The position numbers were made by a program, and so were the translations under genes. Shown piece by piece: positions 1 to 43,959 of a stretch of 43,959 nt of DNA. Location of the stretch: positions 1-43,959 of the forward strand of contig JAFGWK010000185.1 in NCBI GenBank assembly GCA_016937195.1. Direction: 5' to 3'. The stretch's first letter is position 1. Each line of letters starts with the position of its first letter. Origin of the DNA: Paracoccaceae bacterium (lineage in GTDB: Bacteria; Pseudomonadota; Alphaproteobacteria; Rhodobacterales; Rhodobacteraceae). A model generated the notes under the pieces. It saw nothing but the letters and a program-made list of their open reading frames with translations, made no database searches and was not told the origin of the DNA.

Positions 1-1
1 T

Positions 2-112
2 AAGCCACGTATGGCTGCCGCGATTGCGCTGGCTAACAAAATGGCACGTGGCCTCTGGGCCATGCTGACGAAACAAGAGGATTACCGGAAACCGGTGGCG
101 GCGATGGCCTAA
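2..112 (+). CDS. IS110-family transposase, C-terminal fragment (5' end outside window)
   Basis: Frame 2 reads KPRMAAAIALANKMARGLWAMLTKQEDYRKPVAAMA*, typical of IS110-family transposase C-termini; open at the left window edge. Confidence 0.8.
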   Translation, partial: KPRMAAAIALANKMARGLWAMLTKQEDYRKPVAAMA

Positions 113-385
113 GCGCTCCGCGCTTGCCAACCCGTCCCGGCACGTCGGGAGTGTGAGGAGGTCACTGAACAGTAAGTGCAAAGGATCGATCAGATCCGGG
201 CCAGAGAACGCAGCATTTGTGCAGGAGCCAATGAGCTCGGTTTGTTGATATGCCTCTGATCCGCGCATCGCCATACCGGCCAGCGGCCATGTCAACACCG
301 CAGAGAAAGGCCTGATACATGACCCCACCCGATCACACGCTCGAGCCGTTCAAAAACCACTTACACCAACGGGGCATCCATACAG
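113..385 (+). mobile_element. Non-coding 3' end of the IS110-family element (boundary approximate)
   Basis: Long non-coding stretch after the transposase stop, ending ...CAACGGGGCATCCATACAG just before an IS5-like terminal sequence (GCACAAATCGG). Confidence 0.5.
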
Positions 386-720
386 GCACAAATCGGTTGA
401 ACGGCAAACTTCCCCTCACCCCGAACAGACTCATCCTGCTGGCTTTGTAATGGGTGTGCCAAGAGCGGTGTAGCGGTTACCGCGATGCGGATCTGGATTT
501 CTGCGACCTGGCGATCAAAGTCTCTGGCCATCAGGGATTGGCCCAAGAGTTTGATGCAGTTCATCTTGCTCTCGACGCGGCTCCATCGTCGCCACAGCGC
601 GCGGCCTAAATATCGCGACGCGTTGACCGCCTCGTTCCGGGCGATGGCTCCGGCACTTGTGGGCTTCCACAGCTTGGCGTTCTTGCGCGGTGGAATGACG
701 ACTTGCCACGGGATTTATCC
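386..720 (-). pseudogene. IS5-family transposase remnant, truncated and frameshifted
   Basis: Minus strand reads VIPPRKNAKLWKPTSAGAIARNEAVNASRYLGRALWRRWSRVESKMNCIKLLGQSLMARDFDRQVAEIQIRIAV, then a frame change into GNRYTALGTPITKPAG* (stop near 431). An in-frame stop lies upstream of VIPPRKN. Confidence 0.8.
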
Positions 721-988
721 TCCACCAACGATTAGAGGCCGGTTCAACTTTGATCTGCCTATGTTTTCTGGGCTGTCAGACGCTGGAATTTCAAGCCTTC
801 TTTACCGCGTTTGACTGGCTGGGCCATTGAGAAAATGCAGGCGTTTCATACTGACTTACCCGATCGCCCTCTAAGTTCGATCCTCCTTGTGCCGTCCGAG
901 AGTCTCCTATTCCCTTATGAAGCCGTCTGCCAAATAGCGGTCAATCTAGCCCCCCTTTTTCAGCAAGAAATGCCACCCGCCATAGCCT

Positions 989-1924
989 TCACAGTCGCCA
1001 GATGCGCTCGATCAGCAGCGTGTAAAAGCCTGCCGCGTCGATATCGCCGACGAACAGCGCATTGGGCGCGCGATCTGTCACGCGCCACCAATCCGCCACC
1101 GTCATGCCCATCGTCAACTCGGACTGGGTCTCGATCTCGACGTTGATATGGCGGCCGGTGAACAGGTCCGGGGCGAGCAGATAGGCGATCACACAGGGAT
1201 CATGCAGAGGCGCCCCTTCAGAGCCGTATTTCGCCATATCGAACCGCTCGAAGAAATCTGTCCAGCTTGCCACCGCTTGCCCGACCTGCGTGCCCATTGC
1301 GCGAAACGCCTCGACGTGGGCGCGCGAGGTCAGCGCTTTATGCGTCACATCAAGCGGCATCATCACGATTTGAACGCCGGATTTAAACACGATTTCAGCG
1401 GCCTGTGGGTCGACGTGAATGTTGAATTCGGCAGCGGGTGTGGTGTTGCCCACCTCGAAATAAGCCCCGCCCATCAGCACGATTTCGGCCACGCGGTCCT
1501 TGATATCGGGGGCGCGCTCAAAGGCGGTGGCGATATTGGTCAGCGGCCCAAGCGGGCATAATGTGACGGTTCCCGAGGGGGCCTCGCGCAGCGTCTCGAT
1601 CAGGAAATCCACGGCGTGCTGATCTTGCAGCGTCATCTCGGGTTCGGGCAGTTCGATCCCGTCCAGCCCGCTTTTGCCATGCACGTTTTCGGCGGTGACC
1701 AATGCACGCGCCATCGGGCGATCACAGCCCGCAAAGATGCGCATATCGGACCGTCCGGCCAGTTCGCAGACCTTGCGCGCATTCACCGAGGTCAGCGCCA
1801 GCGGCACATTGCCCGCCACGCAGGTGATGCCCAGCACCTCCAATTCGGGACTGGCCAAGGCCAGTAGGATGGCGACCGCGTCGTCTTGGCCGGGATCTGT
1901 GTCGATGATGATCTTGCGCGTCAT
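989..1924 (-). CDS. Nucleoside hydrolase (IunH family)
   Basis: MTRKIIIDTDPGQDDAVAILLAL... has the DTDPGQDDA motif of inosine-uridine nucleoside hydrolases. Internal Met at 1924 preferred over the ORF-track start at 2017. Confidence 0.92.
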   Translation of the reverse strand: MTRKIIIDTDPGQDDAVAILLALASPELEVLGITCVAGNVPLALTSVNARKVCELAGRSDMRIFAGCDRPMARALVTAENVHGKSGLDGIELPEPEMTLQDQHAVDFLIETLREAPSGTVTLCPLGPLTNIATAFERAPDIKDRVAEIVLMGGAYFEVGNTTPAAEFNIHVDPQAAEIVFKSGVQIVMMPLDVTHKALTSRAHVEAFRAMGTQVGQAVASWTDFFERFDMAKYGSEGAPLHDPCVIAYLLAPDLFTGRHINVEIETQSELTMGMTVADWWRVTDRAPNALFVGDIDAAGFYTLLIERIWRL

Positions 1925-2064
1925 GTTTTTCCTCTTGTTGTCGCGCCAAGATGGGACAGGGCGCAGGCATTGTCCATGCGCCGTGAAAGCAACCTCAATC
2001 GGGCATTTTTTCGCCATATTGCGCCGCTAATTCTAAAGACAACCAGAAAACCCGGAGGCAGACC

Positions 2065-2841
2065 ATGACCCGTCGCCATCACATTTTCATCGCGTCGCCC
2101 GCCTCGGGAGCCCTCGGGGCACATATCGCGCGTACGCTGGCAAGCGGACAGAAAGACTTGGCCAAGGCAGGGTATGGTGCAGCGGTGTTAGGGCCCCATC
2201 GCAAGGGGCAGATTCATCTCGATGCAGCGCTGATCGGCCAAGCGGAATGTGGGTTGTTTCACTTCTTTGGCGATGCGCGCGCGCGGGCATCTCAATTCGC
2301 GCAGCGTCTGAGCGCGCCGATTGGGCGCGTTGTGATCCACACGCTGCCCTACGATCAATATTATCCCATGATGTGGCGTCACCTGGCCGTGACGCGCGCG
2401 CTCAACCCCTTTGCAGGGGCGACAGCGCGCTTGCTAGAGCGCCCGCGCGGTTGGGTGCAGGTGATCGAAGATTTGCATGCTGCGTTGCAGCCCCAAGAAA
2501 TCGTGGTGCTGCCCGCCCCGGTTCTGGTGGATGAGGCGCTGGCTGCCCTTGTTCCCGGTGCGCATCTTGATGCGCGCACGCCCACGCTGCCGGATCATTG
2601 CGATAGCGAAATTGCGATGCTTCAACGGCTACACCGCGCCAATGTCTCGCTGGCTCCGCATCAGGTGCAACGTCTCAGCAAGTTTCACGCACGCCAACCC
2701 CAAGGTGCACCGCTGGCCGGGTTTAAAGTGCTGGATGCGCGAAAGCTGCGCCAGCGCTACTGCCGCGATATGGCCCAGATCGCCACGATGGCGCGCACGC
2801 GCATCGGTGCCGATCTGGAGTTTGCAATCGCGGCGCAATAA
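2065..2841 (+). CDS. Hypothetical protein (sulfotransferase-like architecture not excluded)
   Basis: Intact 258-aa ORF, MTRRHHIFIASPASGALGAHIARTLA...; no confident family recognised. Confidence 0.65.
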   Translation: MTRRHHIFIASPASGALGAHIARTLASGQKDLAKAGYGAAVLGPHRKGQIHLDAALIGQAECGLFHFFGDARARASQFAQRLSAPIGRVVIHTLPYDQYYPMMWRHLAVTRALNPFAGATARLLERPRGWVQVIEDLHAALQPQEIVVLPAPVLVDEALAALVPGAHLDARTPTLPDHCDSEIAMLQRLHRANVSLAPHQVQRLSKFHARQPQGAPLAGFKVLDARKLRQRYCRDMAQIATMARTRIGADLEFAIAAQ

Positions 2842-2847
2842 CGCGCC

Positions 2848-3858
2848 TTAGCCGTCGAAATCGACCTGATCGATCAGCTTGAGCGCGGCGGGGCGTAGCT
2901 GCGCGATCTCATCAAGCGAAAGGGTGTCAGGCGTCAACTCTCCCCAGCTTGCCACCAGATCCGAGCGCTTCACGCCCGCCTTGACCGGAAACTCGTGATT
3001 GGTCTCGGCATAGATTTCCTGCGCCTGATCCGAGACCAGAAATTCCATCAATTTCAACGCCTCGGCCTTGTTTGGCGCGGCTTTGGTCATCGCCACACCG
3101 GAAATGTTGACATGCGTACCCCCGCCCTCAAAGACCGGGAACTCAAGGCGCACCGCATTGGCCCATGCCTGCTGTTCGGGATCCGCCAGCATCTGGCCCA
3201 TGTAATAGGTGTTGCCTAGCGAGATATCGCATTCACCCGCCCAGATTGATTTGACCTGACTGCGGTCATTGCCCTCGGGGCGCTTGGCAAGATTGGCCTT
3301 GAGGCCCTCAAGCCAGATTTTGGTTTCGGCCTCGCCGTGATGGGCCAGATAGGCGGCGGTGAGCGCCACGTTGTAATCGCTGGTGAACGAGCGGGTGCAG
3401 ATCCGGCCCTTCCATTTCGGATTGGCGAGATCCTCATAGGTGGTCACTTCGCCCGGCGCGACACGCTCCTTGGACGCATAGACGATGCGCGCCCGCGTGC
3501 TTAGCGCGAACCACTGGTTGCCCGGATCGCGCAGGTTGGCGGGGATCGCGGCGATCAGGGCAGGGTCGTCGACCGGCTGGGTCACGCCTGCGGCCACCAC
3601 CTCTTCGATGCGGGCGATATCGACCGTCAGCACCAGATCGGCGGGGCTGCGTTTGCCCTCGGCGCGCAGGCGTTCCAGCATGCCCTTATCGACGAAGGCG
3701 GTGTTCACCTTGATGCCGGTTTGCGCGGTGAACGCGTCAAAAAGCGGGGCGATCAGCTCGGGTTGGCGATGCGAATAGACGTTCACATCGGCCAGCACGG
3801 GGCTGGCGATCAGGGTGACCAAAGGCAGGGCCAAAGTCAGGGGTAGGTGTGTTTTCAT
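2848..3858 (-). CDS. Fe(3+) ABC transporter substrate-binding protein (FbpA/FutA-like)
   Basis: Signal peptide MKTHLPLTLALPLVTLIASPVLA, then DVNVYSHRQPELIAPLFDAFTAQTGIKVN and the GNTYYMGQM motif typical of iron SBPs. Confidence 0.92.
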   Translation of the reverse strand: MKTHLPLTLALPLVTLIASPVLADVNVYSHRQPELIAPLFDAFTAQTGIKVNTAFVDKGMLERLRAEGKRSPADLVLTVDIARIEEVVAAGVTQPVDDPALIAAIPANLRDPGNQWFALSTRARIVYASKERVAPGEVTTYEDLANPKWKGRICTRSFTSDYNVALTAAYLAHHGEAETKIWLEGLKANLAKRPEGNDRSQVKSIWAGECDISLGNTYYMGQMLADPEQQAWANAVRLEFPVFEGGGTHVNISGVAMTKAAPNKAEALKLMEFLVSDQAQEIYAETNHEFPVKAGVKRSDLVASWGELTPDTLSLDEIAQLRPAALKLIDQVDFDG

Positions 3859-3956
3859 GTCTCTCTCCTGTCACGCGGTTCGCGGCCAGAGGTAGAAGGC
3901 GATCACGGCTTCGTCAATAGTTGAGTGAAATAATCGGAAATAAATATTGGACATTA

Positions 3957-3993
3957 AAAAACGCCCAGCGCAGAGCGGGCGCCGGGCGTTTTT
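3957..3993 (-). terminator. Rho-independent terminator downstream of the ABC-F gene
   Basis: aaaaaacgcccagcgc...gcgccgggcgttttt forms a GC-rich stem with flanking A/T runs on both sides. Confidence 0.7.
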
Positions 3994-4027
3994 AAGTTGC
4001 AATGGGGGGCAGCGCCCTTGCTGGCGA

Positions 4028-5911
4028 TCAGCCCTTTTCAGCCGCCTCAAATTTTTCCAGTGCTTCAAGCCACAAGCCTTCGGCGCGGGTCATCGCGGTG
4101 CGCAGCTCTGCGTGTTTTTTTGACCACCGCTCGGCTTCGGCGGCGCGGGCTGCGGAATAAAGCTTGGGATCGGCCATGATCGCATCCAGCTTTTCCATCA
4201 TCTCCGCCAGCTTGGCCACGCGCGCCTCGCTTTCGCGCAATGCCTTTTTCAGGTTTTGACGTTCATCGCGCGCAGGCTTGGGCGCGCTTGGCGTGGCTGG
4301 TGCGGCAGCTTTTTGCGCCTGCTTGGCGGATTTCTGTTTGCCTGCCGGAGCGGGTGGGGCCAGCAATTCGGCGCGGTAGCTGTCGAGATCGCCGTTATAA
4401 GGGGCGACGCCGCCATCTTTGACCAGCCATAGCCGATCCGCCACCAAGCTGAGCAAGTGCATGTCGTGGCTGACCAAAATCACCGCGCCGGAATATTCCG
4501 TAAGCGCCGAAACAAGCGCCTCGCGACTTTCGATATCAAGGTGGTTGGTCGGCTCGTCCAAAATCAGCAGATGGGGCGCATCGAGCGTCGCCAGCAGCAG
4601 CGACAGCCGCGCCTTTTGCCCGCCCGAGAGCTTGCCCACAGCCGTTTCCGCCTGATCAGCGCGCAGACCAAAGCCCGCCAGACGTGCGCGCAGTTTGGCC
4701 TGTGCCTCATCGGGGCGCTGGCTGCGCAAATGCTGCAACGGCGTTTCATCAAGATGCAGCTCGTCCACCTGATGCTGGGCGAAATAGCCGATGCGCAGCT
4801 TGGAGGAGCGGGTGATCTTACCCTCCATCGCGGCCAGCTTATCGGCCAGAAATTTCGACAAGGTCGATTTGCCCTCGCCATTGCGCCCGAGCAGCGCGAT
4901 GCGGTCGTCCTGGTCGATGCGCAGATCCAGCCGCTTGAGGATCGCGGGGCCACCATAGCCCACGGCCGCGCCCTCCATCGTGATGATCGGCGGGCTCAGC
5001 TGTTCGGGTTCGGGAAAGGTGAACACCTGCTGCGCCGCTTCTTCGGGCGCAGTGATCGGCACCATCTTTTCGAGCATTTTCACACGGGCTTGGGCTTGCT
5101 TGGCTTTGCTGGCCTTTGCACGAAAGCGATCCACGAAGCTTTGCAGATGGGCGCGGCGCGTGTCTTGTTTCTTGGCCTGTGCGGCTTGGGCCTCACGGCG
5201 CAGCGCACGGGTGCGTGCAAACGTGTCATAGCCGCCCTGATACAGCGTGAGCTGACGCTCTTCGAGATGCAGGATCGCGCCCACCGCGCGGTTTAGCAGA
5301 TCGCGGTCGTGGCTGATCACGATCACCGTATGGGGGTAGCGGGCCAGATATTGTTCTAGCCACAGCGCGCCTTCCAGATCGAGATAGTTCGTCGGTTCGT
5401 CCAGCAGCAGCAGGTCGGGCTGGGCAAACAGCACGCCTGCCAGCGCCACGCGCATCCGCCAACCGCCCGAGAAATCGGAACAGGGGCGGGCTTGGGCCTC
5501 GTTGTCAAAGCCAAGACCGCGCAGGATCGAGCTGGCGCGCGCCTCGCCCGACCACGCGTCAATATCAACCAGACGGGTCTGGATGTCAGCGATGCGGTGG
5601 GCGTCGGTGGCGGTTTCGGATTCTGCCAGTAGGCTGGCGCGCTCCTCATCGGCGGCTAGTACCGTATCCAAAAGCGAGGTCGAGGACGAGGGCACTTCCT
5701 GTGCCACACCGCCGACCTTAGCGCGCGAGGGCAGGGTGATGTCCCCGCCATCCAACGACAGCTCGCCCCGGATCAGACGAAACAGCGTGGTCTTGCCCGC
5801 GCCATTGGGCCCGACAAGGCCGACCTTATGGCCCTCGGGAATGGTGGCAGAGGCCCCAGCAAACAGCGGGCGACCCTCGATCGAATAAGAGATATCTGTG
5901 ATGCGTAACAT
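4028..5911 (-). CDS. ABC-F family ATP-binding protein
   Basis: Two ABC cassettes (GPNGAGKTTL, LLLDEPTNYLD, LSGGQKARLSLL, LILDEPTNHLD) and a coiled-coil C-terminus. Start set at MLRITDISYS. Confidence 0.95.
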   Translation of the reverse strand: MLRITDISYSIEGRPLFAGASATIPEGHKVGLVGPNGAGKTTLFRLIRGELSLDGGDITLPSRAKVGGVAQEVPSSSTSLLDTVLAADEERASLLAESETATDAHRIADIQTRLVDIDAWSGEARASSILRGLGFDNEAQARPCSDFSGGWRMRVALAGVLFAQPDLLLLDEPTNYLDLEGALWLEQYLARYPHTVIVISHDRDLLNRAVGAILHLEERQLTLYQGGYDTFARTRALRREAQAAQAKKQDTRRAHLQSFVDRFRAKASKAKQAQARVKMLEKMVPITAPEEAAQQVFTFPEPEQLSPPIITMEGAAVGYGGPAILKRLDLRIDQDDRIALLGRNGEGKSTLSKFLADKLAAMEGKITRSSKLRIGYFAQHQVDELHLDETPLQHLRSQRPDEAQAKLRARLAGFGLRADQAETAVGKLSGGQKARLSLLLATLDAPHLLILDEPTNHLDIESREALVSALTEYSGAVILVSHDMHLLSLVADRLWLVKDGGVAPYNGDLDSYRAELLAPPAPAGKQKSAKQAQKAAAPATPSAPKPARDERQNLKKALRESEARVAKLAEMMEKLDAIMADPKLYSAARAAEAERWSKKHAELRTAMTRAEGLWLEALEKFEAAEKG

Positions 5912-6142
5912 GCGCCCTCCCTTGCAGCAGGCAGATGGGCGCGTCAATCGGCGCTGCGCGGATGGGGTGAATTTGTTGCCCACAAAAGGCGTGCGCCCCT
6001 TCATCAAGTTGCAACGAAACTGTGCCATATCGGGGTGCAAGACGCGCAGGAGGGCTTTTCAAGCCTTGCCCTGCATGCTAGCAGGCGCGTGATATTCAGG
6101 ACCGGATTGACCGGCCACGAAGCATGAAAGAAAGGGTCTCAC

Positions 6143-6565
6143 ATGGCCATCGAACGCACGTTCAGCATCATCAAGCCCGATGCAACCAAGCGCAACCTTA
6201 CCGGCAAAATCAATGCCAAGTTCGAAGAAGCGGGTCTGCGCATCGTCGCGCAAAAGCGCATTCAGATGACGATGGAGCAAGCCGGTCAGTTCTACGCAGT
6301 CCACAAAGAGCGTCCGTTCTATGGCGAACTGTGCGAGTTCATGGTCTCCGAGCCGGTCGTTGTGCAAGTGCTTGAGGGCGAAGGCGCGATCTTGAAAAAC
6401 CGCGAAGTGATGGGCGCAACCAACCCGGCTGACGCCGCTGACGGCACGATCCGCAAGGAATTCGCGCTCTCCGTGGGCGAGAACTCGGTGCATGGCTCGG
6501 ACGCGCCCGAAACCGCAGCAGAAGAAATCGCGTTCTTCTTCTCGGGTCTCGAAATCGTCGGCTGA
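6143..6565 (+). CDS. ndk: Nucleoside diphosphate kinase
   Basis: [23 protein letters not shown]...NSVHGSD (active-site His motif). Confidence 0.98.
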
Positions 6566-6913
6566 TCAGCGTTTTTCGCGCAAACCGATCTCATCAAGGG
6601 CCGCATCCAATTGGGTGCGGCCTTTGTCTGTTGGGGGAAGGGTAGCTTTTATCTCGGTGCACAGCACGTCAAAAGATTTGCGCAGTTTTGCTTTTTCGGT
6701 GCCCCGGCAATCGTTCCAAGGCCGACCTTGAAGGGCCATATGCAGCGCGTAATAGCCAATGAAATGCGCACTGTTGCCCGCAGCCAACCAAGCGCGATAG
6801 GCCTCATGGGCGCCGAGTGCGCGCAATTGCTGCGCACTGGTGATCCCGGCGCTGGCAAAGCCCTGCGCACTGGCAGGACCAAGGCCGGAAATGGAGGTGA
6901 TCTGGTCACTCAT
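6566..6913 (-). CDS. TfoX/Sxy C-terminal domain-like protein
   Basis: SISGLGPASAQGFASAGITSAQQLRALGAHEAYRAW...LHMALQGRPWND resembles the TfoX C-terminal domain. Confidence 0.8.
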   Translation of the reverse strand: MSDQITSISGLGPASAQGFASAGITSAQQLRALGAHEAYRAWLAAGNSAHFIGYYALHMALQGRPWNDCRGTEKAKLRKSFDVLCTEIKATLPPTDKGRTQLDAALDEIGLREKR

Positions 6914-7064
6914 CTTGCACCTACACGCAATCGCGAGGGGCGCAGACTGACGCGGGGCGCAATATTACGCAAGTCGTGCTTCGAGTCGGCGCAAGATTGC
7001 GAAAATAGCGTTGGTGAGGGAGAGGCGTCTCGCGCCCCCGTGAGGGCACGTCGCCAAGACGATC

Positions 7065-7199
7065 TTAGATCGACGCCCAATCGTTAAAGACGGTGCCGCC
7101 CTGTTGCTGCGCGCCGCCGCTTTGGCCTTGTTGCTGGCTGGGACGGGGTGATCCGCCCTGTTGTTGTTGGCCCGATTGGCCGCCCGATTGCTGTTGCAT
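7065..7199 (-). CDS. Small Gln/Gly/Ser-rich low-complexity protein (44 aa)
   Basis: MQQQSGGQSGQQQQGGSPRPSQQQGQSGGAQQQGGTVFNDWASI*. Confidence 0.45.
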   Translation of the reverse strand: MQQQSGGQSGQQQQGGSPRPSQQQGQSGGAQQQGGTVFNDWASI

Positions 7200-7425
7200 G
7201 ACATCTGCCTCATCATGAGTCGCGTTTGCAGGGTGAGTCCCGCTTGTGGTGCGACAATTAGGCTCAGGCTTGGGCCAATTAAAGGGGGGGTCAAGAAAAA
7301 CTGAATTCTGAGCGCATTCGTGTGATCGCGCGTTACAAAACTGTGACGCAGGCGACACAAAACTTACCATCAGCCGACGATTCGGGTGTTTTTATGGCGC
7401 AGCGTCTGGGCTCTGGTGATCCTTG

Positions 7426-7914
7426 CTAGCTCACCGTATTTGCTGTGCCGCCTGCGGCGCAGATGCGCACGCGCTCGCCCCCATCCATATGCAAAATCGC
7501 CTCAAGGGCCGCGTTATCTTCGACCAGATCGGCAAGCGTTCTGCGATCAAGCGAGGCGTAAAATGCCTCAAGCGCATCCATCAAAGCGTCGCGCAACAGA
7601 CAGGCCTGCGAGAGCGGGCAAGTATTTGTATCCGCGTCAAAACACTCGGCGAAGGGCAAAATCCCTTCAAAGCTGCGCAGAACATCCCCAACCCCGATCT
7701 TTACAGGAGCGCGCGCAAGCTCCAATCCGCCAGCGCGTCCGCGATGGGTCTGGATGAACCCGGTTTGTGCCAGCGTGTTCACCACCTGCGCAAGATGATT
7801 TTCCGAGGCATTGCAGGCCACAGCGATCTCGTGTTTGCGCACAATCCGGTCAGGATTTACTGCGCAAAACATTAGTACACGCATCGCGAGGTTGCTTCGA
7901 GTGGTCAGCCGCAT
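7426..7914 (-). CDS. Rrf2 family transcriptional regulator (NsrR-like, putative Fe-S)
   Basis: MRLTTRSNLAMRVLMFCAV... helix-turn-helix plus CFDADTNTCPLSQAC (three Cys, C-x7-C-x5-C) in the cluster-binding region. Confidence 0.9.
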   Translation of the reverse strand: MRLTTRSNLAMRVLMFCAVNPDRIVRKHEIAVACNASENHLAQVVNTLAQTGFIQTHRGRAGGLELARAPVKIGVGDVLRSFEGILPFAECFDADTNTCPLSQACLLRDALMDALEAFYASLDRRTLADLVEDNAALEAILHMDGGERVRICAAGGTANTVS

Positions 7915-8093
7915 TCATGCCTCCGGGGCTTGGTTGGTCTCACTCATACGTGATAATTTTCGCATCCTGTTTGATTTGAGTCAGTTCACGCGAACTTAAT
8001 AATACATCACAGATGCGTCATTATGTCAGCGCCCGTCGTTGTACACGATGGAATACATGCAGCCTAACGAATATGTTTTTGGAGGCAGCCAGC

Positions 8094-9455
8094 ATGACAG
8101 ATTTCAACTTCAAGCCGTCCCGGCGTGGTTTTTTTGGCCTGGCGGGTGGTGCTGCGGCGCTGGGCGCGTTTGGTCGCTCGGCCAGTGCTCAGACGATGGT
8201 GCAGACCAAGGCGAAGATCGTGATCGTAGGGTCGGGGGCTGCGGGGACGGGGCTCGTTAACCGTCTGGTGCAACGTCTTGAAGACGCGCAGATCACGCTG
8301 ATCGACGGGCGCAAGGATCACTATTATCAACCTGGCTTCACGCTGATCGCCGCGGGTCTGAAACCGGCAGCGTATTCCGTGAGCGGCACGGGTGACTGGC
8401 TGCCCTCGGGCGTGACTTGGGTGCAAGATTACGCCGCCGCGATCGACCCCGAGGCGCAGCGCGTCACCACGCAAGGCGGCGAGGCGGTTGATTACGATTA
8501 TCTGGTGGTGGCCACCGGGCTCAAGCTGGATTGGGACGCGGTCGAGGGGTTCTCGCTTGATCAGGTCGGCGAGAACGGAATTGGCGCGGTTTATGCTGGC
8601 CCGGAATATGCCGCGCGCACTTGGAAGGCGATGGATGCGTTCACTGATACGGGGGGCGTGGCTCTGTTTGGCCGCCCCGCGACCGAGATGAAATGCGCCG
8701 GTGCGCCGTTGAAATATGCCTTCCTGACCGATGATTATCTGCGCCGCAAAGGGACGCGTGAGGCGTCGCAAGTCATCTATGCGGCCAATAATGCGGGGCT
8801 GTTCTCGGTTCCGGTGGTGGATGAAAAGGTCAAGCTGCTGTTTGGCGAGCATGATTTTGATGCGCGCTATAGCCATATCCTGACGGGCATAGATACCGCA
8901 ACGCGCGAGGCCTATTTCCGGGTGCCCGAGAGCAAGCAGATCAATCCTGACAACACCGTCAGCGTGACGCCCGAACGGGTCGAAAAGATTACCTATGATT
9001 TCACCAATGTCATCCCGCCGATGCGCGCGCCTGATGTGGTGCGCGAGTCGGGGCTGGCTTGGGTGGATAAATGGATCGGGCAGGACTGGCTGGAGGTCGA
9101 TCAGCAGACGCTGCGCCATCATCGCTATCCCAATGTCTTTGGTCTTGGCGATATTGCGGGCGTGCCCAAGGGCAAAACCGCGGCTTCGGTGAAATGGCAG
9201 ATCCCGGTGGTCGAGGATCATCTGGTGGCCGCCGTGCAGGGCCGCGAGGGCAGTGCGATTTACAACGGCTATACCTCGTGCCCGCTGATCACCAAAGTCG
9301 GGCGCGCGATGTTGGTGGAGTTTGACTATGAAAACCGTCTGACCCCGTCTTTTCCCGGTGTGATCTCGCCGCTCGAAGAGCTGTGGATCTCGTGGCTGAT
9401 GAAAGAAGTCGCCCTGAAACCAACCTATAACGCCATGCTGCGCGGCAAAGCCTGA
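8094..9455 (+). CDS. FAD-dependent sulfide:quinone oxidoreductase-like protein with Tat-type signal
   Basis: N-terminus SRRGFFGLAGGAAALGAFGRSASAQ; FAD-binding IVIVGSGAAGTGLV; two SQR-type Cys motifs, MKCAGAPLKYAFL and YNGYTSCPLITK. Confidence 0.88.
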   Translation: MTDFNFKPSRRGFFGLAGGAAALGAFGRSASAQTMVQTKAKIVIVGSGAAGTGLVNRLVQRLEDAQITLIDGRKDHYYQPGFTLIAAGLKPAAYSVSGTGDWLPSGVTWVQDYAAAIDPEAQRVTTQGGEAVDYDYLVVATGLKLDWDAVEGFSLDQVGENGIGAVYAGPEYAARTWKAMDAFTDTGGVALFGRPATEMKCAGAPLKYAFLTDDYLRRKGTREASQVIYAANNAGLFSVPVVDEKVKLLFGEHDFDARYSHILTGIDTATREAYFRVPESKQINPDNTVSVTPERVEKITYDFTNVIPPMRAPDVVRESGLAWVDKWIGQDWLEVDQQTLRHHRYPNVFGLGDIAGVPKGKTAASVKWQIPVVEDHLVAAVQGREGSAIYNGYTSCPLITKVGRAMLVEFDYENRLTPSFPGVISPLEELWISWLMKEVALKPTYNAMLRGKA

Positions 9456-9465
9456 GGAGGCCATC

Positions 9466-9840
9466 ATGCAACAACTGACCTTGGAAACCCTGATCGCGGT
9501 GTTTGAAGAAATCTTCGGGCGCGTCTTGTTCTGGTCGATGGTGGGCGCGGCGGTGCTGATCACGGCGGGCTATCTGTATGTGCTGATCCGCGACCGGCAT
9601 CTGTCGGCGCGCAAATTCCTGCTCGCGCAGATGTTTATGCCCTTTGGCGCAGTCGCGGCGGTGGTGTTCGTGCAATGGGCGACCCATTCGGGTCTTTCCG
9701 ATATCGGTGGCCCGATTGACTGGATCGTGCTTCTTGGTGTCGCAGGCGCTGGGGCTATCGGAAGCGCAATCCTTGTCTATACTATCCAATCTTTGACCAA
9801 GGGGCGCCAACGCGCGGCCCATATGGAGGGCGCAAAATGA
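9466..9840 (+). CDS. Small membrane protein, about 3 TM helices (DUF5368-like from memory)
   Basis: Hydrophobic 124-aa ORF between the SQR and TDT genes; overlaps the next start (ATGA at 9837). Confidence 0.8.
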   Translation: MQQLTLETLIAVFEEIFGRVLFWSMVGAAVLITAGYLYVLIRDRHLSARKFLLAQMFMPFGAVAAVVFVQWATHSGLSDIGGPIDWIVLLGVAGAGAIGSAILVYTIQSLTKGRQRAAHMEGAK

Positions 9841-10850
9841 GCACGACTGAGATGGCGCCAAACGACGCCCATAACCGGCTCGAACATTTCCCGATCACAT
9901 TTTTTGCCACCACGATGGGGCTGGGCGGGTTCACGCTGGCACTGCGCGCGGCGGCCAAACCGATGGGGCTGGGGCCGCTGCCCTATCAGGTGATGTTTGC
10001 TTTTACCGCAATCGTCTTTGTGCTGATCGCTTTGTTCTATCTCGCCAAGGCGTTGAAATACCCGCATGCCGTGAAAGAAGAGTGGCATCACCCGATCCGA
10101 CTGTCATTCTTTCCGACCATCGCGGTGTCGTTGCTTTTGTTGGCGATCATCGCGACGACCGTGTCACATGCGCTGGCGCTGAGCTTGTGGGTTGTGGGTA
10201 CGGCGCTGCAAGGGGTGCTGACGCTGTCGGTTGTCACCAACTGGATCGGCACGCGCTCGTTCCTGCATGGGCAGCTCAACCCGGCGTGGTTTATCCCGGC
10301 GGTTGGGAATGTGATTGTGCCGGTGGCAGGCGCGCAGCTTGGGTTCACCGAGATCAGCTGGCTGTTCTTCTCGGCGGGCATGATCTTTTGGCTGATCCTG
10401 CTCACGCTGGTGTTCAACCGGCTGGTGTTTCACGACCCGATGCCGGGCAAGTTGCAGCCGACCTTGGTGATTATGGTCGCGCCGCCCGCCGTGGCCTTTA
10501 TCGCATGGCTGCGTTTGACGGGCGAGGCGATCACGCCGGGCGCGGTAATCGGCCACGGGATTGATCCGTTCGCCCATATCCTGCTGTCGCTGGCCTATGT
10601 GTTTGCCGCTCTCGTGGCGGTGCAAATCCCGCGCATCCTGCGCCTGCCGTTCGCCATGAGTTTCTGGGCGCTCAGCTTTCCGCTGGCGGCGCTGACCATC
10701 GCCACTTTCCTGCATGGTGAATACGCGCATTCGATCATGCATCAAAGGCTGGGGATGGCCTTCCTTGTGGCGCTGACGATCCTGATCGTGGGGCTGGTCG
10801 GGCGCACGGTTCTTGGGATTGTGCGTGGCGAGATTTGCGAACCCGAGTGA
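9837..10850 (+). CDS. TDT/SLAC1-family anion channel or tellurite-resistance/sulfite exporter-like protein
   Basis: LEHFPITFFATTMGLGGFTLALRAA...LNPAWFIPAVGNVIVPVAGA; multi-TM TDT signature. Confidence 0.88.
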   Translation: MSTTEMAPNDAHNRLEHFPITFFATTMGLGGFTLALRAAAKPMGLGPLPYQVMFAFTAIVFVLIALFYLAKALKYPHAVKEEWHHPIRLSFFPTIAVSLLLLAIIATTVSHALALSLWVVGTALQGVLTLSVVTNWIGTRSFLHGQLNPAWFIPAVGNVIVPVAGAQLGFTEISWLFFSAGMIFWLILLTLVFNRLVFHDPMPGKLQPTLVIMVAPPAVAFIAWLRLTGEAITPGAVIGHGIDPFAHILLSLAYVFAALVAVQIPRILRLPFAMSFWALSFPLAALTIATFLHGEYAHSIMHQRLGMAFLVALTILIVGLVGRTVLGIVRGEICEPE

Positions 10851-10874
10851 AGCGAGACGACATAACAAAGCAGT

Positions 10875-10903
10875 TAAGGGTGGGCATGTGCCCGCCCTTT
10901 TTT
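10875..10903 (+). terminator. Rho-independent terminator after the SQR-TDT operon
   Basis: agggtgggcatgtgcccgccctttttt: GC stem followed by a T run. Confidence 0.75.
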
Positions 10904-11008
10904 ATGCGCTAGTGGCGACGTGGTGTTTCTTGAGGGTTGCGCTTGCCCCATAAAAACAGCGCGCGAGGTTGCCCCCGCGCGCCGCTATCTCTGCCTTTCA
11001 GCCCCGTC

Positions 11009-12064
11009 TTATTGCTCGGTGAGCATCGTGTAGGGCTTGGGTGTTGCTTTCGTGCGCGCCGGAAGGATCGGGTGCACGATCTCAGGCTGCTCGCCGGTCA
11101 GCGCGCCAAGGAAGGCGGTGATGTCGTCGATCTGCTCGTCGTTGAGATCGGCGCCAAGCTGCGAGTCGGCCATGATTGCCACCGCATCGCGCAATTCCCA
11201 AACCGTACCGGAGTGGAAGTAGGGCGCAGTCAACGCGATGTTGCGCAACGGCCCCGCACGGAAGACATATTCGTCATCGGCGGTTTCGGTCACGGCAAAG
11301 CGGCCATGATCGCCCTCTGGCAGCACGTCTGCACCGGGTTTTTCCACCAGACCGAAGGGGTAGTAGTCTTGGCCGCCCACGTTGATGCCTTGGTGGCAGG
11401 CCGCACAGCCCTCATCCATGAACAGGGCCAGACCGCGCTTTTCCTGATCGGTCATTGCCGCGTCCTGACCCATCAGGAACTTGTCGAAAGACGAGTTCGG
11501 TGTGATCAGCGTGGCTTCAAACGCCTCAATAGCTTTCGCGAAATTGTCAAAGCTGACCGGGTCGGCTTCGCCGGGGAACGAGGTCTTGAATTCGTCAACA
11601 TAAGGCTGCATCGAGTTCAGCGTCGCCAGCAGGTTTTCGGGCGTGTTGTTCATCTCGACGCCGGCTTGCAGCGGGCCTTTGGCCTGCGCGGCAAGGTCGG
11701 GGGCGCGGCCATCCCAGAACTGGGCGACGTTAAACACGGCGTTCAGCATGGTAGGTGCGTTGCGCGGGCCTTTCTGCCAGCCATGACCGATCGAGGTTTC
11801 CAACCCGTCAACGCCACCGATGCCGACATTGTGGCAGGACTGGCACGAGAACAGCCCCGAGCGCGACATGCGCGGATCAAAGAACAGCTTTTTTCCCAAC
11901 TCAATGCGGTCGCGTGACAGCACGTTGCCCTCAAGCATCGGTGCCTGAAGCGGGATCGCCTCGAACATCTCTTTAGCGGCGGCGCGCAACTCCGCGTCGT
12001 CCGCCAAAGCGGGGCTTGCCAGCGCCGTCGTCGCAGCAAGAGCAGTAACAAGTAACTTTTTCAT
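11009..12064 (-). CDS. Di-haem cytochrome c peroxidase (CcpA/MauG family)
   Basis: Signal peptide MKKLLVTALAATTALASPALA; two CxxCH motifs (CQSCH, CAACH). Confidence 0.93.
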   Translation of the reverse strand: MKKLLVTALAATTALASPALADDAELRAAAKEMFEAIPLQAPMLEGNVLSRDRIELGKKLFFDPRMSRSGLFSCQSCHNVGIGGVDGLETSIGHGWQKGPRNAPTMLNAVFNVAQFWDGRAPDLAAQAKGPLQAGVEMNNTPENLLATLNSMQPYVDEFKTSFPGEADPVSFDNFAKAIEAFEATLITPNSSFDKFLMGQDAAMTDQEKRGLALFMDEGCAACHQGINVGGQDYYPFGLVEKPGADVLPEGDHGRFAVTETADDEYVFRAGPLRNIALTAPYFHSGTVWELRDAVAIMADSQLGADLNDEQIDDITAFLGALTGEQPEIVHPILPARTKATPKPYTMLTEQ

Positions 12065-12127
12065 GGCTGAAGTCCTCCGTAGCTCGGAAAAGTATAATCG
12101 TTCTAAACTCACGAAATCGTGAACCTC

Positions 12128-12141
12128 TTGATCCAGATCAA
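12128..12141. promoter_or_regulatory. FNR/FnrL-type binding site
   Basis: TTGATCCAGATCAA is a perfect TTGAT-N4-ATCAA palindrome, 64 bp upstream of the peroxidase start codon. Confidence 0.8.
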
Positions 12142-12257
12142 AAAGAAAGCCGAAGTGACAGCTGTGGGGTGTGGCAGGGTGTCGCTGCGGGACGCGCGGG
12201 GTGCTTGACCTCTTGCGTGCGCGCGATCACATCTGATGGCAGCAAAAGGGGATCGTC

Positions 12258-13229
12258 ATGGCGCTTGAAGATGCGAAGACACAGATTGATCAGGCTTTCA
12301 CGCGCGCCGAGCTGCGTGGCCTGAGTTTTGAGAACGCTTTTGGCGGGGCGACCAGTTTCCTGCGCCGCCGCTACAGCAAGGATCTGAGCGGCGCGCAGAT
12401 TGCGATCACGGGCATTCCCTTTGATCAGGCGGTGACCAACCGTCCCGGCACGCGGTTTGGTCCGCGCGCGATCCGAGAGGCAAGCACTTTGCAGGCGTTC
12501 GATGCGCCCTACGGCTGGGGCTATGATCCGCTGAGCGAGCTTGCGATCGTCGATTACGGCGATATGGCGTTTGATTACGCCAATGTGGCCGAGGTGCCCG
12601 CCCGGATCGAGGCGCATCTGGCGGGCATCGTGAATGCCGGAGTGATGCCGATCACGCTGGGGGGCGATCATTTCATCACTCTGCCGATCCTGCGCGCGGT
12701 GGCCGCAAAACATGGCCCCGTGGCACTGATCCAGATCGACGCGCATTCCGACACTTGGGCGGATGACGATATGAACCGGATTGATCACGGCACGTTCCTG
12801 TATAAGGCGATCAAGCAGGGCATTGTGGCGCCTCAAACCACTGTCTCGGTGGGTATTCGCACCGACAATCCCGATACGCTGGGTGTGTCGATTCTTGATG
12901 CGCCCTCGGTGCATCAAGACGGGATCGACGCGACGCTGGCGCGCATCCGCGATGTGGTGGGGGATCGCCCGACCTATGTCACCTTCGATATCGACGCTCT
13001 TGATCCGGCCTTCGCGCCCGGCACCGGCACGCCCGTCTGGGGTGGTCTGGCAAGCTGGCAGGCGGCAGCGCTGTTGCGCGGGCTTAAGGGGATCAACATG
13101 GTCGGCGGCGATGTCGTCGAGGTCTCGCCCCCCTATGATCCGACAGGCGTGACAGCGATTGCAGGCGCGCATGTCGCAACCGAGTTGCTGGCGCTGGCGG
13201 GCTGGGGGCTGCGCAAGGAGGGCCTATGA
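12258..13229 (+). CDS. speB: Agmatinase / ureohydrolase
   Basis: Ureohydrolase motifs LGGDHFITLP, QIDAHSDTW, TFDIDALDPAFAPGTGTPVWGG. Confidence 0.9.
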   Translation: MALEDAKTQIDQAFTRAELRGLSFENAFGGATSFLRRRYSKDLSGAQIAITGIPFDQAVTNRPGTRFGPRAIREASTLQAFDAPYGWGYDPLSELAIVDYGDMAFDYANVAEVPARIEAHLAGIVNAGVMPITLGGDHFITLPILRAVAAKHGPVALIQIDAHSDTWADDDMNRIDHGTFLYKAIKQGIVAPQTTVSVGIRTDNPDTLGVSILDAPSVHQDGIDATLARIRDVVGDRPTYVTFDIDALDPAFAPGTGTPVWGGLASWQAAALLRGLKGINMVGGDVVEVSPPYDPTGVTAIAGAHVATELLALAGWGLRKEGL

Positions 13230-13651
13230 AGGTGTTGATCTGGAGCGTTGCCATTGTCGTCGTGCTGATCGCAGCGGGCGATGCCTATGTGCGTCTGGCC
13301 CCGATTGACCCTGCGCGTTTCGCAGTGAACGGGCTGGCCAAGCCGCCCGGAGACTACCCCGAAACCGGCGGCTTTCAGGGCGCGCGTACGCCTGGCGATC
13401 CGGCCGCTGCGATGGATGCGCTGGACCGCATCATTCGTGCCACCGCCCGCACCCGTCAGGTGGCGGGTAGCGTCGGGGCAGGCCATGCCAGCTATGTCAC
13501 CCGCTCGTCGCTTTGGGGGTTTCCCGATGTCACCAATGTCTGGATTTCAGGAGATACGCTGCAAATTCGCGGCCATCTGGTGTTTGGCAAATCCGATCTT
13601 GGCGTGAACGCCAAGCGCATCAAAGGCTGGTTGGACGAGGCGGGGCTTTAG
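13226..13651 (+). CDS. DUF1499 domain-containing protein
   Basis: TM anchor plus ...YVTRSSLWGFPDVTNVWI...QIRGHLVFGKSDLGVNAKRI; 4-bp overlap with the agmatinase gene. Confidence 0.8.
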   Translation: MKVLIWSVAIVVVLIAAGDAYVRLAPIDPARFAVNGLAKPPGDYPETGGFQGARTPGDPAAAMDALDRIIRATARTRQVAGSVGAGHASYVTRSSLWGFPDVTNVWISGDTLQIRGHLVFGKSDLGVNAKRIKGWLDEAGL

Positions 13652-13762
13652 GGCGGCAGGCATTCCTGCCACAGCGGGCCACTCCCGCAGCGTGACGCCT
13701 TGTGTGAAGGCGAGCGGCTTCTTATCTGCGCATCATGCGAGCAGGGGATAGCGGGAGCCAGC

Positions 13763-14809
13763 ATGAGTAGCGCGATGCGATATTTCACATGGGCCTTTGT
13801 GGTGACCATTGCGGGGCTCATTGGGGCATTTGTGCTGGGCTATTATCACTCTGGCAGTTGGGGCGGGGCTGTGTCTTTCCTGCTGATCGCGGCGGTGCTG
13901 GCGGTGCTGGAAATTTCGCTGAGTTTCGACAATGCCATCGTGAATGCCAATAAGCTCAAGACCATGAGCCCGATCTGGCAAAAGCGGTTCCTGACATGGG
14001 GCATTCTGATCGCGGTGTTCGGGATGCGCATCTTGTTTCCACTGCTGATCGTGGTGATCGCGGCTGGAATCGGGCCGTGGCAGGCGATTCAGCTCGCTGC
14101 GCAACATCCCGCCGAATATGCCCGCATCATCGACGGCGCGCATCTGTCGATTGCCGGGTTTGGCGGCGCGTTCCTGATGATGGTCGCGCTGAATTATTTC
14201 ATCGACGAGGGTAAGGATATTCATTGGATTCATACGCTTGAATGCCGAATGCGGGCCTGTGCCTCGGTGCGTGGGTTGGAAATCGGCTTTGTGCTTTTGG
14301 TGATCCTTGGATTTACCTGGTGGCTTCCTGAGGGGCGCGAGGGTGACTTTTTGTTTGCCTCGGTTGCGGGACTGGCGACGTTTCTGGCCGTTGAGGTGCT
14401 GGGGCAGGTGCTTGATCGCGCAAGCCTTGCGAGTGAAGCCGCGCGCGCCGGTCTGGGCGGGTTTCTCTATCTCGAAGTGCTCGATGCCTCGTTCAGTTTT
14501 GACGGTGTGATCGGGGCCTTTGCGCTGACGCAAAACCTGTTCCTGATTGCCATCGGTCTGGGCGTGGGGGCGATGTATGTGCGCTCAATGACGCTGATGC
14601 TGGTGGAGCGCAACACGCTGTCGGAATTCCGCTATCTCGAACATGGCGCGTTCTGGTCGATCCTGATCCTGTCGATTGTGATGTTTGCTCAGACCCTGAT
14701 GCATGTGCCCGAGGCGATCACCGGGCTGGTGGGCGCGGGGCTGATCGGGTTCGCGCTGTTTTCCTCGATCCGCTTTAATCGGCGCGCACGGATCGTTCAC
14801 GAGAGTTGA
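13763..14809 (+). CDS. DUF475 / TerC-like integral membrane protein
   Basis: AVLEISLSFDNAIVNANKLKTMSPIWQKRFLTWGILIAVFGMR...EVLDASFSFDGVIGAFA. Confidence 0.88.
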   Translation: MSSAMRYFTWAFVVTIAGLIGAFVLGYYHSGSWGGAVSFLLIAAVLAVLEISLSFDNAIVNANKLKTMSPIWQKRFLTWGILIAVFGMRILFPLLIVVIAAGIGPWQAIQLAAQHPAEYARIIDGAHLSIAGFGGAFLMMVALNYFIDEGKDIHWIHTLECRMRACASVRGLEIGFVLLVILGFTWWLPEGREGDFLFASVAGLATFLAVEVLGQVLDRASLASEAARAGLGGFLYLEVLDASFSFDGVIGAFALTQNLFLIAIGLGVGAMYVRSMTLMLVERNTLSEFRYLEHGAFWSILILSIVMFAQTLMHVPEAITGLVGAGLIGFALFSSIRFNRRARIVHES

Positions 14810-14854
14810 AATTTCCTTGACAGAGGCGCGGTGAGCGGGCATCCCGACCCCACT

Positions 14855-15050
14855 TCGGTTCCGCGCAAGCGGATCAAAAGGGAACCCGGTGCGGCGCGCG
14901 TTGTGCTTAATCCGGGGCTGCCCCCGCAACTGTGAGCGGTGAGTGACGGCTGACTTAGCCACTGGGTCGATGATCCGGGAAGGCCAGCCCAAGCTGCGAC
15001 CCGCAAGCCAGGAGACCTGCCGAGGCGCTCATCCTTTCTTCCTGCGCGGG
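14855..15050 (+). promoter_or_regulatory. Cobalamin riboswitch (boundaries approximate)
   Basis: Contains AAAAGGGAACCCGGTG, CCCCCGCAACTGTGA, CCACTGG, GATCCGGGAAGG and the canonical B12 box AGCCAGGAGACCTGCC (15006-15021), upstream of btuB. Confidence 0.95.
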
Positions 15051-15175
15051 GCGTGCGGGAGAGGCGGTATTCCGCTCGTGGTGACAGTTTCACCGTCGGC
15101 GGAAATACATCATTTCCAATGGCTTACAATATGAACTTCCCGCAGCCCAACTGCTGCGTCTCGAAGGATTTGGAT

Positions 15176-16999
15176 ATGAAAACCACCCAGCTGACAGCCG
15201 CCCTGCTGCTGTCCACCACGCTCGCCACCCCCGCCTTGGCGCAAGACAGCCAACCTTATGCGCTGGATGAAATCGTCGTCTATTATGGTGCGCTTGAACC
15301 GCGCAGCGCAGATCAGACGGGGCAATCGGTCACCGTACTTTCCAAGGCTGACATGGAGCGCACCGGCGAGACGCGTCTGGCCAACCTGATCGCGCAAACC
15401 CCCGGCGTTGGTATTCTTGCGCGCGGCCCAATGGGGGCGCAGACTGGTTTTACGATTCGCGGCGTGTCGCAGAACTACGTCAAGGTGCTGGTAGACGGGA
15501 TCGACGTGTCCGACCCGTCTGGCCCGCAGGTTGCCTTTGACCTTGGGCGTCTGAATGCCTTTGATTTCGATCGCGTCGAGATCATGCGCGGCTCACAATC
15601 CGCCGTTTATGGCGGGCAGGCGGTGGCAGGGGTGATCAACCTCGATACGCCGCGCCCGAACAAAGACGGGATCACGCAAAGAGTGCAGCTTGAAGCGGGC
15701 AGCTACAACACGCTGAACGCCGCCTATAGCTTTGGCTGGAAACAGGGCGACGACGAGGTCGCCGTGCAACTGTCGAAAATCTACACCAGCGGCTATTCGG
15801 CAGCGGATAAGAATAACGGCAATACCGAGGATGACGGCTACAAGGCCGACCGGATCAGCCTGCGCGCGCAGAAACGGGTGAGCGACACCCTGCTGATTGG
15901 TTTCGCAGGATTTGCGCAGAATGATACGGGCGAGTTTGATAACGCGTTCACTTCGCCGCCCAGCGATGATGCCTCGTCAACGGTGCATAAGGAACGCGGC
16001 GCGCGCGCGTTTGCTCAATTCGCAACTGGTCGCTTTGACCATGAAATTGGCCTGAGCTATTTCACCACCTCGCGTTGGTATCCCCTTTACAGCTACGGCT
16101 ATGAGGGCAAACGGCGCAAGCTGGACTGGAAAACCGCGACCGATCTGGGGCAGGGCCGTTTGACGGTTGGTGCCGACAGAACGTTGGAAAACTACAGCGG
16201 CACCTATGTCTCGGGCGATGTGCTGACCGCTGATACAGGCATCTTCGCCGAATATGCGTTCGAGCCGATCAAGAATGTGAACATCGTGGCCTCCGCGCGC
16301 CATGACGAGCATTCACAGTTTGGCGGCTTTAATACCGGACGTCTGGGGATGACGTGGCAGGCAAATGCGGACACGATCGTGCGCGCCTCGATCGGCAACG
16401 GGTTCCGCGCACCTTCTGGCTATGAGCTTTATGACCTTTATGCGGGGAATGATACGCTCCAGCCGGAAAAGTCGCGCAGCTATGACCTGGGGATCGAGCG
16501 CAAGTTCGGAAGTCAGACCCTGACCGCGACGCTCTTCCGGATCGATGTGGATGATCTGATTGATTATTCCGGCACTACCTACAGCTACTATCAAACTTCC
16601 GGCACGGCGACGCGCCAAGGGCTTGAGCTAGCGCTGAAGGGGCCTTTGACCGCCAAGACCGATTACAGCCTTGGTTACACCTATCTCGATTGGAGCAACC
16701 CTGACGGATTATCCTCCAGCTCTACTTGGAACTCGTCCTTTGGCAAGCACACGATCACAGCGGGGCTTGAAACCAAGCTGAACGACAAGTTTACCTTGGG
16801 TGCGGATCTTCGTCTTGTTGCAGATCGCCAGACCTTGCCCGATTATGGTGTGGTGAATGCGCAAATCTCCTACCAACTGGCAGAGGGTAAACAGGCCTAT
16901 CTGCGCGTCGAGAACCTTTTGGACAAGCAATATGAGCTTTGGTCGGGTTATGGCACCTCGGATCGCGCCGTTTATGTCGGTCTGCGTGCGACGTTCTGA
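15176..16999 (+). CDS. btuB: TonB-dependent vitamin B12 receptor
   Basis: Signal peptide MKTTQLTAALLLSTTLATPALA; plug domain TRLANLIAQTPGVGILARGPMGAQTGFTIRGV; terminal YVGLRATF; downstream of the cobalamin riboswitch. Confidence 0.93.
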   Translation: MKTTQLTAALLLSTTLATPALAQDSQPYALDEIVVYYGALEPRSADQTGQSVTVLSKADMERTGETRLANLIAQTPGVGILARGPMGAQTGFTIRGVSQNYVKVLVDGIDVSDPSGPQVAFDLGRLNAFDFDRVEIMRGSQSAVYGGQAVAGVINLDTPRPNKDGITQRVQLEAGSYNTLNAAYSFGWKQGDDEVAVQLSKIYTSGYSAADKNNGNTEDDGYKADRISLRAQKRVSDTLLIGFAGFAQNDTGEFDNAFTSPPSDDASSTVHKERGARAFAQFATGRFDHEIGLSYFTTSRWYPLYSYGYEGKRRKLDWKTATDLGQGRLTVGADRTLENYSGTYVSGDVLTADTGIFAEYAFEPIKNVNIVASARHDEHSQFGGFNTGRLGMTWQANADTIVRASIGNGFRAPSGYELYDLYAGNDTLQPEKSRSYDLGIERKFGSQTLTATLFRIDVDDLIDYSGTTYSYYQTSGTATRQGLELALKGPLTAKTDYSLGYTYLDWSNPDGLSSSSTWNSSFGKHTITAGLETKLNDKFTLGADLRLVADRQTLPDYGVVNAQISYQLAEGKQAYLRVENLLDKQYELWSGYGTSDRAVYVGLRATF

Positions 17000-17846
17000 T
17001 CGCACGCGTAGGGGGCTGTTTGTCCTATTGGCCGCGTCCCTTTGGGGCGCGGCTGTCGCATGGGCCGCGCGCGCCGCGCCCGCCCGTGTCGTCTCGATGA
17101 ACCTGTGCACCGATCAACTGGCGTTGGCTCTGGCAGATCCGGGGCAGATCGTTTCGCTTAGTCATTTTGCGACCGATCCGGGCATGTCGGTGCATTGGAA
17201 GCAGGCTGAGGGTTTCCCGCTAAACTATGGTGGTGCAGAGGAAATATCGATCTTGCGTCCTGATTTGGTACTGGCAGATACATGGTCGAACCCCGATACT
17301 ATTCGAATGCTCAAGACGCTGGGCATTCGCGTGGCGCAACTGCCGCCTTCGACCTCATTGCCCGAAATTCGCGCCCGCATCACCGAGATGGGCGCGTTGC
17401 TGGGCCACCCCGAACGCGCGGCCAAGATGTTGGCCGATTTCGATGCGCGTCTGGCTGCGATCAAGCGCCCGGCTAAGGGGTTGCGCGCGGCGGTGATCGG
17501 GCCGTCGGGCTATGGCTATGGGCCGCGCACGCTGGAGGGCCAAATCTTGGCGTTGGCGGGGTTTGACAATGTGGTCGGCGGGCCGGGGCTGGATTGGGGC
17601 GGGCGCCTGCCGCTGGAGGATCTGGTGATGGATCATCCCGATCTGGTGATTATCGGCGGCTCGCAAGGCGGTATGGGCACGAGCCGCGCGCAATCGGTAC
17701 TAGATCATCCAGTGCTGCGCGATCTACCCAGCGTGCGCGGCTTGCGAGATGCCCGCTGGACCTGCGGCGCACCTGCGATGTTGGGCGCGGTGTCTGATCT
17801 GGCGGCACTGGGGCGCGAAATCGAACATGACAAGGCAAACCAATGA
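16974..17846 (+). CDS. btuF: Cobalamin ABC transporter substrate-binding protein (BtuF-like)
   Basis: Signal peptide followed by ARVVSMNLCTDQLALALADPGQIVSLS (BtuF-type fold); overlaps btuB. Confidence 0.85.
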   Translation: MSVCVRRSDRTRRGLFVLLAASLWGAAVAWAARAAPARVVSMNLCTDQLALALADPGQIVSLSHFATDPGMSVHWKQAEGFPLNYGGAEEISILRPDLVLADTWSNPDTIRMLKTLGIRVAQLPPSTSLPEIRARITEMGALLGHPERAAKMLADFDARLAAIKRPAKGLRAAVIGPSGYGYGPRTLEGQILALAGFDNVVGGPGLDWGGRLPLEDLVMDHPDLVIIGGSQGGMGTSRAQSVLDHPVLRDLPSVRGLRDARWTCGAPAMLGAVSDLAALGREIEHDKANQ

Positions 17847-18826
17847 GTTATCGTGCGATCCTCATCTGTTTGGCGGTATTGGTTTTGGCGCTGTTTACCG
17901 CCTCGCTACTGATTGGGCCGTCGGGGATTTCTCCGCTGCAGGGCTTGGGGGCGCTGTTCTCGGGTGAGGGTGCGCCGGGGCTGGTGATGCGCGAACTCCG
18001 CCTGCCGCGCGCGCTGCTGGGCGTGGGGGTTGGGGCGGCACTGGGTCTGTCTGGGGCTGCGATGCAGGGGTTCTTGCGCAATCCACTGGCCGAGCCGGGG
18101 CTGATCGGCACCTCCGCGGGCGCGGCGCTTGGTGCGGTGATTGCCATTCAAACGGGGCTTTATGCCGTCTTCGCGTTGGCCTTGCCGTTGGCCGCTTTGG
18201 CGGGGGCGGGGGTGGCGGTGGCGCTGATCCTGACGTTGGCGGGTCGCGAGGGGCGCGCCTTGGTGCTAATCCTCGCGGGGATCGCTGTGTCGGCCTTGGC
18301 AGGGGCGGCGACGGCGCTGGTTTTGAACCTTGCGCCATCGCCCTATGCCGCAGCCGAGATCGTGTTTTGGATGATGGGCTCGCTTGCGGATCGCTCGATG
18401 ACCCATGTGCTTTTGGCGACTCCGTTTCTGATTTTGGGGGCGATGATTTTACTGAAAACGGGTCCGGGGCTGGATGCGCTGAGCCTTGGCGAGGATGCAG
18501 CGTCCGCAATGGGAATTTCGCTCAAGCGGCTGCGTTTGCAGATCGTGTTTGGCACTGCGCTGATGGTGGGGGCGGCGACGGCGGTGGCGGGCGCGGTCGG
18601 TTTTGTCGGGCTTGTGGTGCCCCATCTGTTGCGCAAAGCGGTGGGGTCGCGGCCCTCGCGGTTGCTGCCCGCCTCGGCGCTTGGGGGGGCGGCGATGCTG
18701 CTGACCGCCGATATCGCCACGCGTGTGATTGCGCCAGAGCGCGACTTGAAACTTGGGGTGCTGACGGCGATCGTGGGCGCGCCGTTTTTCCTTGCGATGA
18801 TCCGCAAGATGGGGCGCGAGACATGA
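17843..18826 (+). CDS. btuC: FecCD-family ABC permease (BtuC-like)
   Basis: LRLPRALLGVGVGAALGLSGAAMQGFLRNPLAEPGLIGTSAGAALGAV; GFVGLVVPHLLRKAVG. Confidence 0.93.
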   Translation: MSYRAILICLAVLVLALFTASLLIGPSGISPLQGLGALFSGEGAPGLVMRELRLPRALLGVGVGAALGLSGAAMQGFLRNPLAEPGLIGTSAGAALGAVIAIQTGLYAVFALALPLAALAGAGVAVALILTLAGREGRALVLILAGIAVSALAGAATALVLNLAPSPYAAAEIVFWMMGSLADRSMTHVLLATPFLILGAMILLKTGPGLDALSLGEDAASAMGISLKRLRLQIVFGTALMVGAATAVAGAVGFVGLVVPHLLRKAVGSRPSRLLPASALGGAAMLLTADIATRVIAPERDLKLGVLTAIVGAPFFLAMIRKMGRET

Positions 18827-19572
18827 TGCTGAGCCTGCAAAACCTGACCGCGTTGCGCGGGCAATGCCCGGTGGTGGATGATATCACGGCCTCTATTGAG
18901 CCCGGCGAATTCATCGGCCTGATCGGGCCGAACGGCGCGGGCAAGACGACCTTGATGCGTGCGGCGTTGGGGCTGATTGCGCATCGCGGCGAAAGTTCGC
19001 TGGCGCAGCTTGATGCGATGGCGCGCGCGCGCGCGGCGGCGTGGTTGCCCCAAGCGCGCGAGATTGCTTGGGGGCTGTCGGTGGCCGAATTGGTGGCGCT
19101 GGGGCGGCTCCCGCATGGGCGTGATCAGCTTGGTGCGGGGGCGCATGCGGTTGATGCGGCCCTGACGCGGATGGGGCTGGAAAACTACCGGGAAAGGGCC
19201 GCGACGCAGCTTTCCGGCGGCGAGCAGGCCCGCGTTCTAATCGCGCGCGCATTGGCGCAGCAAAGCCCGCTGATCCTAGCGGACGAGCCAATCGCGGGTC
19301 TTGATCCGGCGGCGCAAATCGACACGATGGAGGTGTTTTCTGCGCATGCGCGCGCCGGTGGTGCGGTGCTGTGCTCGCTGCATGATCTGGGGCTGGCGGC
19401 GCGCCATTGCTCGCGCGTTTGGGTTATGGATCGTGGGCGGTTGGTGGCCGATGGTGCGCCCGCCGATGTGCTAAGCGAGGCGCTGCTGGCCGAGGTCTTT
19501 CACATCCGCGCGCATTTTCAAACGACCGCGCAAGGCCCTGTCTTTCAACCCCTTTCGACTTTGGATCGCTAA
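18823..19572 (+). CDS. btuD: ABC transporter ATP-binding protein (BtuD-like)
   Basis: GPNGAGKTTLMRAALG, LSGGEQARVLIARALAQ, LILADEPIAGLDP; start MMLSLQNLTAL overlaps btuC by 4 bp. Confidence 0.92.
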   Translation: MMLSLQNLTALRGQCPVVDDITASIEPGEFIGLIGPNGAGKTTLMRAALGLIAHRGESSLAQLDAMARARAAAWLPQAREIAWGLSVAELVALGRLPHGRDQLGAGAHAVDAALTRMGLENYRERAATQLSGGEQARVLIARALAQQSPLILADEPIAGLDPAAQIDTMEVFSAHARAGGAVLCSLHDLGLAARHCSRVWVMDRGRLVADGAPADVLSEALLAEVFHIRAHFQTTAQGPVFQPLSTLDR

Positions 19573-20354
19573 TGGCTTTTCCGCCCGAACGTATCGTCTG
19601 TCTGACCGAGGAGACCGTTGAAACGCTGTATCTACTGGGCGCGCAGGACCGCATCGTGGGCGTGTCGGGCTATGCTGTGCGCCCCAAACAGGTGCGGCGC
19701 GAAAAGCCGCGTGTGTCGGCCTTTATCAGCGCTGACCTGCCCAAGATCCTCGTGCTGAAGCCCGATCTGGTGCTGACATTTTCCGACCTGCAAGCCGATA
19801 TCGTGGCCGGATTGGTGCGTGAGGGCATCGCCGTGCATGCGTTCAATCAGCGCGATGTCGCGGGGATTCTCGACATGATCCGGCTGCTGGGCGCGATGGT
19901 GGGTCTGCCCGAGCAGGCCGAGACGCTGGTGGCCGGATATGAGGCGCGCCTTGGCGTGATTGCCGAAAAACCGCGCCTGTCGCGCCCGCGCGTCTGGTTT
20001 GAGGAATGGGACGAACCGCTGATCTCGGCAGTGGGTTGGGTGTCGGAACTGATCGAGATCGCGGGCGGGCAAGATGTGTTCGCCAATCTCGCGCGCGAGG
20101 GCAAAGCCCGCGACCGCATCGTCACTCACGCACAGGTGATTGCCGCCGCGCCCGAGGTGATTATCGGGTCGTGGTGTGGCAAGAAATTTCGCCCCGAGAA
20201 AGTTTCTTGCCGCGCGGGCTGGCAAAATGTGCCCGCCGTTGCGCAAAGCCGCCTGCATGAGGTCAAATCGACCCTAATCCTGCAACCCGGACCCGCTGCG
20301 CTCACCGATGGGCTGGATGCGCTGGAACGAGCAATCTGGGGCGCGCAGGGTTAG
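19572..20354 (+). CDS. Second BtuF-like cobalamin-binding protein, no apparent signal peptide
   Basis: MAFPPERIVCLTEETVETLYLLGAQDRIVGVSGYAVRPKQVR...LPKILVLKPDLVLTFSDLQADIVAGLV; BtuF-type fold, start overlaps the btuD stop. Confidence 0.85.
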   Translation: MAFPPERIVCLTEETVETLYLLGAQDRIVGVSGYAVRPKQVRREKPRVSAFISADLPKILVLKPDLVLTFSDLQADIVAGLVREGIAVHAFNQRDVAGILDMIRLLGAMVGLPEQAETLVAGYEARLGVIAEKPRLSRPRVWFEEWDEPLISAVGWVSELIEIAGGQDVFANLAREGKARDRIVTHAQVIAAAPEVIIGSWCGKKFRPEKVSCRAGWQNVPAVAQSRLHEVKSTLILQPGPAALTDGLDALERAIWGAQG

Positions 20355-20422
20355 ACCCTCGACTTCGGGCGGGGCAACGTTAGAGTGCCACCAAAGCTAT
20401 GAAACAACCCCGGGGAGGGGGC

Positions 20423-22036
20423 ATGTACACGCGATTTATTAGATTTTCGCCACTCGCCATCTGTGTTTTGCTAACGCTGATCGCTGTGATTGGGCTGTTT
20501 TTCAGCGATTGGTTTTTGCTGATTGCACTGATCTTCGGGGCGCTGTCGCTGCTTGGGGTCTATGACCTGATCCAGACGCGCCACGCAATCACGCGCAACT
20601 ATCCAATTTTGGCGCATCTGCGCTTTTTGTTCGAAGAGATTCGGCCCGAGATCCGGCAATATCTGATCGAGAGCGATGATGACGAAGTGCCGTTTTCCCG
20701 CGCCACGCGTACCATCGTTTATCAGCGCGCCAAGGATATCGAAGATGCCAAGCCCTTCGGGACGCGGATGCGGGTGTCGGAATCGGGGTATCAGTGGATC
20801 ACCCATTCGGTCAAACCGCGCCATATCGAAAATAGCGATTTCCGCGTTGAAATCGGTGGGCCCGATTGCACGCAGCCCTATAGCGCCTCGATCTACAATA
20901 TTTCTGCGATGAGTTTCGGCGCGCTGTCGGCCAATGCGATCATGGCGCTCAATCAGGGGGCTAAGACGGGCGGCTTTGCCCATGACACGGGCGAGGGCGG
21001 GATTTCGCGCTATCACCGCGAGGCCGGGGGCGATCTGATCTGGGAGATCGGTTCGGGCTATTTCGGCTGTCGCAACCATGATGGTAGCTTCAACCCCGAG
21101 AAATTTGCCGAGCGCGCTAAGGGCGATCAGGTCAAGATGATCGAGATCAAGCTGTCCCAAGGCGCCAAACCCGGCCACGGCGGCATGCTGCCCGCGGCCA
21201 AGATCACGCCCGAAATCGCCGAGGCGCGCGACATTCCGATGGGGGTGGATTGCGTCTCGCCCGCCTCGCATTCGGCCTTTGATACGCCCCTCGAAATGAT
21301 GCATTTCATCGCCAAACTGCGCGAGCTGTCGGGCGGCAAGCCGATTGGTTTCAAGCTGTGTGTCGGGCATCGGCGCGAATTCATGTGCATCGTCAAGGCG
21401 ATGCTGGAAACCGGCATCACGCCCGATTTCATCGTTGTCGATGGCAAAGAGGGCGGCACGGGTGCAGCGCCGTTGGAATTCGCCAACCACATGGGCTTTC
21501 CGCTCGTCGAGGGGCTGGCCTTTGTACACAATACGCTGCGCGGCGCGGGGCTACGCGACAAGATCAAGATCGGCGCAAGCGGCAAGCTGGTCACGGCGTT
21601 TCACATCGCAAAAACGCTGGCGATCGGGGCGGATTGGGCGAACTCGGCGCGCGGCTTTATGTTTGCGGTGGGCTGTATTCAGGCGCAATCATGCCACACC
21701 AACCGCTGCCCGACTGGCGTGACCACGCAAGACCCGATCCGCCAGCGTGCGCTGGTGGTGCCAGACAAGGCCACGCGGGTTGCCAATTTCCACCGCAACA
21801 CGATGAAAGCGCTGTCTGAAATGACGGGCGCGGCGGGGCTGACCCATCCGGGGCAATTCCTGCCCCATCACCTGCTGGTGCGCGTCACCGACCGCGATTT
21901 CAAGGTTGGCGACGAGGTCTATCCCTACATGCCCGAGGGCTTTTTGCTGCGCGAGGACGATGACCGCTTTGGCTATCTCAATCGCTGGCAACGCGCCCGC
22001 GCCGAAGCGTTCGAGCCCATCGATAGCGGGGTGTGA
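20423..22036 (+). CDS. FMN-binding glutamate synthase family protein, membrane-anchored N-terminus
   Basis: N-terminal TM helices, then GltS FMN-domain motifs MSFGALSANAIMALNQGAKTGGFAHDTGEGGIS and CIQAQSCHTNRCPTGVTTQ. Confidence 0.92.
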   Translation: MYTRFIRFSPLAICVLLTLIAVIGLFFSDWFLLIALIFGALSLLGVYDLIQTRHAITRNYPILAHLRFLFEEIRPEIRQYLIESDDDEVPFSRATRTIVYQRAKDIEDAKPFGTRMRVSESGYQWITHSVKPRHIENSDFRVEIGGPDCTQPYSASIYNISAMSFGALSANAIMALNQGAKTGGFAHDTGEGGISRYHREAGGDLIWEIGSGYFGCRNHDGSFNPEKFAERAKGDQVKMIEIKLSQGAKPGHGGMLPAAKITPEIAEARDIPMGVDCVSPASHSAFDTPLEMMHFIAKLRELSGGKPIGFKLCVGHRREFMCIVKAMLETGITPDFIVVDGKEGGTGAAPLEFANHMGFPLVEGLAFVHNTLRGAGLRDKIKIGASGKLVTAFHIAKTLAIGADWANSARGFMFAVGCIQAQSCHTNRCPTGVTTQDPIRQRALVVPDKATRVANFHRNTMKALSEMTGAAGLTHPGQFLPHHLLVRVTDRDFKVGDEVYPYMPEGFLLREDDDRFGYLNRWQRARAEAFEPIDSGV

Positions 22037-22210
22037 GGGAGACCTGACCTGCTGGGGTATGAAATCGGGGCGCGCGCATGAGTGCGTCCCGGGCGTGGCG
22101 ATAGTCGGCTTAGAGCCCAACATGTGCGCGACTTGTAAAAACTAAATCGGTCTGACATCGTCAATCCACATCGGATTATGATTGATCAGAGCGCGCAAAA
22201 GGGAAACAAA

Positions 22211-22546
22211 ATGCCTTATCCAGATTTCATCAAAGCATTTCCGAGTATTGACGTGCCGTTCCCCGACGATGTCGTGCAGACAGCTGTGGTGCAGTCCGAT
22301 AATGGTCTGGTTGTCTTCTTCACGTTCCTTAAGGATATGGAACTTCCTCTACATTCTCATGGTGCTCAATGGGGTACCGTCGTGGAAGGTCAAATCGAGT
22401 TTACCATTGGTGGAGAGTCGAAGATTTACAGAGCCGGTGATAGTTACTCAATTCCGGCTGGCGTTGAACATGGGGCTTTCATTAAGTCCGGAACGCGCGT
22501 CATAGACGTCTTCGAAGAAGCTGATCGTTACTCAATCAAGCAGTAA
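22211..22546 (+). CDS. Cupin domain-containing protein
   Basis: LPLHSHGAQWGTVVEGQIEFTIGGESKIYRAGDSYSIPAGVEHGAF matches cupin motifs 1 and 2. Confidence 0.88.
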   Translation: MPYPDFIKAFPSIDVPFPDDVVQTAVVQSDNGLVVFFTFLKDMELPLHSHGAQWGTVVEGQIEFTIGGESKIYRAGDSYSIPAGVEHGAFIKSGTRVIDVFEEADRYSIKQ

Positions 22547-22612
22547 CGAGCCTCCGCTTCGTCCGCAAACCAACCCCAGCAGATGCCACACCACCCCACA
22601 GTTCTGCGCCCC

Positions 22613-23827
22613 TCAGGCGATGATCTTGGGATCATCCCCCATATCGAGACGCGGGAAAACGGTGCTTTCCAGAAGGCCTTTTTCAAAGCCGAACATGCCC
22701 CGCATCGCCCAGGCGGCATAGGCGCGTACGTCGGCGGTCGGCATCAGGTCGCGTTGTTCGAACAGGGCGTGATCGGCCAGACCGGGCCAGTGGCCATAGA
22801 CGCGCCCGCCGCGAATGGCGCCGCCCGCCATGATCAGCGCGCCACCGGTGCCGTGATCGGTGCCCGCGGTGCCGTTTTCGCGCGCGGTGCGGCCGAACTC
22901 GGTCATCGCGAGCACCGTGGTTTTGCCCCAGTCGCGCCCCAGCCCGGATTTCAGCGCAAGGATCGCGCCTGACAGATCGCTTAGCCGCCCGGCCAACACG
23001 TTGCGCTGGTTGCGATGGGTGTCCCAGCCGCCAATCGAGAAGGTGGCAATGCGGGTATCCTCGCGCAGCCGACGCGCCGCAAAAGTCGCCAGTTGCGCTG
23101 CCTGCCCCTTGATCGCAGGGCGGGTCATGCCATTTCGGGCTGCGTCTTTTTCGACCTCAAGGCGCGCGGAAATGTCGATCGCTTCTTGGGCGGCTGCGTG
23201 AAACAGCGGGTCGTCTTCGTAGATGCGTTCCAGCAGGCGCTGGCTTTGATCGCTCAGGCGCAGGTGCGTTTTTGGGGCCCAGCTCATCGAGGGGGCAGAA
23301 CCTTCGATCACCTTCATTTCGTCGCGCCCGACCGCGTAGGCGGTGTCGGATTTCAGATCGGGCATCGCCTGTATCATCCGGTTCAGCCAGCCATCGCGCA
23401 CCTGTGGTTGAGGCACGTCCAGCCCGGTTCCAGCCTCAAGGATGTCCTGCCCGTCGAAATGGCTGCGCTTGTCACGATAGGGCGTTGCAACCGCATGGGC
23501 AAAGCCCAGCTCGCCCGCTTTCCAAAGCGGCATCAGATCGGCCATCGCGGGGTGGAGCGCGTAGAAATCATTCAGCGCGGGGCCGGTTTGACCGTCCGTC
23601 AGGCTGGCGTGGCGGTAGCTGGCGTAATCAGGATCGCCAATCGGGCGCACCACATCCAGCCCGTCCATCGCGCCGCGCAAGATGATCACGACAAGGCGCT
23701 CATCTCCGGGGGCGGAGGCAAAGGTCACGGGGCTGAGCAGTGGCCAAGCCGCAGCCGAACACCCGATCAGCGAAGCAGAGCGCAAGAACAGACGGCGCGA
23801 GAGCGGGCGGGCAGGTTTCTGTGTCAT
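22613..23827 (-). CDS. DUF1501 domain-containing protein (Tat-like signal)
   Basis: SRRLFLRSASLIGCSAAAWPLLSP; ERLVVIILRGAMDGLDVVRP; TEFGRTARENGTAGTDHGTGGALIMAGG. Confidence 0.92.
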   Translation of the reverse strand: MTQKPARPLSRRLFLRSASLIGCSAAAWPLLSPVTFASAPGDERLVVIILRGAMDGLDVVRPIGDPDYASYRHASLTDGQTGPALNDFYALHPAMADLMPLWKAGELGFAHAVATPYRDKRSHFDGQDILEAGTGLDVPQPQVRDGWLNRMIQAMPDLKSDTAYAVGRDEMKVIEGSAPSMSWAPKTHLRLSDQSQRLLERIYEDDPLFHAAAQEAIDISARLEVEKDAARNGMTRPAIKGQAAQLATFAARRLREDTRIATFSIGGWDTHRNQRNVLAGRLSDLSGAILALKSGLGRDWGKTTVLAMTEFGRTARENGTAGTDHGTGGALIMAGGAIRGGRVYGHWPGLADHALFEQRDLMPTADVRAYAAWAMRGMFGFEKGLLESTVFPRLDMGDDPKIIA

Positions 23828-23838
23828 AGCGAGCCCCC

Positions 23839-25236
23839 TTAGCGGCGGTTGTAATCGGCAGAGGCAAGGATCAGACCGATCCCCTCGCGTTTGCTTTCGG
23901 CGCGTGCGGCGGCTTGGATCAGCGTAGGGCTGGCAGCATCACCCAAGGCGCTGTGGACGAAATCTCGTGGATCGGGCAGGTAGCGCTCATACAGCGCGGC
24001 TATCCGCATTGCCCAACTGATCCGCGTGGCCAGTGCTTGCGGCGTGATCCACGCGCTGGCGTCTTCGGCCCAGCCGTTGGGGCCAAGCGCCTTGTGATAG
24101 GGTTGACCCATCGCGCGCAGCGGGGCGACGATCCATGAGCGGGTCTTCTTCTCATCGAGGTCAGCGATCATGTTGGCGGGCGGGGCGATGGCACGCAGAG
24201 ACGCGGCCATGAAATCCCAAGGCTGGCGCACTTTGCCTCCAAGCGGCCCCCAAGCGGCGGGGTGCTCAAGCATCGCCGCGTAAGTGGCACGCAGGTCGCT
24301 GTCATGGGCGAGATAGGCGCTGGCGATGTGGGTGACCAAATCGGGATCGGGCTGATCGGCCACGAAATGCACCGCCAGTTTATGCGCCAGATGATGCGCT
24401 GTCGCGGGGTTGAGAGCGATGTCATCAAGGGCTGCGTAGATGTCAGACAGCTTGGCCGGGGTCTTGCCGCCATAGTGCTGTCCCAGTACCAATTCGGCCC
24501 CCGGCTGCGCCCAGTCGGTATGAAAGACAAAGCCTTGTTCGGCGTTGAACCCCAGCCCGGTCAGCAGCTTGGCGAATTGGCGCACGTCCTCTTGGGTGTA
24601 GGGCGCGGCAACGCCCAAAGTGTGCAGCTCCAACACTTCGCGGCCTAGGTTCTCGTTCAGCCCGGCATTCTTGCGTTTCTTGGCATAGGCGCTTTGAGGC
24701 CCGACAGAGCGGGTCTGATCAAGATACAGCAACATCGCCGGATGGGTCACCGCAGCGCGCAACATTTGCGCGAATGTGCCCGTCAGATGGGGGCGAATCG
24801 CCTCTTTTGCAAAAGCGTCTGGGGCGGTTGCGGTCACGCCGGTCTTTCCGATCACGGTAAAGTGATTGCACCAAAAATACTGCAACCTCTCGCGCAATCC
24901 CTGCGGCGAAAGGCTGGCGCGTGCAAGCTGTGCGCGCAGACCGACAAGCATCTGATCATTGACGCGTTTGCGTGTCGCTTTGATGCGTTTCTGGGCACTC
25001 TCATCGCCATCGCGCACGGCCTTGCGCGCCGCCCGCATGTCGCTCATTTGCTGGCGCATAAATTCTGTGCCGCTCAGGGGCCAGCGCAATGCTGCGGTAT
25101 CGGGCGCGTCAAGCTGGGCAAGCAGAGCCTGCGTATCGGTTGGGGAGGATTGATCTGGGCTAAGCCCATAGCCATAGCGGATCGCCGCGATTGTAGAAAC
25201 GTCTTTCGTGCCGGCCATTCCAGGCACCCCTTCCAA
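23839..25236 (-). CDS. DUF1800 domain-containing protein
   Basis: IRYGYGLSPDQ...RERLQYFWCNHFTV...NLGREVLELHTLGV...YTQEDVRQFAKLLTG. Confidence 0.92.
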   Translation of the reverse strand: MEGVPGMAGTKDVSTIAAIRYGYGLSPDQSSPTDTQALLAQLDAPDTAALRWPLSGTEFMRQQMSDMRAARKAVRDGDESAQKRIKATRKRVNDQMLVGLRAQLARASLSPQGLRERLQYFWCNHFTVIGKTGVTATAPDAFAKEAIRPHLTGTFAQMLRAAVTHPAMLLYLDQTRSVGPQSAYAKKRKNAGLNENLGREVLELHTLGVAAPYTQEDVRQFAKLLTGLGFNAEQGFVFHTDWAQPGAELVLGQHYGGKTPAKLSDIYAALDDIALNPATAHHLAHKLAVHFVADQPDPDLVTHIASAYLAHDSDLRATYAAMLEHPAAWGPLGGKVRQPWDFMAASLRAIAPPANMIADLDEKKTRSWIVAPLRAMGQPYHKALGPNGWAEDASAWITPQALATRISWAMRIAALYERYLPDPRDFVHSALGDAASPTLIQAAARAESKREGIGLILASADYNRR

Positions 25237-25448
25237 AAAATTATGCGGACCCGATGGCCCGATATCGCGGCTCTCACGACCATAGGTAAGCGCACGAAAC
25301 CTGCTTGCCTAGCACACTTGCGTGGTCCTCGCCTAAACGTGCCAAGGCGCGCTGACGCTGCGCTGCAGCGTGTAAAGCCGTTGAATGCCTCACGCGTTCT
25401 TGTATCATCATGTTTGAATATGTTCTCATGGGGGAAAGGGAGACTGCC

Positions 25449-25964
25449 ATGCGAGAGGCTCCAAAACCATTTTGGTCACCGCTCAGCGCGGGAATTGTGC
25501 TGGGTTTGGCTTTGCTTTTGACGTTTGTGATTACCGGCCACGGGCTGGGCGCATCCGGGTTTGTCACGCGATTCGCAGCGCAAGCCAATGAATGGGTCGC
25601 ACCGACCGCGACTGCGGAAAACGCCTATTTCGGGCCGTTCATGAAGGCGGGCAATCCGCTGATGTCATGGATCACCTGGGAAGTCGTGGGCGTGCTGATC
25701 GGCGCGTTTCTGGGGGCCAAAGGGGCCGGACGGATCTCGGTCAAGGTGGAACGTGGTCCGTCAACCTCTAGCGGCAACCGGCTGGTCTACGCGCTGATCG
25801 GCGGCGCGCTGGTGGGCTTTGGTGCGCGTCTGGCGCGAGGCTGTACCTCGGGTGTGGGCCTGTCGGGCGGGGCAACGCTTGCCGTGGCAGGTTTCGTGTT
25901 CCTGATCGGATTTTTCGCGGCGGGCTTTGCCGTGTCCTTTCTTATGCGGAGGGTTTGGCAATGA
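25449..25964 (+). CDS. YeeE/YedE (TsuA-like) family protein, first half
   Basis: GGALVGFGARLARGCTSGVGLSGGATLAVAGFVFLIGFFAAGF. Confidence 0.9.
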   Translation: MREAPKPFWSPLSAGIVLGLALLLTFVITGHGLGASGFVTRFAAQANEWVAPTATAENAYFGPFMKAGNPLMSWITWEVVGVLIGAFLGAKGAGRISVKVERGPSTSSGNRLVYALIGGALVGFGARLARGCTSGVGLSGGATLAVAGFVFLIGFFAAGFAVSFLMRRVWQ

Positions 25965-26605
25965 GCATTCCGTTCTATGATGGCGGCGTGGCCGCAGGTC
26001 TGCTGTCGGGTGTGTTGTTTGGCTACGCACTTGAGGCGGCCGGTTTCGGCAGCCCGCGCAAGCTGACGGCGCAGTTTTCGCTACGCGATTTCTCGGTGTT
26101 CAAGGTGATGTTCACCGCCGTTCTGGTCTCGGCAATCGGGCTCTATATTCTGCGCTCGATGGGGATGATGGCAGGCAATGCGGTCTTCATTCCAACGCTG
26201 TTCTTCTGGGCGATCCTTGCGGGTGGCCTGCTGATCGGGGCCGGGTTCGCATTGGGCGGCTATTGTCCGGGCACGTCGGTTGTCGGCGTGGCTTCAGGGC
26301 GTATCGACGCGGTCGTTTTCGGCGTCGGCATGGTGCTGGGCACTTCGGCTTTCGCTTGGGTTTATGAGCCGCTGATGGGCTTTTACATGGCCGGACAAGG
26401 CCCGGCGGCGCAAACCTTGCCGCAGCTTTTCGGCCTGCCTGAATGGGTGGTCCTGCTCGTGCTTGTCATTCTTGCGGCAGTCGGTTTCCGCCTTGGCACG
26501 ATGATGGAGCGTGCGCGCGGGGGGCCGTTGACGGCCGAAGAGGTCTGCGCGCCCGATGACGAGGCCGATGATCTGACCATGACCGCAGCCACGCGTCAGG
26601 CGTGA
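25961..26605 (+). CDS. YeeE/YedE (TsuA-like) family protein, second half
   Basis: GVLFGYALEAAGFGSPRKLTAQF...GGLLIGAGFALGGYCPGTSVVGVASGRIDA; overlaps the first half. Confidence 0.9.
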   Translation: MSIPFYDGGVAAGLLSGVLFGYALEAAGFGSPRKLTAQFSLRDFSVFKVMFTAVLVSAIGLYILRSMGMMAGNAVFIPTLFFWAILAGGLLIGAGFALGGYCPGTSVVGVASGRIDAVVFGVGMVLGTSAFAWVYEPLMGFYMAGQGPAAQTLPQLFGLPEWVVLLVLVILAAVGFRLGTMMERARGGPLTAEEVCAPDDEADDLTMTAATRQA

Positions 26606-26649
26606 TCTATGGTCAACGTATTTGACGATTTTTGAGGGAGGAAAGACTG

Positions 26650-27399
26650 ATGAAACTGAAAAAGACCAAGACTCGTAAAAGCCTGCTGCGCGCAGCGATG
26701 GTGCCGGTCACGGCGCTGGCGATGAGTGCTGCTGTGCCGATGACTGCTTCGGCGCAGGCAACCAACCCCTGTGCCCCCGCCGCAGCGGTCAATCCTTGCG
26801 CCCCGGCGGCAGCGCCGAGCAATCCTTGCGCACCGGGTGCGGCGGCAGCCAACCCTTGTGCGCCGGGTGCAGCGGCCGCAAAAGCCGCCGATGCGGCCCC
26901 GATGGCCAAAGGTCCCTTTGACACCACGGTCAAGGCCACTCAGGCGCCCTATGGCAACGAGATGCCCAATATCGTGGTGAACTACCTGCGCGCCTCGCCC
27001 TATATTGGCACGGGCGGCTTTATCGACCCCACGGGCATCCCAATGCTGAAAATGTTGGGCTTCAAGACGGTCGTCAGCCTGCTTAAACCCGATGAGGGCG
27101 CGCCCAATGAGGGGGAATTGGTGAAAAAGGCCGGGATGAACTACATCCACATCGCCGTCCCCACCAAAGCGCCGACCGCGGATCAAGTTGCGGAATTTGC
27201 CAAGATTGCTGATGATCCCGCGAACTACCCGATCCTTCTGCATTGCGAAAGCTCCAACCGTGTGGGCGCGATGTGGGCGCTGTATCGTGCCTCCAAGGGC
27301 GTACCCGCCGAAATCGCCGTCGAAGAGGGACGTCAGGTTGGTCTCAAGACCTCACGCGAGGCACAGGTGCGCAAAGATCTGGGCTTGCCGCCGCTCTGA
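26650..27399 (+). CDS. Secreted protein with NPCAP repeats and a phosphatase-like/sulfurtransferase-like domain (CX4R loop)
   Basis: Signal peptide, four NPCAP repeats, then FIDPTGIPMLKMLGFKTVVSLLKPDEG...YIHIAVPTKAPT...YPILLHCESSNRVGAMWALYR. Confidence 0.82.
   Translation: MKLKKTKTRKSLLRAAMVPVTALAMSAAVPMTASAQATNPCAPAAAVNPCAPAAAPSNPCAPGAAAANPCAPGAAAAKAADAAPMAKGPFDTTVKATQAPYGNEMPNIVVNYLRASPYIGTGGFIDPTGIPMLKMLGFKTVVSLLKPDEGAPNEGELVKKAGMNYIHIAVPTKAPTADQVAEFAKIADDPANYPILLHCESSNRVGAMWALYRASKGVPAEIAVEEGRQVGLKTSREAQVRKDLGLPPL
26764..26865 (+). repeat. Four in-frame copies of the 15-nt NPCAP unit
   Basis: AACCCCTGTGCCCCC (26764), AATCCTTGCGCCCCG (26791), AATCCTTGCGCACCG (26821), AACCCTTGTGCGCCG (26851); all encode NPCAP with synonymous differences. 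Confidence 0.95.
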
Positions 27400-27420
27400 T
27401 GGGTTGATTTTATGACAAAG

Positions 27421-27450
27421 ACGGGACCGGTCGGTTGGCCGGTCCCGTTT
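27421..27450 (+). terminator. Rho-independent terminator
   Basis: acgggaccgg tcggttgg ccggtcccgt ttgt: 10-bp stem. Confidence 0.75.
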
Positions 27451-27484
27451 GTATATATAGGGCTGAAATCGGGTGAGGGGTGGC

Positions 27485-28231
27485 ATGGGTCATATTGCAA
27501 AAGGCGCTTCAAAAATCGCTCTGCCGGCGTTTAACAAACTGCCTCGTGCGCGGCTTGAAGAGATGCATGATGCCGCTGAAACGGTGATCGAATGCGAAAC
27601 CGTTTTGCGCAAATCTGGGATGAGTGTGGTCTCGGAAGTGCTGCGCGATCAAGGCACGTTCACCACATGGGAGCGTTATCCCAAGGGCGACATCTTTGAT
27701 CCCGATACCCATTGCCAGTATTTCTATCATGCCCATGCCGCTGAAGAGATGATCACGGGCGAGAACGGCCATTTTCATCTGTTTGTGCGCCCTGATGCGT
27801 TGGCTCCGGGCCTTGCGCCTTGGGACTTGCCGGGGGCGAAAATCCCCGAAGATCCCGCTGCGCGGTTTGCCCATATCGGCGCGATCAGTGTGAATGCCAA
27901 GGGCACCCCGTTGCGTATTTTCACCACCAATCGCTGGGTCACGGATGAGACCTTTTATCGCGCGAACGATGTGATCGGATTGCTTGATCATTTCACGATT
28001 GAACTGGCGCATCCCAACTGGGCGGTGAACCTGTGGCTGAGTGCGATGGTCGCGCTTTATCGTCCGCAATTTGAGGCGCTGTTGCGCGCGCGCGATGCCC
28101 GGATCGAGGCGTGGCTTGAGGCGCATCCCGACAGTGCAGTGCTGGAAGATCGCGGCTTGCAAAACACCTCGGAAGTGGTGATCGACCCGCATTGGCAGAT
28201 CACCGCGATTGAGGCTGAACTCGACCTTTAG
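27485..28231 (+). CDS. DUF6969-like conserved hypothetical protein
   Basis: LPRARLEEMHDAAETVIECETVLRKSG...WERYPKGDIFDPDTHCQYFYHAH; family name from memory. Confidence 0.75.
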   Translation: MGHIAKGASKIALPAFNKLPRARLEEMHDAAETVIECETVLRKSGMSVVSEVLRDQGTFTTWERYPKGDIFDPDTHCQYFYHAHAAEEMITGENGHFHLFVRPDALAPGLAPWDLPGAKIPEDPAARFAHIGAISVNAKGTPLRIFTTNRWVTDETFYRANDVIGLLDHFTIELAHPNWAVNLWLSAMVALYRPQFEALLRARDARIEAWLEAHPDSAVLEDRGLQNTSEVVIDPHWQITAIEAELDL

Positions 28232-28542
28232 ACCTCTTGCATGAGACGCCAGCGGGTCTCGGCCATGCTTTGGCTGATCATGCCGGGGATCAGTAGCGCG
28301 TCGATCAGCCACCACAGCCCAACCAGCGCCAGTGGGATATAGCCAATCAGGATCGGTGCCAGCAACGTGCCTAGCCCCGTCATCAACAGCATAATCACGC
28401 CCGAGCCGACGCGCCCCAGATACATCCGGTGCACGCCCAGCATCGGCAGGAAAAACCAAAGCGCATAAGCGGCGAGCGCAGATTTCTTTTCATTGGCGAC
28501 GCGCTGTTCCACATAGAGGGCGCGGGTGTCGTCTCGTGTCAT
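28228..28542 (-). CDS. TM2 domain-containing protein (copy A)
   Basis: EKKSALAAYALWFFLPMLGVHRMYLGRVGSGVIMLL...LALVGLWWLIDALLIPGM. Confidence 0.88.
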   Translation of the reverse strand: MTRDDTRALYVEQRVANEKKSALAAYALWFFLPMLGVHRMYLGRVGSGVIMLLMTGLGTLLAPILIGYIPLALVGLWWLIDALLIPGMISQSMAETRWRLMQEV

Positions 28543-28656
28543 GTTAAGCCTCGTTACATTGTCTGGTCTCGATATGGGAGCCCTTGCACGCGATACAAGC
28601 CCGCCCGCGCAAAAAGGTGGCTTGCCGGAAGGGGGATTGCGCGCCAATCTGGCGAG

Positions 28657-29457
28657 ATGGAGCCGATCTTGCAAACCTCGCTCAGCTTTGCCCGGTGGGT
28701 AGATGCGCGCACGCGCGGACTGCCCGGCGTGGTGCCCTTTGCGCTTGAAAACTGGCTTGAGGTCGATAGCGCTTATGGCGCGCAGATGGCGCTGCGTGAG
28801 CGGCTACTGAGCGAGACGCCTGATGAGGTGCATGCCCTTGCGCCTTGCGCGCAGGCGGCGGCGGTCGAACTGTATGAGATGATCGTGGCGCTGCTGCCGG
28901 AGCTTGGGTTTGATCTGCAGAGCGACGTGGCGATCTGCCCTGACGGGCGGGTGGTGAGGCTGGAGCGCGACCAGCCGCTGATGACGCTGGGCCGCCTTGT
29001 GCAAGAGGATCTGTGCCTGCTGCAATCGGACCCCGAGGCGACGGGGCAGGGCGAGCATGTGCTGACTGGCGCCGTGTTGTGCTTTCCCTCGGGCTGGCGG
29101 TTACGCGAAAAATTCATGCGCGCAATGATGCGCATTCACGAACCGATCGAGGTTTACACCGACGATCTGGGTCGGCGCGTGCAGCGATTGATGGATGGGG
29201 TGCAGCCGGGGCGCGGATTGATGCGCGGTACGGCGTCCCATTCCGACGCATTTTTGGCCGATCCGCGCTCGGAATACCACTATACGCATGGCAGTATCGC
29301 GTCGCAGTTCATCCGGGTTGAGCGGCAGGGATTGGTCCGCTTGCCAAAGACCCGGGCCGTGGCATTCTCAATCCACACCCAGATCGTGCGCCCCAAGGCG
29401 CTGAGCGCCGAGCAATCCGCGCTGCTGGCTGAATTCCCGATCCGCGTGGCAGATTGA
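28657..29457 (+). CDS. DUF3445 protein, haem-dependent oxidative N-demethylase (HODM)-like
   Basis: LVQEDLCLLQ...LTGAVLCFPSGWRLREKFMRAMMRIHEPIEVY...YRVERQ-type core (FIRVERQGLVRLPKTRAVAFSIHTQIV). Confidence 0.85.
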   Translation: MEPILQTSLSFARWVDARTRGLPGVVPFALENWLEVDSAYGAQMALRERLLSETPDEVHALAPCAQAAAVELYEMIVALLPELGFDLQSDVAICPDGRVVRLERDQPLMTLGRLVQEDLCLLQSDPEATGQGEHVLTGAVLCFPSGWRLREKFMRAMMRIHEPIEVYTDDLGRRVQRLMDGVQPGRGLMRGTASHSDAFLADPRSEYHYTHGSIASQFIRVERQGLVRLPKTRAVAFSIHTQIVRPKALSAEQSALLAEFPIRVAD

Positions 29458-29614
29458 GGGGCTGCGTGGAATTTGCCTTTATTCAGCGTTGTTGCCGGGC
29501 GAGCGCCCCCTCCATCTGAGCCAATGCGACCTGCGCGCCTTACAAATCGGGAGGCGCGACCCCATATTGTCTTTAGAGGTGCGATTTTTGTCGTGCCAAT
29601 GAAAGGCATCCCAG

Positions 29615-29803
29615 ATGACCATGTTCTCCATGAAGCCGAAATTCGATCTTGCCGCATTCCTCGCAGAGCCTGCCCCCGTCGGTCAGGCGAGGTCTCGTGG
29701 CGCAAGGCGTCAAGGTTTCCAGTTTCAACCCGCAGCGACATCGCAAGTTGCGCCCAAGGCTAAGCCAGCGAAAGAGAGCGGACCGGACGCGGACAAGACC
29801 TGA
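29615..29803 (+). CDS. Small hypothetical protein (62 aa)
   Basis: MTMFSMKPKFDLAAFLAEPAPVGQARSRGARRQGFQFQPAATSQ...; followed by a terminator-like hairpin. Confidence 0.4.
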   Translation: MTMFSMKPKFDLAAFLAEPAPVGQARSRGARRQGFQFQPAATSQVAPKAKPAKESGPDADKT

Positions 29804-29842
29804 TCCGCAGCGGTTTCGGGTTTCCCGCCCAAAGTTATCATG

Positions 29843-29872
29843 CAAAAGGCCCCGCAATCGCGGGGTCTTTTC
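29843..29872 (+). terminator. Terminator-like hairpin
   Basis: aaaggccccgcaatcgcggggtctttt. Confidence 0.65.
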
Positions 29873-29888
29873 ATAGCACGTCAGCGGA

Positions 29889-30224
29889 TCAGACGGCGGG
29901 AACGCCAGCGCCCATCTGGCTCGTCAATTGCGCGCGCATCTCTTCACGCGATCGGCTAGCCATTGAAGGGATCAGGAAAGCATCGACGAGCACCCAGATT
30001 CCGAGCGCGATTAGCAACGCGATCCCGATATAGACGACAAGTGTCAGCCATCCCAGAATGAAGAGTGCAAGCTGCGCAATGCCGGTTCCGGTTTTGCCCA
30101 TGTAAAAGCGATGCACGCCCAAGCCACCGAGAAAGAACCAGAGAAGATAGGCGACGGTGGTGGATTTCCCGTCATTTGTGATGCGTTGTTCAATCAGCAT
30201 TTGCTGTTCGGTCGATAAAGTCAT
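29889..30224 (-). CDS. TM2 domain-containing protein (copy B)
   Basis: DGKSTTVAYLLWFFLGGLGVHRFYMGKTGTGIAQLALFILGWLT...LGIWVLVDAFLIPSM. Confidence 0.9.
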   Translation of the reverse strand: MTLSTEQQMLIEQRITNDGKSTTVAYLLWFFLGGLGVHRFYMGKTGTGIAQLALFILGWLTLVVYIGIALLIALGIWVLVDAFLIPSMASRSREEMRAQLTSQMGAGVPAV

Positions 30225-30310
30225 TTTGGCCTCATGAAAATAATGTCTCGATGAGGCTGGATCGCACGGCTCCGTGATCGGAGCGTGGAAACTTTAGGGC
30301 AAGTAAAAGA

Positions 30311-30338
30311 AAAAGCCCGTGGTTTCCCACGGGCCTTT
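30311..30338 (-). terminator. Rho-independent terminator downstream of acnA
   Basis: aaaagcccgtggtttcccacgggccttt. Confidence 0.75.
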
Positions 30339-30359
30339 CCAATTCTCTCAACGCTGAAA

Positions 30360-33107
30360 TCAGGCTTTGGCCAAATTCCGCAGCACGTAGTGCAGCACGC
30401 CGCCATTGCGCAGGTATTCGATTTCGACCGCAGTATCGATCCGGCTTTTGAGCTGGATTTCCTTGGTCGAACCATCGGCGTATTTGATCGTGCAGGGCAC
30501 GATGGATTGCGGTTTGATATCGCCTTCCAGCCCGGTGATCGTGACCTCTTCCGCGCCCGTCAGGTTCAGATCCTTGCGGGTCTGGCCTTCGGTGAACTCG
30601 AACGGGATCACGCCCATGCCAACAAGGTTCGAGCGGTGGATACGCTCAAAGCTTTCCGCGATCACGGCCTTGACGCCGAGCAGGTTGGTGCCCTTGGCCG
30701 CCCAGTCACGCGACGAGCCCGCGCCATACTGTTCGCCACCAAAGATCACCAGCGGCTTGCCCAGTTCCTGATAGGCCATCGCAGCGTCGTAGATCGAGGT
30801 CTGCTTGCCATCGGGGCCCTTGGTGTAGCCGCCCTCGACGCCGTCCAGCATCTCGTTCTTGATGCGGATGTTGGCAAAGGTGCCGCGCATCATGACTTCG
30901 TGGTTGCCGCGACGCGAACCGTAGGAGTTGAAGTCTTTCGGTGCGACCTGACGCTCGACCAGATATTTGCCCGCGGGCGTATCGGGTTTGAACGAACCCG
31001 CTGGCGAGATGTGGTCGGTGGTCACGAAATCGCCCAGCACGGCCAGAATGCCCGCGCCCTTGACGTCCGAGATCACGCCAGCTTCAGCCGACATGCCTTG
31101 GAAATAAGGCGGGTTCTGGATGTAGGTCGAGGTCGGCGGCCAGTCATAGGTCTCGCCACCTGACACTTCGACGCCCTGCCACTTTTCGTCGCCCTTAAAG
31201 ACATCGGCATATTTCTCGATGAACTTGTCGCGGGTGACGACTTTTTGCACGAGATCGGCAATTTCCTTGTCGGTCGGCCAGATATCTTTGAGATAGACAT
31301 CCTTACCATCGGGCGTCTGCGCCAGCGGCTCGGAGGTCAGGTCGATATTCATGTCACCTGCCAGCGCATAAGCCACCACGAGGGGCGGTGATGCGAGGTA
31401 GTTGGCACGCACATCGGGGCTGATGCGCCCTTCAAAGTTGCGGTTGCCCGACAGAACCGAGGTTGCGATCAGATCATTGTCGTTGATCGCCTTGGAGATT
31501 TCGGGCTGTAGCGGGCCGGAGTTGCCGATACAGGTGGTGCAGCCATAGCCCACAAGGTCAAAGCCGACTGCGTCGAGATCTTCTTGCAGGTTTGCGGCCT
31601 CAAGATATTCCGACACGACCTGCGAGCCGGGTGCGAGCGAGGTTTTCACCCAAGGCTTGCGGTTCAGCCCCAGCGCGCGGGCTTTGCGCGCCACAAGACC
31701 AGCCGCGATCATCACGTAAGGGTTCGAGGTGTTGGTGCAAGACGTGATCGAGGCGATCACGACCGAGCCGTCACGCAGTTCGTAATCTTCGCCTTCAACC
31801 TTGGCGGTCTTGGCTTGGATCGTTTTCGTCGGGATCGGTCCTTCGGCAGCCATGTCATGCGCGGCTTCCGAGCTGTCCTTGCCACGGAACTCGTTGATCA
31901 CGTTCTCGAACGCCGCCGCAGCGGTGGTCAGCGGCAGATAATCTTGCGGGCGTTTGGGGCCCGAGATTGCCGGTACGATCGTGCCCATGTCGAGTTCCAG
32001 CGTGGACGAGTAGATCGGTGCGTAATCCGCGCCGCGCCACATGCCGTTGGCTTTGGCGTAGGCTTCGACCAGCGCGATGCGGTCCTTGTCGCGACCGGTC
32101 TGCTCCAGAAAGCGCAGGGTCTCGTCATCGACCGGGAAGAAGCCGCAGGTTGCGCCATATTCCGGGGCCATGTTGGCGATAGTCGCACGCTGTGCCAGCG
32201 GCAGGTGATCAAGGCCTTCGCCGTAGAATTCGACGAATTTGCCAACCACGCCATGGGCGCGCAGCATTTCGACAACTTTCAGCACGAGGTCGGTACCGGT
32301 GGTGCCTTCGACCATCGCACCCGTCAGCTTAAAGCCCACAACCTCGGGGATCAGCATCGAGATCGGCTGACCCAGCATACCGGCTTCGGCCTCGATCCCG
32401 CCAACACCCCAGCCCAGAACGGCCGCGCCGTTGACCATGGTGGTGTGGGAATCGGTGCCCACCAGCGTATCGGGATAGGCGACCTGAGCGCCGGTCTGAT
32501 CCTTGTCGGTCCAGACGGTCTGGGCCAGATATTCCAGGTTCACTTGGTGACAGATGCCGGTGCCCGGCGGCACAACGCGGAAGTTTTCAAACGCGGTCTG
32601 CCCCCATTTGAGGAACTGGTAGCGCTCGATGTTGCGCTCATATTCGCGGTCCACGTTCATCTGGAACGCGCGCGGGTTGCCGAACTCGTCGATCATCACC
32701 GAGTGGTCAATGACCAGATCCACGGGAACCAGCGGGTTGATCTTTTGCGCATCGCCGCCAAGGCCCTTGATGCCGTCGCGCATTGCGGCCAGATCGACCA
32801 CGGCGGGAACGCCGGTGAAGTCCTGCATCAAGACGCGGGCGGGGCGATAAGCGATCTCGCGCGGGTTTTTGCCACCCTGCGCGGCCCATTCGCCAAACGC
32901 TTTGATGTCATCGACCGAGACGGTGAACCCGTCATCTTCAAAGCGCAGCAGGTTTTCCAGCACCACTTTCAGCGAAGCGGGGAGCTTGGAAAAATCGCCC
33001 AAGCCTGCCTCGGTGGCGGCTGGGATCGAATAATAGGTGAATTTACTAGCGCCGACGTTTAGCTCGCGGCGTGTCTTGGCAGAGTCTTTACCGGTGACGA
33101 TGGGCAT
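30360..33107 (-). CDS. acnA: Aconitate hydratase
   Basis: Full-length AcnA: VGTDSHTTMVNGAAVLGWGVGGIEAEAGMLGQP, ASITSCTNTSNP, YGAGSSRDWAAKGTNLLGVKAV. Confidence 0.98.
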   Translation of the reverse strand: MPIVTGKDSAKTRRELNVGASKFTYYSIPAATEAGLGDFSKLPASLKVVLENLLRFEDDGFTVSVDDIKAFGEWAAQGGKNPREIAYRPARVLMQDFTGVPAVVDLAAMRDGIKGLGGDAQKINPLVPVDLVIDHSVMIDEFGNPRAFQMNVDREYERNIERYQFLKWGQTAFENFRVVPPGTGICHQVNLEYLAQTVWTDKDQTGAQVAYPDTLVGTDSHTTMVNGAAVLGWGVGGIEAEAGMLGQPISMLIPEVVGFKLTGAMVEGTTGTDLVLKVVEMLRAHGVVGKFVEFYGEGLDHLPLAQRATIANMAPEYGATCGFFPVDDETLRFLEQTGRDKDRIALVEAYAKANGMWRGADYAPIYSSTLELDMGTIVPAISGPKRPQDYLPLTTAAAAFENVINEFRGKDSSEAAHDMAAEGPIPTKTIQAKTAKVEGEDYELRDGSVVIASITSCTNTSNPYVMIAAGLVARKARALGLNRKPWVKTSLAPGSQVVSEYLEAANLQEDLDAVGFDLVGYGCTTCIGNSGPLQPEISKAINDNDLIATSVLSGNRNFEGRISPDVRANYLASPPLVVAYALAGDMNIDLTSEPLAQTPDGKDVYLKDIWPTDKEIADLVQKVVTRDKFIEKYADVFKGDEKWQGVEVSGGETYDWPPTSTYIQNPPYFQGMSAEAGVISDVKGAGILAVLGDFVTTDHISPAGSFKPDTPAGKYLVERQVAPKDFNSYGSRRGNHEVMMRGTFANIRIKNEMLDGVEGGYTKGPDGKQTSIYDAAMAYQELGKPLVIFGGEQYGAGSSRDWAAKGTNLLGVKAVIAESFERIHRSNLVGMGVIPFEFTEGQTRKDLNLTGAEEVTITGLEGDIKPQSIVPCTIKYADGSTKEIQLKSRIDTAVEIEYLRNGGVLHYVLRNLAKA

Positions 33108-33376
33108 GAAATGGCCTCCCTTCATGGGTCCTAAGGGTGTCGCTGCAACAGTGTTTGCCCCAAGCGGGGCGCGCGTTCAAGAGGCTCACACCATTTTTTG
33201 TATACCATTGCACACAAACGTGGCGGGATCAGGCGGAAAATCGCATGAAACAGGCGCTGCGCATGATTTTGCCTAAGAGAGTCACAGTTGTGCAAAGAAA
33301 ACTCGCAAAACCTTGATTGGCTCTGGTGCGGACGTCAACGCTAGATATAACAACGGGAGTTTCGAGAAGAGGTTCA

Positions 33377-34249
33377 ATGGTACGCGTCGGGATCAGTGCG
33401 TCGGGAATGGTCTGTCTTGCTTTGGCAGTCGGCGGTTTTTTGTTGCCAGCTGATGGTTTCGCGCAATCGTCCCCCGCAGCCCCGTCCACGCAAGCGCCCG
33501 AAACGCAAGCCGTCAAACCCGATTCTCCACCAGAAATGAAGCGTCGCGCCTCAGAGGCGATAGTGGGCACGATGGCGGGCAATAGCACGCCCGCCCATAG
33601 CCCCGTCGTGGTCGAACTGTTCACCTCGCAGGGGTGTTCGTCTTGTCCGCCCGCAGATGCGCTGTTTCAGACATATGCCGATCGTGACGACGTGATCGCG
33701 CTCGCGTTGCATGTCGATTACTGGGATTATCTGGGCTGGAAAGACCCCTTTGGCAAAGCCGAATTCACTGCGCGCCAAAAGGCTTATGCCCGTGCAGCCC
33801 GACAGCGCACCGTTTATACGCCCCAGATGATTGTGGGCGGTACGACGGCGCTGGTTGGCGTGCAGAAAGACGAGTTGAAGACCGCAATCGCGAAACAAAG
33901 CGGTGAACCCGAACCGGTTGATCTAAAGATTAGCGGCTCGGACGGGAATTATCAGATCATGCTGTCGGCCGATCCGCCGCTGAGCGCGCCTGCTGTCGTG
34001 CAGATCGTGCGCTACATGCCTGAGGCACGCGTTGCCATTCTGCGCGGTGAAAACGCCGGGCAGACGATTGATTACCGCAATATCGTGACTGAATGGCACG
34101 CGATTGCAGAATGGGATGGCAAGACGAAAACCCAGATCAAGGTTGATCTGGATGGCGATGATCCGGGCGTTGTGATTGTTCAGGCGGCGCAACCGGGGCA
34201 GGGCGTGCCGCTGCCGGGCAAGATATTGGCCGCCGGTCGGCTGGATTAA
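33377..34249 (+). CDS. DUF1223 (thioredoxin-like, secreted) protein
   Basis: Signal peptide; VVELFTSQGCSSCPPADALFQTYADRDDVIALALHVDYWDYLGWKDPF. Confidence 0.9.
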   Translation: MVRVGISASGMVCLALAVGGFLLPADGFAQSSPAAPSTQAPETQAVKPDSPPEMKRRASEAIVGTMAGNSTPAHSPVVVELFTSQGCSSCPPADALFQTYADRDDVIALALHVDYWDYLGWKDPFGKAEFTARQKAYARAARQRTVYTPQMIVGGTTALVGVQKDELKTAIAKQSGEPEPVDLKISGSDGNYQIMLSADPPLSAPAVVQIVRYMPEARVAILRGENAGQTIDYRNIVTEWHAIAEWDGKTKTQIKVDLDGDDPGVVIVQAAQPGQGVPLPGKILAAGRLD

Positions 34250-34254
34250 GCTGC

Positions 34255-35124
34255 TTAACGCTGCTTCCAGCGGCGATGTATCCAGAACCACTGATCCATA
34301 TGATTGCGCACCTGTGCCTCTAGCGCATCGTTGAGCGACTGCGACATGGTTTCGGGATCGCTGTGGGGAATTGGGGCCTCGACCACGATGCGAAAGCTGA
34401 GTCCGTCTTTCTGGCGGATCGCATAGACCGGGATCAGGTCGGCCTTCATCTTCAGCGCCATTTCCGCTGCCGATAGAGGCGTTCGCGCGGGCTGGCCGAA
34501 AAAGGTCAGATCGGCGCCACGCCTGAAGTATTGATCAAAGCCAAACGCGACCATTCCGCCATCGCGCAGGAATTTCATCATCTCGGCCAGACCACGACGC
34601 GAGCGCGAAAACAGCGGCTCGGCAATGGCGGAGATTGCGGCGACGTATTGCTCGTTAAAGGCGCGGTTGTTCATCGGGCGATAGATCGCGCCCACGCGGT
34701 AGCCCCGCGCTGACAGCGCTGCGCGCCACGCGTCGTAATTGCCAAAATGCCCGACCGCCAGCACCACGGGACGACCCTGAGAATGGGCCAGTGCCAGCGC
34801 CTCGGCACCGGGGCCTTCAATGGGGAGATCGCGCACGCGGACGAGGAATTCTTCGCCAGAATAAATCTCGGCGAGCATCCGGCCCAGCCGGTCGGGCACG
34901 GCGCGTTCAAGGCGTTTGACCTCGGCATCGGGCAGGTCGGGGCACGTCAGCGCAAGGTTTTCGCGTATCCTGCGTGTAAACCCCAGCAAGGGTGCTGCGC
35001 GCGAAACCAGACGCCCGGCCAGCGGAATGCGCCGCTCATAGGGTAGCATTTGGACCAGCTTCATCACCGTCACGAAAACGGCGTTGGACAGGCGGTCGGA
35101 AAAGGAGGGGGTGTCGTTTTTCAT
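34255..35124 (-). CDS. LpxL/HtrB-type lysophospholipid/lauroyl acyltransferase
   Basis: VVLAVGHFGNYDAWRAALSARGYRVGAIYRPMNN...GMVAFGFDQYFRRGADLTFFGQPARTPLSAAEMALKM. Confidence 0.88.
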   Translation of the reverse strand: MKNDTPSFSDRLSNAVFVTVMKLVQMLPYERRIPLAGRLVSRAAPLLGFTRRIRENLALTCPDLPDAEVKRLERAVPDRLGRMLAEIYSGEEFLVRVRDLPIEGPGAEALALAHSQGRPVVLAVGHFGNYDAWRAALSARGYRVGAIYRPMNNRAFNEQYVAAISAIAEPLFSRSRRGLAEMMKFLRDGGMVAFGFDQYFRRGADLTFFGQPARTPLSAAEMALKMKADLIPVYAIRQKDGLSFRIVVEAPIPHSDPETMSQSLNDALEAQVRNHMDQWFWIHRRWKQR

Positions 35125-36053
35125 CGCGGACTGACTGTTGCAAGGCGCGCCGCGCGGCGCTCTCGCGACCAGACATAAAGCCCCGCGCCGATGATCACAA
35201 GCGCTCCGAGGATGGTCGCGCCATCGGGGAGTTGATCAAACATCAGCCAACCCCAGAACGAGGCGAATATCAGGCCCGAATAGCCAAAGGGCGCCAATGT
35301 GCCCGCCTCGCCCAGCGAAAACGCGCGGATCAACAGGAACTGGCTAAGGCTGCCCGCCAGCCCGAGGCCCGCAAAAATCCACAGATCCCCCCAAGCGATG
35401 GGCTGCCAGATGAAGGGCAGGGCCAGCGAGGACAGCGCCAGCCCGACCAGAGAAGACCAGAGCTGCGAGGTCGCCGCGCTATCGCCGCGCACCTGCCGTG
35501 TCAGCAGAACCGCGCCTGCAAAGCTGAACGCCGCCGCCAGTGCCAGTAGGGCTGCGGGATGAAACATGCCGGTGCCGGGACGCAGGATGATCATCGCGCC
35601 CACAAAGGCCACTGCGATCCCGAAGATGCGATGCACGCCCAGCCGCTCACCCAGAAACAGCGCCGCGCCGAGCGTCACGATCACCGGGTTCAGATCGCCC
35701 AAAGCCGTGGCCTGCGCCAAGCCGATATAGCGCAGCGCAAAGAAGAAGGCGACAATCGCACCCATCTGGAACAGCGCCCGCCCGGCCTGTAATGCGGGTT
35801 GGTGGGTGCGCAGCCTGCGCGGCACCGAGCGCCCGAAGATCGCCCCCAATACCAGCGCATTTACCGCGAACCGCGCCCAGACGATCAGCAGTGGATGATA
35901 ACCCTGACCCAGCAGCTTGGCGAACGCATCCATCAGGGTCAGCATCGAAAATGCGCCCAGCATGAAGACCACCGCCAGACCGGGTCGGTCGGGATGAAAA
36001 GAGGGGGCCACGCCGGGCCCCCTCGAAACGGTCTTGATGGTGGGCTGTGCCAT
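35121..36053 (-). CDS. DMT/EamA family transporter
   Basis: Ten-TM EamA architecture, GYHPLLIVWARFAVNALVLGAIF...FFFALRYIGLAQATALGDLNPVIVTLGAALFLGERLG. Confidence 0.9.
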   Translation of the reverse strand: MAQPTIKTVSRGPGVAPSFHPDRPGLAVVFMLGAFSMLTLMDAFAKLLGQGYHPLLIVWARFAVNALVLGAIFGRSVPRRLRTHQPALQAGRALFQMGAIVAFFFALRYIGLAQATALGDLNPVIVTLGAALFLGERLGVHRIFGIAVAFVGAMIILRPGTGMFHPAALLALAAAFSFAGAVLLTRQVRGDSAATSQLWSSLVGLALSSLALPFIWQPIAWGDLWIFAGLGLAGSLSQFLLIRAFSLGEAGTLAPFGYSGLIFASFWGWLMFDQLPDGATILGALVIIGAGLYVWSRERRAARLATVSPR

Positions 36054-38071
36054 CAGAGGAGGGCTTTGACCTTGTCGGCCACGGCCTCGGGGGTGATGCC
36101 GAACTTTTCATACAGCTCACCTGCGGGGGCAGAGGCGCCAAAGCGGTCCATACCGACAAACCCGGCCTTGGCCTCGCGGCCCCGCTCGCCCAGCAGCCAG
36201 CGATCCCAGGGTTGGCGCACGGCGGCCTCGACGGCGACACGCACCGAATTGGGCGGCAGGATGCGCTTGCGATAGCTTTCGTCCTGCTGCGCGAACAGCT
36301 CCATGCAGGGCATCGACACGACCCGCGTGCCAATTGCTTGCGCTTGCAGGATCTCGCGCGCTTTCATTGCGATTTCCACCTCAGACCCGGTGGCCATCAG
36401 GATCGCCTGACGCTTGCCATCGGCCTCGGCGATGACATAGGCGCCCTTCGCCGTCAGGTTTTGCGGTTTGTACTCGGTGCGCAGCGTGGGCAGGTTTTGC
36501 CGGCTTAGCGCCAGAACCGAGGGCGTGCCCTCTTGGCTCATCGCGATTTCCCATGCCTCGGCGGTTTCCACCACATCGGCAGGGCGGAAGGTCAGCGTGT
36601 TGGGCGTGGCGCGGCAGATTGCTAGATGCTCTACCGGTTGGTGGGTCGGGCCATCCTCGCCCAGACCGATGCTGTCATGCGTCATGACATAGACGGTGGG
36701 CACTTTCATCAATGCAGACAGGCGCATCGCCCCGCGCGCGTAATCGGTAAAGCAGAAGAACGTCCCGCCATAGGGGCGCACGCCGCCATGCAGGAACAGA
36801 CCGTTCATCGCCGCCGCCATACCATGTTCGCGGATGCCGTAATGGATGTAGCGGCCTTTGCGATTTTCCGGGTTGAAGACCGTCATTTCCTTGGACTTCG
36901 TCAGGTTCGAGCCGGTCAGATCGGCCGATCCGCCAATCGTCTCGGGGCAGGCGGGATTGATCACGCCCAGCACCATTTCGCTGGCTTTGCGGGTGGCGAC
37001 CTTGGGGGCGGCCTCGGCTTGTTCTTTCTTGAAATTGCGGATCGCGCCGACCAGTTTCTTGGATACACCGCCGGTCATGATCCGAGTGAACTCGGCTTGC
37101 TTATTGGCCGACAGCTTGGCGAAACGCTCTTCCCAGTCACCGCGTTCAACCGAACCACGGCTGCCGATTGCGGCCCAAGCCGATTTCACATCTGCAGGAA
37201 TCTCGAACGGGCCGTAATCCCAGCCATAGATCGCCTTGGTGCGTGCAATTTCTTCATCGCCCAAGGGCGCGCCGTGTGCGGAATAGCTGTCCGCCTTGTT
37301 GGGCGCGCCAAAGCCGATGATGGTTTTGCAATCCACCAGAACCGGACCCTTGGCTTTCTTGGCTTCGGTCAGCGCGCGGTCGATATCCACCGGATCGTGA
37401 CCGTCACAATGCAGTACCGTCCAGCCCGAGGCGGCAAAGCGCGCGCGCTGATCGGTTTTGTCCGACATAGAAACACGCCCGTCGATGGTGATGTCGTTAT
37501 TGTCCCACAGCAAGATCAGGTTGCTCAGCTCTTGCATGCCAGCCAGACCGATGGCCTCTTGGCTGATCCCCTCCATCAAGCAGCCATCGCCCGCGATCAC
37601 CCAAGTGCGGTGATCGACCAGCTTCTTACCCCACTGCGCGCGCAGCGATTCCTCGGCAATCGCCATGCCCACGGCCGTGGCGATGCCCTGACCGAGCGGG
37701 CCGGTCGTGGTTTCCACCGCATCAAGCAGGAAGTTTTCGGGGTGGCCCGCCGTCAGCGCGCCCATCTGGCGGAAATTTTTGATCTGTTCGAGCGTGACCT
37801 GTTGATCGCCCGAAAGGTGCAGCAGCGCGTAAACCAGCATCGAGGCATGGCCTGCCGACAGCACAAAACGATCGCGATCAGCCCATTTCGGCGCGGCGGC
37901 GTCAAATTTCAGGTGTTTGGAAAACAGCACGGTGGCCACATCGGCCAGACCCATCGGTGCGCCGGGATGCCCGGAATTGGCGGCTTGCACCGCGTCCATC
38001 GCCAGCGCGCGGATCGCGGAGGCCAATTTCCAATGTTCGGGATGGGCCTTGCGCAGCTCTTCGATATCCAT
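36053..38071 (-). CDS. tkt: Transketolase
   Basis: [46 protein letters not shown]. Confidence 0.98.
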
Positions 38072-38267
38072 GACGGTTCCTTTCAGGCAACTGAGGGGCG
38101 TTTGCGCCCTCTGATAGCAGGGATCGGGGCAAGATCAAGCTTGGCCCACAAGTGCTTGAGGCAAAAGGGTGGGCTTGGGGTGCGCAACAGGGTTAAACTG
38201 TGCGAAATCCCGCCCTCGAAGGCGATTCGATGCAAGAGCGGGACATCTGATCGATGAGGAGGCGCGT

Positions 38268-38846
38268 ATGAGCGAGATTGCCGAATACGAACGCCGTATC
38301 TCTTTTGCGCTCGAGCGTATCGGGCGTGGAGTTGAGGTGCTGGCGCAAAAACGGGTCGCATCGGCTGCGGAGCCAGAGCCCGCGATTAAATCCGACCCGA
38401 TATTGCCCCAAGCCGAGATCGAGCCCCCCTTAGAGGCGATTGCGCCAGCCGCCGAACCGGATGCAACCGTCGCAGAGGTTGCGCAGTTGCAAGCCGCGCT
38501 GGAGGCCGAGCGCGAAGCCAATGCGCAGCTGTCTGAACGCGTGCGCGCGATCCGCGAGAAACAGGACACCACGCTGAACGCGATGGAGCGCAAATACGGG
38601 GCTGCCGTGCGTGCCCAAGAAGCCGCGTTCAAAGAGGTGGCCGCTTTGAAGGCGGCGAACTCGGCGCTGATTGCGTCCAATCGCAAGCTGATGGATGAGG
38701 GCGTGGCCTTTTCGGAAGAGGGATTGATGGCCGAATTGACGGCCCTGCGCGCGGCCCGCGCCAGCGAGGCCAATGAGTTGGGTGATATTATTGACGGGCT
38801 TGCGCCGATCCTTGCGGCGAACGAAGAGGAGGCGCAAGATGCCTGA
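38268..38846 (+). CDS. Coiled-coil protein upstream of zapA (ZauP-like candidate)
   Basis: MSEIAEYERRISFALERIGRGVEVL...VAEVAQLQAALEAEREANAQLSERVRAIREKQDTTLNAMERKYG; heptad-rich; overlaps zapA by 8 bp. Confidence 0.8.
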   Translation: MSEIAEYERRISFALERIGRGVEVLAQKRVASAAEPEPAIKSDPILPQAEIEPPLEAIAPAAEPDATVAEVAQLQAALEAEREANAQLSERVRAIREKQDTTLNAMERKYGAAVRAQEAAFKEVAALKAANSALIASNRKLMDEGVAFSEEGLMAELTALRAARASEANELGDIIDGLAPILAANEEEAQDA

Positions 38847-39216
38847 TCTGACCATTTCCATCGGGGGGCGCGAGTTTCAGGTGGCCTGTCAGCAGGGCGA
38901 AGAGCATTTCCTGCGCACCGCCGCTTTGATGCTGGACAACGAGGCACAGGTCCTGCTGGGCCAGATCGGGCGAATGCCCGAGACGCGAATGTTGCTGATG
39001 GCGGGTCTGATGCTGGCCGATAAGGCCGCCGGCATCGAGGATCAGCTACGCGAGGCAGAAAACATGGCAGGCGAGCTACAAGCCCGGATCGACGAGCTGC
39101 AGGCTAATCCCGCGCAGGTCGAAGTCGCGGTGGTGCCCTCGGAGGTGACCGACTCGCTGGCCGAGATCGCCGCACGTGCAGAGGCCTTGGCCGACCGGGT
39201 TGAGGAACAGGCATGA
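38839..39216 (+). CDS. zapA: Cell division protein ZapA
   Basis: MPDLTISIGGREFQVACQQGEEHFLRTAALMLDNEAQ...RMLLMAGLMLADK. Confidence 0.93.
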   Translation: MPDLTISIGGREFQVACQQGEEHFLRTAALMLDNEAQVLLGQIGRMPETRMLLMAGLMLADKAAGIEDQLREAENMAGELQARIDELQANPAQVEVAVVPSEVTDSLAEIAARAEALADRVEEQA

Positions 39217-39599
39217 GGCCGTTTCTCTGTGTGCTGTGTCTGCTGCTGGCCGCACCGGCTTTTGCGCAAGATGCCCCGTCCGCGCCTGAACGCTTGGCTC
39301 CGCTGACCGATTCCGTCGCCGCAGATGGCGTGATTACGCGCATCTATAGCTGTGAACGTGGTGCGCGCGTGCCAGCCGCCTATCTCAACGATAGCAATCC
39401 CCAGCGCGTCGTTCTGATGCTTGAGGGGCGAATGGTGGTGTTAAGCCATATCCGCTCGGCAGATGGTGCGAAGTATGCCGAGGATGGCGAGGGCGAGGCG
39501 GGCTATATCTGGTGGACCAAAGGCTCGAGCGCGACGCTGGACTGGATTTCTGAGGATGGCGAAAGCCAAACCTTGCTCAGCGGGTGTCAGGAGGAGTGA
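39213..39599 (+). CDS. MliC-like (C-type lysozyme inhibitor-type) secreted protein
   Basis: Signal peptide MRPFLCVLCLLLAAPAFAQ; IYSCERGARVPAAYL...SADGAKYAEDGEGEAGYIWWTKGSSATLDW. Confidence 0.72.
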   Translation: MRPFLCVLCLLLAAPAFAQDAPSAPERLAPLTDSVAADGVITRIYSCERGARVPAAYLNDSNPQRVVLMLEGRMVVLSHIRSADGAKYAEDGEGEAGYIWWTKGSSATLDWISEDGESQTLLSGCQEE

Positions 39600-39750
39600 G
39601 CACCGGTCCGGGGCAAAGCCCTAGATGCAGGGCTCAGGTGGAACCATGCTGGGTGCGAATGCCCTAGGCGCAAGCCTAGGGCTGGTGCGGGTTGAGGGCA
39701 CGCAACTCGCCAAGAAAAGTTAACCCTCAAAGCCTCCGTCGGGAGTATTT
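39600..39750 (+). ncRNA. Highly foldable intergenic segment; candidate structured RNA or 3' UTR
   Basis: GCACC(39600)/GGTGC(39684) closing pair; agccct-agatgc-agggct (39617-39634); gccctaggc-GCAA-gcctagggc (39661-39682); ttgaggg(39692)/ccctcaa(39724); CTCC-GTCG-GGAG then TATTTT. Confidence 0.35.
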
Positions 39751-39809
39751 TGGGCCAAATGAAATACGGCCTCTCAGAAACTTGCCGCAGAATCTTGCCG
39801 ATGAAAGCC

Positions 39810-41288
39810 TTACTCTGCGGCTTTCATCTCGAAACCCTTCTCGATCTGATCCGTAGGTATCACCGGATACTCGCCCGAGAAGCAGGCGTCGCAATATTGC
39901 GGGCAGGAATTGTTGCGCCCACCTGATTCGCCCACGGCGCGGTACAGCCCGTCGAGCGAGATGAATTTAAGCGAATCCACGCCAACCCATTCGCGCATTT
40001 CTTCTTCGGTCATCTGCGCGGCCAGAAGCTTGTCGCGATTGGGCGTATCGACGCCGTAGAAACAGGGCCAGGCGGTGGGCGGGGAGGCGATGCGGAAATG
40101 GACCTCTTTTGCGCCCGCATCAAGGATCATGTCCTTGATCTTGCGCGAGGTTGTGCCGCGCACAACCGAATCATCCACCAGAATGACCCGTTTGCCTTTG
40201 ATCAGCGCCTTGTTGACGTTGAGTTTGAGGCGCACACCCATGTTGCGGATCTGCTCGGTCGGCTCGATGAAGGTTCGGCCCATATATTGGTTGCGCGTGA
40301 TCCCGAGGGCAAAGGGGATGCCGCTTTCTTGGGAGAAACCGATCGCTGCGGGGGTGCCGCTATCGGGCACGGGGCAGACCAGATCGGCGTCGACGGGGGC
40401 TTCGCGAGCCAGTTCGATGCCGATATCGTGGCGCGTTTCATAGATCGAGCGCCCGCCGATGATCGAATCGGGGCGCGAGAAATAGACATGTTCAAAGATG
40501 CAGAAGCGGCCTTTGGAGGGGCCGAAGGGGCGCGAGCTGGCGATCTTGCCGTCTTGGATGACGACCATTTCGCCCGGCTCGATTTCGCGCACGAATTCCG
40601 CACCGATGATGTCGAGTGCGCAGGTTTCCGAGGACAGGACATATCCCATCTCACCGAGTTTCCCCAGCACCAGCGGGCGCACACCCAGCGGGTCGCGCAC
40701 ACCGATCAGCTTGGTGCGCGTCATCGCGACGATCGAGAAGGCGCCCTCGACGCGGCGCAGCGCATCCGCGATCCGGTCGGCATGCTTGCGTTGGATCGAG
40801 CGCGCCATCAGATGAATGATGCATTCGCTGTCTGAAGAGGACTGGAAGATCGCGCCGCGTTCAATCAGTTCAAGGCGCAGCGCATCGGCATTGGTGAGGT
40901 TGCCGTTATGAGCCACCGCGCAGCCGCCCATCGAGAATTCGCCAAAGAAGGGCTGAATGTCGCGGATCACAGCGCCTTTTGAACCCGCAGTGGAGTAGCG
41001 CACATGCCCGATGGCGATATCGCCGGGCAGGGTTTCCATCAGGCTCGATTTGGTGAAATTGTCGCGCACATAGCCGAAACGATGGGCCGAGTTGAAGCCG
41101 GTTGCGGCATCATGGGCGACGATGCCGCCAGCCTCTTGGCCGCGATGTTGCAGCGCGTGCAGGCCGAGGGCGACGAAATTGGCCGCATCTGCGACGCCGA
41201 CGACGCCGAACACGCCGCATTCCTCGCGCAGCTTGTCGTCGTCAAACGGGTGGGCGAAATGGGTCTTGGCGGGTGCGGTGCAGGACAT
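39810..41288 (-). CDS. purF: Amidophosphoribosyltransferase
   Basis: DDKLREECGVFGVVG...LHALQHRGQEAGGIV; PRPP motif VILVDDSVVRGTTSRKI. Confidence 0.98.
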   Translation of the reverse strand: MSCTAPAKTHFAHPFDDDKLREECGVFGVVGVADAANFVALGLHALQHRGQEAGGIVAHDAATGFNSAHRFGYVRDNFTKSSLMETLPGDIAIGHVRYSTAGSKGAVIRDIQPFFGEFSMGGCAVAHNGNLTNADALRLELIERGAIFQSSSDSECIIHLMARSIQRKHADRIADALRRVEGAFSIVAMTRTKLIGVRDPLGVRPLVLGKLGEMGYVLSSETCALDIIGAEFVREIEPGEMVVIQDGKIASSRPFGPSKGRFCIFEHVYFSRPDSIIGGRSIYETRHDIGIELAREAPVDADLVCPVPDSGTPAAIGFSQESGIPFALGITRNQYMGRTFIEPTEQIRNMGVRLKLNVNKALIKGKRVILVDDSVVRGTTSRKIKDMILDAGAKEVHFRIASPPTAWPCFYGVDTPNRDKLLAAQMTEEEMREWVGVDSLKFISLDGLYRAVGESGGRNNSCPQYCDACFSGEYPVIPTDQIEKGFEMKAAE

Positions 41289-41397
41289 GGCAGCAGCTCC
41301 GATGAACGCAGGAAGACAGGGGGCGTTGCGGCCCGTTTAAAGCCAAACGCGAGAGGTGTTAACCCCTCGCGCTATCAAAACCGTCATTCAGGCGTCA

Positions 41398-42012
41398 TCA
41401 ATTTGCCGGAGTGCTGGGCAATTCATCGATGCGCGCTGGATCTGCGCTATCCCCTTGCGGGGCGGTGCAGCTGGCCACGAGGGTCTCATAACGCGCGACG
41501 ATCCAGCCCGGCGCGTCGCTGGGCATGGTCTCATCCATCTGGCCCGACATGCGCGCAAATACCTTTGCAGAGCGCGAATTATCAACCATCGACACCGGAT
41601 CATTGCCCATCACGCGATCATACACGACAAAGGCGACCGCGACCAAAATCACGCCACGCAGCACGCCAAACAGAAAGCCTAAGCCTTGATCAAGCCCGCC
41701 AAGGGCCGAGCGTTGCACCGCGGACGCAAATAGCGGCGTGAGGATCGAAAACACCACCAAGGCGACCGCGAACACCACCGCAAAGCCGCCGATCATGCCG
41801 AGTTCACAGCTATTGCCGATGAATTTGTCCAGGCCCGGGATTTGCTGCACCAGCGGGCGGGCCTGATTGGCAAAGGCATAGGCGATCACAGCCGCCGCGA
41901 TCCAGCCGACAATCGCCAGCCCTTCGCGCACGAAGCCGCGGGAATAGGCGAGGATCGCCGAGAGAATGATGACAATCGCCACGATGGCATCAACGATGGT
42001 GAACCCGTCCAT
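41398..42012 (-). CDS. CvpA family protein
   Basis: MDGFTIVDAIVAIVIILSAILAYSRGFVREGLAIVGWIAAAVIAYAFA; adjacent to purF. Confidence 0.93.
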   Translation of the reverse strand: MDGFTIVDAIVAIVIILSAILAYSRGFVREGLAIVGWIAAAVIAYAFANQARPLVQQIPGLDKFIGNSCELGMIGGFAVVFAVALVVFSILTPLFASAVQRSALGGLDQGLGFLFGVLRGVILVAVAFVVYDRVMGNDPVSMVDNSRSAKVFARMSGQMDETMPSDAPGWIVARYETLVASCTAPQGDSADPARIDELPSTPAN

Positions 42013-42034
42013 TTGCGCTCCTGTGCTGTTCGCG

Positions 42035-43399
42035 CTAGCCCGCGCCGAACATCTCGCCCGTGAAAGTCACGAGATCCCCCAGCTTGCGCATGGACATCCC
42101 GGTTGTGCCGTCGGTTTTAGTGCCCGTTGGCGCGATGGCTTGTGAAAAACCAAGTTTTGCCGCTTCTTTCAACCTGTTTTCCGCCTGACCGACAGGTCTA
42201 AGCGCACCAGACAGGCTAATTTCGCCAAAAATAACCATATCTGCGGGCAGGGCTGTGTCTTCTCGGGCACTCAATAGCGCGGCGGCGGCGGCCAGATCGG
42301 CGGCTGGTTCGATGACTTTCATGCCGCCCGCGACGTTGAGAAACACATCCAACCCGGTAAACGGGATGCCGCAACGCGATTCCAGCACGGCCAGAATCGT
42401 CGAGATTCGCCCCGAATCGAGCCCCACCACCGTGCGCCGCGGCGAGGCGAGCGAGGAGGGGGCGACGAGAGCCTGAATTTCGGTCAGGACGGGGCGCGTG
42501 CCCTCAATGCCTGCGAAGACGGCGGAGCCGGGGGCGGCTTGACCGCGCTCGGACAGGAATAGCGCCGAGGGGTTGGCGACCTCGGCCAACCCTGCGCCAG
42601 TCATTTCGAACACGCCGATCTCCGAGGCGGGACCAAAGCGGTTCTTCACCGCGCGCAGGATGCGGAACTGGTGGCCGCGCTCGCCCTCGAAATAGAGAAC
42701 CGTGTCGACCATATGTTCGATCACGCGTGGGCCTGCGATCTGGCCATCCTTGGTGACATGGCCCACAAGGATCACCGCCGTGCCGCGTCGTTTGGCGAAG
42801 CTGACCAATTCGTGGGCGGCGGCGCGGAGTTGGCTGACAGAGCCCGGCGCGCTTTCAACGCGGTCAGACCACATCGTCTGGATCGAGTCGATCACCACCA
42901 GATCGGGGCGCTCGGCCTCGAGCGTTGTCAGGATATCGCGCAGCGAGGTTTCCGCCCCCAAGCCCACTGGCGCATCGGCCAGACCAAGGCGCGCGGCGCG
43001 CATGCGCACTTGGCTCGCCGCTTCCTCGCCAGAGATATAAAGCGTCTTTAGCCCCGTACGGGCAAAAGCTGCGGCGGCTTGCAGCAGCAGCGTGGATTTC
43101 CCGATGCCGGGATCACCGCCCACCAGAATGGCGCTGGCCGCCACCAGACCGCCGCCCAATACGCGGTCCAGTTCAGGCATGCCCGCCAAGGCGCGTTTGG
43201 GCGGGGCCTCTTTTGTGTCAAGCGCGGAAAGCTGGATCAGTTTACCCTTGGCGCCGCCCAGCCCCGAACCGGGCACTTTAGAGAGCGGGCTTTCCTCGAC
43301 GATGGAATTCCACGCACCGCATGCCTCACAGCGCCCCGACCATTTGGCATGGGTGGCACCACATTCAGAGCAACGAAAAGAGGGGGCTGATTTGGCCAT
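42035..43399 (-). CDS. radA: DNA repair protein RadA
   Basis: Zinc finger FRCSECGATHAKWSGRCEACGAWNS, Walker A GGDPGIGKSTLLLQ, KNRFG motif. Start MAKSAPSF rather than the longer ORF. Confidence 0.96.
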   Translation of the reverse strand: MAKSAPSFRCSECGATHAKWSGRCEACGAWNSIVEESPLSKVPGSGLGGAKGKLIQLSALDTKEAPPKRALAGMPELDRVLGGGLVAASAILVGGDPGIGKSTLLLQAAAAFARTGLKTLYISGEEAASQVRMRAARLGLADAPVGLGAETSLRDILTTLEAERPDLVVIDSIQTMWSDRVESAPGSVSQLRAAAHELVSFAKRRGTAVILVGHVTKDGQIAGPRVIEHMVDTVLYFEGERGHQFRILRAVKNRFGPASEIGVFEMTGAGLAEVANPSALFLSERGQAAPGSAVFAGIEGTRPVLTEIQALVAPSSLASPRRTVVGLDSGRISTILAVLESRCGIPFTGLDVFLNVAGGMKVIEPAADLAAAAALLSAREDTALPADMVIFGEISLSGALRPVGQAENRLKEAAKLGFSQAIAPTGTKTDGTTGMSMRKLGDLVTFTGEMFGAG

Positions 43400-43428
43400 C
43401 GGATCTTTCTGTTCGTAAGGGGGCAGCG

Positions 43429-43959
43429 CTATGAGCGTTCTAGATTGGCGGCGATCAGATCGGCGCATTGCGCGGCATGGGTGGCGGGCAACATATGGCC
43501 TGCACCCGAGATGCAAGCGACGCCGACATCTGGTAGGCGGGCCGCGATTGCCTCGGCCACGCGGGGCATGGTCGGGGGGGAGCGGTCGCCGTGAAGGATC
43601 ATCACGGGCGCGTCGATACCCTCGATCCCGCCCTCGCGCGCGATGCCCGCCGGATCTTCGAAATTCGCGCGGCTGATATTTTCCACCATCGGCATCGCGG
43701 CGATGAAGCGGGCGCGCTGTGTCTCGGTGTAGCTGTCCCACGGCTGACCAGTGCCCCAGTCACGCATGAAACCGCGCGCGGCGGTCTCGTGATCGCCTGC
43801 CGCCATCATCGCCTCGAAATGGTCCTGCTTTTGGCGCAGCGCGATCCATTCCGGGTCGCTTTCGGGCAGGGCGGCGAAGAGCACGGGCTCGATCAGGGTC
43901 AGCGAGCGCACGGCCTCGGGGGCGCCCACCGCGATGCGCAGCGCCACCGACGCGCCGAA
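43429..43959 (-). CDS. Alpha/beta hydrolase, partial (N-terminus beyond the right edge)
   Basis: Reads FGASVALRIAVGAPEAVRSLTLIEPVLFAAL...APVMILHGDRSPPTMP...ISGAGHMLPATHA; open to the window end. Confidence 0.88.
   Translation of the reverse strand, partial: FGASVALRIAVGAPEAVRSLTLIEPVLFAALPESDPEWIALRQKQDHFEAMMAAGDHETAARGFMRDWGTGQPWDSYTETQRARFIAAMPMVENISRANFEDPAGIAREGGIEGIDAPVMILHGDRSPPTMPRVAEAIAARLPDVGVACISGAGHMLPATHAAQCADLIAANLERS

Follow-up and report, generated by a model that had tools for sequence, protein, structure and literature searches.

A secreted DUF442-like protein linked to a split YeeE/YedE transporter marks a candidate cassette for periplasmic sulfane-sulfur import

We were curious to see what a secreted protein with a phosphatase-like body might be doing beside a transporter that is encoded in two halves. 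The case comes from a window of 43,959 nucleotides (the whole stretch of DNA that was analyzed), in which the genes of interest all lie on the forward strand. Y1 (25449–25964) and Y2 (25961–26605) encode the transporter, and their reading frames overlap by ATGA; D (26650–27399), which encodes the secreted protein, starts 44 bases past the Y2 stop. The Y1 start is best supported at 25449, and the open reading frames and coordinates given for the three genes in a preliminary description of the locus were borne out. That description also had D ending in a terminator. A terminator-like hairpin with a 10-pair stem does follow D (27421–27448), with a comparable stem-loop at the same intergenic site in other Thioclava, but the cassette goes on beyond it: a fourth gene, DUF6969 (27485–28231; PF22308, 265 bits), had been missed. 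This gene is kept adjacent to D, whose end it overlaps in several Marinobacter loci. The D protein is 94% identical to that of an uncultured Thioclava bin and 73%–81% identical to those of six further Thioclava genomes, and by these identities the source of the window is a Thioclava-like genome. A DUF1501 gene and a DUF1800 gene adjoin each other at 22613–25236 on the reverse strand, divergent from the cassette.

A profile search identified Y1 and Y2 as the two halves of a Sulf_transp (PF04143) transporter. Y1 covers the C-terminal half (profile positions 174–308) and Y2 the N-terminal half (positions 4–147, with a match to DUF6691). The cysteine within ARGCTSG of Y1 (Cys132) aligns with Cys293 of the solved YeeE (6leo/8k1r), and the one within GGYCPG of Y2 (Cys102) aligns with Cys91; each is invariant among 24 relatives, and the two YeeE positions have been described as indispensable (PMC11582611). 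The proposal of two overlapping YeeE/YedE half-proteins with conserved Cys motifs was thus confirmed. The family name also stood, but the label TsuA that came with it did not: against the TsuA models NF052577 and NF041049 (cut-offs 400 and 645 bits), Y1 scored 44.6 and 25.2 bits and Y2 scored 16.3 and 15.9 bits. These cut-offs and the split architecture ruled out a plain TsuA or SoxT identity. Judged by sequence, the halves are instead of the PmpA/PmpB type, known from Serratia as separate YeeE/YedE halves with one conserved Cys apiece (PMC11582611); Y1 and Y2 are likewise one half each, with the Cys293 and Cys91 equivalents, but they are longer (171 and 214 aa vs. about 130). The same genome encodes a canonical PmpAB-like pair at another site, from which Y1 and Y2 are distant (31%–34% over 61–71 residues). 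With the TsuA/TsuB and SoxT importers the pair shares the YeeE family, a putative Cys relay, and partner proteins that handle sulfur; TsuB, however, works on the cytoplasmic side (PMC11073785), whereas the partner linked here, D, appears to be exported, and the transporter is split.

D begins with a signal-like N-terminus (26650–26760; residues 1–37, with a hydrophobic segment at 11–29 and an AxA-type end, ASAQA, all judged by inspection), in place of whose end the Marinobacter relatives have a lipobox. Four NPCAP repeats follow (26761–26874), each with one cysteine (41, 50, 60, and 70), at the only locus with this repeat pattern found in the genome. The one further cysteine, Cys199, lies in the core domain (26896–27396), within the loop HCESSNR (27241–27261), which also holds Arg204. 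The core was modeled by AlphaFold2 as a PTP-like fold (pLDDT 92.6). Its best fold match, and also its closest solved sequence, is 3gxg, a putative phosphatase of the DUF442 family from Shewanella putrefaciens (E 2.9e-9), which differs from D in being only 22% identical over the fold alignment. A secreted ORF with a dual-specificity-phosphatase-like body, as first described, is therefore what we found, with secretion judged by inspection.

Could D simply be a periplasmic dual-specificity phosphatase that adjoins a transporter by happenstance? Its fold would suit that role, since TpbA, Tk-PTP, and other PTPs are among the top fold matches, and the Pfam names matched include DSP-PTPase. The loop points elsewhere. 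It had been read as C-x4-R and not the C-x5-R of true PTPs, and this held: the loop is ungapped in an alignment of 35 relatives, ruling out a normal C-x5-R loop with a gap, and the spacing is that of DUF442 proteins (HCLANYR in 3gxg, YCRTGTR in 2f46, and YCRSGTR in a second protein of the same genome), whereas TpbA shows C-x5-R. In the alignment, moreover, the D family has no conserved acidic residue at the PTP general-acid site, where the segment reads IxVxTxAPTxxQV.

The earlier domain placement was right that this is not a true phosphatase loop, but D belongs near a known family, that of DUF442 and Blh. It scored above the cut-offs of PF04273 (DUF442; 34.5 bits, cut-off 26.1) and PF22741, yet below that of the sulfurtransferase model TIGR01244 (50.1 bits, cut-off 85.85), and is therefore best called a divergent, secreted branch. 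It resembles the DUF442 sulfurtransferases (TIGR01244; Blh of the bigR operon; Rhd442 of Hyphomicrobium) in fold, in C-x4-R spacing, and in its association with sulfur genes. Blh is a proven thiosulfate sulfurtransferase (PMC5823870), and a gene for Rhd442 has a YeeE-like soxT gene nearby (PMC11582611). Those proteins occur in the cytoplasm or as fusions with a dioxygenase, whereas D appears to be exported, carries NPC repeats, and lacks the glycine of the canonical loop (C-R-[ST]-G-T-R): the D family reads C-x-S-x-N-R (C-x-[ST]-x-N-R across relatives with an intact loop), and 3gxg is likewise Gly-less. The Blh architecture was absent, as D has no ETHE1-type dioxygenase domain (NF040641; 28.8 bits, cut-off 625). 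Elsewhere in the same genome (contig C154, locus L116, 4329–7462), the canonical cytoplasmic DUF442 gene with the YCRSGTR loop adjoins genes for an ETHE1-type dioxygenase and a SulP protein, by sequence a split Blh-like set.

We proceeded to ask how tightly D is linked to the transporter, using 43 relatives found from D alone (gene calls in these loci followed simple ORF rules, and the counts are without kinship correction). Both YeeE halves adjoin D in 33 of the 43, so the proposed link with YeeE genes is conserved; it spans Alpha- and Gammaproteobacteria and takes two gene orders, Y1-Y2-D or D-Y1-Y2. Chance or artifact was ruled out, as the linkage recurs across many genera and in both orders. 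The Cys and Arg of the loop are retained in every YeeE-linked member with a complete frame. The NPC repeat is no fixed part of the link, because D-Y1-Y2 loci of Kiloniellaceae and their allies do without it. Ten relatives lack the pair: one is at a contig end, five retain the loop Cys, and four have lost it, these being the only losses in the family. The four (L074, L077, L078, and L079) read HG for HC with GAMWALYR kept, and are likely to be non-catalytic versions in another context, to judge from their sequences.

The five unlinked relatives that retain the Cys come from Vreelandella and Halovibrio, and adjoin a persulfide dioxygenase at two loci and a BigR-like ArsR repressor at the other three; these neighbors were assigned by gene cluster, and a profile confirmed one example of each kind. 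Such surroundings in place of YeeE, as in Vreelandella, would fit a D that guards rather than feeds, as a periplasmic scavenger of polysulfide or persulfide whose NPC cysteines act as a sink while Y1 and Y2 move their product separately; the multiplication of cysteines by the repeats would fit too. On the other hand, the transporter pair is by far the commonest neighbor of D, and NPC-less D genes retain it. We regard a guarding role as unlikely, though it is the alternative we take most seriously.

A search seeded with Y1 across 399 genomes of the phylum showed which other partners the pair can have. The pair was found in seven other genomes, in two of which Y2 carries a fused rhodanese-like domain ending in GGCA or GGGCG (L121, 223–1488, reverse strand; L122, 2030–3331, forward strand), a tail reminiscent in sequence of the SoxY arm. 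The fused domain lacks the usual rhodanese loop Cys and so may only bind. Multiheme cytochrome genes lie upstream in L121 and L127. Three related genomes have Y1 and Y2, then the gene for a short secreted NPC peptide, then DUF6969, the peptide standing alone at the usual position of D (L125, 5929–6162, and the corresponding stretches of L126 and L130). The locus was followed over a longer distance in two of these three, where the next genes encode a secreted tandem rhodanese, two genes past the NPC peptide, and an ArsR regulator. One such genome has soxC, soxY, soxA, and soxB ∼2.5 kb further on, followed by a gene resembling TsuA, two short YeeE-like ones, and a gene for a cytoplasmic DUF442 protein. 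SoxB is also present in the genome of the window.

The best reason to think that D acts on sulfur is that unrelated sulfurtransferase-type folds occupy its slot. Together with the sox, persulfide-dioxygenase, and BigR-like contexts, these rhodanese replacements favor sulfur transfer over phosphatase activity, in support of the original suggestion that D is of the sulfurtransferase type. Given the same replacements and contexts, along with its loop, a phosphatase seems to us very improbable.

The fourth gene goes with the repeats rather than with the enzyme or the transporter. DUF6969 comes after D in 22 of the 43 relatives, as it does in the window; when the window is counted with the D family, it is adjacent at 23 of 29 NPC-bearing loci vs. 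none of 15 NPC-less loci, and the genomes of the six exceptions all carry DUF6969 elsewhere. When loci of other alphaproteobacteria were chosen by the NPC DNA pattern alone, DUF6969 was nearby in eight out of 19. It was present in 49 of 53 alphaproteobacterial genomes with the pattern, compared with 90 of 385 overall (Fisher p about 4e-32, uncorrected for kinship). The 13 genomes with an NPC-less D fitted the expectation without exception: NPC repeats occurred elsewhere in all eight with DUF6969 and in none of the five without it (chance about 1 in 1300, again uncorrected for kinship). A YeeE-specific role for DUF6969 was ruled out by this distribution, which tracks NPC. There are also 41 alphaproteobacterial genomes with DUF6969 in which the NPC pattern is absent; SPC-type repeats, seen near DUF6969 in a few of these loci with none found in others, appear to account for them only partly. 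In a DUF6969 tree, Marinobacter and alphaproteobacterial D-linked copies fell into separate clades, suggesting that the association probably arose more than once.

The DUF6969 protein looks cytoplasmic, since it lacks hydrophobic segments and, by inspection, a signal peptide, and its core holds invariant HxH and ExGHFH motifs. It had no sequence or fold match in the PDB (best E 0.6 in the fold search), and a literature search on NPC repeats and on DUF6969 found nothing relevant. A cytoplasmic partner of exported Cys repeats suggests a role in repeat maturation. We tentatively propose, as one possibility that we would not favor at present, that DUF6969 is an unrecognized enzyme of the cytoplasm, with a novel fold, which modifies the exported NPC cysteines or loads them with metal or sulfur, and that NPC is a portable, matured Cys arm used across Proteobacteria by sulfurtransferases, by proteins of the cytochrome P460 type, and by standalone peptides.

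In several alphaproteobacterial loci (L136, L139, L143, L145, L190, and others), DUF6969 forms an uncharacterized cluster with genes for two other proteins: one that is secreted and FGE-sulfatase-like (PF03781), and one in which NPC repeats are joined to a heme domain of the cytochrome P460 type. The joint occurrence of NPC and DUF6969 with such proteins, outside sulfur contexts, would suit repeats that bind a metal such as copper and are matured by DUF6969 as DUF692 does with other cysteine-rich peptides; D would then use the metal or be shielded by it, and sulfur import would be secondary. DUF692 itself was not matched among the cassette proteins, where the partner of the Cys repeat is DUF6969. 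Since D keeps its sulfurtransferase-type loop and its YeeE linkage even without NPC, we think a primary role for metal decidedly unlikely.

We therefore moderately favor a cassette that works as a module for moving sulfane sulfur from periplasm to cytoplasm, with D as a sulfurtransferase that feeds Y1 and Y2 and DUF6969 in support of the NPC cysteines. D would be exported to the periplasm, where Cys199 would accept a sulfane sulfur, donated by thiosulfate, by polysulfide, or by a carrier such as SoxYZ, to form an enzyme persulfide. This sulfur could then pass to Y1 and Y2, either by direct contact or by way of the flexible NPC cysteines as acceptors or carriers, and one Cys of each transporter half would relay it inward, a direction of transfer that we infer, as we do the enzyme activity. 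DUF6969 may be a cytoplasmic partner that NPC-repeat proteins need, most simply to mature or protect their cysteines; this processing is both the novel part of the account and the less certain one. Against this reading we count the score of D below the TIGR01244 cut-off, its missing loop glycine, the absence of the usual loop Cys from the rhodanese domain fused to Y2, and a study of Hyphomicrobium in which PmpAB showed no link with sulfur oxidation (PMC11582611).

The route by which periplasmic sulfane sulfur reaches the cytoplasm has been called unknown, with thioredoxin-like proteins suggested as presenters to YeeE-like importers (PMC11582611). The cassette offers a concrete candidate presenter, a predicted secreted sulfurtransferase that is co-inherited with a split importer and swapped for rhodanese domains in other lineages. 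As Thioclava and Marinobacter are culturable, this candidate is open to test. The coupling of DUF6969 with the Cys repeat, moreover, would give a first functional handle on both.
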